DNA from: Sandaracinobacteroides saxicola
GTDB taxonomy: Bacteria; Pseudomonadota; Alphaproteobacteria; Sphingomonadales; Sphingomonadaceae
DNA: 64,000 bases
Assembly (NCBI RefSeq): GCF_014117445.1
Contig: NZ_CP059851.1
Location: forward strand, 1,612,001-1,676,000
Direction of reading: 5' to 3'
Positions within the stretch are counted from its first letter, which is position 1. Every line of letters begins with the position of its first letter. Below, piece after piece: positions 1 to 64,000 of this stretch. The notes beneath the pieces are model-generated. The model was not told where the DNA came from. It searched no databases and saw only the letters and a program-made list of their open reading frames with translations. A program made the position numbers and the translations under genes.

Positions 1-763
1 ACCGTGCCGCCCGGCCGGAGCCGCGGATGAGGAGTGCATTGTCGTCCCGCAGGCCGCGCAGCAGCATCGCCGCGGCGAAGGCGGTGCCGCGTGCCCCGGC
101 CAGTTGCGCGCTGATGCTTCCGCCACCGCCACGGATCAGGGCGTCGCCACGGGCGGCTTCCGCCTCCACCAGCGCCGCCAGCGTCGCCGTGGCCGAGGCC
201 AGGTCCGCCGCGCGGCGCGGGGCCGGCGGGCTGGCGGAAAGGCGCGCGTTCAACCGCTCCAGGGCGGCCTGCGCATCGGCATAATGATGCGCCGAGGGGC
301 GGCCGAACGGCGGCCAGCGCAGTTGCAACCACCATTGGTCGGGCACAACGGCGAGTGATTGCGCCGCCGCGGCCAGATCGGGATCACTGCTCGCCGTGCT
401 GGCCACGGTAACCCAGGCGGCAACCACGGCGACGACGGATTTCTGGAACCGCGGCGTCGCACGCAGCAGGGCGGACGGGAAGAACCAGGGATCGTCGGGC
501 GTGAAGGCGCGGTCTTCCGTTTGCGACTGCAACAGCCGCGCCGCCATCGCCACCGTGGCGGAGCCGCCGGCGGGCAGCTGCGCCGTGCCGGGGCGAAGGG
601 CGATGTCGCCGCGACTGTCATGCAGCAACAGGCCGCCGACACCGAACCACAGCAGCAGCGCCGCGACCAACGCCGCGCCCGCCAGCAGCCATCGCGGCAG
701 CGGTTTGCGCGGCGCGTCGGGGTTGCGCGCGCGCCAGAAAACGATCCGGTGATGCCATGCCAT
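1..763 (-). CDS. DUF2333 family inner-membrane protein, C-terminal part missing (runs off the left edge)
   Basis: An open frame starts at the ATG at 763 and continues without a stop to base 1, so the C-terminus lies outside the window. About 254 residues are visible. Residues 24-44 form one membrane segment (WLLAGAALVAALLLWFGVGG), followed by a presumably periplasmic part. The stretch TPDDPWFFPSALLRATPRFQ resembles the signature I remember for the uncharacterised DUF2333 family of alphaproteobacteria. No biochemical role is known to me for the family. The gene faces away from the window interior and nothing next to it suggests a partner. Confidence 0.72.
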   Translation of the reverse strand, partial: MAWHHRIVFWRARNPDAPRKPLPRWLLAGAALVAALLLWFGVGGLLLHDSRGDIALRPGTAQLPAGGSATVAMAARLLQSQTEDRAFTPDDPWFFPSALLRATPRFQKSVVAVVAAWVTVASTASSDPDLAAAAQSLAVVPDQWWLQLRWPPFGRPSAHHYADAQAALERLNARLSASPPAPRRAADLASATATLAALVEAEAARGDALIRGGGGSISAQLAGARGTAFAAAMLLRGLRDDNALLIRGSGRAAR

Positions 764-855
764 CACCGCAGCCTAGAGCATCGCGCCAAGAAGTGGGAAC
801 CGGTTTTTGCCGAACGGCGACGAGTCAACCCAAAGGACCGTGGCCCGGATGGCGA

Positions 856-1497
856 TCAGCTGCGCTTGGGCGCCTGCGGAATGCTCACCTTCACCACTTC
901 GCCCGAACGACCGGGGAAGTTGGTGAACATGGCATCGACCAGGTTGGGCACCAGCCGGGTCAGGTCATTGCTGCGCGCGGCGGATTCGGCGCGGCCTTCG
1001 AACAGGCTCTGGCTGTCGCTGGCGCGATTGATGCGCATCGAGACGTGGCTGGGATAGAGGGTGTAGCTGTACACCTCGTTGTTCCAGCCCGGACCGCCCC
1101 AGAAGGGATCATAATAGCCGCCCCAGTAGGGCCGGTAGTAACCGCGGTGCCAGCCGCCGTAGAAGCCGCCGAAGGCCGGGCCGGGACGGGTTTCCACCTT
1201 CTCCCGCCCGTCACCCACGCCATAATCGAACTTGACGATCAGCGTGGCGGCCGCAGGATTTTCCGCCGGTGCGAAGCCGGCGGCCTGCAACCGCTGGCTG
1301 ACCAGCGCTGCGTAGGTGGCGAACTCCAGGCTGCCGGCCTTGGATTTGTCCGCCGCCTCAATGGCGAAGCTCTGGCCGGAGGGCGCCGGCAGCGCCTGGA
1401 AGCGCGACACGCGGGCGTCGAACGTGGTGGTGCAGGCCGCCAGCATCGACAGCGCGACCAGCGGCAGGGCAATTTTGACGAGGGGTGAACGCAGCAT
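856..1497 (-). CDS. DUF4136 domain lipoprotein
   Basis: The product has 213 residues. It begins with a lipoprotein signal peptide ending in the lipobox LSMLAAC, so it is predicted to be lipidated in the envelope. The rest fits DUF4136, an uncharacterised family of envelope lipoproteins. A Gly/Tyr/Trp-rich stretch (FGGFYGGWHRGYYRPYWGGY) sits mid-protein. An in-frame ATG lies 27 bases upstream, but the ATG at 1497 has AGAAGGA at good distance and begins the signal peptide directly, so it is preferred. The function is unknown. Confidence 0.8.
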   Translation of the reverse strand: MLRSPLVKIALPLVALSMLAACTTTFDARVSRFQALPAPSGQSFAIEAADKSKAGSLEFATYAALVSQRLQAAGFAPAENPAAATLIVKFDYGVGDGREKVETRPGPAFGGFYGGWHRGYYRPYWGGYYDPFWGGPGWNNEVYSYTLYPSHVSMRINRASDSQSLFEGRAESAARSNDLTRLVPNLVDAMFTNFPGRSGEVVKVSIPQAPKRS

Positions 1498-1622
1498 GAT
1501 GACCGATCCTTCTGGCGTGAGCATAGGTCATTCTGGCTGAATGGAAAATGACTTTGCGTGAATTGCATGCCATGTGCCCGCATTGACCCGCCGCACGCCA
1601 AGGCGCTATGGCCACCCATGTT

Positions 1623-1700
<78 letters not shown>

Positions 1701-1741
1701 CGCCGGGGCAATCCGACCGCCGGTTGCACCGGATGAGCATC

Positions 1742-2176
1742 ATGGCAAAAACCATTCATGTCCTGAACGGTCCGAACCTGAACCTGCTGGGGGAGCGGGA
1801 GCCGGCCGTCTATGGCAGTGCGACGCTCGCCGATGTCGAGGCACTGTGCCGGTTGGAGACTGACCGTGCCGGGTTCGGCCTGCTGTTCGCGCAGACCAAT
1901 GCCGAGCATCAGATGGTCGACTGGATCCAGGCGGCGCGCAAATCCGCCGGCATCGTCATCAATCCCGCCGCCTTCAGCTATGCCGGCTATGCCGTGCTGG
2001 ACGCATTGAAGACCTGCGAATGCCCGGTGGTGGAGGTGCACATCAGCAATATCCACCGGCGGGAGGCGGAATGGCGTTCGCGCTCGATCATCACGCAAGT
2101 TGCAACGGGCATCATCTCGGGCCTGGGGATCGACGGCTATGTGCTGGCGGTGCGGCACATCACGGGGTTGCGCTGA
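1742..2176 (+). CDS. aroQ: Type II 3-dehydroquinate dehydratase-like protein (divergent AroQ)
   Basis: The product has 144 residues, the usual AroQ length. The family catalyses 3-dehydroquinate to 3-dehydroshikimate in the shikimate pathway as a cytosolic dodecamer. Seen here: VLNGPNLNLLG, then GEREPAVYG with the Arg and Tyr of the catalytic lid, NPAA, and EVHISNIH. The sequence departs from the norm after NPAA: the family has YTHTS, here it is FSYAGY, so the usual active-site His is Tyr. The later FRHHS becomes EWRSRS. The gene sits between two tRNA genes, not beside accBC as I remember for typical aroQ. The start is not certain: ATG 1742 fits the conserved N-terminus; ATG 1733 and TTG 1724 are in frame. 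It may be a second or altered AroQ. Confidence 0.8.
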   Translation: MAKTIHVLNGPNLNLLGEREPAVYGSATLADVEALCRLETDRAGFGLLFAQTNAEHQMVDWIQAARKSAGIVINPAAFSYAGYAVLDALKTCECPVVEVHISNIHRREAEWRSRSIITQVATGIISGLGIDGYVLAVRHITGLR

Positions 2177-2230
2177 CCGCTTTTCCGGCCTTGCCAAATG
2201 CGCCTGCCAGGGTTATGCGCCGTCCTCCAC

Positions 2231-2307
2231 GCACCCGTAGCTCAGCTGGATAGAGCACCAGACTACGAATCTGGGGGTCGGACGTTCGAATCGTTCCGGG
2301 TGCGCCA
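2231..2307 (+). tRNA. tRNA-Arg (anticodon ACG)
   Basis: A 77-base cloverleaf: acceptor GCACCCG pairs with CGGGTGC, the anticodon stem is CCAGA/TCTGG with loop CTACGAA (anticodon ACG, read as ICG after deamination), the T loop is GTTCGAATC, and the CCA end is encoded. Confidence 0.97.
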
Positions 2308-2327
2308 CCTCTCTTGCCGCGGGTGCG

Positions 2328-2792
2328 ATGCGCGCTGTTTATCCTGCCCTGCTGCTGACCGCTTTCCTGGGTGGCTGTGCGATTCCCGGCCCCTGGCCCT
2401 CGCTGGCCCCCCGCCCCGCCGAGAGCGAACGCACCATCGTGGCCCCGGCCCAACCCGTGAAGGCGGCCCTGGCCCCGGCCGAGGAGGCACGGTTGACTGC
2501 CCTGTGGCGCACCGCCGAAGGCCAGTTGCTGACGCGCGACGCGGCGCTGTCGGCGGCACTGCTGTCGGCCAAGGGATCAGCCGCGGGCAGCGAGCGCTGG
2601 ATCGCGGCGCAACAGGCGCTCAGCGGCTATGAAGGCGCGGTCGCCGGCCTGTCCGAAGTCCGCGAGGCGCTGGAAGCGGCGCTGGACGCCGCCACCAGCC
2701 CGGCCATCGAGGCGCTGAAGACGCAACTGGTCGAAAAACAGGACGCCGCGCAGCTGACCGCCGCCAACGCGGCCGCGGAGCTCAGCCGATAG
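2328..2792 (+). CDS. Small hypothetical lipoprotein
   Basis: The product has 154 residues and I do not recognise a family. It starts with a short signal peptide ending in the lipobox LGGC (Cys at residue 17), then a Pro-rich linker to about residue 45. The remainder is Ala/Glu/Leu-rich and probably helical. It is therefore predicted to be a membrane-anchored lipoprotein. Its 3' end overlaps the convergent P1 peptidase gene by 11 bases, leaving no room for a terminator between them. Confidence 0.65.
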   Translation: MRAVYPALLLTAFLGGCAIPGPWPSLAPRPAESERTIVAPAQPVKAALAPAEEARLTALWRTAEGQLLTRDAALSAALLSAKGSAAGSERWIAAQQALSGYEGAVAGLSEVREALEAALDAATSPAIEALKTQLVEKQDAAQLTAANAAAELSR

Positions 2793-3636
2793 CGTTGAAG
2801 ACGGCGTTCGCGACACAATCCGCGGCGCGCGTTCCCAGCTCCGTCAGCAGCACCGGATCAACCATCCCGGGCGTGCCGGGCGCGGTCGAGAGCGCGAACA
2901 GCGTGTCGCCGTCGAAGGGCGTGTGGATCGGCCGGATCACGCGCGCCAGCCCGTCCTGCGCCATCACCGCCACCCGCCGCGCGGCGCCGCGCGTCAGCGG
3001 CACATCGGTTGCGACGAAACCGATGCAGGTGTTCTGCCGCGCCAGCCCGCGCGCCCGCGCCAGTTTCGGCATCGGCACCGGGCCGTCGAGCGCGGGTGAT
3101 GCGCTGACCTCGCCGAAACTGTTCACCGCCACCGCCGCCATCACCCGGCCGCCATTGTCCAGCAGGGTGTCCGCGAAACCGATCCCCCCTGCCCTGCTGC
3201 CCGCCGTCGCGCCGAAGCCTGCCCCCACGCGCCCCCAGACGGGCGTATCCGTCAGCGCTGCGAAAGCCTCGCGCGCCAGCCGGCGATAGGGCGGCTCATC
3301 CCAACCCTTGTCACCACCATTGCCCAGGTCGAACAGGATCGCCGCCGGCACCACCGGCACGCGGCAGACCCCCACGTCCAGGCCGATGCCGGCCCGCGAA
3401 AGCAACAGCGCCAGTTCGTCCGCCGCCGCCAGCCCGAACACGCTGCCGCCGGCCAGCACCAGGCCGTGCACCCGCTCCACCAGCGTGTCGGGGCTGAGCG
3501 CATCGGTCTCCCGCGTCCCCGGCCCGCCGCCGCGCACATCCACCGCCATCACCACCGGCGCATCGGGTACCAGCAGCGTGACGCCGGTCCGGACAGTCGC
3601 GCAATGGGCGTGGCCGATGCGCAAGGCCCGCAGCAT
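2782..3636 (-). CDS. P1 family (S58/DmpA-type) Ntn aminopeptidase
   Basis: The product has 284 residues and belongs to the DmpA / L-aminopeptidase / NylC fold. These enzymes cleave themselves before a Ser or Thr, which becomes the N-terminal nucleophile. Visible features are GHAH near the N-terminus, LAGGSVFGLAAADEL, VPAAILFDL, VGAGFGATAG, VAVNSFGEV, and the pair Asn-Thr in QNTCIGFVATD (about residues 202-203), the expected self-cleavage point. The ATG at 3636 shares one base with the trpS stop (TGATG), so it is translationally coupled as the last gene of secB-murJ-trpS-peptidase. The natural substrate of this branch is unknown. Confidence 0.85.
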   Translation of the reverse strand: MLRALRIGHAHCATVRTGVTLLVPDAPVVMAVDVRGGGPGTRETDALSPDTLVERVHGLVLAGGSVFGLAAADELALLLSRAGIGLDVGVCRVPVVPAAILFDLGNGGDKGWDEPPYRRLAREAFAALTDTPVWGRVGAGFGATAGSRAGGIGFADTLLDNGGRVMAAVAVNSFGEVSASPALDGPVPMPKLARARGLARQNTCIGFVATDVPLTRGAARRVAVMAQDGLARVIRPIHTPFDGDTLFALSTAPGTPGMVDPVLLTELGTRAADCVANAVFNAIG

Positions 3637-4634
3637 CAACGCAGGAACCCGACTGCCGCCTGCACCTCCGCCAGCACGGGCGCTGCGATCGCCCGCGCCG
3701 CTTCCCCGCCGGCGGCCAGCGCCGCGTCGACAACCTCCGGCTGCGCCAGCAGGGCGCGGAACTTCGCACCGATCGGTGCGATCGTCTCGACCGTCAGTTC
3801 GGCGAGCGCCGGCTTGAATGCCCCGAAACCCTGACCGGCGAAGCGCGCGAGCACGGCGTCGGGCGTCTCGCCCGACAGGCTGGCGTAAATGTCCACCAGA
3901 TTGCGCGCCTCGGGCCGCTCCGCCAGTTCCGCCAGCGTGTCGGGCAAGGGCGCGGGATCGGTCTTGGCCTTGCGGATTTTCGCGGCAATGCTGTCAGCGT
4001 CGTCGTTCAGATTGATGCGGCTCATGTCGCTGGGATCCGACTTGGACATTTTCGCGCTGCCGTCCCGCAGCGACCTGATGCGTGGCGCCGCCGCCGGGAT
4101 GATCGGTTCCGGCAGCGGAAACAGCTCGACCGCGAAATCATTGTTGAACTTGGTCGCGATGTCCCGTGCCAGCTCCAGATGCTGTTTCTGGTCGTCGCCC
4201 ACCGGCACGTGCGTCGCCTTGTACAGCAGCACGTCGGCCGCCTGCAGCACCGGATAGGTGTAAAGCCCGATGCTCGCGCCTTCGCGATCCTTGCCGGACT
4301 TCTCCTTGAACTGCGTCATCCGGTTGAGCCAGCCGATACGCGCCGTGCAAGAGAGTATCCACGCCAGCTGTGCATGTTCGGGCACCCGCGCCTGATTGAA
4401 CAGGATGGATTTCGCCGGATCGATGCCGCTCGCCATCAATGCCGCGGCCATCTCCCGCGTGCTGGCGGTAAGACTCGCCGGGTCCTGAAACAGGGTGATC
4501 GCATGCAGGTCGGCCAGAAAGAACAGGCACTGGCCTGGATGCGCATCCTGCATCGTCACCCAGTTGCGGATGGCGCCCAGATAATTGCCCAGATGCAGAT
4601 TGCCGGTGGGCTGGATGCCCGATACCACACGCAT
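3636..4634 (-). CDS. trpS: Tryptophanyl-tRNA synthetase
   Basis: The product has 332 residues, a normal length for bacterial TrpRS. It charges tRNA-Trp with tryptophan in the cytosol. It is a class I synthetase: the HIGH-like motif is HLGN at residues 14-17 ([11 protein letters not shown]) and the KMSKS loop is intact (AKMSKSD). Two ATGs overlap the murJ stop (4637 and 4634). The second is chosen because AGGAG lies six bases before it and the protein then begins [11 protein letters not shown] as in the family. The tight overlap means co-translation with murJ. Confidence 0.96.
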
Positions 4635-6190
4635 CATCGTCTCCTGAAAGCCGCGCGCAGATCGGCGGGGCGCGCCGCCCCGGTCAGCGCCGCGACACCG
4701 AAATAGACCGCGGCGCCCGCCGCCATCAAGACGGCGAGTGCCAGCCCGCGCTCCAGCCAGGATCCCTGCGTGTGCGTCATCATCACATCGCCGGCGAACC
4801 ACAGCCCGACCGCCATCGCCACCGCCGCCAGCAACAGTCGCGGCGCCACCCGGGCCAATCGCGCATCGATGCTGAACTGCCTGCGCCGCCGCAGCACCCA
4901 CCAGAGCGCGCCCGCGTTCACCCAGGCCGCCGCCGCCGTGGACAGCGCGATGCCGACATGCGCCAGCGGCCAGATCAGCGTGAGATTGCCGACCAGATTG
5001 ACCAACATCGACGCGACCGCGATCCGCACCGGCATTTTCGTGTCACCCCGGGCATGGAAGCCCGGCGTCAGCACCTTGATCAGCACATAGGCCGGCAGGC
5101 CCAGCGAAAAGGCCGCCAGTGCCGCCGCGCATTTGACCGTGTCCGCCCGTGTGAATTCGCCATGCTGCAACAGCGCGCTGATGATCGGCTCCGCGCTGAC
5201 CACCAGCGCTGCCGCCGCCGGCAGCGTCAGCAGCAGCACCAGCTCGATGGCGCGGTTCTGCTGGTGCATCGCGGCGGGCGCGTCGTCCGACGCCAGCAGC
5301 CGCGCCATCGCCGGCAGCAGCGCCGTGCCCACACCGATCCCCACCAGCCCGAGCGGCAGCTGGTTCAGCCGGTCGGCATAATAAAGATAGCTGACCGATC
5401 CTTCATCCAGGAAGCGCGCGGCGAGCAGTGTGGACACCAGCAGGTTGATCTGCACCGCGCCCGCGCCCAGGGCCGCCGGGCCGATGCGCGCCAGCATGGT
5501 GCGGACATCGGGGGTCAGCCGCGGCAGCCGCAGTCGCGGTGCGACGCCGGCACGGTGGCAGGCGTGCAGCAGCCACAGGAACTGCAACAGGCCGGCGACC
5601 GCCACTGCCACCGATTGCGTCCGCGCCGTCTCGATGTCGCTGTCGCCGCGAAAAAAGACCAGACCGACGATCAGCGCGATGTTCAGCAGGATCGGCGCCG
5701 CCGCGTTCACCCAGAACCGCCCGAGCGCGTTCAGCACCCCGCCCAGAAGCGAGACCAGGCTGATCAGCAGCAGATAAGGGAAGGTCAGCCGCGTGAACTC
5801 GACCGTCAGCGCCAGCTTTTCCGGTGTACCATCCTTGAAGCCGCCGGTCATTGCCCAGACGACGGGCGCGGCGAACAGCAACATGATCCCGGTGAAGAGC
5901 AGCAGCGCGGGCAATAGCACCGCCAGCGCCTCCTCGGCGAAACGCTGGGCTGCCCCCCTGTCATCCCCCTTGCCCAGCTTGCCGCTGACCATCGGCACGA
6001 AGGCCGCGCTGAACGCCCCTTCAGCGAACAGGGCGCGAAACAGGTTGGGCAGACGAAAGGCGATCAGGAAGGCGTCAGAAGCAAAGCCGGCGCCCATGTA
6101 GCGCGCCATCAGCATGTCCCGGGCGAACCCGGCGATCCGGCTGACCAGGGTGAGGCCACCGATGGTGGCGGTGGCCTTCAAGAGATTCAT
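4634..6190 (-). CDS. murJ: Lipid II flippase MurJ (MviN)
   Basis: The product has 518 residues of alternating hydrophobic segments, consistent with about 14 transmembrane helices of the MOP exporter superfamily. MurJ moves lipid II across the inner membrane for peptidoglycan synthesis. The N-terminus [21 protein letters not shown] followed by GFARD is the classic MviN opening, with [20 protein letters not shown] following shortly after. The gene lies between secB and trpS, all leftward. Two hairpins separate it from secB, so it may have its own promoter in that 170-base gap. Confidence 0.96.
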
Positions 6191-6215
6191 CGCAAAGCGG
6201 GGCTAGCGGCTTGAG

Positions 6216-6238
6216 GAAAAATTGCGAAGCGATTTTTC
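6216..6238. terminator. AT-rich perfect hairpin between secB and murJ
   Basis: A 10-bp stem GAAAAATTGC / GCGATTTTTC (one G-U pair) encloses the loop GAA. The flanking T runs make it look like a bidirectional intrinsic terminator. It lies 26 bases upstream of the murJ start. It could end secB transcription or act in the murJ leader. Confidence 0.5.
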
Positions 6239-6272
6239 AGAAAGACACAGACTCCCGCGCATGCCGGCCGGC

Positions 6273-6330
6273 GGCTTTTCGGCAGGCCCGCAGCGCGGGC
6301 TTTGCCCGTGACCGGGTCTGTCGAAAAGCC
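6273..6330. repeat. Long GC-rich inverted repeat downstream of secB
   Basis: Arms 6273-6290 and 6313-6330 are 18 bases each and pair fully if two G-U pairs are allowed. Inside them GCGGGC pairs with GCCCGT around TTT, so the RNA would fold as a two-stage hairpin. There is no clear T run. It may be a terminator or a dispersed palindromic repeat. Confidence 0.55.
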
Positions 6331-6359
6331 CGTCCGACGTCATGGCAGAGTCACGCAAA

Positions 6360-6869
6360 TCAGGCGTTGCCCGCAACCTCGCCGCTGCCCAGTCCCTCAC
6401 CGCGGGCTTCCAGCTGGTTCAGATACAGGCTGCCGAAATCGATCGGCTCCAGCATCAGCGGCGGGAAGCCGCCGTCACGGGTGCAATCCGAAATCACCCG
6501 GCGCGCGAACGGGAAAAGCACACGCGGCGCTTCCACGATCAGGAACGGCTCCAGCGCCTCCTGCGGAATATCCTTCAACCGGAACAGGCCGGCATAGAGC
6601 AACTCGACCGCGAACGCCGTCTTGTCGTCCGGCATCTTGGCGGTCGCGTCGATTTTCAGCTCCACCTCGAACATGTCGTCGCCGCCCGAACGCGCGTTGA
6701 CATTCACATTGATGTCGATGCGCGGCTGCCCCTGCATCTGCAGCGAACCCGGCGCATTCGGGTTTTCGAAGGACAGGTCCTTCACATATTGCGCCAGGAT
6801 GGCGACCTGCGGCGCCGCATCGGCTCCGTTGGCAAGCGCTTCGGCGGCTTCGGGGGTAAGCTGGTTCAT
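6360..6869 (-). CDS. secB: Protein-export chaperone SecB
   Basis: The product has 169 residues, in the usual range. SecB is a cytosolic tetrameric chaperone that keeps outer-membrane and periplasmic precursors unfolded and hands them to SecA. Family features seen: YVKDLSFENPNAP near the N-terminus, then INVNVNAR, FEVELKI, and ARRVISDCTRDGGFPPLML plus EPIDFGSLY near the end. The chosen ATG (6869) gives MNQLTPEAAEA; a frame extends 23 codons upstream but that part looks non-coding. It is divergent from the Tim44-like gene, an arrangement I remember as common in alphaproteobacteria. Confidence 0.95.
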   Translation of the reverse strand: MNQLTPEAAEALANGADAAPQVAILAQYVKDLSFENPNAPGSLQMQGQPRIDINVNVNARSGGDDMFEVELKIDATAKMPDDKTAFAVELLYAGLFRLKDIPQEALEPFLIVEAPRVLFPFARRVISDCTRDGGFPPLMLEPIDFGSLYLNQLEARGEGLGSGEVAGNA

Positions 6870-7028
6870 CGTTGTGCCCTGTCCTGTTTCGGTTATTGTG
6901 GCCAGATATGGCGTCGCAGGGTCCGCTACCAGTGGCATCCGCGCTTGTCATCCGCTTTTGCTGCCTTATGTGGCAGGAACGCGTCGTGGCGCTTTGCCAT
7001 TGCGCCCGTATCTGTGTAAGGCCCGGTG

Positions 7029-7658
7029 ATGGACAATAGCGGTTGGATCGAGATCATTTTCCTGGCGATGCTGGCCGGGTTCATCGGTCTGCGCCTCTAT
7101 AATGTGCTCGGTCGCCGCACCGGCAATGAAAAGCCCGCGGCCGATGCCTTCCGCCCGACCGGCCCGGAACTCGCCCGGCCCGGTGCCCGCCCGGAACCCG
7201 AGGCACCATTGGCGCTGGAGGTGCCCGCAGGCACTGCCGACGACGTTCGCAGCGGACTGGAAGCCATCGCCCGCGCCGACCGCAACTTCAATCCCGATGG
7301 TTTCCTGGTGGGCGCGCGCGGCGCCTATTCGCTGATCCTGGAGGCATTCTGGCGCGGCGACATGGACGCGATGGATGGGCTGGTGGCGGACGACGTCGCC
7401 GCACAGTTCCGCGCCGCGATCGCAACGCGCGATGATCCGGTCGACAACAAGTTGCTCGCCATCGACAATGCCCGCATCGTCGAAGCGCGGATGAACGGCA
7501 CCATGGCCGAGGTGACAGTGCAGTTCGATGCCGACATCAGCATGGGCAGCGAGCGCACGAGCGTGCAGGCGCATGACCTGTGGACGTTCAGCCGGCTGAC
7601 CTCCTCGTCTGACCCCGCCTGGCTGCTGATCGCGACCGACGATACCGTGGGTGAATGA
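7029..7658 (+). CDS. Tim44/TimA-like domain protein
   Basis: The product has 209 residues. An N-terminal membrane segment (residues 6-24, WIEIIFLAMLAGFIGLRLY) is followed by a Pro/Ala-rich linker and a Tim44-like domain from about residue 80 to the end. The bacterial family resembles the matrix domain of mitochondrial Tim44 and is thought to sit on the cytosolic side of the inner membrane. ATG 7029 is preferred over the GTG three bases earlier. It faces away from secB and is followed 10 bases later by mltA. Confidence 0.88.
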   Translation: MDNSGWIEIIFLAMLAGFIGLRLYNVLGRRTGNEKPAADAFRPTGPELARPGARPEPEAPLALEVPAGTADDVRSGLEAIARADRNFNPDGFLVGARGAYSLILEAFWRGDMDAMDGLVADDVAAQFRAAIATRDDPVDNKLLAIDNARIVEARMNGTMAEVTVQFDADISMGSERTSVQAHDLWTFSRLTSSSDPAWLLIATDDTVGE

Positions 7659-7668
7659 AGGCGGCCGA

Positions 7669-8871
7669 ATGAGGGCCGGCGCCGTTGCGTTGCTGGCAGC
7701 GACGCTGACCCTGGCCGGCTGCGCCACCAGGCCACAGCAACCGATCAACCCCGCAGCCACGCCGCCAATCTCCACCGCCGCCCCACCAGCTGCGTTCAGC
7801 CGTGCCGGCGCGGTCGCCGACCTTCCCGGTTGGCGGCAGGCGGACCTGGCCGCCGCGCTGGCCGCCTTCAAACGCGGCTGTGCACCACTTGGCAAACGCA
7901 AGGACCCCAGCGGGCTGACCGTGCCCGAGGATTGGGCCGCGCCCTGCGCCGCCGCCGCGATCGCCACCGATGCCCGCGGCTTTTTCGAAAGCCAGTTCAC
8001 CGTCACCCGGCTGGGTGACGGCAAGGGCTTCACCACCGGCTATTTTGAACCGGAAATTGCCGGCTGCCGCGCGCCGACCGCCCGCTGTTCAACGCCGCTC
8101 TACCGCAAGCCAGACGATCTGCTCGAAGTCGACCTGACCCCCTTCGCCTCCGACCTGAAAGGTCGCAAGATCCGCGGTCGCTGGGACGGCAAGAGCTTCG
8201 GCCCCTATCCTGACCGCGCCGCCATTTACGACGGCGCGCTGAAGGGCCGCGGGCTGGAGCTTGCCTATGCCGAGGACCCCATCGAGCTGTTCATGCTGGA
8301 GGTGCAGGGCAGCGGGCGCCTGCGCCTGCCCGACGGCAGCGTGATGCGCGTGGGCTATGCCAGCCAGAACGGCCGGCCCTATGTGGCCATCGGCCGGCTG
8401 CTGCGGCAGCGCAACATCCTGCCCGCCGGCGGCGCCGGGCTGGAGGCGATCATCGCCTGGGTGCATGCCAACCCCGGCCCCGGCGACGCGCTGATGCGGG
8501 AAAATCCCTCCTATGTCTTTTTCCGGGAGATGACCGGGCCGGATGAAGGCCCGCACGGTGCGTTGGGCGTGTCACTGATCGCCGAGGCGACCGCCGCTGC
8601 CGATGCCACCGTGATGCCACTGGGCGCCCCGGTCTGGCTGCGCACCAGGATCGCCGAGCCGGGCGCGGCCGTCACGGACTGGAGCCGCCTGTTGATCGCG
8701 CAGGACATCGGCGGTGCCATCCGCGGGCCGAACCGCTTCGACATCTTCTGGGGTGCCGGCCCGCGCGCCCGCGCCATCGCCAGCAATCTCGCCACCTCGG
8801 TCGAGGCGCTGATCCTGCTGCCCCACGCCGCCGCCGCCCGATTGCCAGATGGCGCGCAAGCTCGCCGCTGA
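7669..8871 (+). CDS. mltA: Membrane-bound lytic murein transglycosylase A
   Basis: The product has 400 residues. It cleaves peptidoglycan glycan strands, leaving 1,6-anhydromuramic acid ends. It is a lipoprotein: signal peptide with lipobox LAGC at about residues 15-18. The MltA domain is recognisable from GYFEPEI, LYRKPDDL and LEVQGSGRLRLPDG. The C-terminal 3D domain carries QDIGGAIRGPNRFDIFWGAG, which includes the catalytic Asp. An in-frame GTG at 7651 overlaps the previous gene, but ATG 7669 begins directly with the signal peptide and has GAAGG before it. The 3' end overlaps the Smr gene by 23 bases. Confidence 0.95.
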   Translation: MRAGAVALLAATLTLAGCATRPQQPINPAATPPISTAAPPAAFSRAGAVADLPGWRQADLAAALAAFKRGCAPLGKRKDPSGLTVPEDWAAPCAAAAIATDARGFFESQFTVTRLGDGKGFTTGYFEPEIAGCRAPTARCSTPLYRKPDDLLEVDLTPFASDLKGRKIRGRWDGKSFGPYPDRAAIYDGALKGRGLELAYAEDPIELFMLEVQGSGRLRLPDGSVMRVGYASQNGRPYVAIGRLLRQRNILPAGGAGLEAIIAWVHANPGPGDALMRENPSYVFFREMTGPDEGPHGALGVSLIAEATAAADATVMPLGAPVWLRTRIAEPGAAVTDWSRLLIAQDIGGAIRGPNRFDIFWGAGPRARAIASNLATSVEALILLPHAAAARLPDGAQARR

Positions 8872-9394
8872 GGAGCGTGCGCTGTGGGCGCGTGTCGTCC
8901 AGAGCGTGCAGCCGCTTCCCGGTCGCAAGCGCCCTGCCCCGCTCGTGGGGGCCGTCATCATGTCCCCCGTCGCTCGCGACGCCGCCGCATCCCCGAAAAA
9001 AGCGGCGCCGCGCCGGGTCGTCACCAACAGCGAAACCCTCGACGGCAGCTGGGACCGCAAGCTGTCCTCCGGCCGCGTGGTGCCCGACCTGACCCTCGAC
9101 CTGCATGGCCTCAGCCGGGAGACCGCCCGCGCGCTGCTGCTGCGCCGCGTCGACAGCGCCGCGCGTAACGGAGCGCGCGTTATCCTGGTGATCACCGGCA
9201 AGGGCCAGACGCCCGGCGCCCAACCGGCCGACCTGATGCCGGGCGTCAAACCACCGAAAGGCGCGATCCGCGCCAGCCTGCCCCGCTGGCTGGGGGAGGC
9301 TGGCATCAGCGAACGCGTCGCTGCCGTCCGCCGCGCCCACCCTCGCCACGGCGGCGCGGGCGCGGTCTATCTCATCCTGCGCCGCGCTCGATAG
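8849..9394 (+). CDS. Smr domain protein
   Basis: The product has 181 residues with a basic, Pro-rich N-terminal half and a C-terminal Smr domain from about residue 78. The family motif LDLHGLSRETAR is followed by ARVILVITGKG. Smr domains are nuclease-type modules acting on DNA or RNA, including ribosome-linked RNA cleavage in some proteins. This short type is typical of alphaproteobacteria, beside mltA. Its start lies inside mltA, so translation is coupled. The stop abuts the stop of the convergent amidohydrolase gene. Confidence 0.88.
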   Translation: MARKLAAEERALWARVVQSVQPLPGRKRPAPLVGAVIMSPVARDAAASPKKAAPRRVVTNSETLDGSWDRKLSSGRVVPDLTLDLHGLSRETARALLLRRVDSAARNGARVILVITGKGQTPGAQPADLMPGVKPPKGAIRASLPRWLGEAGISERVAAVRRAHPRHGGAGAVYLILRRAR

Positions 9395-11134
9395 CTACTC
9401 CGCCGCCATTGCCAGCGGTGCCCGCTGCGGGCCGCGGATCACACCGCCGGGGCGTGCGTCCTGCAACACGCCCTGCTCGAATGTCACCTGGCCCGACTTG
9501 ATGGTGTAATCATAACCGTCCGCCTTCTGCAGCAGCCGCTTGCCGCCTGCCGGCAGGTCGAACGCCAGCCAGGGCTTGCCCAGCTTCAGCCGGTCAAGAT
9601 CGATGACATTGATGTCCGCGAGCAGCCCCGGCGCCAGCAGGCCGCGATCCGCCAGGCCATAGAGCAGCGCGGTATCCCGGCACTGGCGCTTGATCGCCGC
9701 CTCCAGCGGCTGCCGCATGCCCACCCGGTCCCGCACCCAATGCTGCAACATGAAGGTGGGCGACGCCGCATCGCAGATGGTGCCGCAATGCGCGCCGCCA
9801 TCGGACAGCGAGTTAACCGTATCGTCCCGACCGATCAGCGGCTCCAGGAATTTCAGGTCGCCATCGGCATAGTTGAGCAGCGGGAAATAGATGAATCCGT
9901 CGCCGTCGCCCGCCATCAGCAGGTCATAGGCGACCTCGACCGGATTGCGCCCCTCGGCGGTCGCGATCGCCGCGATCGTCTCCTCCCGCGGCGGTTCGTA
10001 ATTGAAATCGTCCCCCATGCGATATTGCAGGAACCAGCCGCCGGCCACCAGCATCAGCAGGCCGGCGACATCCGATTCCGGGAAGACGCTCTCCTCGGCG
10101 ATCATCCGGGCCTTGAAGTCGGGATCGCGCAACCGTTCCAGCTTCGCCTCCCAGGAAAGCGCCGCGATCTCCGCCCACGCCGGTTTGAACAGGAAGGGAT
10201 GGACCGTTCCCCGCCACGCCATCAGGATGCCGTTGCCGCGCAGCGCGATCTGCGCCACGATGTTGGCGCCCTTCTCATTCTCCGCCGTCATCATGGCAAT
10301 CTGCTCGGTCAGCGGCAGCTCCTTCGCCGGCGATTCCAGTGCGGCGAAGGTCACGGGCAGGCCGGTCTCGCGGCTCAGTTGTCCCATCCAGGCGAACTCG
10401 TTCCATTCGCGCTTCAGGTCGCTTGCCATCTCGAACACGCCGTGCCCCACCCGGCCCATGGCGCGGCCGATGCCCAGCAACTCCTCGACGGTCGCCGTCG
10501 TGCCCGGCACCAGCTCGCCATCGACCGACTTGTGCAGGATGGTCCGGCTGGTGCTGAACCCCAGCGCGCCGGCGCGCAGCCCCTCCTCGACAATGCGGGA
10601 CATGGCGGCGATGTCGGTCTCGGTCGGCGCCTCATTCTTCGCGCCGCGTTCGCCCATCACATAGGCGCGCACCGCGCCGTGCGGCACATGCGTCCCCACA
10701 TCGATGGTGCGCGGCAGCTTCTCTAGCGCATCCAGATATTCCGGGAAACTCTCCCAGTCCCAGGTCATGCCCTCGGCCAGCGCGGTGCCGGGGATATCCT
10801 CCACCCCCTCCATCAATCCGATCAGCCACTGGTGCCGGTCGGGCTTGGCCGGCGCGAACCCCACGCCGCAATTGCCCATCACCACCGTCGTCACCCCATG
10901 CCAGGATGATGGCCCCATTTCCGCATCCCAGGTCGCCTGGCCATCATAATGGGTGTGGATGTCCACGAACCCGGGCGTCACGATCCGGCCCGTCGCGTCG
11001 ATCTCCCGACGGCCGACACCATCGACCACGCCCACCGCCGCGATGCGGTCGCCGCTGATCGCCACATCGCCCACGAACGGCGCGCCGCCGCTGCCGTCCA
11101 CGATCATGCCGCCGCGAATGATGATGTCGTACAT
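9395..11134 (-). CDS. Amidohydrolase, N-acyl-D-amino-acid deacylase type
   Basis: The product has 579 residues of the amidohydrolase_3 / D-aminoacylase branch, zinc enzymes removing acyl groups from D-amino acids or related amides. Visible: [16 protein letters not shown], the metal motif [20 protein letters not shown] and [11 protein letters not shown] with a conserved Asp. The ATG at 11134 is chosen because GGAGGAGAAGG stands just before it; the frame extends 79 codons further upstream without family similarity. No signal peptide is evident. The true substrate cannot be told from the sequence, and the neighbours give no pathway hint. Confidence 0.85.
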
Positions 11135-11327
11135 GGCCTTCTCCTCCATCGCCACGCTATCCCATCGACATGTCCATGCAACCGTCGCTTTGCGCAGGGC
11201 GTGCGCAACCGGACGGGATCGCAGGGAATGATGGGTAACGGCTGTTAACCAGTGCGTCCGCCGATCATGAACGTCCGTACCCTGGCGCGGGGGCGGATGT
11301 GCTGCCCCTGTCCAACAGGAGGTTGCC

Positions 11328-12197
11328 ATGCGTCTTCTTTCGTTCGTCCTGCTTGCTGCCGCCATCGCCACCCCGGCGTCGGCGGAACGCCTTTACGGCC
11401 TCACCCTCGACAACCGCATCGTCAATTTCGACAGCGCCGACCCCGAAACCATCACCGGTTCGCGCACCATTACCGGCATCAGCGACACCATCATCGGCCT
11501 GGATGTCCGCCCCGCCACCGGCACGCTGCACGCGCTGACCGGTACGGGCAAACTCTACGAGCTGAAGCTGAACGGCATGACCTATCAGGCGACGCTGAAG
11601 GGCACGGTTTCGCCGACGCCGTCGGGCGGTGCCTTCGGCGTCGATTTCAACCCCGTGCCGGACCGGCTTCGCGTCGTCGGCAGCACCGGCCAGAATTTGC
11701 GCATCAATCCGAACAATGGCGTCACCGTCGTCGACACGCCGGTCACCATCGGCGGCATGACGCCGCAACTTGTCGCCGCCGGCTATACCAACAGCGTCGC
11801 CGGCGCCGCATCCACCACGCTATACGCGCTCGACGCTGCCGGTGACCGGCTGCTGCGCTCCACCAATCCGAACGGCGGCATTTACGTCGATACCAACCTG
11901 ACGGGGCAGACATTCGGCCCGCTCGGCTTTGCCTTCACCACCGACAACAATGTCGGGTTCGACATCAGCCCGAACAGCGGCATCGCCTATGCGAACATCG
12001 ACAGCCTGTTGTGGCGCGTCGACCTGATGACCGGCGCCGGCACCGCACTGGGCATCGTCGGCGCCGGGCCGCTGCGCTCCATCGCCACGCCGGCCTTCGG
12101 CGCCGCGGTGCCCGAACCCGCCACCTGGGCCATGCTGATCCTGGGCTTCGGCCTGGTGGGCACCAGCCTGCGGCAACGGCGCCGCATCGCCGCCTGA
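11328..12197 (+). CDS. DUF4394 protein with PEPxxWA-CTERM sorting signal
   Basis: The product has 289 residues. A signal peptide (cleavage near ASA, residue 19) precedes a DUF4394 domain of beta-propeller-like repeats. The C-terminus is VPEPATWAMLILGFGLVG followed by an Arg-rich tail, the PEPxxWA-CTERM variant found in sphingomonads and relatives. This predicts export, recognition by an exosortase and removal of the tail. A strong ribosome site (AGGAGG) precedes the ATG. The biological role is unknown. The gene is divergent from the amidohydrolase and followed by two hairpins. Confidence 0.88.
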   Translation: MRLLSFVLLAAAIATPASAERLYGLTLDNRIVNFDSADPETITGSRTITGISDTIIGLDVRPATGTLHALTGTGKLYELKLNGMTYQATLKGTVSPTPSGGAFGVDFNPVPDRLRVVGSTGQNLRINPNNGVTVVDTPVTIGGMTPQLVAAGYTNSVAGAASTTLYALDAAGDRLLRSTNPNGGIYVDTNLTGQTFGPLGFAFTTDNNVGFDISPNSGIAYANIDSLLWRVDLMTGAGTALGIVGAGPLRSIATPAFGAAVPEPATWAMLILGFGLVGTSLRQRRRIAA

Positions 12198-12205
12198 CCC
12201 GGCAC

Positions 12206-12234
12206 GCGGGGTGCGCCAGCGCGGCGCACCCCGC
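12206..12234 (+). terminator. GC-rich hairpin after the DUF4394 gene
   Basis: A perfect 12-bp stem GCGGGGTGCGCC / GGCGCACCCCGC with loop AGCGC begins nine bases after the stop codon. No T run follows, so it may be a transcript-stabilising hairpin, with termination at the second hairpin downstream. Confidence 0.55.
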
Positions 12235-12314
12235 CTCCCCCGCGCCGTCACAAAGCCGCGCTGCCACCTTGCATCATGCTGCACCCGCTGCTAATGCCGC
12301 GCCACCGATAGGGC

Positions 12315-12338
12315 GGGGGGCGTTTCTGCCCCCCTTTT
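12315..12338 (+). terminator. Intrinsic terminator ahead of the atp operon
   Basis: A stem GGGGGGC / GCCCCCC with loop GTTTCT is followed directly by TTTT. It separates the DUF4394 transcript from atpHAGDC, 47 bases before the atpH start. Confidence 0.75.
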
Positions 12339-12384
12339 CCTATGACAATCTGCTGTTTTTTGGCGCAACCTGACGAGGCCGAGC

Positions 12385-12939
12385 GTGGAGCAAGGAAGCA
12401 TGATTTCGAACAGCCTTTCCGGGCGTTATGCCGGTGCGCTGTTCGACCTTGCGAAAGAGGCGAAGGCCGTGGACGCGGTCGGCGCCTCGCTCGACACGCT
12501 GGAAACCGCCACCGCCGAATCGAGCGATCTCAAGGCCTTGATGACCTCGCCGCTGGTCAGTCGGGCGGACGCCGCCAGGGCCGTTGCCGCGCTGGCCGCT
12601 GCCATGGGCCTGCACCCCCTGGTCGCGCAGACGCTGGGTGTGCTCGCCCGCAACGGACGTCTGTCGCAGACCCCGGCGATGATCCGCGCCTTCCGTGCCG
12701 CGGTCGCCGCCAGCAAGGGCGAGGTGACCGCCGAGGTGACGGCGGCGCACGCCCTCTCGCCGAAGCAGACCGAGGCGCTGAAAGCCAAGCTCACGGCCCG
12801 CACCGGGCGCGACATCGCGCTCGACATCCGTGTCGTCCCCGAGATTCTCGGCGGCCTGATCGTCAAGATCGGCTCCGAACAGATCGACTCCAGTTTGAAG
12901 ACCCGGCTCGAAAAGCTCGGGCAAGCGATGAAAGGCTGA
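12385..12939 (+). CDS. atpH: F1 ATP synthase delta subunit
   Basis: The product has 184 residues. Delta joins the F1 head to the peripheral stalk of ATP synthase on the cytosolic face of the inner membrane. Family features are [12 protein letters not shown] at the start and [21 protein letters not shown] at the end. The GTG at 12385 is preferred because the N-terminus then resembles sphingomonad homologues as I remember them and GAGG precedes it. The ATG at 12400, with AAGGA before it, is a real alternative. It is the first gene of atpHAGDC, two bases before atpA. Confidence 0.93.
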
Positions 12940-12941
12940 CC

Positions 12942-14471
<1,530 letters not shown>

Positions 14472-14478
14472 GGGGCTG

Positions 14479-15363
14479 ATGCCCAGCCTCAAATCCCTCA
14501 AGATGCGGATCAACTCGGTCAAATCGACCCAGAAGATCACCAAGGCGATGAAGATGGTCGCCGCCGCGAAACTGCGCCGCGCGCAGGAACGCGCCGAGGC
14601 CGCGCGTCCCTATGCCAGCCGCATGGAGTCCGTCCTCGCCAGCCTCGGCGGCAAGGTCACTGTCGGGCCGCAGACCTCGAAACTGCTCGCCGGCACCGGG
14701 CAGGACCGTGTGCATCTGCTCGTCGTTGTCACCTCCGAACGCGGCCTCGCCGGCGGTTTCAACACCAATATCAGCCGGCTGGCGCGCAAGACCATCGAGG
14801 AGCTGGAAGCGCAGGGCAAAACGGTCAAGCTGCTGCTGGTCGGCAAGAAGAGCCGCGCCGTGCTCAGCCGCACGCATAAGTCCGCCATCCTCGACGTGGT
14901 CGATCTCTCGGCAGTCAAAATCCCCGGCTTCCCCGAAGCGCAGGCGATCGCCGCCGACATCATCGCCCGCTACGACCGCGGCGAGTTCGATGTCGCCCAC
15001 CTGCTCTACAGCAATTTCCGCTCGGTGCTGCTGCAGGAACCCGTCGCCACGCAGCTGATCCCGGTGAAACTGCCCGACCCCGGCTCGGGGGCCGGGGCAG
15101 GCATCAGCGCCGCGGTTGAATATGAGCCCGACGAGGAAGCCATCCTCAACGAGCTGCTGCCGCGCAACCTCTCGGTGCAGCTGCTGCGCGCCATCCTGGA
15201 AAACGCCGCCGGCTTCTATGGCGCGCAGATGACCGCGATGGACAATGCCACCCGCAACGCCGGCGACATGATCAAACGCCTCAGCCTGGTCTACAACCGC
15301 ACGCGCCAGGCCGCGATCACCAAGGAACTCATCGAAATCATTTCGGGCGCCGAAGCGCTCTGA
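14479..15363 (+). CDS. atpG: F1 ATP synthase gamma subunit
   Basis: The product has 294 residues. Gamma is the central rotor shaft of F1. The N-terminal helix MPSLKSLKMRINSVKSTQKI and KAMKMVAAAKLRRAQ are diagnostic. The C-terminal helix includes AMDNATRNAGDMIKRLSLVYN, the family signature. The ATG at 14479 has GAGGGG before it and lies seven bases after the atpA stop. The listed frame extends upstream into atpA, but those residues do not fit the family. Confidence 0.97.
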   Translation: MPSLKSLKMRINSVKSTQKITKAMKMVAAAKLRRAQERAEAARPYASRMESVLASLGGKVTVGPQTSKLLAGTGQDRVHLLVVVTSERGLAGGFNTNISRLARKTIEELEAQGKTVKLLLVGKKSRAVLSRTHKSAILDVVDLSAVKIPGFPEAQAIAADIIARYDRGEFDVAHLLYSNFRSVLLQEPVATQLIPVKLPDPGSGAGAGISAAVEYEPDEEAILNELLPRNLSVQLLRAILENAAGFYGAQMTAMDNATRNAGDMIKRLSLVYNRTRQAAITKELIEIISGAEAL

Positions 15364-15378
15364 ACCTGCGAGGAATAG

Positions 15379-16829
<1,451 letters not shown>

Positions 16830-16830
<1 letters not shown>

Positions 16831-17105
16831 TGGCAGCCAAGCTGAACTTCGACCTGGTCAGCCCGGAGCGTCTCATTCGCTCCGGCGCGGTGCACATGGT
16901 CGTGGTACCGGGTACGGAGGGGGACTTCGGCGTCCTTGCCGGCCACGCCCCCTTCATGAGCACGATCCGGCCGGGCGAACTGGCGGTCTATGCCGAAGCC
17001 AACGGCCCCGCTGAACGCATTGCGATCAGCGGCGGCTTCGCCGAGGTGAATGAAAAAGGCCTCACCATCCTCGCCGAATCCGCCACGCCGGTGACCGCGC
17101 ACTGA
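16830..17105 (+). CDS. atpC: F1 ATP synthase epsilon subunit, short form
   Basis: The product has 91 residues. It contains the N-terminal beta-sandwich ([36 protein letters not shown]) but stops before the two-helix C-terminal domain found in epsilon subunits of about 130-140 residues. The short form keeps the contact with gamma and the c-ring but cannot insert an inhibitory helix into F1. From memory, alphaproteobacteria use a separate zeta inhibitor for that. The ATG shares one base with the atpD stop. No second frame continues the missing domain. Confidence 0.93.
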
Positions 17106-17152
17106 CCGGGTTGCACAGCGCAAACCGCCCTGCTAACCCGAAATCGCCATTC

Positions 17153-17177
17153 GGAGTCGCGGGTGAGTGGCTGAGAC
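17153..17177 (+). pseudogene. 5' fragment of a tRNA-Ser gene
   Basis: Twenty-five bases match the 5' end of the intact tRNA-Ser 73 bases downstream at 23 positions, covering the acceptor strand and D arm. The match fades after that and no anticodon arm or T arm follows. It is a relic of tandem duplication or of integration at the tRNA. Confidence 0.75.
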
Positions 17178-17225
17178 GAAGGTGCCAAGCGCCGGAGACC
17201 AGCCAGGATCGCGGGATTTTCCTTC

Positions 17226-17317
17226 GGAGTCGTGGGTGAGTGGCTGAAACCAGCAGTTTGCTAAACTGCCGTACTGGGTAACCGGTACCGAGGGTTCGAA
17301 TCCCTCCGACTCCGCCA
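17226..17317 (+). tRNA. tRNA-Ser (anticodon GCT)
   Basis: A 92-base type II tRNA: acceptor GGAGTCG pairs with CGACTCC, the anticodon stem is GCAGT/ACTGC with loop TTGCTAA (anticodon GCT), there is a long variable arm, the T loop is GTTCGAATC, and CCA is encoded. Confidence 0.97.
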
Positions 17318-17438
17318 GGCAGCCTCTCTTGCGCTGATATCTTTCAGCCGCTTCCCCATCGACCGCGCCAAGGATCCGGCCCCACCATCGCGCCCTGCAT
17401 CATCTGCGGGCGACTCTAGGACAGCCGGGCATCCGGCA

Positions 17439-18065
17439 TCACCCCGCCGGCTGCGACCGCGGCGAAAGCCGGCGTTGCAAGCGGCGTGACAGGATCCGCA
17501 GCAGCAGGGCGAAGACCAGCAGCAGCACCGGCACCAGATACCAGGGGCTGACGGCAATGCGCTTGGCATTGGTGAAAACGAAGCTGACCCAGATCACCCA
17601 AAGGCCGGCACTGTGCAGCCATTTCCACGTTCGCGCACCCAGCCAGCGCACCGCGCCGTCCAGTGAGGTCGCCGCCATCAAGGCGATGAAGCCGTAGGCT
17701 ATCGCCCCGGTCACCACGGAGCGCGGATTGGTCAACGACCAGAACAGCCCGGGGTCGATCGTCAGCAAGGCCTTCAGCAGCACGGCGTGCACCAGGTGCG
17801 AAAAGGCAAAGGCAAGGCCGGTCCAGCGCCGGTTTTGCAGCAACCACTCTCCAAGGGAACCGGGGAAAAGCCGCTGCACAGCAGACGCGCTGAAGGCGAT
17901 CAGAAAAAGCGCGAGCGACGTACGCGCCGTGGCGCGAATCGCCAGGCGGATGCCATCGGTTCCGCCCCCCTCGGCCGCGATCATCAGCAGGGCCATCAGC
18001 AGCACCGCCGCCGCCAAAATCAGAAACAGCCTCGGGCCGGCCAATGGCTTCGCAAGCATGAGCAT
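17439..18065 (-). CDS. Ferric reductase-like transmembrane protein
   Basis: The product has 208 residues and about six membrane segments, matching the ferric reductase-like / MsrQ-type transmembrane domain that usually binds haem and carries electrons across the inner membrane. Histidines lie at FSHLVHAVLL and WKWLHSAGLW, as expected for haem ligands. No FAD or NAD domain is present, so it would need a partner. No msrP gene is adjacent. It is divergent from the PadR gene with about 68 bases between starts. ATG 18065 is used; ATG 18059 is also possible. Confidence 0.75.
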   Translation of the reverse strand: MLMLAKPLAGPRLFLILAAAVLLMALLMIAAEGGGTDGIRLAIRATARTSLALFLIAFSASAVQRLFPGSLGEWLLQNRRWTGLAFAFSHLVHAVLLKALLTIDPGLFWSLTNPRSVVTGAIAYGFIALMAATSLDGAVRWLGARTWKWLHSAGLWVIWVSFVFTNAKRIAVSPWYLVPVLLLVFALLLRILSRRLQRRLSPRSQPAG

Positions 18066-18133
18066 CGCCTTTCTATGCCTAGTGTTACTTTGCTTAAAGC
18101 TTGACCCCTAGCGACGCAAGGGTAAAACGGCGC

Positions 18134-18472
18134 ATGACCGCGGAAATGCTCAAGGGCCATCTCGACAATGTCATCCTGGCAACGCTCGAGCGCGAACCGC
18201 TGCACGGCTATGCCGTCATCGAGACCATCCGCCACCGCAGCGCCGGCAGTTTCGACCTGCCGGAGGGAACGATCTACCCGGCGCTGCACCGGCTTGAACT
18301 GGCCGGCCTGCTCGCCAGCGACTGGGTGGAACCGGCCGGAGGCCGCCGGCGCCGGGTCTATCGCCTGACAGCAAAGGGACAGTCGGCCCTCGCCGCCCGG
18401 CGGGCGCACTGGACCCGCTTCGCCCGCGCGGTCGACAGCCTGCTCGGCGGCGAAGCCCCGTGGCCGGCCTGA
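18134..18472 (+). CDS. PadR family transcriptional regulator
   Basis: The product has 112 residues, a compact winged-helix protein. PadR features: LKGHLDNVILATLEREPLHG, then GYAVIETI, and FDLPEGTIYPALHRLE with the recognition helix, followed by GRRRRVYRLTAKGQ forming the wing. The upstream frame begins at a TTG at 18101, but ATG 18134 fits the family start. The next two small membrane genes overlap head to tail, which suggests a PadR-controlled three-gene unit as seen with HAAS-type membrane proteins. Confidence 0.88.
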   Translation: MTAEMLKGHLDNVILATLEREPLHGYAVIETIRHRSAGSFDLPEGTIYPALHRLELAGLLASDWVEPAGGRRRRVYRLTAKGQSALAARRAHWTRFARAVDSLLGGEAPWPA

Positions 18473-18849
18473 TCGATCATTATCTGCTCGATGTCGAACG
18501 GCGGCTGTCGTTCGACCCCATCCTCGCCCGCCGCGCGCACGACGACCTGACCGAACATTTCGCCGATGGTGACAATGGCAGCAGCGTCGCCCTCGCCCGC
18601 TTCGGCACGCCCGACCAGATCGCCGCTGCCTATGCGCACGCCGCCTTTCCCGACCGGATGCGGCAGATGCTCACGGCGCTCGGCTGGATGACGCTTGCCA
18701 CCTTCGCGTTCATGCGGCTGCGCTCGCTTCGCCTCGATCTCGGCGGCGAACCATGGCTGCGGCTGCTCGATGGCGCGGCGCTGTCGCTGGGGCTGCTCGC
18801 CGGCATCGCCGCCTTTGTCCTGCTTCGGCGGCAACCCCGCCCGCGGTGA
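18460..18849 (+). CDS. Small membrane protein, probable PadR partner
   Basis: The product has 129 residues. The N-terminal half is soluble and helical (LLDVERRLSFDP, DDLTEHFADG, ALARFGTPDQIAAAYAHA), resembling the HAAS / permease-prefix motif often found next to PadR regulators. The C-terminal half has two hydrophobic segments. The GTG start at 18460 overlaps the PadR stop by 13 bases. The function is unknown; co-expression with the regulator suggests an envelope or signalling role. Confidence 0.7.
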   Translation: MAGLIDHYLLDVERRLSFDPILARRAHDDLTEHFADGDNGSSVALARFGTPDQIAAAYAHAAFPDRMRQMLTALGWMTLATFAFMRLRSLRLDLGGEPWLRLLDGAALSLGLLAGIAAFVLLRRQPRPR

Positions 18850-19055
18850 TCCGGCGCCTGCTGCGCATCGCCGTGATCGCGCTCGCGGTCTCCACCTGTG
18901 CCAGCCTGTGGCGCGTGCTGTCCGCTCCGATGGCGGCCTGGACGCCGGTCGATCTCGCCATCGTCGCGCTGACGGCGCTCATCCAGTCGGCGCTGTTCCT
19001 GCTCGCGCTGCGGCAATTGCGGATGGTCGTGCGCTACATCGCCGCCATCGGATAA
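18846..19055 (+). CDS. Small two-helix membrane protein
   Basis: The product has 69 residues beginning MIRRLLRIAVIALAVSTCAS from a GTG whose bases overlap the preceding stop (GTGA), a strong sign of coupled translation. It has two hydrophobic segments (about residues 4-24 and 38-58). I recognise no family. It completes the PadR module. The same frame is open upstream to 18753, but that part overlaps the previous gene and is not expected to be translated. Confidence 0.6.
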   Translation: MIRRLLRIAVIALAVSTCASLWRVLSAPMAAWTPVDLAIVALTALIQSALFLLALRQLRMVVRYIAAIG

Positions 19056-19092
19056 CCCGCCCGCGCCCCCCCCGATCAAAATCTCCCCCGGT

Positions 19093-19791
19093 TCAGCCCG
19101 CCGAATCCGGCCGGATCAATCCGATGGTGCGGTCGATCATGGCCCGGGTCGCAGTGCGCGCCCCTGCCGCGTCCCCGGCGCGCACCGCGACCAGAATGGC
19201 TTCATGCTCGGCCAGATCCCCCACCCGCACCCCGGCCGCCCTGTTGGTCTCGTGGATCGCCGAACCCAGCGCCGTCCGCACCAGATTGCCCAGCTGCGCG
19301 AACAACCGGTTGCCGCTGGCGTTCAGCAGGGCGCAGTGGAATGCCACATCACTTTCCAGCGGATCATCGCCGCCATCCGCCGCCGCCGCCATCCGCCGAT
19401 AAGCCGCCCCGATGGCATCGATCAACCGCGCATCCCGCAATCCCGCGGCCAGCGCGGCAGCCTCCGGCTCCACCGCGCGGCGCATCTGCAACAACTCCAG
19501 CAGAAAGGTCGGATCGCGCGACGCCGCGATCCAGTCCAGCACGTCGGGATCCAGCAGGTTCCACTCGGTTCGCGGCCGCACCCGGATGCCGATACGCGGC
19601 CGCGACGTCACCAGACCCTTGGCCGCCAGGATCTTCACCGCCTCGCGGATCACGCTGCGGCTCAGCGCATGCCTTTCCGACAAGGCCTGCTCGATGGGAA
19701 AGGGCCGGTCCGGCGGATGGACGCCGCGGACGATGTCGTGCCCCAGCGTCCGCATCAGGCGCCAGGTTGCCGATTCGCGCTGCTGGGTCAT
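19093..19791 (-). CDS. GntR/FadR-subfamily regulator of the adjacent sugar-acid genes
   Basis: The product has 232 residues. An N-terminal winged helix (ALSERHALSRSVIREAVKIL, GLVTSRPRIGIRVRPR) is followed by an FCD ligand-binding domain with the metal-type pattern D..H (ESDVAFHCALLNASGN) and later HEAIL. Members such as DgoR respond to sugar acids. Its ATG overlaps the stop of the kinase gene (ATGA), so the two are co-translated leftward. By context its effector is probably galactonate or a related 2-keto-3-deoxy acid. Confidence 0.85.
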   Translation of the reverse strand: MTQQRESATWRLMRTLGHDIVRGVHPPDRPFPIEQALSERHALSRSVIREAVKILAAKGLVTSRPRIGIRVRPRTEWNLLDPDVLDWIAASRDPTFLLELLQMRRAVEPEAAALAAGLRDARLIDAIGAAYRRMAAAADGGDDPLESDVAFHCALLNASGNRLFAQLGNLVRTALGSAIHETNRAAGVRVGDLAEHEAILVAVRAGDAAGARTATRAMIDRTIGLIRPDSAG

Positions 19792-20674
19792 GGCGCCTGC
19801 ACGGCCTGCCACAGCCGCACGATCCCCGCCAGAAAGGCCGTTTCCCCGTCCACAACCGTCGTCGTCCCGCCCTGCATCGCGATCGCCCGCGCATACAGCC
19901 CCGTCAGCCCGGGATCCCCCACCAGGGTCACGGCAATGGCCGGGTCGCCTAGATGACAGCGCACATCTTCGCCGATCAGCAACCCGCTGACATAATCGGG
20001 CGCCGCCCGGGCGCCGCCCGGGCGCCGCCCACGCCGGCGGCATGCGCGGCCCGCGCCTGGAACAGCATCGCCAGCAGGCTGCCCCTTCCGGCGTCGTCCA
20101 CCCCGGCGACGAAGCCTTCGCCCTGCCCCGGCCCGATCAAGCCCGACAGGGTGCCATGGTCGCGCAGCAGCGCATGAATCTCGCCCGTCATCGCCGTCCG
20201 GCTCGCCGTGATGCGGCCATCCGCCACGGTCGCCCACTTGCAGTGCGTGCCCGGCAGGCAGACGCGCTGCGGGCGGCCATCGGCATGCATCACCCCCAGC
20301 AGCTGCACCTCCTCCCCCCGCATCACGTCCACCAGACCCCCGGCCTGGTGACACACGCCGGGCACGATGCCGACTTCGCCCGGCACGATCCAGCGGACGG
20401 CCCGCGCCAACCCGGTCAGGTCCGCCGGCGTGGCGACATAACCCGCGTCCACCCAGCCACGGTTGGATCCGACCATCCCTGCACACAGCACGGGCAGCCT
20501 GCCATGCGCGGCGCGGATCGCCTCGACATCGCGGGCATAGTCGTCTCGGTCCATCGCGAGAATGCCGCGGCCGTCTCGCAACCGCGAGAGCAGGGTGCCA
20601 TCCGCATGGACGACCATGATCCGGCGATGCGTCGTGCCCCAGTCGATGGTGATAAACGGTTGTCCTGTCGCCAT
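19788..20674 (-). pseudogene. dgoK: 2-dehydro-3-deoxygalactonokinase, frameshifted by an 11-bp tandem repeat
   Basis: The N-terminal part reads MATGQPFITIDWGTTHRR (ATP-binding phosphate-1 region) through GPGQGEGFVAGVDDAGRGS in one frame. The C-terminal part, from DYVSGLLIGEDVRCHLGDP to the stop, is in another. The break is at three tandem copies of an 11-bp unit at 19997-20029. Removing one copy restores a single frame of about 291 residues, the normal DgoK length. Intact DgoK phosphorylates 2-keto-3-deoxygalactonate to the 6-phosphate in the De Ley-Doudoroff pathway. As written, translation ends at 19976 with a 14-residue foreign tail. It may be a true null, a phase switch or a sequencing error. 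Confidence 0.85.
19997..20029. repeat. Three tandem copies of CGGGCGCCGCC inside dgoK
   Basis: The copies are at 19997-20007, 20008-20018 and 20019-20029 and are identical. The unit length is not a multiple of three, so each gain or loss shifts the frame. Two copies give an intact kinase. Confidence 0.93.
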
Positions 20675-20718
20675 ACGGCCGGTCTAGCGCCAAAAGGTGG
20701 CGACGGCGCAACCCCTGT

Positions 20719-21555
20719 TCATGATCGGAGGGCCTGATACACAAGCGGATTGAGCGGGCTGTCCGCAATCGCGCCGGGTTCGCGGCCGCCAAGGAACTTG
20801 ATCCGGTCATGCTCCTGATGCGGGTTGCTCGGCTGGGCGACGCGCATGCCATCGGCGAAATATGTCACGATCATCGCCTCGCGCAGCGTGTTGGAAAAGT
20901 TCGCGCCCGCGGCATGCAATGTCCAGCCGTAATGGAAGCTGATGTCACCGGCACGCATCGGCACGCTGGCAACGACCGGGATATTCTCGGCTTCGATCAT
21001 CGCGCCATAGACGCGCTGCGATTCGTCCGAAATCTCGTGCTGCCCCAGAAAGCCCAGCCGGTGCGTGCCCGACGCATGCAGCATGCCACCCATATCGGCT
21101 TCGATGTTCATCAGCGGCATCCACAGCCCCAACGTCGTCGATTCGGCAAGCGGCCAATAATATTGGTCCTGATGCCATGGCGTCGGGTTGATGCCGCCGC
21201 CCGGCTCCTTGAACAGCGACTGATCGTGAAAGATGCGGACGCCTTCAACGCCCATCAGCTCGGCGGCAATCCGACCCAGGCGGGGAGACAGCACCAGCCG
21301 TTCGACGATCGGATCGCGCAGTCGCAGATTCTGCGTCTGCAGGAACGCCTTGCCGAACGCGTCGCGATCGGCGAGCGGCCGCTTCTCGGTATTGGCGGCG
21401 AAGGATGCTTCACGGATCGCGGTGCGGAAGGTCTCGACATCCTCCGCAGTGAACACTTGGGGCAATAGGACATGTCCGTCGCGGCGGAAACACGCGATCG
21501 CATCGGCTGGAAGGTCGTAAAACGCCTCGGTCCGTTCCCGCAATTCGGTCGCCAT
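20719..21555 (-). CDS. Phytanoyl-CoA dioxygenase family protein (Fe(II)/2-oxoglutarate oxygenase)
   Basis: The product has 278 residues. It shows the iron-binding triad in order: HQD in TPWHQDQYYWP and the distal His in HYGWTLHAAGANFS, with a following Arg (NTLREAMIVTYFADG) for 2-oxoglutarate. Such enzymes hydroxylate small molecules. The ATG at 21555 gives MATELRERTEAF; the frame extends 18 codons upstream without support. It is divergent from the AraD1 gene and precedes dgoK in the same direction, which suggests that it modifies a sugar-acid-related substrate. The exact reaction is unknown. Confidence 0.83.
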   Translation of the reverse strand: MATELRERTEAFYDLPADAIACFRRDGHVLLPQVFTAEDVETFRTAIREASFAANTEKRPLADRDAFGKAFLQTQNLRLRDPIVERLVLSPRLGRIAAELMGVEGVRIFHDQSLFKEPGGGINPTPWHQDQYYWPLAESTTLGLWMPLMNIEADMGGMLHASGTHRLGFLGQHEISDESQRVYGAMIEAENIPVVASVPMRAGDISFHYGWTLHAAGANFSNTLREAMIVTYFADGMRVAQPSNPHQEHDRIKFLGGREPGAIADSPLNPLVYQALRS

Positions 21556-21580
21556 TGCACATCCTCTCGACTTCCGGGAT

Positions 21581-21592
21581 TTGTATGATAAA
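21581..21592. promoter_or_regulatory. Possible FadR-type operator in the divergent gap
   Basis: TTGTATGATAAA lies between the divergent dioxygenase and AraD1 starts. It is a near match to the FadR-subfamily pattern TNGTNNNACNA with one departure. The neighbouring GntR regulator would be the natural ligand. This is a weak call. Confidence 0.25.
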
Positions 21593-21703
21593 TGACGGAC
21601 ACCCGTCAACGCGACCGGAGGAATCAGTCATTCAAATCGCCGGCATCACAACGCGCCTGGTCCTGGCCGGCGGTCCATCATGATTGACATGAAGGAAAGG
21701 GCG

Positions 21704-22687
21704 ATGCTGCTGGTGCAGTTCCGTGACGCAAACGGCGCGGCGGTATGCGGGCTGCTCGATGGTGATATCGTCCGGGCGCATGCGGCGTCGCGCTCGACCT
21801 ACGACCATGTCCGCGACTGCCTGGCCGCCGGACAGGGGTTGATCGACAGCGCGGATGCGTTCGGTGGCGCAGCCATGGGCTTTGCTGATCTTGCGGCGGG
21901 CGAACGCCTGCTTCCCCCGCTGACGCATCCCGATCCGCGCCGCTGCCTCGTCAGCGGTACGGGGCTCACGCATCGCGGCAGCGCCGACACCCGCGCGTTG
22001 ATGCACATGCCCGACGATGCCGCCGCGTCCGATACCATGCGGCTGTTCACGGCGGGCGTGAAGGGCGGACGGCCCGCGGGCGACGCGCCCGGCGTCCTGC
22101 CCGAATGGTTCTACAAGGGCGATGGCGACAGCATCGTTGCGCCGGGGGCGGCGATGCCCTCACCCGGTTTCGCCCTGGCGGACGGCGAAGAGCCCGAACT
22201 GGCGATGCTCTATGTCATCGACAACAACGGTATCCCACGCCGCATCGGCAGCGCGATCGGCAATGAATTTTCGGATCACGAGACCGAGCGGTTGAACTAT
22301 CTCTATCTCGCGCATTCGAAGCTGCGCGACTGTTCGTTCGGGCCGGCGCTCAGGGTCGGCGCCCCACCCGCCGACATTCATGGCGAAACCCGCATCCTGC
22401 GCGCCGGTCGCGAAGTCTGGCGCAAGCGGTTTGCGACAGGTGAGGCGAACATGACGCACAACCTCGCCAATCTCGAGCATCATCATTTCCGCTACGCCCG
22501 TCATTGCCGCCCGGGCGACGTCCATGTCCACTTCCTCGGAACCGCCGTGCTGAGCTTTGCCGACGGGTTCATGGTCGACGATGGCGACGTCATCGAGATC
22601 GGCGCCGACAGCTATGGCCCGCCGCTGCGCAACGTCGTGCGACGCGCACCGGACGGGACCGTGATGACGAAAGTGCAGCCCGCATGA
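21704..22687 (+). CDS. AraD1/GguC-type fumarylacetoacetate hydrolase-fold protein
   Basis: The product has 327 residues with the family stretch EPELAMLYVIDNNG, RRIGSAIGNEFSDHETERLN, LAHSKLRDCSFGPAL and NLEHHHFRYARHCRPGDVHV. Members of this group are linked to 2-keto-3-deoxy-pentonate (arabonate-type) dehydration, giving semialdehydes. In-frame ATGs lie at 21680 and 21692; 21704 is chosen because GGAAAGG stands just before it and the protein then starts MLLVQFRDANG. Its stop overlaps the next ATG by four bases. With the adjacent enolase-superfamily dehydratase it probably processes a sugar acid. Confidence 0.82.
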   Translation: MLLVQFRDANGAAVCGLLDGDIVRAHAASRSTYDHVRDCLAAGQGLIDSADAFGGAAMGFADLAAGERLLPPLTHPDPRRCLVSGTGLTHRGSADTRALMHMPDDAAASDTMRLFTAGVKGGRPAGDAPGVLPEWFYKGDGDSIVAPGAAMPSPGFALADGEEPELAMLYVIDNNGIPRRIGSAIGNEFSDHETERLNYLYLAHSKLRDCSFGPALRVGAPPADIHGETRILRAGREVWRKRFATGEANMTHNLANLEHHHFRYARHCRPGDVHVHFLGTAVLSFADGFMVDDGDVIEIGADSYGPPLRNVVRRAPDGTVMTKVQPA

Positions 22688-23823
22688 AGATCCGCAGCAT
22701 CAAGGCCTGGGCCGTCGCGGGCCCCTTGAGCGACCTGTGCTTCGCCAAGGTCGAAACCGACAACGGCCTGTTCGGCTGGGGCGAGGGATCGCTGCCCGGC
22801 AAGTGCGAGGGCGTGGCGGCTTCGGTGCGCGAGATGGCCCATCTGATTGCGGGCATGGACGCGCGGCGGATCGAGCATGTCTGGCAGCGGATGGTGCGCC
22901 ACAGCTATTGGAAGGCCGGGCCGATCCTCAGTTCCGCCGTCTCGGCGATCGACATGGCGTTGTGGGACATTCGCGGGAAATATCATGACGCGCCGGTTCA
23001 TGAATTGCTCGGCGGCGCGCTGCGCGACCGCATCTGGCTTTACGCCAACCTAGGGCTGTCCAGCGAGCCGGAGGTGCTGCGCGAGCGTGCCCGCGGCGCC
23101 CTGGCGGTGGGCTACACCGCGGTCAAATTCTATCCCCTCCCCCCGGTGATGAGCCTGGAAGGCCCCGCCGCCTACCGCACGGTGGTCGCCTGCTGCGAGG
23201 CGGTGCGCGACGAGATCGGCCCCGACGGCGTTTTCTGCCTCGACTTCCATGGCCGCTGCACCCCCAATGTCGCGGTCCAGATGGAGGCGGCCGTCCGGCA
23301 CACCCGTCCGCACTGGATCGAGGAGCCGACCGCGCCCGAGGATGTCGGTGCCCTGCAACGCTGCCAGGAGAAGTTCCTCACGCCGCTGGCGGTCGGCGAA
23401 CGCTACAACAGCCGCTGGCAGTTCCGCGAGATTTTCGAGCGGCGGCTGGCGGACGTCGTGCAGCCCGACGTCGCCAACTGCTATGGCATTTCCGAGATGC
23501 ACCGGATCGCGGCGATGGCCGAAACCTATGGCGTTGGCTACGCACCGCACAACCCCAATGGTCCGGTGCAGGCTCAGGCCAGCCTGCACCTGGCGGCGGC
23601 GGCGCAGAACTTCTCGATTCTGGAGCATCGCCACGATCTGATCGATGACATGGCGAAATTCGCCTCCGTGTCGCCGCGCAGCACCGGTGACGGCTGGGCG
23701 GCGATCCCGGAAGGCCCCGGCCTTGGCATCGAACTCGACGAAACGGCGCTCGACGCCATGCCGATCGGTGACCGCTGGGTGGCCGAAAGTCATCGCCGCG
23801 ACGGTTCGATCGGCGACTGGTGA
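22684..23823 (+). CDS. Galactonate dehydratase-like enolase superfamily enzyme
   Basis: The product has 379 residues. MKIRSIKAWAVAGPLSD starts a capping domain, followed by a TIM barrel with metal ligands in CLDFHGR, WIEEP and VGERYNSR, and the His in GYAPHNPNGPVQAQASLHLA. This arrangement is that of DgoD-type acid-sugar dehydratases, which remove water from an aldonate to give a 2-keto-3-deoxy acid. Linkage to dgoK and a FadR-type regulator favours D-galactonate or a near relative, but specificity within this superfamily is hard to read. It overlaps the previous gene (ATGA). Confidence 0.82.
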   Translation: MKIRSIKAWAVAGPLSDLCFAKVETDNGLFGWGEGSLPGKCEGVAASVREMAHLIAGMDARRIEHVWQRMVRHSYWKAGPILSSAVSAIDMALWDIRGKYHDAPVHELLGGALRDRIWLYANLGLSSEPEVLRERARGALAVGYTAVKFYPLPPVMSLEGPAAYRTVVACCEAVRDEIGPDGVFCLDFHGRCTPNVAVQMEAAVRHTRPHWIEEPTAPEDVGALQRCQEKFLTPLAVGERYNSRWQFREIFERRLADVVQPDVANCYGISEMHRIAAMAETYGVGYAPHNPNGPVQAQASLHLAAAAQNFSILEHRHDLIDDMAKFASVSPRSTGDGWAAIPEGPGLGIELDETALDAMPIGDRWVAESHRRDGSIGDW

Positions 23824-23846
23824 CGGCCGTCGCGCAGACATAAAAA

Positions 23847-23856
23847 GAACGCGTTC
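23847..23856. promoter_or_regulatory. GAACGCGTTC operator upstream of the symporter
   Basis: A perfect 10-base palindrome just after CATAAAAA, which could be a -10 box, 62 bases before the symporter start. The same palindrome occurs twice more around the TonB receptor promoter and once with a mismatch at 25393. Confidence 0.7.
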
Positions 23857-23917
23857 ACAAAACCGTCGCGATGGTCTAGGTTGCGTCCGCGCCGGGGATG
23901 GCGCGAGGGACCGGCCG

Positions 23918-25390
23918 TTGACGCAACCAGAAATCATTTTTGCCCGGGCACGCGAACGGGTCGGTCGGCTGCCGGTCAGCAGCAAATTCTACCAGGCGTT
24001 GGGCGGCCTGCCGGACGCCTTCAAGACCTGGGCATTCAACACCTTCCTGCTGCTCTATTACAACCAGATCCTGGGCCTGCCGGCATCCTGGGTATCGCTG
24101 GTGCTGATGCTGGCGCTGGCGGTCGATGCCGTCACCGATCCGATGGTCGGCGCCTGGTCCGACGGGCTGCGCAGCCGTTTCGGGCGACGGCACGGCATGA
24201 TGTACGCCTCGATCCTGCCGCTCGGCCTGTCGCTGTTTGCCATCTTCAACCCGCCGTCCGGCCTGTCTCACCCCGGGCTGGTGGCATGGCTGGCGCTGTT
24301 CGCCATCGGTGCTCGGGTGGCGATGACCTTCTTCCTGATTCCCTGGTCGGCGCTGTTCCCCGAACTGACCGACGACTATGCCGAACGCAGCGAGGTGCTG
24401 ACCTGGCGCTATCTGGTGAGTGGCGCCGGAACGGTGCTGTTCACCGTCGCCGTCTGGTCCTATATCTTCCCCAGCAGCGCCCGCTTCACGCCGGGGCAGC
24501 TGAACCCGCAGGGCTATCCGATCTTCGCGCTGGTGCTATCGCTCAGCGTCATGGCGGCGGCGTTGCTGACGACCGCATTGACCCAGCGCGAAATCCCCTA
24601 TCTGCGCCAGCCGGCGGTCGGCACCCGCTTCAGCCTGCGGCTGACGCTGCGTGATACGCTGGGCACGCTGCGCAACCCGGATTTCCGCATCCTCTTCATC
24701 GGCCTGCTGCTCTCCTCCACGATCAGCGGCACGCTGGGAGCGCTGGACATCTACATGATGACCTATTTCTGGGGGCTGACGCCCGAGCAGCTGCGCTGGT
24801 TCGCCATCGGCGGGATCGGCGGGATCATCGCCTTCGCCCTGATCCCGGCATTGCAGAAACGGTTGGACAAGAAGCACCTGTTGATCGCCGCGATGATGAT
24901 CAGTCTCGTGAACGGGCTGGCCTTCATCGGCATGCGCTTCGCCGGCGTACTGCCGCCGGCGGACGATCCGTGGCTGCTGCGCATCCTGCTTGCCAATGAA
25001 GTGTTCCGCATCGCGCTCGCCTTCGTCATCGGCGTGATGTTCGTGTCGATGATCGCCGACACCATCGATGCCCAGGAACTGCACAGCGGCCGTCGCCAGG
25101 AAGGCGTGTTCTCGGCCGCCATCTCCTTCGCCAACAAGGCGATCTCCGGGCTGGGAATCCTCGCTGCCGGCATCCTCCTCGACCTGATGGTCAGGCTGCC
25201 GCCCGGCGTCACCCCGGCCACCCTGCCCCCGGGCGCCGCGGGCCGGCTGGGACTGACCGTCATGGCCGTGTCCCTGCTCTACCTGCTGCCCTTCTGGATC
25301 GCCTCACGCTACAGCATCTCCCGCGCGCGCCACCGCGAAATCCTGTACGCCTTGGCGGAACGGCGGACCGCGGGCCTTGCGCCGAATTAA
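23918..25390 (+). CDS. GPH-type MFS sugar:cation symporter
   Basis: The product has 490 residues and about 12 membrane segments. FNTFLLLYYNQILGLPASWV, AVTDPMVGAWSDGLRSRFGR and GRRHGMM are typical of the glycoside-pentoside-hexuronide symporters, which bring glycosides or uronates across the inner membrane with H+ or Na+. The chosen start is TTG 23918 with GAGGGA eight bases earlier; the longer frame runs back into the dehydratase gene. A GAACGCGTTC site precedes it. Its cargo is probably the sugar or oligosaccharide brought in by the TonB receptor at 26.9 kb that carries the same operator. Confidence 0.88.
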   Translation: MTQPEIIFARARERVGRLPVSSKFYQALGGLPDAFKTWAFNTFLLLYYNQILGLPASWVSLVLMLALAVDAVTDPMVGAWSDGLRSRFGRRHGMMYASILPLGLSLFAIFNPPSGLSHPGLVAWLALFAIGARVAMTFFLIPWSALFPELTDDYAERSEVLTWRYLVSGAGTVLFTVAVWSYIFPSSARFTPGQLNPQGYPIFALVLSLSVMAAALLTTALTQREIPYLRQPAVGTRFSLRLTLRDTLGTLRNPDFRILFIGLLLSSTISGTLGALDIYMMTYFWGLTPEQLRWFAIGGIGGIIAFALIPALQKRLDKKHLLIAAMMISLVNGLAFIGMRFAGVLPPADDPWLLRILLANEVFRIALAFVIGVMFVSMIADTIDAQELHSGRRQEGVFSAAISFANKAISGLGILAAGILLDLMVRLPPGVTPATLPPGAAGRLGLTVMAVSLLYLLPFWIASRYSISRARHREILYALAERRTAGLAPN

Positions 25391-25392
25391 AT

Positions 25393-25402
25393 GAACGCGT
25401 AC
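25393..25402. promoter_or_regulatory. GAACGCGTAC, one-mismatch copy of the operator
   Basis: It lies three bases after the symporter stop and 51 bases before the preferred start of the COQ4-like gene. It differs from GAACGCGTTC at one base. Confidence 0.45.
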
Positions 25403-25453
25403 AATAAATTCAATGACGCCATGCGCGCGTCATGCTCCAACGGGATTTCAACG

Positions 25454-26146
25454 ATGACCCCTGCCCTTGACCGCGACTTCGCACAGCATCTGCTGAATAC
25501 CTACGACGATCCCGGCGCGCACGGCGTCCACCTGCTGTTCAACCAGTGGTGGCGCTATGCGCCCGAGCCGGCGATTGCCGCCTATGCCGCCGATTTCGCG
25601 CGCCTGCCCGACCAGCGCGAGTTCGTCGAGCGTCACTATTTCGCCGAGCCGCTCGACCTGGACGGGCTGGCCGCCTATCCCGCCGGCACGCTTGGGCGGG
25701 ACTATCATGATTTCATCGTGGACAACCGCCTCGAGAAGAATATCGCCATCAATTACAGGCAGTTCCACGAGATGTTGCAGGCGTCGGGGCAACTCGACCG
25801 CATGCCTGCCGAGCTGCGCTACGCCATCATCCGCGGCTTTCAGGTGCATGACCTGCTGCACGTCCTGACCGGCTATCCCGCGACCGGGCCGGGGGAGATC
25901 GCCTTGCAGGCTTTCTGCCTGGCGCAAATCCGCTTCCCCTATTTCGCGATGTGGATGTCGGTGGTGACGACGCGGATGACGTTTCTCGATCCGCAGCAGA
26001 TCGTGCCGATGATGGACGCCATCAGCGATGGCTGGCGACGGGGCCGGCAGGCGCGCAACATCCAGTTTGCGGAATGGGAGCGGATGCTGGACCAGCCGAC
26101 CGCGGAGCTGCGCGCACGGCATGACCTGCAAGCTGCGATGCACTAA
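25454..26146 (+). CDS. COQ4-like protein
   Basis: The product has 230 residues. The stretch GFQVHDLLHVLTGYPATGPG and the Glu right after it give HDxxH followed by E after 11 residues, the zinc motif of COQ4. COQ4 acts in ubiquinone biosynthesis and has been tied to removal of the ring carboxyl. The frame extends to an ATG at 25391, but that part overlaps the operator-like site, so 25454 is preferred. It is odd to find this gene between a sugar symporter and a TetR regulator; it could be a paralogue with a different substrate. Confidence 0.75.
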   Translation: MTPALDRDFAQHLLNTYDDPGAHGVHLLFNQWWRYAPEPAIAAYAADFARLPDQREFVERHYFAEPLDLDGLAAYPAGTLGRDYHDFIVDNRLEKNIAINYRQFHEMLQASGQLDRMPAELRYAIIRGFQVHDLLHVLTGYPATGPGEIALQAFCLAQIRFPYFAMWMSVVTTRMTFLDPQQIVPMMDAISDGWRRGRQARNIQFAEWERMLDQPTAELRARHDLQAAMH

Positions 26147-26213
26147 CCGTTCCCAAATCCCCCCATGTCGCACTATGACAAAGGCCGGTGACATCAGGGA
26201 CAAGGAACGGGCC

Positions 26214-26828
26214 ATGGGCCGGCCGGCATTGAGCGAATTGCAGCGGACCGAAGCGCGGCGGCGCATTCGTGACGCGGCGCTGGACATCTATCGCGAAGGC
26301 GGGGTCGAGGCGGTGTCGATCCGGTCGGTGGCGCAGCGCGTGGGGGTGGCCGCCTCCGGCATCTATTCCTATTTCGACAGCCGGCAGGCGCTGATCGAAT
26401 CGCTGTGGCTCGACCCCGTGCTGGCCACCGTGCAGCAGATGATCGATGTTGCCGCGCAGACCCCCGATCCCATCGCGCGGATCGAGCGGGTGCTGCGCAT
26501 CTATATCGACTTCGCGCGCGACAATCCGGACGTCTATCGCGGTGCCTTCCTGTATGTGCGGCCCGACTCGGCCGCCGCCGTGCCGGGGCGCAACCTCTCT
26601 GAACTGCCCTTCCACACGATCATGCGTGATGCCATCGACGAGGCGCAGCGCGACAACCGCGCCGGTGAGGGCGATCCCGCGCTGATGGCACAATTGCTGT
26701 GGGCCGGGCTGCACGGCGCGCTGGCGCTGCCGGTCAATGTCGAGCATTGGGCGTTCGCGCCGCAGCCGGCGCTTGCCGAGGCCATGATCGATCTGCTGCT
26801 GCGCGGGATCCGCTGCGTGGCTTTCTGA
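26214..26828 (+). CDS. TetR family transcriptional regulator
   Basis: The product has 204 residues. The N-terminal helix-turn-helix is clear (RRRIRDAALDIYREGGVEAV, SIRSVAQRVGVAASGIYSYF), followed by an all-helical ligand domain with the WHG-type feature LLWAGLHGALALP. ATG 26214 has AAGGAA before it and is preferred over ATG 26175. The gene sits directly before two GAACGCGTTC palindromes and a TonB receptor, so it is one candidate to bind them. The compact palindrome with a central CG is also typical of LacI-type repressors, which are absent here. Confidence 0.86.
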   Translation: MGRPALSELQRTEARRRIRDAALDIYREGGVEAVSIRSVAQRVGVAASGIYSYFDSRQALIESLWLDPVLATVQQMIDVAAQTPDPIARIERVLRIYIDFARDNPDVYRGAFLYVRPDSAAAVPGRNLSELPFHTIMRDAIDEAQRDNRAGEGDPALMAQLLWAGLHGALALPVNVEHWAFAPQPALAEAMIDLLLRGIRCVAF

Positions 26829-26838
26829 GAACGCGTTC
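26829..26838. promoter_or_regulatory. Upstream GAACGCGTTC operator of the TonB receptor
   Basis: A perfect palindrome starting right after the TetR stop and lying 11 bases ahead of a possible -35 box (TTGACC at 26849). Its centre is 55 bases from the downstream copy, about five helix turns. Confidence 0.72.
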
Positions 26839-26883
26839 AATTTAATCCTTGACCCACCCTCGTCGCTTCGGCACATAAATAAA

Positions 26884-26893
26884 GAACGCGTTC
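26884..26893. promoter_or_regulatory. Downstream GAACGCGTTC operator of the TonB receptor
   Basis: A perfect palindrome just after CATAAATAAA, which may be the -10 region, so bound protein would block transcription start. The CATAAA-to-palindrome layout matches the one ahead of the symporter gene. Confidence 0.72.
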
Positions 26894-26928
26894 AAAAAAA
26901 CACGGGCGCGCCTCGGGGGAGGATGGTC

Positions 26929-29307
26929 ATGGGCGGAATGGGCAGATCCGGGAGCACTGTTCTACTGCTTGCGCTGGGCGGCATGGCATCGACACAGACG
27001 GCGGCACAGACAGCGACGCGCGTGGAGGCCGCGCCACCCACCATCATCGTCACCGCGGAGAAGCGCGATGCGCCGCTGCTGACCACGCCGGCCTCGGTCG
27101 GGGTGATCGGCGACGCCGCGATCGGCAACGCTTTTCTGGTCGATACCATCGACCTGACATTGCTCGACCCGTCGCTGACCATCGGCGGCGGGCGCATCCG
27201 CATCCGCGGCGTGGGCACCGACGCCTTCGACGTGGCGGCGGAACCCAGCGTGTCGTTCGCGGTCGATGGCGTGGTGCTCGGTCGCACCGGCCAGGCATTC
27301 CTGGACCTGGTCGATGTCGAACGGGTGGAGGTGCTGCGCGGACCGCAAGGCACGCTCTATGGCAAGAATGTGTCGGCCGGGCTGGTCAATGTCATCACCA
27401 AGGCGCCGTCGCGTCGGCTGGAGGCGGAGGCCGAGTTGATCGCGGTGGAACAGGGCGAGTATCAGGTGAAGGCCGCCGTATCGGGGCCGGTCAGCGAACG
27501 GCTGCGGCTGCGCCTGTCGGGCAGCTACAAGCGGATCGGCGATTTCCTGGAAAACCCGGTGATCGGGCGCAAGACCAACGGCGACGAAAGCTGGACGGTG
27601 CGCGGCAAGGCGACGCTCGACCTGTCCGACAGCGTCGAGGCGACGCTGAGCGTCTGGACGCGCCGTGGCGACCGAACGGGGCCGGACGAGACCTTCCGCA
27701 TCGTCAGCGATCCTACGATCGCCGCCGCCATCCGCCCGGTGGTGGCGGGCATCGGCAACCGGCAGGTGGCGACCGACGGCACCAGCTTCACGCGGCTCGA
27801 CGAGACCGGTGCCATCCTCGACCTCGCCTGGCGGCCCGACGATGGCGCCACGCTGCGTTCCATCAGCGCCTTCATCGCCACGAAAACGCGCGGCAGCGAC
27901 GATGTCGACGGCCGTCCCGACCTGACACCGCTGTACAGCGGCGGCATCACACCGCTGGGCACCGCCGGGCCGATCATCCTGACACAGGCGAACCGGCAGA
28001 AGATCACGCAATATTCGCAGGAATTCCGCCTCACGTCGCCCGATGGCCCGGTGCAATATGTCGCCGGGCTCTATGGCTTCAAGCTGAGACTGGAGGACAG
28101 CCTGACACGCGCCTTCGATGTCTGCATCCCCACCGGCCTCAACCTGCTGCCGGCGCTGCCGCCGGGATCGCCCTGCTTCGATCCGGCGCTGCTGCGGGGT
28201 CAGCCGCCGGGCATCCTGCCGTTGACCACCGCCTTCGGCGCGGCGGCGGGCCGGGCGGCGGTGGACCGGGTGGTGGACACCGAAACCGCCGCGGCGTTCG
28301 GCCAGGTGGACGTGCGGGTCGCGCCGCGGCTGACGCTGACCGGGGGTCTGCAGCTGCAATATGACCGCACCGCCTTCACCGTCAGCCAGCCCTTCCCTTC
28401 GCAGCCGCCGCTGGGGTTCGGCGCCGACCTGGGGCCGACACGGGGAGCGACCGATTCGACCGCGCTGTCGGGCCGGGTCGCCGCCCGTTTCGACATCCGG
28501 CCGGACCTCAGCAGCTATGCTTCCTACACCCGCGGCTACAAGTCGCCGACCGCGAGCCTGCAGGGGGCGACGGTGGGACGGGTGGACGCGGAAACGTCGA
28601 ACGCGTTCGAAATAGGGCTGAAGGCCAATCTGGCCGACGGCCGGTTGTTCATCCAGGCGGCCGCCTTCTGGACCGACTATCGCAATTTCCAGACCGAGGC
28701 GTTCAGCCCCGCTTCCGCCAGCTTCGTGCTGACCAACGCCGGCAACACCCGCACGCGCGGCATCGAGTTGAGCCTGACCGCGCGGCCGACCCGGCACCTG
28801 AGCCTGAGCGGCGGCCTGTCCTATACCGACGCCACCATCCGGCGTTTCCCGCAGGGCCAATGTTTCGCGCCGACCGCGCTCGACCCGCGCTGCGTCACGC
28901 GCATCGTCAACGGCGCGGTGGTGCAGTCGGCCGACCTGGCTGGTGGCGACCTGCCCAATTCGCCCGACCTGAAGGTCAACCTGACGGTGCGGTACGAGGC
29001 GCCGGTGAGCGAGACGGTGACACTGTTCGGACAAGCCGCCTTCGTGTGGCAGGACAAGGTGCAATATGACCTGTCGCAGAACCCCAACACCATCCAGGGC
29101 GCCTATGGCCTGCTGGATGTCAGCGCCGGCATCGGCAGCCGTGACGAGCGCGTGCAGTTGACGCTGTTCGCGAAGAACCTGCTCGACCAGCGCTGGAGCA
29201 GCTTCATCTTCCAGGACTTTGTCCAGCGCGACAGCGTCAACATCCTGCAATTCTTCGACAAGCGATCGTCCCGCCTGTTCGGTGCCTCGTTGCGCTTCCG
29301 CTATTGA
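26929..29307 (+). CDS. TonB-dependent receptor
   Basis: The product has 792 residues: signal peptide ending near AAQT, plug domain starting PTIIVTAEKRDAPL with RIRGVGTDAF and RVEVLRGPQGTLYGKN, then a 22-strand outer-membrane barrel ending in an aromatic residue (RLFGASLRFRY). The receptor imports ligands too large for porins using TonB energy. The ribosome site GGGAGG suits ATG 26929 better than ATG 26923. The GAACGCGTTC sites link it to the symporter at 23.9 kb, suggesting one uptake route for a shared carbohydrate. Confidence 0.93.
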   Translation: MGGMGRSGSTVLLLALGGMASTQTAAQTATRVEAAPPTIIVTAEKRDAPLLTTPASVGVIGDAAIGNAFLVDTIDLTLLDPSLTIGGGRIRIRGVGTDAFDVAAEPSVSFAVDGVVLGRTGQAFLDLVDVERVEVLRGPQGTLYGKNVSAGLVNVITKAPSRRLEAEAELIAVEQGEYQVKAAVSGPVSERLRLRLSGSYKRIGDFLENPVIGRKTNGDESWTVRGKATLDLSDSVEATLSVWTRRGDRTGPDETFRIVSDPTIAAAIRPVVAGIGNRQVATDGTSFTRLDETGAILDLAWRPDDGATLRSISAFIATKTRGSDDVDGRPDLTPLYSGGITPLGTAGPIILTQANRQKITQYSQEFRLTSPDGPVQYVAGLYGFKLRLEDSLTRAFDVCIPTGLNLLPALPPGSPCFDPALLRGQPPGILPLTTAFGAAAGRAAVDRVVDTETAAAFGQVDVRVAPRLTLTGGLQLQYDRTAFTVSQPFPSQPPLGFGADLGPTRGATDSTALSGRVAARFDIRPDLSSYASYTRGYKSPTASLQGATVGRVDAETSNAFEIGLKANLADGRLFIQAAAFWTDYRNFQTEAFSPASASFVLTNAGNTRTRGIELSLTARPTRHLSLSGGLSYTDATIRRFPQGQCFAPTALDPRCVTRIVNGAVVQSADLAGGDLPNSPDLKVNLTVRYEAPVSETVTLFGQAAFVWQDKVQYDLSQNPNTIQGAYGLLDVSAGIGSRDERVQLTLFAKNLLDQRWSSFIFQDFVQRDSVNILQFFDKRSSRLFGASLRFRY

Positions 29308-29319
29308 CGACCGCCCCGC

Positions 29320-31110
29320 TCAGTGGCTGTCGCGCGGCAGCACCGCGGCGACGCGCTGGAAGCTCTCGGTGCCCTCCAGGATGGCACCGGTGTGGAGCTG
29401 GCCGACCTTTTCGCGGTAGAGCGCCTGCCAGGGGGTCTGCGCGGGCGGGATGCGATAGCCGCCTTCCGCTGCCAGCGCCGCGCGCCGCGCCGCCAGTTCC
29501 GCATCGCTGATGAGCACATCGACGCGGCGACGGCGCAGGTCCATACGCACCCGGTCGCCGCTTTTCAGGATCGCCAGCCCGCCACCGGCCGCCGCCTCCG
29601 GCGCGGCGTTCAGGATCGACGGGCTGCCCGAGGTGCCGGATTGGCGCCCGTCGCCGATGCAGGGGAGCGAGGCGATGCCCTCCCGGATCAGGTAGCCAGG
29701 CGCGCGCATGTTCACCACCTCGGCCGAGCCGGGGTAGCCGACGGGGCCGGTGCCGCGCATGAAGAGGAGCGTGCCGGCGTCGATGCCGAGCGCCGGGTCG
29801 TCGATTCGGGCGTGGTAGTCCTCCGGTCCGTCGAAAACGATGGCGGGGCCTTCGAAGGCGTCGGGATCGGCGGGGTTGGACAGATAGCGGGCGCGGAAGT
29901 CGGCGGAGATGACGCTGGTTTTCATCACCGCGGCATCGAACAGGTTGCCGCCGAGCACGATGAAGCCGGCATCCTTCAGCAGCGGCGTTTCGAACCGTCG
30001 GATGACGCGCTCGTCCTCGATCACGGCGTCGCGGCAATTGTCGCCGATCGTGCGGCCATTGGCGGTCATCGCGTCCTGATGAATGAGGCCGTGGCGCATC
30101 AGTTCGGCGACCACGGCGGGAACGCCGCCGGCACGGTAATAATCCTCACCCAGATATTCGCCGGCGGGTTGCAGGTTGACGAGCAGCGGCACGGCATGGC
30201 CATGGGTCTCGAAATCCGACAGCGGCAGGTCGATGCCGGCGTGGCGGGCGATGGCCGTCAGGTGGATCGGCGCGTTGGTGGAGCCGCCGATCGCCGAATT
30301 GACGACGATGGCGTTGAGAAAGGCCTCCCGCGTCAGGATATCGGAAGGTTTCAGCTGCTCGCGCACCATGTCGACGATGCGTTTCCCCGTGCGCCAGGCG
30401 ATTTCCTGCCGGTCTCGATAGGGGGCGGGGATCGCGGCGCTGCCGGGGAGCTGCATGCCGAGCGCTTCCGCCAGCGAGTTCATGGTGGTCGCCGTGCCCA
30501 TGGTGTTGCAATAGCCGGTCGACGGCGCCGACGAGGCGACCAGCGCGACGAAGCCGGCGGCGTCGATCGCGCCATTCGCCAGCATCTCGCGCGCCTTCCA
30601 CACGATGGTGCCGGAGCCGGTGCGCTCGCCCTTGTGCCAGCCGTTCAGCATCGGCCCGACCGACAGCGCGATTGCCGGGATGTCGACGGTGGCGGCCGCC
30701 ATCAGGCAGGCGGGCGTGGTCTTGTCGCAGCCGATGGTGAGGACGACGCCGTCGAGCGGATAGCCGTGCAGCACCTCGACCAGGCCGAGATAGGCGAGGT
30801 TGCGGTCGAGCGCGGCGGTGGGCCGCTTGCCGGTTTCCTGGATCGGGTGGACCGGGAATTCGATGGCGATGCCGCCGGCGTCGCGGATGCCCTCGCGCAC
30901 CCGCTCGGCAAGGACGAGGTGGTGGCGGTTGCAGGGTGACAGGTCGCTGCCGGTCTGCGCGATGCCGATGATCGGCCGGCCGGATTGCAGCTCCTGCTGG
31001 CTGAGGCCGAAGTTGAGGTAGCGCTCGATATAGAGCGCGGTCATGTCGATATTGTCGGGATTGTCGAACCAGGCGCGGGAGCGCAGCGGTGGCGGTGTGG
31101 TGGGCATCAT
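29320..31110 (-). CDS. xylD: D-xylonate dehydratase (IlvD/Edd family)
   Basis: The product has 596 residues and resembles Caulobacter XylD along its length as I remember it ([34 protein letters not shown]). The iron-sulfur cysteines are at 60, 128 and 201 ([23 protein letters not shown]). It converts D-xylonate to 2-keto-3-deoxyxylonate, third step of the Weimberg route. It is last in the leftward unit gntR-kdgK-uxuB-xylD, 32 bases after uxuB. The related L-arabonate or D-gluconate dehydratase activity cannot be excluded. It ends 12 bases from the convergent TonB receptor. Confidence 0.87.
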
Positions 31111-31142
31111 CGGTCCTGATCAGCGGTGGGAGGGGGTATAAA

Positions 31143-32489
31143 TCATATAATTTCGAGCGTCACCTGCCGTGATCCGGTCGGAGGCGGCGCCAGGGCATCG
31201 ACGATTTCGGCTTCGGCGCTTGGCGGCAGCGGCAGGGGGTCGATCAACGCCAGCATGGCCCGGACGCGATCGGCGGCGTCGCCAAGCGCGGCGGCGCGGC
31301 GGAGTTGTGCGGCGAGCGGATCGTCGAGAAGGGTTCCTACCTCCACGCAGCGGATCCAGGCGGCGACGGCGCGGGCAAGCGCCGGGGACCGCTGCCCGGC
31401 GGCGGCGCGATGGCGCAGCGGCGCGAGCAGGCGCTGCGGCAGCTTCTGCGACCCGTCGATGGCGATCTGCGCGGTGCGGTGTGGGAGCGACGGGTTGGCG
31501 AAACGCGCCATCAACGCACGGCAATAGCCATCGAGGTCGAAGCCGGCGGACAGGCGCAGCGTGGACGCGCTTTCGTGCCACAGCGTTTCGATGAAGCGGC
31601 GGCGGGCGGCATCGGCGACGAATTCGTGCACGAACGCGATGCCGGCAAGGCCGCCGATATAGGCGATGGCGGAATGGGCGCCGTTCAGCAGGCGGAGTTT
31701 CGCCTGCTCCCAAGGGCGGACATCGCTGGTGAGGTGCACGCCGAGCGCCGGGAAATCCGGGCGTTCGCCGGCGAAACGATCCTGGATCACCCACTGCCAG
31801 AAGGGTTCGGTGCGGACGGTCGCCTGGTCCTCCACCCCCAGCGCGTGGGCGACGGCGGCGACGTCCCGGGGCGTCGTGGCGGGTACGATGCGGTCGACCA
31901 TGGTCTCGGGAAAGGCGCCGCGCCGCACGATCCAGTCGGCCAGCGCCGGGTCGCTGACCTGGGCAAGAACGGCGGCCGCCAGGCGACCGCCGTTGCCGGG
32001 AAGATTGTCGCAGCTGATCGCGGTGAAAGGGGCGAGGCCGGCCGCGCGGCGCGCCGCCAGCCCCCGGGCGAGAAAGTCGGCGGCGTTGCCCTGCCCTGGC
32101 TGGTAGCCCTTTTCGGTGACCGTCAGCGTGACGAGGTGCGTGGCGGGATCGGCGAGCGCGGCCACGACCGCCGCCGGCTGTTCCGGCGCGACCAGCAGCC
32201 GCGTGAGGGCGCCGATGACGCGGGGGTCGCACCGCGGGCCGCCGGCCTCCACGAGGGTGTAGAGCCCGTCCTGCGGGTGCAGGCTGTCGCGGACGGCGGG
32301 GGAGCGCAGCGATACGCCGGTGATGCCCCAGCGTGCGTCCCCGCCGTTCAGCGCGGCTTCGAAGACGGGCGCCTGGTGAGCACGGTGGAAGGCGCCGACG
32401 CCGATGTGGACGACACCGCGGTGGATGGCGCGGCGGTCATAGCGGGGTGGCGGGCCCGGGCGGGTGCCGGGATGCAGGCGGGGGATCAC
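31143..32489 (-). CDS. uxuB: Fructuronate reductase / mannitol dehydrogenase family
   Basis: The product has 448 residues. The N-terminal Rossmann part shows VVHIGVGAFHRAHQAPVFE; the C-terminal part has KLRLLNGAHSAIAYIGGLAG with the catalytic Lys and the family's NGxHS. It probably reduces D-fructuronate to D-mannonate with NADH. Linkage to mannonate dehydratase and KDG kinase favours this over mannitol oxidation. The GTG start overlaps the kdgK stop (GTGA). Confidence 0.88.
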   Translation of the reverse strand: MIPRLHPGTRPGPPPRYDRRAIHRGVVHIGVGAFHRAHQAPVFEAALNGGDARWGITGVSLRSPAVRDSLHPQDGLYTLVEAGGPRCDPRVIGALTRLLVAPEQPAAVVAALADPATHLVTLTVTEKGYQPGQGNAADFLARGLAARRAAGLAPFTAISCDNLPGNGGRLAAAVLAQVSDPALADWIVRRGAFPETMVDRIVPATTPRDVAAVAHALGVEDQATVRTEPFWQWVIQDRFAGERPDFPALGVHLTSDVRPWEQAKLRLLNGAHSAIAYIGGLAGIAFVHEFVADAARRRFIETLWHESASTLRLSAGFDLDGYCRALMARFANPSLPHRTAQIAIDGSQKLPQRLLAPLRHRAAAGQRSPALARAVAAWIRCVEVGTLLDDPLAAQLRRAAALGDAADRVRAMLALIDPLPLPPSAEAEIVDALAPPPTGSRQVTLEII

Positions 32490-33487
32490 CGGCGGACGTC
32501 GCGGTCGCCGCGGCGGAAGGCGGCGAGCTCGGCGGCGGTGGTCAGGCTGGCGTCACCCGACAGCCCATGTTTCAGGATGGAGAGCGCAAGGCCGGTCTCC
32601 GCCGCATGGGCAAGATCGGCCGGCCGTTCGGCAAGGGCGTGCAGCACGCCGGCGGCAAAGGCGTCGCCGCCACCGATGCGTTCCACCACCGGAAACTCGA
32701 CCGCCGCCGTTTCGGCATGGCCGGCGCGGCTGTCGAGCCGGGCGGACAGGCGGTGCCGGTCGCTACCCAGGACGGTGCGGCGGGTGCCCGCGACGACGGC
32801 GAGGTTGGGGAAGGCGGCGAAGGCGGCCGCGACGGCGCGGTCATGATCGGCGACGGCGGTTTCGAGCAGCAGGGCGATGTCGCGCGCGTCGCCGAACAGG
32901 ATGTCGGCGGCGGCGGCGAGCGGGCGCAGCAAGGCGGGTGCCAGATGCTCGCGGCCGGTCCACAGGCTGGCACGGTAGTTGCCGTCGAACGCGACCGGGA
33001 TGCCGGCGTTGCGGGCGGCGGCGACGGCAGCCGATGCGGCGGCGGCGGGACCGGCGCCGAGCGCTGCGGTGATGCCGGAGAGATGCAGCCGCGACGCGCC
33101 GGCGAGCAGGGGCGGCCAACTGAAACTGTCGGCGTCGATGCCGGCGAAGGCGCTGCCGGCGCGGTCATAGACGATGTGGGCGGCGCGCAGCGAGGCGCCG
33201 GGAGTGAGGAAATAGAGGCCGAGGCGGCCATCGGCGAAGCGGCATCCCGTGGTATCGACGCCGTATCGGCGCAGGTGCTGGATCGCGGCATCACCCAGCG
33301 GGTTGGCCGGCAGGCGGGTGACATGGCGCGCCGGATGGCCGAGGCGGGCGAGCGCGATGGCGACATTGGCCTCTGCACCTGCGAAATGCGCGTTCACATA
33401 TGAATCCTGCAGCAGCATGCTGCCGGCAGGGGCGGTCAGGCGCAGCAGCAGTTCGCCGAAACAGACGACGGGACCGGTTGTGGTCAT
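32486..33487 (-). CDS. kdgK: 2-keto-3-deoxygluconate kinase (PfkB family)
   Basis: The product has 333 residues. CFGELLLRLTAP at the start and GGGDAFAAGVLHAL near the end are the two PfkB signatures, the second with the catalytic Asp. It phosphorylates 2-keto-3-deoxygluconate to KDPG for the Entner-Doudoroff aldolase. It lies between the UxuR-like regulator (18-base gap) and uxuB (4-base overlap). The KDPG aldolase is not in the window. Confidence 0.9.
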   Translation of the reverse strand: MTTTGPVVCFGELLLRLTAPAGSMLLQDSYVNAHFAGAEANVAIALARLGHPARHVTRLPANPLGDAAIQHLRRYGVDTTGCRFADGRLGLYFLTPGASLRAAHIVYDRAGSAFAGIDADSFSWPPLLAGASRLHLSGITAALGAGPAAAASAAVAAARNAGIPVAFDGNYRASLWTGREHLAPALLRPLAAAADILFGDARDIALLLETAVADHDRAVAAAFAAFPNLAVVAGTRRTVLGSDRHRLSARLDSRAGHAETAAVEFPVVERIGGGDAFAAGVLHALAERPADLAHAAETGLALSILKHGLSGDASLTTAAELAAFRRGDRDVRR

Positions 33488-33505
33488 CGCCCGACCGGGC
33501 GCGGT

Positions 33506-34258
33506 TCAGAGCGCGGCATAGCGCTGTCGTTCGGCGGCGACGCGGGCGCGGGCCTGTTCGACTTCGTGCACCTCGGTGGCGGCGAGCAGCGAATCGACGG
33601 CGCGCGAGAGGTGGGTGTGCATGGCGCGGCGGGCGGCCTCGGGATCGCGGCGGCGCAGCGCGTCGACGATGGCGCTGTGCTCGTCCTCCCGCGGGATGAT
33701 GCCGGCCTGCTGCGCCTTCAGCGTCAGCAGTTTCGTTTGTGGCGAGCGGGCGCGGGCGGCCCACAGCGCCTCGACGGTATCGACCATCACGCTGTTGCAG
33801 GTGGCGGCGGCGATCTGGACATGGAAGCGCCGGTCGGCATCTTCGGACATGACGACGTCGCGCTCGTTCTCGCGGCGCATCTCGTCCACCAGAAGTTCGA
33901 GCGCGATGATCTGTTCGGGGGTGATGCGCGCGGCGGCGAGCGCGCAGACCTCGCTTTCGAAGGCGCGGCGGGCTTCCAGCAGCTCGAACGGGCCGACGTC
34001 GGTGGCGCCCGCGGTGCCGCCGACGGGCTGGTTGGCGGTGACATACACCCCGGAGCCGACCCGCACCTCGATCAGGCCGTCGAGTTCGAGGGCGATCAGC
34101 GCCTCCCTGACCGTGGGGCGGGAGACGGCATAGGTCTGGGCGAGGTCGCGTTCCGACGGCAGGCGTTTGCCCACCGCGAACTCGCCGCGAAGAATGCGCG
34201 CGGACAGGTCCTGCGCAACCCGTTCATAGAGCCGACCGGAGGGTGCCTTTTCGTTCAT
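33506..34258 (-). CDS. UxuR/ExuR-like GntR (FadR subfamily) regulator
   Basis: The product has 250 residues: a winged helix ([20 protein letters not shown]) and [16 protein letters not shown], then an FCD domain with [20 protein letters not shown] and [12 protein letters not shown]. It leads the operon gntR-kdgK-uxuB-xylD and is divergent from manD. A TGGTCAGACCA site 14 bases from its start fits autoregulation. Its effector is probably a hexuronate or a pathway intermediate. Similar sites elsewhere in the window suggest a wider regulon. Confidence 0.87.
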
Positions 34259-34271
34259 ATGTCTTCCTATC

Positions 34272-34282
34272 TGGTCAGACCA
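34272..34282. promoter_or_regulatory. FadR-type operator TGGTCAGACCA between the regulator and manD
   Basis: It matches TGGTNNNACCA exactly, a form of the FadR-subfamily consensus TNGTNNNACNA. It sits in the divergent gap and could control both directions. Confidence 0.7.
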
Positions 34283-34335
34283 ATGTGGACAAGCCTGTTT
34301 TCGGCGGCTATCACGGGGTGAAGCGGGAGAGCAGC

Positions 34336-35604
34336 ATGCACGCGATGTCCGGGATGCAGGTGGCGGACGAGGTCAAGCCACGGTCGCTGCCGTGCCTGAC
34401 CATCCGGTCGGCCAAGGTGATCGTCTGTTCGCCCGGACGCAATTTCGTTACCCTCAAGATCGAGACGGATGCCGGAATATACGGCATCGGCGATGCCACA
34501 CTCAATGGCCGCGAGAAAGCGGTTGTGGCCTATCTGGAAGAGCATGTCATCCCGACGCTGATCGGGCGCGATGCCCGGTCGATCGAGGATATCTGGCAGT
34601 TCCTGTACCGGGGCGCCTATTGGCGGCGCGGGCCGGTGACGATGCGCGCCATCGCCGCGGTGGATGTGGCATTGTGGGACATCAAGGGCAAGGCGCTGGG
34701 AACGCCGCTGTATGACCTGCTGGGCGGCAGGAGCCGTGACCGCATCATGGTCTATGGTCATGCCAATGGCTCGACCATTGAGGAGACGGTGGCGGCGGTG
34801 GGTCGCTACGTCGACGCCGGCTATCAGGCGGTGCGGGCGCAATGTGGTGTGCCGGGCGTGAAGCTGGCCTATGGCGTAGGGCGCGGCGATCTTTATTATG
34901 AGCCGGCCGACAGCCAGTTGCCGACGGAAACCAGCTGGTCGACGGCCCGCTATCTGGGCTTCATCCCCAAGCTGTTCGACCGGCTTCGCGAGGTCCATGG
35001 CTTCGACGTGCACCTGCTGCACGATGGCCATCACCGGATGACCCCGCTGGAGGCGGCACAGCTGGGCCGGTCGCTGGAGCCGCACCGGCTGTTCTGGCTG
35101 GAGGATGTGACCCCGGCCGAAAACCAGGAGGCCTTCCGGCTGATCCGGCAGCATACGGTAACGCCGCTGGCTGTGGGGGAGATTTTCAACACCATCTGGG
35201 ACGCCAAGGACCTGATCCAGCACCAGCTGATCGACTATATCCGGATGACCGTGGTGGGGTCGGGCGGGATCACCCACCTGCGCCGGGTGGCCGATTTCGC
35301 CGCGCTGTGGGGCGTGCGCACCGGGGCGCACGGGGCGACCGACCTGTCCCCGGTGACGATGGGCGCGGCGCTGCATTTCGACAGCTGGGTGCCGAACTTC
35401 GGCATCCAGGAGTATATGCGCCACAGCCCGGAAACGGACGCCGTGTTCCCGCACGCCTATGGCTTCGAGCGGGGCTTCATGACGCCTGGCGAGGCGCCGG
35501 GACATGGCGTGGACATCGATGAGGCGCTGGCGGCGAACTATCCCTATCGGCCGATGCAGCTGCCCGTGGCGCGGCTGGAGGACGGGACGATGTGGAACTG
35601 GTGA
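34336..35604 (+). CDS. manD: D-mannonate dehydratase ManD (enolase superfamily)
   Basis: The product has 422 residues from ATG 34336. It resembles the Novosphingobium mannonate dehydratase as I remember it ([62 protein letters not shown]) and ends with [10 protein letters not shown] as that protein does. It removes water from D-mannonate to give 2-keto-3-deoxygluconate for KdgK. About 20 N-terminal residues exceed the usual start, so a later start near residue 20 is possible. GGGAGA precedes the chosen ATG. A strong terminator follows. Confidence 0.92.
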
Positions 35605-35625
35605 GGCGCGTGTCGGGATCGTGAA

Positions 35626-35666
35626 AACGGCGGCTTTCCGAGGGGAAGGCCGCCGTTTCCTTTTTT
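35626..35666. terminator. Bidirectional intrinsic terminator between manD and the TonB receptor
   Basis: A 14-bp stem (arms 35626-35639 and 35644-35657, one U-G pair) with loop GAGG is followed by TCCTTTTTT. A preceding AAAA gives a U run for the leftward transcript too, so it serves the convergent genes on both sides. Confidence 0.9.
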
Positions 35667-35689
35667 GGCTGCCGCGGCCGGGCGGCGGG

Positions 35690-38600
35690 TCAGAAATTCG
35701 CCCGCACCCCGAAGGTCAGGTTGATGCCGTTCTTGAAGGCATTGTCGACGCGCGATTTCTCGTCGCCATATTTGCCGTCCTTCTGGCGGGCGAACTGGAA
35801 GGTCCGCGTGTTCGTCAGGTTCTGCGCGTCGATCCTGAATTCGATGTTTTTGGTGACCTTGTAGCCGGCGGAGGCATCGAGGTAGCCGCGACCGTTCGAC
35901 CAGATCTGCGTATCGATGCCGTTGTTCTGCGTCAGGAAGGAGGTGACATTGCCGCCTTCGAACTGTTCGGCGCGATAGGTGTAGGAGGCGCGCAGCGACA
36001 GCGGGCCCTTTTCGTAATAGACCGTGCCGCTGAGCGTGTATTTCGGCAGGATCCGCAACCGCTGCTTGGTGCCATCGGTCGCCGTCCAGGGCAGATCGGC
36101 GGTGCTGATCAGCGTGAGGCTGCCGATCAGGCCGAGGCCGTCGAACGGCTGCGGCAGGAAGCGGAGCTGTTGCTGATAGGCGAATTCGAAGCCCTTGACG
36201 GTGTAGCGGTCGAGGTTGACCGGACGGTTGACGGTGAAGGGCTCGTTCGGATTGACGCCATTTCCCGTGTTGATCGGGGAGGAAAAGAGCGAATCGGGAA
36301 TGCCGAGCGTGCTGAAGGGAATGTTGGTCTCGGTCTGCTGGACCGGGCGGTTGGTGATGACCTTGGTGAAATAGCCGGCGCTGAGCACGCCGCCGCGGTC
36401 GAAATACCATTCACCGATGAAATCCCAGTTGCTGGCATATTGCGGTGCCAGGTCCGGATTGCCGATGGTGATCGAGGCGATGCCCGGGTTGGGAATGCTG
36501 ACCGGGCTGGAGATCAGGCGCAGCGAGCTGCGCGTCAGCGTGCGGCCGTACAGCACCCGCGCGAGGATGGTATCCGTGACATTGTACACGGCCGAGGCCG
36601 AGGGCAGCCAGTTCTTGTAGCCGCCGCGGATGTTCACCGGTGTGGCGACGCCGGCGCGCAGGGCGAAGTTGTTGATGTCGGTGGTGGTGTCGACATAGCG
36701 CAGGCCGACATTGCCGCGCAGCGTGTTGCCGAACAGCTCGGTGCGGAAATCGGTCTGCACGAACAGGGCCTTGATGCGCTCGACCGTCTTGAAGGAGGTG
36801 CTGGCATCGAACGGCGCGGAGGCGTTGGCGCTGTCGATGTTGAGCGTGTTTTCCAGATAGTCGCGGCTGACGAACAGCCACGACGTGGGCGCATTGGCCG
36901 AGCCCTGGTTGCTGAACCCGCTGAGGTTGAGCGGGGTCAGGATCGTCTGGAAATAGGCTGCTTTCTGCGCCGGCGTGAGGGCGCCGAAGCGGCCGACGCC
37001 CGGCACGACGAACTGGCTGAGCGGATTGGCGGGGTCATTGGCGCCGTTGCCGAACGAGCTGCGCTGAAGCTCCTTCGTCGATTCGGTATAGGCGCCACCG
37101 ATCTTCAGCTTGCCGTCGAACGCGCCCCAGCCCCAATCATATTCGACGACCAGGCGGGCATTGCGCTGGAGATCCTTTTCCTGGGTGCGGAAACCGGTCA
37201 GCAACAGCTCGCGATAGCTGGTGGCGTCCAGCAGGCTGCGGTTGGTCGACAGGGTGGGAAAGAAGGGGTCGGTCGCGGAATCGAAGGTGATCGTGTGCAG
37301 CGCATCGAGGCCGTTGATGATCGCCGTGTTGTCCGACCGTTCCGCCTTGCTGCGGGACTGGCCGGCCTGCGCCACCAGGGTGAGGTCCTCCGTCAGCTTG
37401 AAGCGGCCGTTCAAGGTGATGTTGAAGAATTCCGTGCGCGACTTGGTATAGACATCGGCATTCTGCAGCGTGACGTTGCCGAAGCTGCCCTGAAGCTTGC
37501 CATTGGCATCGACGGAGGGCTTCAGCGGAACCCAGGCCGGGATGTTCGTGCTGGAGATCGCGCCGTTGCTGACCAGGAAATTGGGATTGAAGGCCGGTCC
37601 CTGCGCGATCCGGATGGAGCCGCGGGTGGGGAAGCCGAGGATGTGGCGCTGAAACTCGTCGTCGAGCTTTGAATAGAGCATGTCGAGGCTGACATCGACG
37701 CGGTCGGTCTTCCACTGCAACGAGGCGTTGCCGCCCCAGCGTTCGCGCTCGTTCTGCGTCGCCACGGAACGGAACAGCCGCGGGACGAGCGCTTCGGACA
37801 GGTCCGCGCGGGACACGCCGTTCAGGTTGGCGGCGGGGTTGGTGTAATCCAGGCGGAAGGTATCGAGGCCATTCGTGCCGCCGGGCGGCGGGGTGACGCT
37901 GGCACCGCCGCGCAGGTCGTTGAATGCAGAGTTGGGGTTGAAGCGGACGTTGGCCGCCTCGCTGTAATACATGCCGGTCGATTCGAAGCCGCCGCGACGG
38001 TTGCGGTTGCCCGACTTCGCGACGCCGATCAGGATGCCGAAATCGCCGAAGTTGCCGCTGACCAGCAGGTTGCCGCGCGGGTTCCAATATTTGGACAGCG
38101 TGTTGTACTGCCCCGACACACCACCGGAAATCTTCAGGCCGGGGCGGTCGAAGGGTTTGGGCAGGCGCAGGTTGACGACGCCGGCGACGCCGCCCTCCTC
38201 CAATTCCGCCAGCGGCGTCTTGATGACGTCGGCCCGTGCGAACAGTTCGGAAGGGAAAACGTCATAGTTGAAGTCCCGGGTGGAACCGCCGATGTTCGTC
38301 GAGGAGGTGGTCTTGATCTGCGCGCCGTTCAGCGTGGTCAGCGTGAATTCGGCGCCAAGGCCGCGCAGCTGGATGCGGTTGCCTTCGTTGCTTTCGGAAT
38401 TGCGCACCATCTCGATGCCGGGAATGCGCTGCAACGCTTCGGCGATGTTCTGCGTGGGGAATTTGCCGATATCCTCGGCGACGATCGAATCGACGACGGC
38501 GATGGCCTGGCGCTTGATGTCGAGGCCGGCCTCGAGACTGGCGCGGAAGCTGGTGACGACGATGTCGTCAGGCTCGGGCGCCGGCGGTGTGGCAGGGACC

Positions 38601-38731
38601 GGCGCGGTCGTTGCCGGCGGTTTGGACGCGGCGGGGGCGGGTTTGGCCGGTGCCGCCTGCGCGTGCAGTGGTGACACGATCATCATGGACATGGTCAGCG
38701 CGGTTGCGCCCATCAGGTGCCGTTTCACCAC
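35690..38731 (-). CDS. TonB-dependent receptor, Caulobacter type
   Basis: The product has about 1013 residues. A signal peptide ending near LHAQA is followed by an Ala/Pro-rich linker (residues 28-53), then DDIVVTSFRASLEAGLDIKR and a plug with ALQRIPGIEMVRNSESNEGN and GLGAEFTLTTLNG, then a large barrel ending NLTFGVRANF. This type is abundant in Caulobacter and sphingomonads for plant-polymer fragments. The start is GTG (38731 or 38728; the second has better spacing from GGGGAG). Flanking TGGTNNNACCA sites and xylX on the other side suggest import of xylo- or glucurono-oligosaccharides. Confidence 0.93.
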   Translation of the reverse strand: MVKRHLMGATALTMSMMIVSPLHAQAAPAKPAPAASKPPATTAPVPATPPAPEPDDIVVTSFRASLEAGLDIKRQAIAVVDSIVAEDIGKFPTQNIAEALQRIPGIEMVRNSESNEGNRIQLRGLGAEFTLTTLNGAQIKTTSSTNIGGSTRDFNYDVFPSELFARADVIKTPLAELEEGGVAGVVNLRLPKPFDRPGLKISGGVSGQYNTLSKYWNPRGNLLVSGNFGDFGILIGVAKSGNRNRRGGFESTGMYYSEAANVRFNPNSAFNDLRGGASVTPPPGGTNGLDTFRLDYTNPAANLNGVSRADLSEALVPRLFRSVATQNERERWGGNASLQWKTDRVDVSLDMLYSKLDDEFQRHILGFPTRGSIRIAQGPAFNPNFLVSNGAISSTNIPAWVPLKPSVDANGKLQGSFGNVTLQNADVYTKSRTEFFNITLNGRFKLTEDLTLVAQAGQSRSKAERSDNTAIINGLDALHTITFDSATDPFFPTLSTNRSLLDATSYRELLLTGFRTQEKDLQRNARLVVEYDWGWGAFDGKLKIGGAYTESTKELQRSSFGNGANDPANPLSQFVVPGVGRFGALTPAQKAAYFQTILTPLNLSGFSNQGSANAPTSWLFVSRDYLENTLNIDSANASAPFDASTSFKTVERIKALFVQTDFRTELFGNTLRGNVGLRYVDTTTDINNFALRAGVATPVNIRGGYKNWLPSASAVYNVTDTILARVLYGRTLTRSSLRLISSPVSIPNPGIASITIGNPDLAPQYASNWDFIGEWYFDRGGVLSAGYFTKVITNRPVQQTETNIPFSTLGIPDSLFSSPINTGNGVNPNEPFTVNRPVNLDRYTVKGFEFAYQQQLRFLPQPFDGLGLIGSLTLISTADLPWTATDGTKQRLRILPKYTLSGTVYYEKGPLSLRASYTYRAEQFEGGNVTSFLTQNNGIDTQIWSNGRGYLDASAGYKVTKNIEFRIDAQNLTNTRTFQFARQKDGKYGDEKSRVDNAFKNGINLTFGVRANF

Positions 38732-38753
38732 ATTCTCCCCTTATTTGATATTT

Positions 38754-38764
38754 TGGTATGACCA
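38754..38764. promoter_or_regulatory. FadR-type operator TGGTATGACCA upstream of the TonB receptor
   Basis: An exact TGGTNNNACCA match 23 bases upstream of the receptor start, in the divergent gap shared with xylX. Confidence 0.7.
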
Positions 38765-38841
38765 GTTTAATGACATATTGAGTATGTGGTCAAGCCTCTA
38801 TCACAGATATTCGCTGGACATGGGCAATTCACCAGCGCATC

Positions 38842-38852
38842 TGGTCTGACCA
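38842..38852. promoter_or_regulatory. FadR-type operator TGGTCTGACCA upstream of xylX
   Basis: An exact TGGTNNNACCA match 22 bases before the xylX start and 88 bases from the site ahead of the TonB receptor. Confidence 0.72.
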
Positions 38853-38873
38853 TTGCCGGGATGCGGAGCGGAC

Positions 38874-39992
38874 ATGCGTGAAATGAAAAGCGAAGACCTG
38901 CCGGTCGATGCCGACCGTGCCACCTTGCTGGGGCGGGTGTTGCTGCCGGCCGGGCCATCGCCCGTTGCGGTGCGGGACGGGCGGGTGATCGACCTTTCCG
39001 GGCAGGCGCCGACGCTGCGTGACCTGGTGGAAACCACCGCCTGGCACGGGCGCGGCGTCGATGCCGGGCCGATGGACGGGGCGCCGCTGCTCAGCCCCAT
39101 CGACCTGCAATGCGTGAAGGCGGCGGGCGTGACCTTTGCCCTGTCCGCCATCGAGCGCGTGATCGAGGAGCGGGCGCGCGGCGACGCTGCGGCGGCGGAC
39201 GCCATCCGGGGGGGACTGGAGACGCGCATCGGCAACGACATCCGCAGCGTGCGGCCGGGATCGGAGGCGGCGGCGGCGCTGAAGGCGGCACTGATTGCGG
39301 ACGGCCTGTGGTCGCAATATCTGGAGGTGGCGATCGGGCCGGACGCGGAGGTGTTCACCAAGGCACCGGTGCTGTCCACGGTGGGGCATGGCGCGGACAT
39401 CGGCATCCGGTCCGATTCGCACTGGAACAATCCGGAGCCGGAGGTGGTGCTGATCGTCAACCGCGCCGGCGTGCCGGTGGGGGCGACGCTGGGCAACGAC
39501 GTGAACCTGCGCGATTTCGAGGGGCGGTCGGCGCTGCTGCTTGGCAAGGCGAAGGACAATAATGCCTCTTGCGCGCTGGGGCCGTTCATCCGCCTGTTCG
39601 ATGCGCATTTCACGCTGGACGATGTCCGCGATGCCGAGCTGACGCTGACGATCGAGGGCAGCGACGGCTATGTGCTGCGCGGTGCCAGCTCGATGAAGCA
39701 GATCAGCCGCGATCCGCTGGAACTGGTGCGGCAGGTGATGAGCGAACATGACTATCCGGACGGCTTCGTGCTGTTTCTAGGCACGCTGTTCGCGCCGACG
39801 CAGGATCGCGACGATGCGGGCCGGGGGTTCACCCACAAGGAGGGCGATATCGTGACCATTTCATCGCCGCGGCTGGGCACGTTGCGCAATCGGGTCACCA
39901 GCTGTGGCGCGGCGGCGCCCTGGGCGTTCGGCATCTCGGATCTGATGCACAACCTTGGCGCCCGCGGGCTGCTGACGGAGGGCCGTTCGTGA
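38874..39992 (+). CDS. xylX: 2-keto-3-deoxyxylonate dehydratase XylX
   Basis: The product has 372 residues of the fumarylacetoacetate hydrolase fold. It follows Caulobacter XylX closely as I remember it: VKAAGVTFALSAIERVIEE, GLWSQYLEVAIGPDAEVFTK, GNDVNLRDFEGRSALLLGKA and FLGTLFAPTQDRD. It turns 2-keto-3-deoxy-D-xylonate into 2-oxoglutarate semialdehyde, the fourth Weimberg step. GGAG precedes the ATG at 38874; the frame upstream to 38853 is unlikely to be used. Its stop overlaps the next start (GTGA). Confidence 0.92.
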   Translation: MREMKSEDLPVDADRATLLGRVLLPAGPSPVAVRDGRVIDLSGQAPTLRDLVETTAWHGRGVDAGPMDGAPLLSPIDLQCVKAAGVTFALSAIERVIEERARGDAAAADAIRGGLETRIGNDIRSVRPGSEAAAALKAALIADGLWSQYLEVAIGPDAEVFTKAPVLSTVGHGADIGIRSDSHWNNPEPEVVLIVNRAGVPVGATLGNDVNLRDFEGRSALLLGKAKDNNASCALGPFIRLFDAHFTLDDVRDAELTLTIEGSDGYVLRGASSMKQISRDPLELVRQVMSEHDYPDGFVLFLGTLFAPTQDRDDAGRGFTHKEGDIVTISSPRLGTLRNRVTSCGAAAPWAFGISDLMHNLGARGLLTEGRS

Positions 39993-41419
39993 ACCTGACC
40001 CACTATATCGGCGGCCACTTCGTCGCCGCGGACCCGGTGTTCGAAAGCCTCAACCCGTCGGACACGGATGATGTCGTCGCGCGCTATCCGGCGGGCGGGG
40101 CGGGCGAGGTGGATGCCGCCGTCGGGGCCGCGCGGGCCGCCTTTCCCGCCTGGTCGATGGCATCGCCGGAGGTGCGCGCCGACCTGCTGGACAAGGTCGG
40201 CGCCACGCTGATGGCGCGGGCGGCCGAGCTGGGCACCCTGCTGGCGCGGGAGGAAGGCAAGACCCGCGCCGAGGGGACGGGCGAGGTGATGCGGGCGGCG
40301 CGCATCTTTCGCTATTTCGCCAGCGAAGCGCTGCGGCGGCATGGGCAGACGCTTGAATCGACGCGGCCGGGCCTGGATGTCGCCACCTATCGCGAGGCGG
40401 TGGGGGTGATCGGGCTGATCACGCCATGGAATTTCCCCATCGCGATCCCGGCGTGGAAGGCGGCGCCGGCGCTGGCGTTCGGCAACACGGTGGTGCTGAA
40501 GCCGGCGAACCCGACTCCGGCGATCGCGCATGCGCTGGCGACGATCATCCATGAATGCGGCGCTCCGGCGGGCGTGTTCAACATGGTGCTGGGCCAGGGG
40601 GGGGTCGGGTCGGCACTGGTCGATCATGCCGGGGTGGACGCGGTTTCCTTCACGGGCTCCCAGGCGGTGGGCGGCAGGGTGGCGGCGGCCGCGGTGGCGC
40701 GGCAGGCGCGCGTGCAGCTGGAGATGGGGGGCAAGAACCCACTGGTGGTGCTGGCCGATGCCGACCTGGAGCGGGCGGTAACAATCGCGCTGGATGGCGG
40801 GTTCTTCCAGACCGGGCAGCGCTGCACGGCATCGTCGCGCGTGATCGTGGAGGATGCGCTCCACGACCGTTTCGTGGCGGCGCTGGCGGAGCGGGCAGCG
40901 GCGTTGCGGGTGGGCCATGCGCTGGAGGCGGACACGCAGGTGGGGCCGGCGGCGAGCGAGGCGCAATTCGAGCGGAACCTGCGCTATGTGGCGATCGCCA
41001 CCGGCGAGGGCGGACGACTGGTGACCGGTGGCACGGCGCTGCGCCTGGCGACGCCGGGTTATTTCATGGCGCCGACGCTGATCGCCGATACCGCGCCGGA
41101 CATGCGGATCAATCGCGAGGAGGTGTTCGGGCCGCTGGTGTCGACGGTCAGGGTGCGGGATTATGAGGAGGCGCTGGCGATGGCCAACGCCGGCAACTTC
41201 GGGCTGTCGGCCGGAATCGTCACGACGAGCCACGCCCGCGCGCGCCATTTCCGCCGGCACGTGCGCGCCGGCATGGTGATGGTCAACCTGCCGACGGCGG
41301 GGGTGGATTATCATGTGCCATTTGGCGGAACGCGCGGTTCCAGCTATGGTGCGCGTGAGCAGGGGTTCGCCGCGGTCGAATTCTATACGCAAATGAAAAC
41401 GGTGTATTCCGGGGACTGA
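39989..41419 (+). CDS. xylA: 2-oxoglutarate semialdehyde dehydrogenase
   Basis: The product has 476 residues of the aldehyde dehydrogenase superfamily. It shows ITPWNFPIAIPAWKAAPALA, FTGSQAVGG, the general base Glu in QLEMGGKNP and the catalytic Cys in GQRCTASSR. It oxidises 2-oxoglutarate semialdehyde to 2-oxoglutarate, final Weimberg step; xylA here is used in the Caulobacter sense. The GTG start overlaps the xylX stop. Confidence 0.9.
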   Translation: MNLTHYIGGHFVAADPVFESLNPSDTDDVVARYPAGGAGEVDAAVGAARAAFPAWSMASPEVRADLLDKVGATLMARAAELGTLLAREEGKTRAEGTGEVMRAARIFRYFASEALRRHGQTLESTRPGLDVATYREAVGVIGLITPWNFPIAIPAWKAAPALAFGNTVVLKPANPTPAIAHALATIIHECGAPAGVFNMVLGQGGVGSALVDHAGVDAVSFTGSQAVGGRVAAAAVARQARVQLEMGGKNPLVVLADADLERAVTIALDGGFFQTGQRCTASSRVIVEDALHDRFVAALAERAAALRVGHALEADTQVGPAASEAQFERNLRYVAIATGEGGRLVTGGTALRLATPGYFMAPTLIADTAPDMRINREEVFGPLVSTVRVRDYEEALAMANAGNFGLSAGIVTTSHARARHFRRHVRAGMVMVNLPTAGVDYHVPFGGTRGSSYGAREQGFAAVEFYTQMKTVYSGD

Positions 41420-41431
41420 CGAGGGGCGAAC

Positions 41432-43009
41432 ATGGGGTTGTCAACGCTCGATCTGGCGATTGTCATCACCTATGGCCTGTTCATCTTCGGGCTGGCGCAA
41501 TATATTTCGCGCGAGAAGGCGGGCGCCGGGCCGAAGGATACGACCGATTATTTCCTGGCGTCGCGCAACCTGCCCTGGTGGGCGATCGGCGCGTCGCTGA
41601 TCGCCTCGAACATCTCGGCCGAACAGATCGTCGGCATGTCGGGGTCCGGGTTCGCGATCGGGCTGGCCATCGCTTCCTATGAATGGATGGCGGCGCTGAC
41701 GCTGTTGATCGTGGGCAAATATTTCCTGCCGATCTTCCTGAAGAACGACATCTTCACCATGCCGCAGTTCCTGGAACGGCGGTACGGCACCAACATCCGC
41801 ACGCTGATGGCGCTGTTCTGGCTGGTGCTCTACGTGTTCGTGAACCTCACCTCGATCATCTGGCTCGGTTCGATCGCGGTGACGAAAGTGGCGGGCGTGG
41901 ACCAGGATATCGCGCTGGCGGGGCTCGGGCTGTTCGCGCTGGTCTATCAGCTGCGCGGCGGGCTGAAGGCGGTGGCGCTGACCGATATCGTTCAGGTGAC
42001 GCTGCTGGTGCTGGGCGGGCTGACGATCACCGGCCTGGCGCTGCACCAGTTGGGTGGCAGCGGCGGCATCGTGGCGGGGTTCGACCGGCTTGTGACCGAG
42101 GTGCCGGGGCATTTCCACATGATCCTGACCCCCGATAACCCCTTCTACAAGGACCTGCCGGGGATTTCGGTGCTGATCGGCGGCATGTGGATCGCCAACC
42201 TCAGCTATTGGGGGTTCAACCAATATATCATCCAGCGCGCGCTGGCGGCGAAGTCTCTGGCGGAGGCGCAGAAGGGCGTGCTGTTCGCGGCCTTCCTGAA
42301 GCTGCTGATGCCGGTGATCATCGTGCTGCCGGGCATCGCCGCGGTGCTGCTGGCGCCCGACATCGCGCGGCCGGACGAAGCCTATCCCACCTTGATGCGG
42401 CTGCTGCCGACAGGGCTGCTGGGGCTGGTGTTCGCGGCGCTGGTGGCGGCCATCGTTGCCTCCACCGCATCGAAGATCAATTCGGTGGCGACGATCTTCA
42501 CGCTGGATGTCTATGCCAAGATCGGCAAGGCGGAGGCCGGCCCGGCGCGCGAGAAGCATCTGATCATGGTGGGCCGTATCGCCGCCGCCGTGTCGATCCT
42601 GATCGCCATCGCCACGGCACGGCCGCTGCTGGGCAGTTCGGACCAGGCCTTCCAGTTCATCCAGGAGTTTTCCGGCTTCTTCACGCCGGGCATCACGGTG
42701 ATCTTCCTGCTGGGCCTGTTCTGGAAGCGCGCCAATGAAGCCGGCGCGATCAGCGCGGCGGTGGCGTCGGTGGCGCTCTCCTATGCCTTCAAGACGGGGC
42801 TGCCCGCCCTGCCCTTCATGGACCGGATGGGTCTCGTCTTCCTGGCCTCGCTGGCGCTGGCGGTCGTCGTCTCGCTGCTGACGCGTCCGTCCAAGGGCGG
42901 CGACACGATCGACACGGCAAGCGTGAGCTATGCCACGCGGACGAGTTTCAACATCGGCTCGGGCGTGGTGATCGCGATCCTGATCGCGCTCTATGCCACC
43001 TGGTGGTGA
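41432..43009 (+). CDS. Sodium/solute symporter (SSS family), probable sugar carrier
   Basis: The product has 525 residues and about 14 membrane segments. DYFLASRNLPWWAIGASLIA, SNISAEQIVGMSGSG and QLRGGLKAVALTDIVQ are typical of SSS members near the vSGLT branch. It would import a monosaccharide or sugar acid with Na+. It lies 12 bases after xylA, so xylose, glucuronate or a related sugar is its likely cargo. No terminator is obvious after it. Confidence 0.88.
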   Translation: MGLSTLDLAIVITYGLFIFGLAQYISREKAGAGPKDTTDYFLASRNLPWWAIGASLIASNISAEQIVGMSGSGFAIGLAIASYEWMAALTLLIVGKYFLPIFLKNDIFTMPQFLERRYGTNIRTLMALFWLVLYVFVNLTSIIWLGSIAVTKVAGVDQDIALAGLGLFALVYQLRGGLKAVALTDIVQVTLLVLGGLTITGLALHQLGGSGGIVAGFDRLVTEVPGHFHMILTPDNPFYKDLPGISVLIGGMWIANLSYWGFNQYIIQRALAAKSLAEAQKGVLFAAFLKLLMPVIIVLPGIAAVLLAPDIARPDEAYPTLMRLLPTGLLGLVFAALVAAIVASTASKINSVATIFTLDVYAKIGKAEAGPAREKHLIMVGRIAAAVSILIAIATARPLLGSSDQAFQFIQEFSGFFTPGITVIFLLGLFWKRANEAGAISAAVASVALSYAFKTGLPALPFMDRMGLVFLASLALAVVVSLLTRPSKGGDTIDTASVSYATRTSFNIGSGVVIAILIALYATWW

Positions 43010-43095
43010 GATCGCCTCCACCATGCCTTGACCGGGGTGCAGTTGAGCGCTGAATCCTGCCTTTATGCAGCGAGAAACTGCCCTTGACTCGCGAT

Positions 43096-43125
43096 CTTCT
43101 GGTAGGTACCGGTAACTACCAGAAG
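43096..43125. promoter_or_regulatory. 30-base operator-like palindrome ahead of the amino-sugar module
   Basis: The sequence from CTTCTGGTAG to CTACCAGAAG is an inverted repeat matching its complement at 28 of 30 positions, with centre TACCGGTA. A TTGACT that could be a -35 box lies at 43084-43089, so a bound protein would cover the -10 region. Only this copy was seen. Confidence 0.72.
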
Positions 43126-43210
43126 CACAGAGATGGATGGTCGGTTTCGACAGGTCGACGCGCACCTGGTTGGTTGCCGCACATATCCATCGTTCAACGG
43201 GATCGTCGTC

Positions 43211-44509
43211 ATGGCACGATTGAAAATCGCATATGTCGGCGGCGGGAGCACACGTGCCCCCGGCACCAACCTTGCGTGGATCAAGCAGCATGCGAATTTC
43301 AGCGGGTCTGAAATCGTGCTGGTTGACCTTCATCGGGAGCATCTCGGCATCGTCACGACACTTGCGAACCGGATGGCGCGGGCCGCTGGCGCCGACCTGA
43401 GGTTCACATCGACGACCAGTCTGGAGGAAGGGCTGCGGGATTGCGATGTCGTCCTCACCAGCTATCGCCCCGGCGGGTTCGAGGCACGTCACCTGGATGA
43501 GAGCATCCCGTTGAAGCATGGCGTCATTGGCCAGGAGACTCAGGGACCCGGCGGTTTCTTCATGGCGCTGCGATCCATTGAGGTGATGAAACGGATTACC
43601 GAGGTCATGGCGCGGGTATGCCCGCAGGCGTGGCTGTTCAACTACACCAATCCGGTGAACATCGTGGCGCAGGCCGTGACGCTGCATAGCGACCGCAAGA
43701 TCGTGTCGCTGTGCGAAGGGCCGATCGTCTTTCCCGAATGGATCTGCATGTGCGCGGGCCTGCCCACCGACAGGCTCGACGTGGCGATGATCGGGCTCAA
43801 TCACGGATCATGGGGTGTGCGCCAGCTTCATGATGGCGTCGACCTTATCGAGAAGGTGCGGCCGCTGGCGCCCGAAATCATGGCGAATGACAGGGTGCCG
43901 CTGGCGGTGAAGCGCATGATCGACATCAGCCTGCGCACGGGTCATGTCGCGGCCCAATATTACATGTATTATTATTTCCGCGACGAGATCCTGGCAGAAC
44001 TGAAGGCCGCGCCGATGACACGGTCGCAGGCCATCATGGCGAAGACCGACGAAAACTGGCGGCACTATGCCGAGCAGGCCATGTCCGACGCGCCCGTCCT
44101 TGACCCGGACAGGTCGCGCAGCAGCGTCGACGAGATGGAAATCGCCATCGACATCATGGATGCGATGTACAACGACCGCGGCGAGACATGGCATGTCAAC
44201 GTGCCCAATCACGGTGCCATCCCGAACCTGGCCGACGACATGGTCGTGGAGGTGCCCGGCGTCGTCGATCGCCAGGGCATCCGGCCGATCGCATCCGGGC
44301 CTATCCCGCCGCCCGTGGCCGGGATCACCCACATGCTGGCCGAATATCAGTATCTGACCGCCAAGGCGGCGTGGGAGGGCAACCGCCACCAGGCGTTGCA
44401 GGCGCTGATGAGCAACCCGCTGGTGATGTCGGCCAACAAGGCCGAGGCCATCTATGACGAAATGGCGAAGGCGCATCGCGCCCATCTGCCCGCCCGGCTG
44501 CTCGCTTAG
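43211..44509 (+). CDS. Glycoside hydrolase family 4 enzyme
   Basis: The product has 432 residues. GH4 enzymes need NAD and a divalent metal and usually cleave 6-phospho-glycosides or uronides by an oxidation-elimination route. Seen: KIAYVGGGSTRAP (NAD loop), VIGQETQGPGGFFMALR, NYTNPVNIV, the metal Cys in SLCEGP and His in GLNHGSWG. The frame continues upstream to 43133, but ATG 43211 begins the Rossmann strand. It is followed by an amino-sugar-6-phosphate deaminase and a kinase, suggesting a substrate with an amino sugar. Confidence 0.85.
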   Translation: MARLKIAYVGGGSTRAPGTNLAWIKQHANFSGSEIVLVDLHREHLGIVTTLANRMARAAGADLRFTSTTSLEEGLRDCDVVLTSYRPGGFEARHLDESIPLKHGVIGQETQGPGGFFMALRSIEVMKRITEVMARVCPQAWLFNYTNPVNIVAQAVTLHSDRKIVSLCEGPIVFPEWICMCAGLPTDRLDVAMIGLNHGSWGVRQLHDGVDLIEKVRPLAPEIMANDRVPLAVKRMIDISLRTGHVAAQYYMYYYFRDEILAELKAAPMTRSQAIMAKTDENWRHYAEQAMSDAPVLDPDRSRSSVDEMEIAIDIMDAMYNDRGETWHVNVPNHGAIPNLADDMVVEVPGVVDRQGIRPIASGPIPPPVAGITHMLAEYQYLTAKAAWEGNRHQALQALMSNPLVMSANKAEAIYDEMAKAHRAHLPARLLA

Positions 44510-44518
44510 GGGCATGTC

Positions 44519-45256
44519 GTGAAAACCCGTGTTTACGACGATCATGCCGCGTTGAGCAGGGGGGCGGCCCTTGCGCTGGCGCAGGCCATTGGCGAAAAAC
44601 CGGATCTTAACATCGTTGTCGCGACCGGCAGCACGCCGATGGACAGCTATGCGGAACTGGCGGCGATGCAGCGCAGGGGCGAGGTCAACTGCCGGCGACT
44701 GCACGTGTTTCAGCTCGATGCCTATCTGGACGTTGCCGATGATGACCCGCGGTCGCTCTATGGCTGGATGAAGCGTTCGTTTCTCGATCCGCTGGAGATC
44801 CCGGATGAAAGAGTATTCCGGATGGATCGCGGAAACGCCGATCCTCAGCGGAACTGCGACGCCCATGCCGCCCTGGTGCGCGCGCGCGGCGGTTATGATA
44901 TCGCCGTGCTCGGCCTGGGGCCCAACGGCCATCTGGCGTTCAACGAACCGCCCTCGATGCGCGATGCGCCCACCCGTGTCGTGCCGCTCAGCGAGGAGTC
45001 CATCGTCAGCAACGCGCGCTATTGGGGCGGGCGCGACCGCGTGCCGCCGCTTTCGGTGACGGCAGGCATGGACCTGCTGTTGGCAGCGAAGACGCTGATG
45101 CTGCTGGTCAGCGGCGAGGGCAAGCGCGAGATCCTGCGCAGGACAATGGCCGGCCCGGTCACGCCGATGGTGCCGTCGTCGTATATCCGGGAGACTGCGC
45201 GAAGCCTTGTCCTTGCGGACAAGGCGGCACTTGGGGAAAGCCTTGTCCATGCCTGA
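44519..45256 (+). CDS. nagB: Glucosamine-6-phosphate deaminase-like protein
   Basis: The product has 245 residues. VVATGSTPMDSYAEL (phosphate loop), HVFQLDAYLDV with the catalytic Asp, and GLGPNGHLAFNEPPS with His and Glu match the NagB family; Asn in place of Asp before GH is also found in Bacillus-type NagB. It would turn glucosamine-6-phosphate into fructose-6-phosphate and ammonia. The start is GTG, nine bases after the GH4 stop. Its end overlaps the kinase start by eight bases. A different amino-sugar phosphate is possible. Confidence 0.82.
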   Translation: MKTRVYDDHAALSRGAALALAQAIGEKPDLNIVVATGSTPMDSYAELAAMQRRGEVNCRRLHVFQLDAYLDVADDDPRSLYGWMKRSFLDPLEIPDERVFRMDRGNADPQRNCDAHAALVRARGGYDIAVLGLGPNGHLAFNEPPSMRDAPTRVVPLSEESIVSNARYWGGRDRVPPLSVTAGMDLLLAAKTLMLLVSGEGKREILRRTMAGPVTPMVPSSYIRETARSLVLADKAALGESLVHA

Positions 45257-46244
45257 TCCGAGAAGCCTTGTGCTTGGGTTGGACGGGGGTGGCAGCAAGA
45301 CGGTTGCCTTCGTCTGCGACGACACGGGGCATGTTCTGGGATATGCACGGGGGGGCGCCAGCGAAATCTACACCAGAGGCGAGGCCGCCTTTTCGACGAT
45401 CTCGCGGACCGTCCAGGACGCGCTCGATCAGGCCGGACTTTCGCCGGACGACCTTCGCGCGGCGACCTATTCGCTGGCGGGTGTCGACTGGCCCGAAGAT
45501 GCTGTTTTCGTGCGGGAACGGCTTTCCCGATCCCCTCGCTGCGCGATCGAGGTGCGCAATGACGCGGTCGGCGCGCTTGATGGCGCCATCCCGCAGGGCC
45601 CGGCGGTCGTCGTCGCCTGCGGCACAAGCTGCGGCATCGCCAGCCGCAACGCGGCGGGCGGAAACTGGCATTCGGGCTTCTGGCAACATCCATTGGGATC
45701 CTATGAGCTGGGGCTGAAGGCGCTGCAGGCGATCTGCCTTGGGCACCAAGGGATTGCACAGCCGACCGCGCTTGCCCCCCTGGCGCTCGACACGCTGCGG
45801 CTGCCGCATGTCGAGGCGCTGCTGCACCGCGTGACGCGCCGCGAAAATCCCGAAATCCTGCTGCTGGCGCGATTGACCCCGCTGCTGTTCGATGCCGCCG
45901 AAGCAGGCGATCCTGTCAGCCGGGCAATCGTGACCGAGCATGGCGCGGGGCTGGGCCGGATGGCGGCGGCGGCGGCGCGGCAGGTGGGCATTTCCGGCCA
46001 GGCGATGAAGGTGGCGCTGACCGGCGGGGTCTTTCGCCACGCATCATCGCTGTTGCCGACCGTGGTGCTCGATTCGATGCGTCAGGCTGAAGCGCAGATC
46101 GAGCCCGTTACCCCGTTCGGCGAGCCCGTGCTGGGCAGCGTGATCGACGCGCTGCGGCGGATCGGCGTGCCGATCACGGCGCCGGTCCTGAAAAATCTGT
46201 GCCGTTCGATGCCAACTGCCGCCTATTTCGATACGGTGGCCTGA
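45249..46244 (+). CDS. BadF/BadG-type sugar kinase (probable glucosamine or GlcNAc kinase)
   Basis: The product has 331 residues of the ASKHA fold. LVLGLDGGGSKTVAFVCDD holds the first phosphate loop, VACGTSCGIASRN the second, and ALTGGVFRHASSL the adenosine motif. This family includes N-acetylglucosamine and glucosamine kinases. The ATG at 45249 overlaps nagB, so the product is made together with the deaminase. No GlcNAc-6-phosphate deacetylase (nagA) is nearby, which favours free glucosamine as substrate. Confidence 0.8.
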   Translation: MPDPRSLVLGLDGGGSKTVAFVCDDTGHVLGYARGGASEIYTRGEAAFSTISRTVQDALDQAGLSPDDLRAATYSLAGVDWPEDAVFVRERLSRSPRCAIEVRNDAVGALDGAIPQGPAVVVACGTSCGIASRNAAGGNWHSGFWQHPLGSYELGLKALQAICLGHQGIAQPTALAPLALDTLRLPHVEALLHRVTRRENPEILLLARLTPLLFDAAEAGDPVSRAIVTEHGAGLGRMAAAAARQVGISGQAMKVALTGGVFRHASSLLPTVVLDSMRQAEAQIEPVTPFGEPVLGSVIDALRRIGVPITAPVLKNLCRSMPTAAYFDTVA

Positions 46245-46268
46245 TCAGGTCCGGCATGGAGAATTGAC

Positions 46269-47126
46269 ATGAACAGCGCGACGCACCCGATGGCGATCGG
46301 CGAACCGGCGCTTGCCGGCGGCGACGGCCTTCCGCTGCACGTCCGGCTGAAGGACGAGATCATCCGCGGTGTGCGCAGCGGACGGTTCCAGGCCGGGTCA
46401 CCCATCCTGTCGGAACGTGAGCTTTGCGAGCATTATGCCGTGAGCCGGACCACGGTGCGCAAGGCGATCGCAGACCTTGTCCACGCCGGCTGGCTCTATT
46501 CGGTATCGGGCAAGGGCACTTTTGTCGCGAGCCCGCCGCTCAAGCAGGAGATCGAGCCGTTGGTCGGCTTCAGCGCGGACCTCCGCCGCCAGGGGCTGTC
46601 GGTCGAGACGCGTGTGCTGACATTCCAGCGGATCGACGCCGACGATGACCTGGCGCGGTTGCTGGATGTCCGCGCCGGCTCCGCCATCGTGCAACTGTCG
46701 CGCTTGCGGCGGGTCGCCGGCAGCCCGATGGCGGTGCAGACGGTGTTCATTCCCGAGCACCGCTGCCCCGGCATCCTTGGCTTCGATCTCGCGGCGCGGT
46801 CGCTCTATGATATCCTGAGGCAGGACTATGACCTGCGGCTGACATCGGGAACGACATCCATCGAGGCGGGATTGGCCGATGGCTGCGAGCGGGATCATCT
46901 TGAGCTTCCCGACCCATCGCCGGTCCTGCGGACACAACAGGTGACGCTGCTCGACGATGGCAGCACGATCGAACTGTGTCGATCAAGCTTCCACGGGCGC
47001 CATTTTTCGCTGCATATGTCGGGCGCGCAGGCAAGGGTTGCCGCGATCAGCCAGGATATGCCGCTCGGACATATTTCGCATACCACAGCCCCGAATCCTT
47101 TATGCGCCGCTTCTGCCCGTCCTTGA
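46269..47126 (+). CDS. GntR regulator, HutC/NagR subfamily
   Basis: The product has 285 residues: winged helix (SPILSERELCEHYAVSRTTV, RKAIADLVHAGWLYSVSGKG) and a UTRA effector domain (LVGFSADLRRQGLSVETRVL to SSFHGRHFSLHMSGAQA). It probably senses an amino-sugar phosphate and controls the three genes before it. Its last 27 codons (47047-47126) run inside the 3' end of the convergent GH1 gene, and the tail after MSGAQARVA does not look like the family, so the original end may have been replaced. Confidence 0.83.
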   Translation: MNSATHPMAIGEPALAGGDGLPLHVRLKDEIIRGVRSGRFQAGSPILSERELCEHYAVSRTTVRKAIADLVHAGWLYSVSGKGTFVASPPLKQEIEPLVGFSADLRRQGLSVETRVLTFQRIDADDDLARLLDVRAGSAIVQLSRLRRVAGSPMAVQTVFIPEHRCPGILGFDLAARSLYDILRQDYDLRLTSGTTSIEAGLADGCERDHLELPDPSPVLRTQQVTLLDDGSTIELCRSSFHGRHFSLHMSGAQARVAAISQDMPLGHISHTTAPNPLCAASARP

Positions 47127-48495
47127 AATCGACGTGGACGAGGCCGAAGCGTTGCGAGTAGCCCTCGGCCCATTCGAAATTGTCGAGCAGGCTCCAGGCA
47201 TGATAGCCGCGCACGGGAACGCCGTCGGCAATGGCATCGGCGACGGCGGCGAGGTGATCGCGATAATAGGCCACGCGGCGGGCGTCGCGGATGCGACCGC
47301 TGGCGTCGGGGCCGTCGTTGAAGGCGGCGCCATTCTCGGTGATCTCGATCGGGGTGCCGCCGAAGACTTGGTTCATGCGGTTGAGGATCATGCGGATGCC
47401 CCGCGGATAGACGATCCAGTCCATGTCCGTGCGCTGGTAACGGTCGTTGTCCGGCACGAAGGACCAGCGCGCCTTGGTCTCCAGGCCGGGGATGTCGGTC
47501 TCGGTCTTGTCTTCAGTCGCCGTCATCGGCGAATAGTAATTGATGCCCGCGAAATCGAGCGGTTCGCGCAGCAGTTTCTCGTCGCCCGCCTGCCAGCCGA
47601 GCAGCGCCTCTTGCCGGTCGGCGGGGAACAGGCCCCGCGGATATTGACCGGTCATCGTTGTGCCCGCGAAGATCAGGTTGGTGAACTTGTCGAAGCGCTG
47701 CGCCGCCGCCTGGTCCGCCGCGCTGTCGCTGCCCGGGATGATCGGCGAGACATTGAAGGCGCCGCCGAATTTCAGCCCGGCGTTGCCGCTGCGCATGGCG
47801 CGCACGGCGGCGCTGTGTGCCAGGTTGACGACATGCACCGCGCGCAGGAAGGAGGCCGGATCCTTGCGCCCCGGTGCGTGCACGCCGTCCCAATAGCCGA
47901 GCGACAGGAAGGCCATCGGCTCGTTGAACATCGCCCAGTTCCGGATGCGGTCGCCGAGCGAGCGACCCATGATCGCGGCATAGTCAGCAAACCGCCCGAC
48001 CATGTCGCGGCTGGGCCAGCCGCCGGCGTCCTCCAGCGCCTGCGGCAGGTCCCAGTGATAGAGCGTCGGCAGCGGCCGGATGCCCGCCTTCAGCAGCGCG
48101 TCGGTGAAGCGGCTGTAGTGATCGAGGCCCTTCTGGTTGGGTGCGCCGCTGCCGGTCGGCTGGATGCGCGGCCAGGCGATGGAGAAGCGATAGGATTTGA
48201 GGCCGAGCCGCTGCATCAGCGCGATGTCCTCGGCCGTGCGGTTGTAGCTGTCGCAGGCGACATCGCCGGTATCGCCATTCTTCACCTTGCCCGGCGTATG
48301 GGAAAAACGGTCCCAGATCGATGGCCCGCGACCGTCCTGCCCGACCGCGCCCTCGACCTGATAGGCGGCGGTGGCGGCGCCCCACAGGAAGCCCGCGGGA
48401 AAGCGCCGGCGGGGCGCGGCGACGACGCCCGCCTGCGGCAGCAGCAGCGCGCCGCCCAGCCAGGCCCCGGTTTTCAGCAGATCACGCCGTTCCAT
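47047..48495 (-). CDS. Secreted GH1 beta-glycosidase
   Basis: The product has 482 residues. A signal peptide with an RRD start (MERRDLLKTGAWLGGALLLP) ends near VVA, so it is exported, perhaps by Tat. GH1 features: FLWGAATAAYQVEGA, the acid/base Glu192 in MFNEP and nucleophile Glu387 in IEITENGAAF. It should cleave beta-linked gluco- or related disaccharides in the periplasm. AAAGGAAA precedes the ATG. The upstream gap holds a TGGT-type operator shared with the SDR gene. The stop lies inside the convergent GntR gene. Confidence 0.92.
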   Translation of the reverse strand: MERRDLLKTGAWLGGALLLPQAGVVAAPRRRFPAGFLWGAATAAYQVEGAVGQDGRGPSIWDRFSHTPGKVKNGDTGDVACDSYNRTAEDIALMQRLGLKSYRFSIAWPRIQPTGSGAPNQKGLDHYSRFTDALLKAGIRPLPTLYHWDLPQALEDAGGWPSRDMVGRFADYAAIMGRSLGDRIRNWAMFNEPMAFLSLGYWDGVHAPGRKDPASFLRAVHVVNLAHSAAVRAMRSGNAGLKFGGAFNVSPIIPGSDSAADQAAAQRFDKFTNLIFAGTTMTGQYPRGLFPADRQEALLGWQAGDEKLLREPLDFAGINYYSPMTATEDKTETDIPGLETKARWSFVPDNDRYQRTDMDWIVYPRGIRMILNRMNQVFGGTPIEITENGAAFNDGPDASGRIRDARRVAYYRDHLAAVADAIADGVPVRGYHAWSLLDNFEWAEGYSQRFGLVHVDFKDGQKRRIKDSGLWYAKYVRAAYPG

Positions 48496-48534
48496 GCCAT
48501 TTTCCTTTGCCGATTTCACCAATTTGCTTGTAAT

Positions 48535-48545
48535 CGGTCTGACCA
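48535..48545. promoter_or_regulatory. FadR-type operator CGGTCTGACCA in the GH1/SDR gap
   Basis: One base from TGGTNNNACCA, with AAT before and ATT after extending the symmetry. It lies 40 bases from the GH1 start and 66 from the SDR start, so it could control both the glycosidase and the 13-gene run. Confidence 0.6.
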
Positions 48546-48610
48546 ATTTATAAAGCCTGTCAAGACCCCGGGCCACGGAACGGCATCGGGGCGGGGATGG
48601 GACAAGGATC

Positions 48611-49339
48611 ATGGCCGGCGGTCTGCACGGAAAACGCGCCCTGGTGACCGGTTCGGCCGGCGCCATCGGTTCCGCCGTGGCCCGCGCGCTGCGGGCGGCT
48701 GGGTGCGAGCTGCTGCTGCTGGACCGCGATGCCGTGGCGAACAATGCGCTGGCGGCGGCGCTGGGTGGCGAGGCCATGGCGGTCGACCTGGGCGACGCGG
48801 CGGCGGTGGCGGCGGTGGCCGGAACGGTGGGCACGGTCGACATCCTGGTGAACAACGCCGGCATCCTATCCAACAGCAAGATTGCCGCGACCGAGCTCGA
48901 GGACTGGCGACAGGTGCAGGCGGTGAATGTGGAGGCGGCGCTGATCCTGTCGAAGGCGGTGCTGCCGCACATGCGCGCGCGACGCTGGGGGCGGATCATC
49001 AACCTGTCCTCCTATGCCGCCAAGTCCGGCGGGCTGACGGCGGGGACGGCCTATTCGGTGTCGAAGGCGGCACTGATCGGCCTGACCTTTTCGATCGCGC
49101 GCGAAACCGCGGGCGAGGGCGTGACCGCCAATGCGGTCGCGCCGGCCTATGTCATGTCTCGCATGATTTCGGAGCAGCTGACACCGGCCCAACGCGCGGC
49201 GCAGCTGGCGGCGATCCCAGTGGGGCGTTTCTGCGATCCGGAGGAGGTGGCGCATGCGGTGCTGTTCCTCGCCTCGCCGCTGGCGGGGTTCATTACCGGC
49301 GAAGTGATCGACATGAATGGCGGGCTGCACTTTGACTAA
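48611..49339 (+). CDS. SDR family oxidoreductase
   Basis: The product has 242 residues of the classical short-chain dehydrogenase type. ALVTGSAGAIGSAVARAL (NAD(P) loop), NNAG in VDILVNNAGIL, the catalytic Ser in IINLSSY and YSVSK are intact. It opens the run of tightly coupled genes at 48.6-62.4 kb. The substrate is probably a sugar or sugar acid. The end overlaps the next gene by 23 bases. Confidence 0.88.
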   Translation: MAGGLHGKRALVTGSAGAIGSAVARALRAAGCELLLLDRDAVANNALAAALGGEAMAVDLGDAAAVAAVAGTVGTVDILVNNAGILSNSKIAATELEDWRQVQAVNVEAALILSKAVLPHMRARRWGRIINLSSYAAKSGGLTAGTAYSVSKAALIGLTFSIARETAGEGVTANAVAPAYVMSRMISEQLTPAQRAAQLAAIPVGRFCDPEEVAHAVLFLASPLAGFITGEVIDMNGGLHFD

Positions 49340-50630
49340 GGCGCTCGCCCTGCTGCTCGCGCTGCTCACCCTGTCGGCGTGCGACCGGGCGGAGACGAAC
49401 GGCAAGGTGGTGGTGACCGTCTGGACGGAATATTCCGCGGCGCCGCAGAAGCCGGTGTTCGAGGCCATCGTCGCCGAGTTCAACCGCACGCACCCGGGCA
49501 TCGAGGTGCGCCACACCGGTTTCGAGAACACGCCCTATGAAACGACACTGAAGACCGCCTTCGCCGGCGGCAAGCCGCCCGACATCGTCGAGATGAACGG
49601 CGGCGCGAACGCGTTCCAATATGCCCGCGCCGGGCTGCTGGCCGACCTGACGGATTTCGTCGCACCGATCCGGCCCCGCATCGCCGCCGGGATGGAACCG
49701 GCGTTTGACTATCGCGGCCGTGCCTATGGCATTCCGTGGCAGCTCTCGATCGGCAATCTGCTGTGGTACAATCCGGCGATGCTTCGCGCGCGCGGCATCG
49801 ATCCGAACAGGCTGGCGACATGGAACGGCTTCCTGAGCGCCGCCGAGCGCTTCAAGGCGCAAGGCCTGGCCCCCATCGCGTTCGGCAATCGCGAGGGGTG
49901 GCCGGGCAATCACCTGTTCACCCATTTCTCGCGCCGGCTGATGACGACCGCGCAATATACCGCGATTGCCACCCGCACCTTCGACCCGACGGTCACGTCC
50001 GATTTCGGCTGGGACGATCCGGTGCCGGTGCGCGCCTGGGCGCTGTATCGCGACCTGCGCGACCGCGGATTGTTCACCGCGGGCTATCTGTCAGACGATA
50101 CGCCGGCCGCCAGCAGCCTGTTTTTGAACGGCAAGGTACCCTTTTATTTCATGGGGTCCTGGTTCATCGGCGATGTGGAGGTGCAGGGCGGCACGACGCC
50201 GATCGATGTGACGATGTTTCCCACGGTCGATGGCGCGCCGGGCAAGTCGGGCGATCTCGTCACCAACACCCTCGTCTTCACGCTGACCAAGGCGTCGAAA
50301 CAGCCCGAGGCGGCGAAGCTGTTCCTCGCCTATCTGACCACGGAGCCGGTGCAGCGCAAATGGGCCGAAGGCGTGCAGGGCCTGGTGCCCTATCGCTATG
50401 ACACGCGCGGCTGGAGTTTAAAGCCGCTGCTCAGGAAGGTCGCGGCGCTTTATGCCAGCGCGACCTCGGCCGCGCCATTCCTCGACATGCTGGAGGACCA
50501 GTCGTGCAACGTACCGGGCATCTGGGACGGCAGCGTTGCGGTGCTGACCGGGCAGCTGAGCCCGCAGGAAGCGGGCGCGATGCACGAGAAGTGCGTCAAG
50601 CAACTGGAGCGCGCCAATGGCTGGCGCTAG
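49317..50630 (+). CDS. ABC sugar transporter substrate-binding lipoprotein
   Basis: The product has 437 residues. The lipobox LSAC at residues 19-22 anchors it to the membrane. The mature part fits family 1 sugar-binding proteins ([54 protein letters not shown]). It should bind an oligosaccharide and deliver it to the two permeases that follow. ATG 49317 or TTG 49332 may start it; both give a valid signal peptide. ABC sugar importers are not common in sphingomonads, which mostly use TonB receptors with symporters. Confidence 0.88.
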
Positions 50631-51480
50631 GCGGCGCAAACGCCAGATCGGTCCGTTCGCGATGTTCATCGCACCGGCATTCCTGTTCTACACGCTCTTC
50701 TGGATCGTGCCGATGCTGGGCGCCGTGGGCATCAGCCTGACCCATTGGGACGGCATCGCCTGGTCGACGCTGCGCTTCGCCGGGTTCGACAATTATGTGC
50801 AGCTGACGGGCGATCCGATCTTCTGGGGGTCACTGGGGAACAACCTCGCCTTTGTCGCCGCCGCGCTCGGCATCATCGTGCTGCTCGCGCTTGTCGTCGC
50901 CCTGATCCTTGATGCAAAACCCCGGGGGCATGGCGCGTTCGCGACGGTCCTGTTCATGCCGATCGTGCTGTCGAACGTCGTCATCGGCCTGTTGTTCACG
51001 CTGCTCTTGAGCCCGACCTCAGGCCTGGTCGGCACGCAGGTGCAGTGGCTCGGCGATCCCGACACCGCGATCTGGAGCGTGCTGGGCGTCTATGTCTGGC
51101 GCGATCTCGGCTTTTCGGTGCTGCTGTTCCTCGCCGGGCTCCAGGCCGTGCCGCGCGACCTGATCGAGGCGGCGCGCGTGGACGGCGCGGGGCCGTTCCG
51201 GACGATCCGCCACATCTCGCTGCCCTCGATCCGCGAGGTCGCGGTCGTCGTAAGCGTGCTCGCTGTCACCAACGCCTTCCTGCTGTTCGACCTGGTGATC
51301 GTGATGACCGGCGGCGGACCCTATCATGCCAGCCAGGTGCTCGCGACATACATGTACAACCAGGGCTTCACGCGCGGCGTGCTCGGCTATGGCTCGGCGA
51401 TCGCGGTGGTGCTGTTCGGAATCGTGCTCGCGGTCACCTCGGTGCAGCTGCGGCTGACGCGCGGGCGGGCCGCGGCCTGA
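50617..51480 (+). CDS. ABC sugar transporter permease (MalF type)
   Basis: The product has 287 residues and six membrane segments. The conserved EAA loop is [20 protein letters not shown]. It forms half of the membrane channel of the importer. The start overlaps the binding-protein gene by 14 bases and its stop shares one base with the next ATG. Confidence 0.92.
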
Positions 51481-52313
51481 TGCCGTTCCGTGCCTATCCG
51501 CTGCCGGCGCGCGTCGCGGCGATGCTGCTGATCCTTGTGCTCACCGCCTCGGTCCTGCTGCCGTTCGCGTGGATGGTGGTGACGTCGTTCAAGTCGACCA
51601 CCGAATTCGCGCGCAACCCGTTCGGCCTGCCAGCGGTGTGGCAGCTCGGCAATTTCGCCGATGCCTGGGCGACGGGGCATTTTGTGAGGCTCTACACCAA
51701 TTCGCTGGTCATCACGCTGACCTCGGTCTCAGGGCTGGTCGTCACCTGCGCGGCGGCGGGCTATGCCTTCGCGCATTTCGGCGGACGCGGCGCGAAACTG
51801 CTGTTCCTCTATTTCCTGGCAGGCATGATGATCCCACCGCAGGTCATCCTGATCCCTGCGTTCAAGCTGATGACGCAGTTCGGCCTGGTAAATACGCCGT
51901 TCGCGGTGATCCTGACCTATCTCGCCTGGGTGCCGTTCGCGATCTTCTTCTTCCGCGCCTATTTCGCCGGTATCCCGCGTGATCTGATCGAGGCGGCGCG
52001 GATCGATGGCGCGGGCGAGCTGGCGATCTTCTTCCGCGTCATGCTGCCGTTGGCACGACCCGCGATCGTGACCGTCGGGATCATCTATTTCGTGTGGATC
52101 TTCAATGATTTCATGTGGCCGCTGGTCTATCTCAACGACGACAGCCTGCGCACCGTCACGCTGGGCATGATGAATTTCGAGGGGAAATATTCGTCGCTGA
52201 TGACGCTGAAGACCGCCGCATTGACGCTGGCGACGCTGCCGCCGATCATCATTTTCATATTGTTCCGCCGGCAGATCCAGGGCGGGCTGGTCGAGGGAGC
52301 GCTCAAGAGTTGA
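51480..52313 (+). CDS. ABC sugar transporter permease (MalG type)
   Basis: The product has 277 residues with six membrane segments and the EAA loop DLIEAARIDGAGELAIFFRV. It pairs with the previous permease. ATG 51480 overlaps the preceding stop. Its own stop overlaps the TTG start of the LamG gene. Confidence 0.92.
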   Translation: MPFRAYPLPARVAAMLLILVLTASVLLPFAWMVVTSFKSTTEFARNPFGLPAVWQLGNFADAWATGHFVRLYTNSLVITLTSVSGLVVTCAAAGYAFAHFGGRGAKLLFLYFLAGMMIPPQVILIPAFKLMTQFGLVNTPFAVILTYLAWVPFAIFFFRAYFAGIPRDLIEAARIDGAGELAIFFRVMLPLARPAIVTVGIIYFVWIFNDFMWPLVYLNDDSLRTVTLGMMNFEGKYSSLMTLKTAALTLATLPPIIIFILFRRQIQGGLVEGALKS

Positions 52314-54312
52314 GCCAAGCCCCGATCTTGCGCGCCCATTGGGGTTTCGACGCCGGGCTGGTCGGCCAGTCGCTCGATTCGGCGACGAACACCTGCGACG
52401 TCTTCCATGGGCATTGGGAGTTCCTGCCCGGCGTCAACGGCGGGCGGGGTCTGCGTTTCGACGGGTTCACGACCTTCATCGACCGCCCTGCCGGGACGCC
52501 GCTCAAGCTCGGCAGGGCGGCGACGGTCGAGGCGTGGGTCACGCTCGGGGCCTTCCCGTGGAACGAAGCGCCCATTCTGGATGCCGAGGCGTTGACCCTG
52601 GGCATCGACGATCATGGCCGCGCCTTCGCCCGCGCACGATTCGGTGATGTTTTCGTCGAAGCGCGCTCAGAAACCTCGCTTGGCTTGCGTTCCTGGCACC
52701 ATGTCGCCGTCACCGCCGACGACGGCCTGGCGCTCTATCTGGACGGAAAAGCCGTTGCGCATGCCGCCGCGCCTGCAGCCTTCGTCGAAGCCGATGCCCC
52801 GCACCTTTATATCGGGCGCAGTCGGGGCAAGGCGCAGGCGACCGGCGGCATCCGCCTCGCATCGCACGCCGCGACCGACATCTACCTCGACGGCATCCTT
52901 GACGAGATCAAGCTGTACGCGGGCGCCCTGCCCGCCGGCCAGATCGCGGCGCAGGTCGCGGCCACCACCCTGCCCGACAATGTCGCGCTGCCCGAACGCC
53001 GCTTTCCGACTGAGGGCACCGGTCCGGGCCGCTTCGGCGCCTTCTACACCTACCTCAGATATTACGACGCCTGGGACCGGCGCTGGCGCGTCGGCGATCA
53101 TCCGGATGTCGTCGTGCGCTTCGAGCATGAGGCCTATCGTCTCGTCTTCTGGCGCGGCACCAACTATGTGCCGTGCTGGGCAACCGCCGAAGGCATCTGG
53201 TACACCAACGAGTTCAACGAGACCTGGGGCAACGGTATTATCGGTTGCGGCGAGCCGATGTCGGACAAGCATTGCGCCTACAGCCATGTCCGCATCATCG
53301 AATCGAGCGCGGCGCGCGTCGTCGTCCACTGGCGCTATGCGCTGGTCGACGTTTACGGCAACCGGCCGCGCCGCGATCCGGTGAGCGGCTGGACCGATTT
53401 TTCCGACGAGGTCTATACCATCTACCCAGACGGCACGGGCACGCGGAAGATCACGCTGCATTCGACGCAGCCGCTGGAGGCGCATGAATTCCAGGAAACG
53501 ATGGTCGTGCTCCAGCCCGGCCAGACGCCTGAGGATGTGTGGGATGCGCGGGCGATCACCATGGCGAACATGGCAGGCGAAGAGGTGACCTACGACTGGT
53601 CGCACGGCGCGCCGACGGCGATCGTCAAGCCCGATTTTGCCAACATCGAGCTGGTCAACCTGAAGACCACGACGAAGCCGTTCCTGATCGTCTCGCCGGG
53701 CAAGTGCCTCACGCGGCGGCAGACGCTGTCCGACCGGCCGGTTTTCCCCGTCTACGCCCACGAGATCCAGCCGCCGCGCCTCTTCCCCTGGTGGAACCAT
53801 TGGCCGACCGCGGAAATCCCCTCCGATGGCCGCCACGCCGTCGCCGCCGACCGCGCCAGCCATGCCTCGGTCTCGTCGGGCATGGAGTGGGCGGATCACG
53901 AGGTCACCGCGACGTCGCGAACGCGCGTGATGCTGCATGGGCTGACGCGGCGCGGGGCAACTGAGCTGGTGCCGCTCGCCAAGAGCTGGCTGCAACCGCC
54001 GCCGCTCACCGTCACGGGCGGTGTCGCACGCAATGCCGGCTATGACGTGACCGAGCGCGCCTATCGGCTGACGATGCGCGATCCGTCGCAGCCGTTGTTA
54101 CTGCGCATCGACGCGAGCGAAGGCGCGCCGCTGGTCAACCTGTGCCTCGTCATCGAGAATTGGGGAGATGGTGGCGCTCGGGTGAGTATCGATGGCGCGG
54201 CGCACCCTGCCCGCATCGGCGTGCGGGACCGGATCGAGGGGCGGGATCTGATCGTCTGGCTGGAACTCGGCCGCGATGCGCCCGTCGCCATCACCCTGTC
54301 AAAGGACATCGC

Positions 54313-54316
<4 letters not shown>
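52310..54316 (+). CDS. LamG-domain protein of unknown function inside the ABC importer operon
   Basis: The product has 668 residues and I do not recognise a whole-protein family. Residues about 8-215 form a LamG/concanavalin-like jelly roll (GLRFDGFTTFIDRPAG, TVEAWVTLGAFPWNEAPIL, WHHVAVTADDGLALYLDG, YLDGILDEIKLYAGAL). The remaining 450 residues are rich in Trp, Tyr, His and charged pairs (GTNYVPCWATAEGIWYTNEF, WWNHWPTAEIPSDGRHA), as in carbohydrate-active enzymes. No signal peptide is seen. The start is probably TTG 52310, overlapping the permease stop. Its position between permease and ATPase suggests it acts on the imported oligosaccharide in the cytosol. Confidence 0.7.
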
Positions 54317-55308
<992 letters not shown>

Positions 55309-55309
55309 G

Positions 55310-56239
55310 ATGGAACGGCGTCCGCTCGGCCGTTCCGGGATCTGGGTTTCAGCGCTGTCGTTCGGCGCGTCGGCGCTTGGCGGGGTATTTCATGCCGTCG
55401 ATGAAGACGAGGCGATCCGCGCGGTCCATGCCGCACTCGATGCAGGGATCAGCTATTTCGATGTCGCCCCGGCCTATGGAGGGACCCGTGCCGAAACGTT
55501 GCTCGGCAAGGCGCTGAAGGGCGTTCCGCGCGAGCGCTATATACTGTCGACCAAGGTCGGCAAATACAGCGGCGCGGACGGTCGCGATAGGCTCGACTTT
55601 ACCGAGGCGCGGATCCGCGCCGAGTTCGAGGCGAGCCTTGCCCGGCTCGGCGTCGAACATGTCGATATCCTGCACATCCACGACATCGAATATGAAGGGC
55701 GCGACAGGCTTGAGAACGCGCTCGGCGAAGGCGTGGCGACGGTGCAGGCGCTCAAACGCGAAGGGCGCACACGCGCGGTCGGCTTCGGCTTTTATCCGGT
55801 CGACCTGTGGGAACGCGTGCTGCGCGAGGTCGATTGCGATGCGGCGCTGGTCCACAATCATTACGGGTTGCACGACACGCGGCTGGAAATGCTGCTTCCG
55901 CACGCGGCGGCAAAGGGCGTCGGGGTGATCAGCGCCTCGCCCTTTGCCAGCGGCATGCTCACGGAATGCGGCGCGCCGGCCTGGCACCCCGCCTCGGCCG
56001 CGGACCGGGCGGTTGCGGCCGAAGCCGCGACGCTTTGCCGGGCACGGGGCAGCAGCATCGAAAAGCTCGCCTTCCAGTTCGCGGCGAGCAACGGGGAGGT
56101 TGCGACGATGATGTTTTCGAGCGCCAATGCTGCATCCGTGCTGCGCAACATCGGCTGGTTGGCGGAGCCTCTGGACATGGATCTTGTTTCCGATGTCCGC
56201 GCTGTGCTTGGCCCCTTGATCGACAGGGACTGGTACTGA
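55310..56239 (+). CDS. Aldo/keto reductase, aldose 1-dehydrogenase type
   Basis: The product has 309 residues. The catalytic set is visible: Asp and Tyr in YFDVAPAYGG, Lys in LSTKVGKYSG, His in ILHIHDIEYEG. The sequence is of the L-fucose / D-threo-aldose / L-galactose dehydrogenase branch, which oxidises an aldose to its lactone. A lactonase-type hydrolase follows with a one-base overlap, which fits. It starts one base after the ABC ATPase stop. Confidence 0.86.
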   Translation: MERRPLGRSGIWVSALSFGASALGGVFHAVDEDEAIRAVHAALDAGISYFDVAPAYGGTRAETLLGKALKGVPRERYILSTKVGKYSGADGRDRLDFTEARIRAEFEASLARLGVEHVDILHIHDIEYEGRDRLENALGEGVATVQALKREGRTRAVGFGFYPVDLWERVLREVDCDAALVHNHYGLHDTRLEMLLPHAAAKGVGVISASPFASGMLTECGAPAWHPASAADRAVAAEAATLCRARGSSIEKLAFQFAASNGEVATMMFSSANAASVLRNIGWLAEPLDMDLVSDVRAVLGPLIDRDWY

Positions 56240-57063
56240 TGCGGATCGACGCGCACCAGCATTTCTGGGACTATGCCACGAACGCCGCCGACTATGTCTG
56301 GATGGGCGAGGCCGAAGCGGCGCTGCGCCGTGACTATCTGCCTGCCGACCTTGAACCGCTGCTCGCCGCCAGCGGCTATGACGGCACGGTCGTGGTGCAG
56401 GCGCGCGAAATCGAGGCCGAGACGCGCTGGCTTACGGCGCTCGCCGATGCGACGCCGTTCGTGCATGGTGTCGTCGGTTGGGCCGATCTCTGCGCGCCCG
56501 ACGCCGCCGCCCGGATCGACGCGCTGGCGCATCCGAAGCTCAAGGGCTTCCGGATGCTGATCCACGACCGGCCCGATCCCGATTTCGCGGCGTCCCCCGA
56601 TCACCTCCGCGGGGTCGCGCTGCTCGAGCCGCGCGGGCTGACCTATGATCTGCTGCTGAAGCCGCCGCACATTGCCGCCGCCATCCGCCTGGTCGATGCC
56701 CTGCCGTACACGCGCTTCGTCGTTGATCACATTGCCAAACCGGCGCTCGATGAGAGCGACTGGGGGCCGTGGTCGAACGGGATGCGTGAACTGGCGGCGC
56801 GGGCGAATGTCTGGTGCAAATTGTCGGGCCTTGCAACGCTCGGCAATTCCGCCGCGCTGCCACCGCGCATTGACCATGTTCTCGACGCCTTTGGCGCGGC
56901 GCGCTGCATGATCGGGTCGGACTGGCCGGTGGCAACCCTCGGCGCCGACTATGTCGCGACGATGGCGCTGGTCGAGGATTGGGCGGTCAAACTGTCCGCC
57001 GACGAGCAGGCGGCGATTCTCGGCGGCAGCGCCACCGCATTCTACGGGCTGGAGGGCAAGTGA
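56239..57063 (+). CDS. Amidohydrolase_2 family sugar lactonase (L-fuconolactonase type)
   Basis: The product has 274 residues. MRIDAHQHFWDY carries the HxH metal pair, with DGTVVVQAREIEAETRWL, FVVDHIAKP and the final Asp in MIGSDWPV. This matches lactonases such as L-fuconolactonase or L-rhamnonolactonase. With the preceding aldose dehydrogenase it would open a lactone to a sugar acid. Candidate 2-keto-3-deoxy steps lie elsewhere in the window. Confidence 0.85.
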   Translation: MRIDAHQHFWDYATNAADYVWMGEAEAALRRDYLPADLEPLLAASGYDGTVVVQAREIEAETRWLTALADATPFVHGVVGWADLCAPDAAARIDALAHPKLKGFRMLIHDRPDPDFAASPDHLRGVALLEPRGLTYDLLLKPPHIAAAIRLVDALPYTRFVVDHIAKPALDESDWGPWSNGMRELAARANVWCKLSGLATLGNSAALPPRIDHVLDAFGAARCMIGSDWPVATLGADYVATMALVEDWAVKLSADEQAAILGGSATAFYGLEGK

Positions 57064-57079
57064 AGGACGGGAATCCGAA

Positions 57080-57916
57080 ATGGCGATGAGGGCGTCAATG
57101 CTCGTCACGGCAAGCGTGCTGCTGCTGCCGATGGGCGCGTCGGCCGAGCAGGCGACAGTGGCACCCGTGGCCGACGAAAGCTCGACCCCGACCGATCTGA
57201 TCGAGCGCACCCGCCCCGCAAATGACGGGAAGGCCACGGTCAGATATTGCGAAACGCCCGACATGCAGCGCGGCAACAGCTATATCTATCTGTGGCCGGT
57301 CGGGAAGAAATATACCGCCGAAATGTGGTTCAGCCGCAATTTCGACGGCACGGCCTGCCTCACCAATTTCGGAGATCGGGGATTTCGGATCGACTGGGAT
57401 CTGAAAACATACGGTTTTCTGCACGAGGTCGGCCTCTACAACCTTTCGATCCCCGTCGACAGCATCAGCGGCAATCCCAAGGCACGGCACCGGCACCGGT
57501 TGAGCAACATCACCGGCGGCGGCGGCTATACGGGACTTTACGGCTGGTTCGGCAAGGCCGGGACGCCTGATTCGATCGAGCTCTACATCAACGAGAATTG
57601 GGCAGGCGGCGATTTCGGCATGGGCGATACGATCAAGATGGGGTCGATCGAAGTCGATGGCGGCGTCTACGACATCTACACCCGCCCGCGTCGTGGCAAC
57701 CGCTTCGTGCAATGGTGGAGCAACCGCCGAACCCCGCGCGAGAGCGGCACAATTTCATACAAGAAGCATTTCGACGCGTGGCGAAAACTCGGCATGCCCA
57801 ACGCGGCCCTGACCCGGCTGACCTTCGCGCTGGAGGCGCGCTGGGGGGTCAAGACCGGCGGGTCGGTCCACTACAAGAGCTTCCACATTGACACGCCCGG
57901 AGGGTCCACGCGATGA
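57080..57916 (+). CDS. Divergent GH11 xylanase
   Basis: The product has 278 residues: signal peptide to about residue 22, an unusual N-terminal part, then a GH11-like jelly roll from about 65 to 272. Seen: SIELYINENW with Glu167 as expected nucleophile (family LVEYYIVE), VDGGVYDIYTRPR, WWSNRRTPRESGTISYKKHF, FDAWRKLGM and LEARWGVKTGG with Glu252 as acid/base. GH11 enzymes are strict beta-1,4-xylanases. Several consensus aromatic residues differ, so activity needs proof. It sits directly before xylB and xylC, which fits a role in xylan degradation. Confidence 0.78.
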   Translation: MAMRASMLVTASVLLLPMGASAEQATVAPVADESSTPTDLIERTRPANDGKATVRYCETPDMQRGNSYIYLWPVGKKYTAEMWFSRNFDGTACLTNFGDRGFRIDWDLKTYGFLHEVGLYNLSIPVDSISGNPKARHRHRLSNITGGGGYTGLYGWFGKAGTPDSIELYINENWAGGDFGMGDTIKMGSIEVDGGVYDIYTRPRRGNRFVQWWSNRRTPRESGTISYKKHFDAWRKLGMPNAALTRLTFALEARWGVKTGGSVHYKSFHIDTPGGSTR

Positions 57917-58647
57917 CCCGCGCGACCTACCCCAGCCTTGCCGGGCGCCATGTCGTCGTCACCGGCGGCGGGTCGGGCATCGGCGCGGTGATTACCGAAG
58001 CGTTCGTGGCGCAGGGATCGAGGGTCACCTTCCTCGACGTCGCCGAAGACGAGTCGCGTGCGTTGTCAGCGACGACCGGCGCCACCTTCATCCGCTGCGA
58101 CCTGACCGATCCCGATGCCATCGCCGCGGCCTTCGCCGCCGTCAGCCCCGTCGACATTCTGGTCAACAACGCCGCCAACGATGACCGCCACGACATCGCC
58201 ACCGTTACCCCGGCCTATTTCGACCAGCGAATCGCGGTCAACCTGAAGCATCATTTCTTCTGCGCGCAGGCCGTCGCCCCGGCGATGAAAGCGGCGGGGC
58301 GCGGCGTCATCATCAACATGGGGTCGATCTCGTGGCGGCTCGCGCTGCCCGGCCTGGCGATCTACGAAACGGCGAAAGCGGGGATCGAGGGCCTGACCCG
58401 CGCGCTGGCCCGCGAGCTGGGCGGCGACGGCATCCGCGTCACCTGCGTCGTCCCCGGCGGCGTCCGCACGCCGCGCCAGTTGGCGCTGTGGCATGATCCG
58501 GCGGGTGAAGCGGCGCTGCTGGAGAAGCAATGCCTGAAATTCCGGCTCGATCCGCCCGACATCGCCGCCATGGTGCTGTTCCTGGCAAGCGATGACGCCC
58601 GCGGCTGCACCGGGCAAAGCTATGTCGTCGATGCGGGGTGGAGCTGA
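57913..58647 (+). CDS. xylB: D-xylose 1-dehydrogenase XylB (SDR)
   Basis: The product has 244 residues and follows Caulobacter XylB closely as I remember it: YPSLAGRHVVVTGGGSGIGA, DILVNNAANDDRHDIA, NMGSISW, YETAKAGIEGLTRALARELG and GQSYVVDAGWS at the end. It oxidises D-xylose to D-xylonolactone, first Weimberg step. The ATG overlaps the GH11 stop, and its stop shares a base with xylC. Confidence 0.92.
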   Translation: MTRATYPSLAGRHVVVTGGGSGIGAVITEAFVAQGSRVTFLDVAEDESRALSATTGATFIRCDLTDPDAIAAAFAAVSPVDILVNNAANDDRHDIATVTPAYFDQRIAVNLKHHFFCAQAVAPAMKAAGRGVIINMGSISWRLALPGLAIYETAKAGIEGLTRALARELGGDGIRVTCVVPGGVRTPRQLALWHDPAGEAALLEKQCLKFRLDPPDIAAMVLFLASDDARGCTGQSYVVDAGWS

Positions 58648-59495
58648 TGACCGTCACCTGTGTCTGGCCGCTCGGGGCGCTGCTGGGCGAGGGACCGGTA
58701 TGGCACGACGGTGCCCTGTGGTTCGTCGATATCAAAAGCGACCGCATCCACCGTTTCGATCCCGCCAATGGTGACCGGCGGAGCTGGACCACCCCGCCCC
58801 GCCCCGGCTTTCTCGCCCCCCGGCGCAGCGGCGGTTTCATCGTCGGGCTGAAGCGCGGGCTGCATGATTTCGATCCCGCCAGCGGCACCTTCCTGCTGCG
58901 ACAGGAGGTCGATGCCGATCACCCCGGCAACCGGCTGAATGATGGTTTCGTCGATGCGGCGGGGCGGCTGTGGTTCGGCACCATGGACGATGCCGGCAGG
59001 GCACCGACCGGGTCGCTCTGGCGCTATGACGCCCGCGGGCTGGCGATGATGGACCCGGGCTATCGCATCACCAACGGACCGGCGATGTCGCCCGACGGGC
59101 GCACGCTCTATCACGTTGATACGCTCGGACGGACGATCTACGCCTTCGATGTCGATGCGGGCGGCGCGCTGTCCAACCGGCGCCTGTTCGCCACCGTCGC
59201 GCGCGGCTACCCCGACGGCCCCGCCGTCGATGCCGAGGGGACGCTCTGGTGCGCGCTCTACGGCGGCTGGGGGATCGACCGCTTCGCCCCCGATGGCCGG
59301 CTGATCGGTCATGTCGCCCTGCCCTGCGCCGCTGTCACCAAGGCCGCGTTCGGCGGGCCCGACCGTCGCACCCTCTATGTCACCACCGCGCGGCAGGAGC
59401 TGTCTCCCGCCGCGCTCGCCGAACAGCCGCTCGCCGGCGGCCTGTTCGCCCTGCCAGTGGCCGTTCCCGGCCTTCCCCAAGGAGTTTTCGGATGA
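58647..59495 (+). CDS. xylC: D-xylonolactonase XylC (SMP-30 family)
   Basis: The product has 282 residues of the SMP-30/gluconolactonase beta-propeller. Metal ligands are in LGEGPVWHDG (Glu), RITNGPAMSPDG (Asn) and YPDGPAVDAEG (Asp). It parallels Caulobacter XylC (MTVTCVWPLGALLGEGP, WFGTMDDAGRAPTGSLWRYD). It hydrolyses xylonolactone to xylonate for XylD. ATG 58647 is preferred over GTG 58638. Confidence 0.91.
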   Translation: MTVTCVWPLGALLGEGPVWHDGALWFVDIKSDRIHRFDPANGDRRSWTTPPRPGFLAPRRSGGFIVGLKRGLHDFDPASGTFLLRQEVDADHPGNRLNDGFVDAAGRLWFGTMDDAGRAPTGSLWRYDARGLAMMDPGYRITNGPAMSPDGRTLYHVDTLGRTIYAFDVDAGGALSNRRLFATVARGYPDGPAVDAEGTLWCALYGGWGIDRFAPDGRLIGHVALPCAAVTKAAFGGPDRRTLYVTTARQELSPAALAEQPLAGGLFALPVAVPGLPQGVFG

Positions 59496-61006
59496 TTGCC
59501 AACCGACGCCATATCCTGTCCGGCGGCACGCTGCTGGGCGCCGCCGCGCTGTTGCCGCTGCCCCTGCGCGCCCAGATCATCGAAACCGGCCGCTATCGCG
59601 TCTGGACCGGCATGGAGGTGCCGCTGCCCTATGTCGGCCAGGTGCGGCCGCGCGGGACGGCCGAGATTTCCGGGTCCAACTGGCTGCTCGGCTGCGAGAC
59701 GCTCGACCGCGATTTCGCCGATTACGACCAGTATAAGGAGTTCATCGCGCCGCTTGGCATCAAGCGGCTGCGCATGCAGGCCGGCTGGGCAAAGACCGAA
59801 AAAGTCAAGGGAGTCCTGGACTTCGGCTGGCTTGATCATATCGTCAACGATGCCACGTCGCGCGGCTTCATGCCCTGGCTGCAGACCTCCTATGGCAACG
59901 GCATCTATCCCGGCGGTGGCGGCACCAATCTCAGCGCGGGCCTGCCGACGTCGGAAGAGGCGCTCGCCGCCTATGACCGCTGGGTGGCGGCGATGGTCAC
60001 GCGCTACAGGGACAAGGTGTGGGACTGGGAGGTGTGGAACGAGCCCAATTTCGGTGACAACATCCTGAACACGCCCGAGATGACCGCAGACTTCAACGTG
60101 CGGACGGCAACCATCATCAAGCGTATCCAGCCGGGCGCGCGCATTTCCGGGCTGGCGCTCGGCCATTACAACCGCCCCTGGGTCGATCGCTTCTTCAAAC
60201 GGCTGAACGACCGGCGGGGCTTTCCGCTGTTCGACAACATGACCTATCACGACTATGTCTATAATCCCGACGGCAATGTGCACGAGGTGGCGCAGCTGCG
60301 GGCGCAGCTCGACCGTTATGCGCCCGGTATGCGACTGCGCCAGGGCGAGAATGGCGCGCCATCGGGTGCCGGCGGCGGGCGCGGCGCGCTGTGGGACTAT
60401 CCCTGGAGCGAACTGACCCAGGCCAAATGGAACACGCGGCGGATGCTCCGCGACCTGGGCCAAGACATCGAATCGAGCATCTTCGGCCTGGTCGAGATGA
60501 ATTACACCAGCGGACCGATCAACCGGCTGAACTTCAAGGGCATCCTGAAATCCGACGCGACTAAGCGCGTCATCCGCCCCAAGACCGCCTATTATTCGAT
60601 CCAGCACGTCACCTCGATCTTCGACGACAGCCTGGAACGCATCACGGCGCTGGAGGAACTGCACACGCTGGAAGCCGCCGGACCGAAGGCCAATGCGTTC
60701 AGGCACAGCACCGACCGCAATGTCGCGGTCTTCGGCTATCGCAACAGGAAAAGCGGCCGACACGCCTATACCCTTTGGCTCGCCGAGAATATTCCGTCGG
60801 AGAACAACAGCCCGAACATCAACGAGGTCGGCCTGGTGAACGCCGAGATCGACACGCCGGTCTGGGTCGACATCATCACCGGTGCCGTGCACGACATCCC
60901 GGCATCGCAGGTCACGCGCAAGGGCAACATCACCACCATCAGGGGGGTGCCGCTGTACGACGCCCCGGTCGTGCTGGCCCACAAGAGCCTGATCGCGATC
61001 GCATGA
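59492..61006 (+). CDS. Exported clan GH-A glycoside hydrolase (GH39-like)
   Basis: The product has 504 residues. A signal with an RR start (MIANRRHILSGGTLLGAAAL) ends near LRAQ. The TIM-barrel core has acid/base Glu184 in VWNEPN and probable nucleophile Glu286 in RQGENGAP, typical of clan GH-A; the layout resembles GH39 beta-xylosidases, but the family is not certain. AAGGAG precedes the ATG; the longer frame upstream lies inside xylC. Context predicts action on xylo-oligosaccharides in the periplasm. Confidence 0.78.
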   Translation: MIANRRHILSGGTLLGAAALLPLPLRAQIIETGRYRVWTGMEVPLPYVGQVRPRGTAEISGSNWLLGCETLDRDFADYDQYKEFIAPLGIKRLRMQAGWAKTEKVKGVLDFGWLDHIVNDATSRGFMPWLQTSYGNGIYPGGGGTNLSAGLPTSEEALAAYDRWVAAMVTRYRDKVWDWEVWNEPNFGDNILNTPEMTADFNVRTATIIKRIQPGARISGLALGHYNRPWVDRFFKRLNDRRGFPLFDNMTYHDYVYNPDGNVHEVAQLRAQLDRYAPGMRLRQGENGAPSGAGGGRGALWDYPWSELTQAKWNTRRMLRDLGQDIESSIFGLVEMNYTSGPINRLNFKGILKSDATKRVIRPKTAYYSIQHVTSIFDDSLERITALEELHTLEAAGPKANAFRHSTDRNVAVFGYRNRKSGRHAYTLWLAENIPSENNSPNINEVGLVNAEIDTPVWVDIITGAVHDIPASQVTRKGNITTIRGVPLYDAPVVLAHKSLIAIA

Positions 61007-62439
61007 CGCCGCCGGCAACCCGCCCGCTGTCGCAGACCGTCGGCCTGGTCGGCGGGCTGATCGTTTTCGCGGTGATGCTGTCCGTGGCACCACCCGAGGG
61101 GTTGAGCGTGGCGGGATGGCGCGTGCTGTGCGTCGGCGTGCTGATGACGGTCTTCTGGTTCACCGAGGCGATCCCGGTGACGCTGACCGGGGTTGTCCCC
61201 TTCATGGCGCTGCCGCTGCTCGGCGTCAGCCCGGCGGACAAGGTCGCGGCAAGCTACTTCACGCCGGTGCTGTTCCTGATCCTGGGTGGCTTCTTCATGG
61301 CCACCGCGATGGAGAAATGGGGCATGCACAAACGCATCGCGCTTGCCGCGCTGGCCCGCGCGGGTGGCAGCGCGCGCTCGATCCTGCTGGCGGTGATGGC
61401 GACCACCGCCTTCATCTCGATGTTCGTGTCCAACTCGGCGGCGACGCTGGCGATGCTGCCGGTCGCGCTCGCCATCGTCGCGGCGACGCTGAGCCCCGGC
61501 ACCGATGAGGGCGAGCACCGGCGCTTCGGCCAGGCGATGGTGCTGGGCATCGCCTATGGCGCGACACTGGGCGGCTTCGGGCTGATCATCGGCAGCCCCG
61601 GCAACGCCGCCGCCGTCGCCATTTTCCAGAAAGTCTATGACCAGGAGATCGGCTTCGCACTGTGGGCGGCGTTCGGCCTGCCCCTCGTCATCCTCAGCGT
61701 GCCGCTGGCGTGGCTGCTGCTCAGCCGCCTCATCTTCCCGTTCCGACTGGCCGGCATGGACCGCGACGCCGTTCGTGGCGCGGTCGGCGATCCCGGCCAC
61801 TGGTCGGCCACCGACATCCGGCTGGTGACGATCCTTTGCATCGCGCTGGCGGCCTGGATCGGCATGCCGTTCGTGCGGATGGCCATTCCCGCCATGTCCG
61901 ACCCGCATGTGGCCATGCTGGCGGCGGTCGCGCTGTTCCTGGTTCCGGCCGGGCCGGGCAAGGGGCCGCTGCTGACCTGGAACGACACCAGGGTGATGCC
62001 ATGGCATCTCCTGGTGCTGCTGGGTGGCGGTTTGGCGCTGGCCGAGGCGATCAAAGCCACCGACCTGTCGCAATGGCTGCAACTGCAATTCGCCGGCGCG
62101 ACCGCGCTGTCGCCTTTCGTGCAGCTTGCCGTGCTGGCGCTGGCGACGCTGTTCGTCACGGAGTTCGTGACCAACACGGCGACGGTCTCGGCGTTCCTGC
62201 CCGCCACCGTCGCGCTCGCGGGGTCGGGCCATATTGATCCGGTGACGCTGGGCATGGTCACCGCCTTTGCCGCCAACTGGGGCTTCATGATGCCCGCGGG
62301 CACGCCCTCGCTCGCGCTCGCCTATGGCACCGGCCGACTGACCGTGCCGCAGATGGCCTGGTCCGGCTTCTTCATGGACGCGGGCGGCGTGCTGCTGATC
62401 CTGGCGGTGGTGCTGGGGGTGGGGGCGGTGGTGTTGTGA
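61003..62439 (+). CDS. DASS family anion:sodium symporter
   Basis: The product has 478 residues and about 11-12 membrane segments. The two signature clusters are FVSNSAATLAMLPVALAI and FVTNTATVSAFLPATVAL, which hold Na+ and carboxylate. DASS carriers move di- and tricarboxylates such as succinate. As last gene of a xylan and xylose operon it may import a sugar acid or export/import C4-C5 acids linked to 2-oxoglutarate. The start overlaps the preceding stop (ATGA). Confidence 0.87.
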   Translation: MTPPATRPLSQTVGLVGGLIVFAVMLSVAPPEGLSVAGWRVLCVGVLMTVFWFTEAIPVTLTGVVPFMALPLLGVSPADKVAASYFTPVLFLILGGFFMATAMEKWGMHKRIALAALARAGGSARSILLAVMATTAFISMFVSNSAATLAMLPVALAIVAATLSPGTDEGEHRRFGQAMVLGIAYGATLGGFGLIIGSPGNAAAVAIFQKVYDQEIGFALWAAFGLPLVILSVPLAWLLLSRLIFPFRLAGMDRDAVRGAVGDPGHWSATDIRLVTILCIALAAWIGMPFVRMAIPAMSDPHVAMLAAVALFLVPAGPGKGPLLTWNDTRVMPWHLLVLLGGGLALAEAIKATDLSQWLQLQFAGATALSPFVQLAVLALATLFVTEFVTNTATVSAFLPATVALAGSGHIDPVTLGMVTAFAANWGFMMPAGTPSLALAYGTGRLTVPQMAWSGFFMDAGGVLLILAVVLGVGAVVL

Positions 62440-62521
62440 CGCGGGGTAAGGACAGCCAGCGTGGTGGCGTGTGCCCGTCCAACGACTTTTGAGGCATTCG
62501 GGGAAACCGTGACAGAGGGCG

Positions 62522-62899
62522 CTAAGCGGCGGCGAATGTGAGCGCCTCAATCTTGTTGCCGTCTGGATCTCGAACAAAAGCGGCATAGTAATGCCGGTCA
62601 TACTCTGGTCGAATCCCTGGCGTCCCCTCGGCTTTGCCGCCGTTCGCCACTGCCACTTCGAAGAAGGCATCCACCGTTGAGCGCCTCTCGACTTCAAATG
62701 CGACATGAACGCCATTGCCCACCGTCGCAGGCAGTCCGTTGGCGGGCATGTTCAGGCTGAAGACCGTGATGCCGGCACCGTAGCCGACCGCTTCATCAAC
62801 TTCGAGCGTGCAGCGCAAACCAAGCTCTTGCATCACCGGCGTGTAAAAAGCCTTCGCCCGCTTCAAGTTGGTCGTGCCAAGCGAAACATGATGCAGCAT
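62522..62899 (-). CDS. VOC (glyoxalase/bleomycin resistance) family protein
   Basis: The product has 125 residues with the two-module VOC fold: MLHHVSLGTTNLKRAKAFY with a metal His and AFVRDPDGNKIEALTF with the second-module Glu. Such small members act as metal-dependent lyases, isomerases or binding proteins, and function cannot be told from the sequence. Its codons use fewer G/C third positions than its neighbours, which hints at a different origin. It stands alone between the carrier and the GH10 gene. Confidence 0.85.
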   Translation of the reverse strand: MLHHVSLGTTNLKRAKAFYTPVMQELGLRCTLEVDEAVGYGAGITVFSLNMPANGLPATVGNGVHVAFEVERRSTVDAFFEVAVANGGKAEGTPGIRPEYDRHYYAAFVRDPDGNKIEALTFAAA

Positions 62900-63004
62900 C
62901 CCCGTTCAACACCCATCGCCAAGACGCGTTCCAACCGGCCTCCGCTCAACTGACATTCCGAGCAAAGCAGGACGCCCCGAAGTCCCTGACCAACCCGCCA
63001 CCAT

Positions 63005-64000
63005 CTATGGCAACACCACCATCACCCCCGCGGCGGTCAGGCCCAGCGGGATGTCGACCGTCCGCACCACCCGCTTGCCGCCCTTTGCCACGGCGATCTC
63101 ATATCGCCCCTGAAAGGCAGGCGTCGCGTACGTCCCGCGCGCACCGGTCATGCCCTCGGTGTTGGTCCACCATTTGCCGAACACCAGCTTCCTGTATTCG
63201 GCCAGCGCGGGACGTTCCGACCAGTCCTCGCGGAAGAAGGCGCCGCGCGGGCGCCAATGCTGCTTCGCCCAGAAGCCCCAGCTCTGATAGCCCACGACAT
63301 TGGGGTGGCTGTACAACACGATCAGATAGTCGCGCGTGAAATCGGCCTGGAGCTTTTCGTCGGCGGTATCCATGTCGAACTCGGTGGCGCGGATCTTCAC
63401 CCCCAGCTTCGCATAGAGGTCGAAGGTCTTGAGGATGCGCGCCGGCGGGCTGGGTAGGTTCGACATGTGCGACTGGATGCCGACACCATCGACGTCGGCG
63501 CCCGCCGCCCGCAGCTCCTTCACCGTTTCGATCGCGCTCTGCACGAACACCGGCCGGTTGACATAATCATGCCCCGCCGCCTCGTTCAGGTAGAGCGGCG
63601 CATGCGGCAGCACGCGGCGCGCCTCCTTGAACCAGTCGGCCATGATGCCCCGTCCGAACAGCTTCATCAGGTCGTTGTTGAGATAGGGCTCGTTCAGCAC
63701 GTCCCATTCGTCGATCAGCCCCGCCGTCGTGGCGGTGATGTCGGCGATATGCGCGGTGACGCGACCTGGGATCGTGTCCTGCTGCGGCGTGTCCCTCAGC
63801 CCCTTGATGCCTGCGGGCAGGTTCTTCCACCCCGGCCAGACGAGGACATGGCCGCGGACGTAGAGATCGTTGCGCTTCAGCCAGCGCAGCCCCTCGAGCG
63901 TCTTGTCGCGCCCGGTCACCCAGTCCCAGTCGCCTTCCCAGCCGGGCCATTTGGTCTCATTCTCGGTCGAGACCGCGTTGTAGAGTTCAAGGATCTTCGC
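63005..64000 (-). CDS. GH10 endo-beta-1,4-xylanase, N-terminus beyond the window
   Basis: The open frame enters from base 64000 with AKILELYNAVSTENETKWPG, the conserved GH10 region near the start of the barrel, so only the first part is missing. The acid/base Glu is in WDVLNEPYL, the nucleophile Glu in IRATEFDMDT, and VGIQSHMSN is the usual HxS region. It runs 331 residues to a stop at 63005. A C-terminal strand-rich tail (FQGRYEIAVAKGGK) may be a small beta domain. It should cut xylan backbones outside the cell or in the periplasm. Confidence 0.93.
   Translation of the reverse strand, partial: AKILELYNAVSTENETKWPGWEGDWDWVTGRDKTLEGLRWLKRNDLYVRGHVLVWPGWKNLPAGIKGLRDTPQQDTIPGRVTAHIADITATTAGLIDEWDVLNEPYLNNDLMKLFGRGIMADWFKEARRVLPHAPLYLNEAAGHDYVNRPVFVQSAIETVKELRAAGADVDGVGIQSHMSNLPSPPARILKTFDLYAKLGVKIRATEFDMDTADEKLQADFTRDYLIVLYSHPNVVGYQSWGFWAKQHWRPRGAFFREDWSERPALAEYRKLVFGKWWTNTEGMTGARGTYATPAFQGRYEIAVAKGGKRVVRTVDIPLGLTAAGVMVVLP

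Follow-up and report, generated by a model that had tools for sequence, protein, structure and literature searches.

A small local regulon predicted around a TetR-family regulator and a Coq4-like protein in Sandaracinobacteroides saxicola

The operator palindrome of the mycobacterial TetR-family regulator KstR (Rv3574) is TAGAAC(N2)GTTCTA (PMC1995591), and Caenibius tardaugens has a TetR repressor, EdcR, that responds to estrogens (PMC8700777). EdcR resembles the regulator described below in being a sphingomonad TetR protein with palindromes that overlap the -10 boxes of a local cluster, but its operator TnnCnnTACnAnTnGTAnnGnnA is unrelated and its target genes are other ones (PMC8700777). We analyzed a stretch of 64,000 nucleotides of the Sandaracinobacteroides saxicola genome (the window, to which positions refer unless otherwise noted) that contains four related palindromes. 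We consider it about 90% probable that these palindromes serve as operators for the TetR protein whose gene is at 26214-26828, a regulator that would repress a symporter-coq4-tetR operon and a TonB receptor gene until a ligand releases it. What the computation shows is the gene order and the sites themselves, along with their conservation with TetR and their absence from loci that lack it.

Exact and one-mismatch searches of the window agree with the original prediction on where these palindromes lie, with GAACGCGTTC present exactly at 23847-23856, 26829-26838 and 26884-26893, and a one-mismatch copy, GAACGCGTAC, at 25393-25402. The first of these, predicted operator 1 (AGAACGCGTTCA), is located ~60 bp upstream of the start of a gene coding for a GPH-family (MFS_2) cation symporter (23918-25390, forward strand, TTG start) and just past a CATAAA (23839-23844, forward strand), a -10-like hexamer. 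The symporter promoter presumed here has no good -35. Predicted operator 2 (TGAACGCGTACA) comes right after the symporter stop and ~50 bp upstream of the ATG of a gene coding for a Coq4-like protein (PF05019; 25454-26146, forward strand), and an alternative coq4 start at 25391 would take in this operator. The tetR gene, also on the forward strand, codes for the protein presumed to bind all four sites, and is directly followed by predicted operator 3 at 26829, the weakest of the four. Operator 3 is upstream of the presumed TonB receptor promoter (26849-26879, forward strand), which is composed of a -35-like TTGACC (26849-26854), a long 19-bp spacer and a CATAAA (26874-26879). Predicted operator 4 at 26884 then falls where transcription is expected to start, with the ATG of the TonB-dependent receptor (Plug plus beta-barrel; 26923-29307, forward strand) ~30 bp further downstream. 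A CATAAA-like -10 region placed in the same layout ahead of the palindromes at 23847 and 26884 had been claimed, and the hexamer is indeed present at 23839 and 26874, ending 2 bases ahead of the first palindrome and 4 bases ahead of the second, with TTGACC accompanying only the latter. Both promoters are presumed ones, as a strict sigma-70 scan reported none, having missed the CATAAA at 23839 and scored TTGACC-19-CATAAA below its threshold.

The regulon is surrounded by a sugar-acid and glycoside island (19093-24000 and 29320-51480). Immediately ahead of operator 1 are genes coding for a GguC-like protein (21680-22687) and a galactonate-dehydratase-like enzyme (22684-23823), and the island also codes for GntR regulators (an ExuR-like one at 33506), an IlvD/Edd-type dehydratase, a fructuronate-reductase-like enzyme, a KDG-kinase-like protein, ManD at 34243 (above the NCBIfam cut-off), GH4, GH1, an SSF symporter and a second TonB receptor (35690-38731).

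Two further exact copies of GAACGCGTTC are present in the window, one at 28599 within the TonB receptor coding sequence and one at 49607 within the open frame 49317-50630 that codes for a solute-binding protein. Allowing 0-1 mismatch, the window contains 10 matches relative to 3.74 expected, a number reached by 1 of 100 shuffles. This is a moderate excess, and as evidence of function the count alone is weak because the GAACNNGTTC core is frequent in coding DNA. Specifically, pattern searches, on which all of our genome-wide statements are based, found 100 copies of this core in the genome versus 17 of its reversed control. A genome-wide motif scan, which the original prediction had proposed as a check, found 14 exact copies of GAACGCGTTC in the 3.36 Mb of the single contig, and only three of these, at window positions 23847, 26829 and 26884, are outside genes with A/T-rich flanks. 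The remaining 11 have G+C-rich, coding-like flanks, score below 7 with a matrix trained on orthologous loci, and are mostly inside long open frames with coding-like GC3, their coding status being assigned from these open frames and GC3 rather than from annotation. The longer pattern WWWWGAACNNGTTCWWWW matched 12 places in the genome at up to 2 mismatches (10 for the reversed control), with only 26884, 23847 and 25393 matching at up to 1 mismatch and 26829 falling among the other 9. The abundance of the core in coding DNA and the coding appearance of 11 of the 14 exact copies are what would be expected if the palindromes were functionless products of chance or codon usage. However, the four noted sites are intergenic and flanked by A/T, they lie at presumed promoters, and an independent matrix predicts them; we regard a chance origin as highly improbable. 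It is the flanks and the intergenic context that make a strong case for these sites.

The product of tetR has the expected features of its family, with an N-terminal PF00440 helix-turn-helix domain (42.6 bits, cut-off 24), a C-terminal PF13305 domain (38.2 bits, cut-off 26.8), an all-helical AlphaFold (AF2) model with a confident TetR fold (pLDDT 91.4) and, as is typical of the family, a palindromic site, here a predicted operator, in or beside its own operon. A scan of a genome collection located TetR orthologs at 25 loci, with 32-49% identity to the window protein. The clade occurs in Sphingomonadaceae, in Caulobacterales and in metagenome-assembled genomes (MAGs) labelled as other phyla. 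MAGs supplied many of the orthologs, and misbinning of their contigs is possible. The closest relatives within the family, in G141 (38%), G152 (46%) and G461 (45%), all have GAACNNGTTC palindromes with A/T-rich flanks beside tetR, with the site located ~50 bp ahead of coq4-tetR in G141 and sites flanking tetR on either side in G152 and G461. Overall, 21 of the 25 loci have the core between -1.7 and +1 kb relative to tetR, and all 24 cores in these loci have 9-10 A/T among their 10 flanking bases. This corresponds to a density of 0.29 cores per kb near TetR versus 0.033 per kb in the rest of the same loci, or ~nine times background. The same background of 0.033 per kb is seen at 27 loci of other TetR genes, where each of the three cores present has only 3-4 A/T. 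Three more loci have a displaced or variant site, located 3.0 kb upstream beside an amidohydrolase/symporter pair in L129 and containing one extra spacer base (a 3-bp spacer) in L109 and L124. A site is thus present at 24 of the 25 TetR loci, with none found at the TetR locus of L120. In most cases it is located shortly ahead of the coq4-tetR pair, orthologous pairs have an operator where operator 2 sits in the window, and the ortholog consensus is AATGAACATGTTCATT. A more distant TetR gene (24% identical) adjoins a similar site, GGAACGCGTACATT, at position 2164 of L029 (score 28.1), which suggests from sequence that this operator type extends beyond the clade.

There are also differences between the window and its orthologs. 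The recognition-helix region of the window TetR reads GVAASGIYSYF versus GVSVGTIYxxF in most orthologs (VAASGIY versus VSVGTIY), and three of the four window sites have an A at the operator start, on one side, where ortholog sites have a T in 98% of arms. With both the recognition helix and the sites changed, the specificity of this TetR may have shifted.

We used 26 sites located next to TetR orthologs in other genomes to construct a 30-column matrix, with the window held out. The four highest matches in the 64-kb window are the sites at 25393 (30.7), 26884 (25.4), 23847 (24.0) and 26829 (12.6), with the next match at only 1.5. Among 60 simulated 64-kb windows the best match had a mean of 0.8 (sd 4.5) and a largest value of 16.0. 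On matrix score alone the 26829 site is therefore unconvincing, since simulated windows reach 16.0, and the other three sites are convincing. That all four sites are predicted by a matrix that had not seen them, together with the presence of a site at nearly all orthologous TetR loci, bears out the proposal of a local regulon. A genome-wide pattern search for a wider regulon found no convincing additional site in this genome, the best being a weak one at genome position 419433 (score 16.5).

The original prediction had named the TetR at 26214 as a candidate binder, and had held a LacI-type repressor encoded elsewhere to be equally possible given a central CG in the palindrome. The former choice is favored by the fact that the motif follows TetR across genera and into the MAGs labelled as other phyla, and the equal standing given to LacI is not upheld. 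Sites of LacI-family proteins have a central CG, and the argument from the palindrome centre fails because the centre of GAACGCGTTC is GC. A LacI-family sugar repressor would suit a regulon located inside a sugar-acid catabolic island with galactonate and mannonate dehydratases, the IlvD/Edd-type dehydratase, the KDG-kinase-like protein and the ExuR-like GntR. However, the matrix finds no site at the sugar-acid genes in the window outside 23847-26893, and the motif accompanies TetR at distant loci whose neighboring genes differ. We therefore judge LacI control to be very unlikely; the sequence evidence makes the local TetR the very probable binder.

The partner genes of TetR provide a further comparison, as coq4 accompanies it at 15 of the 25 loci and a close amidohydrolase gene at 8, with both found at none. 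Coq4 relatives that lack a neighboring TetR (L077-L080, comprising two G020 loci, one G166 locus and a paralog in the same genome as the window) gave no matrix match of at least 12. In contrast, TetR orthologs located beside the amidohydrolase instead of coq4 retain the operator. These results indicate that the operator tracks TetR and not Coq4. The Coq4 paralog in the window's own genome (L080; G000:C1:1521083-1521751) is 47% identical and has no operator nearby.

The nearest solved relatives of the amidohydrolase at the eight loci are PtmU3 and DitZ, which we take to belong to diterpenoid pathways; a search of the window's own genome, run without a positive control, found no such amidohydrolase. 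Symporters homologous to that of the window (32-35% identical) are beside the operator in L108, L110, L114, L125 and L129, and related TonB receptors are present at three loci (L108, L110 and L129). In L108 (9057-14587), L110 (10248-14588), L125 (10504-14405) and L129 (2-7633), an amidohydrolase, an operator and a GPH symporter occur in this order, and a TetR belonging to the clade comes after them. This layout has the logic of the window minus coq4, and in L108 and L110 TetR adjoins the symporter and a TonB receptor. Cytochrome P450 genes are also found in the vicinity, with three consecutive ones (L075, 8-3927) located in G141 ~2.4 kb from coq4-tetR, on the tetR side, and another in L123 (8284-9489) separated from tetR by one gene.

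We propose that a TetR dimer would bind a 16-20 bp site consisting of the GAACNNGTTC core with A/T-rich flanks. Without inducer it would occupy the site just downstream of the symporter promoter -10 (23847), the one that separates the symporter gene from coq4 (25393), and the two that flank the TonB receptor promoter (26829, 26884). Bound TetR would block RNA polymerase, covering the transcription start at 23847 and 26884, and this would give an autorepressed GPH symporter-coq4-tetR operon and a separately repressed TonB receptor gene. A small ligand, probably hydrophobic or acyl-CoA-like, would release TetR and thereby allow joint production of an outer-membrane uptake protein (the TonB receptor), an inner-membrane uptake protein (the GPH symporter) and the Coq4-like protein. 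In this scheme we infer binding, the choice of repression over activation, and what kind of ligand is involved. The 55-base spacing of the 26829/26884 pair, which the original prediction gave correctly and considered suited to looping, makes DNA looping possible and does not imply it, as two adjacent repressor sites that bracket a promoter are enough without looping.

TetR could instead bind these same sites as an activator or dual regulator rather than mainly as a repressor, given that operator 3 is just upstream of a -35-like hexamer, where an activator could act, and that the promoters are poor matches to the sigma-70 consensus. However, the better sites at 23847 and 26884 are just downstream of a -10, where bound protein blocks initiation, and repression is the usual mode of autoregulated TetR proteins. 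We consider activation unlikely and retain repression by the local TetR as the preferred reading.

The predicted targets suggest an uptake function, and the amidohydrolase and P450 neighbors at other loci offer a speculative hint, by analogy, of a hydrophobic, terpenoid-like substrate. Given the sugar-acid island in which the window lies, the substrate could also be a glycoside of this type of compound, which is equally speculative. A wider idea, for which we would give rather poor odds, is that TetR proteins of this clade act widely as sensors for a single class of hydrophobic compounds (terpenoid- or quinone-like), and that bacterial Coq4-like proteins may handle or break down imported compounds rather than serve ubiquinone synthesis, being interchangeable with the PtmU3/DitZ-like amidohydrolase.

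The palindromes very probably serve the local TetR as operators, forming a compact autoregulated regulon, and a system of this kind is ordinary. The literature searched, which covered few subscription journals, contained no report linking Coq4 with a TetR operator and none of this operator outside KstR, and the regulator-operator pair and the Coq4 link appear undescribed there. The analysis would provide an uncharacterised TetR clade with an operator and tie a bacterial Coq4-like protein to uptake genes under probable ligand control, in a regulon that is small and self-contained. The structural matches of the predicted TetR model include TetR/FadR repressors (acyl-CoA-binding FadR proteins), and the likeness to acyl-CoA-binding repressors of the FadR/FasR type is one of predicted fold, whereas their targets are other ones. 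Resemblance to KstR is found in the helix-turn-helix, for which KstR ranks among the nearest solved proteins (36.7 bits over residues 7-62), in the recognition-helix region (DVAVGTLYRYF, versus GVSVGTIYxxF in most orthologs), in the shared GAACNNGTTC operator core (PMC1995591) and in having an operator that lies within the promoter region of the regulator itself. The window protein itself is not KstR, as it scores 44.4 bits versus the NCBIfam KstR equivalog cut-off of 280. The flanks differ as well, being CTA...TAG in KstR and AAT...ATT here, with a T before GAAC in 98% of ortholog arms where KstR has an A. Finally, there are no cholesterol genes at the window locus, where the predicted regulon is very small and local, with a GPH symporter, a coq4-like gene, tetR and a TonB receptor as its targets.
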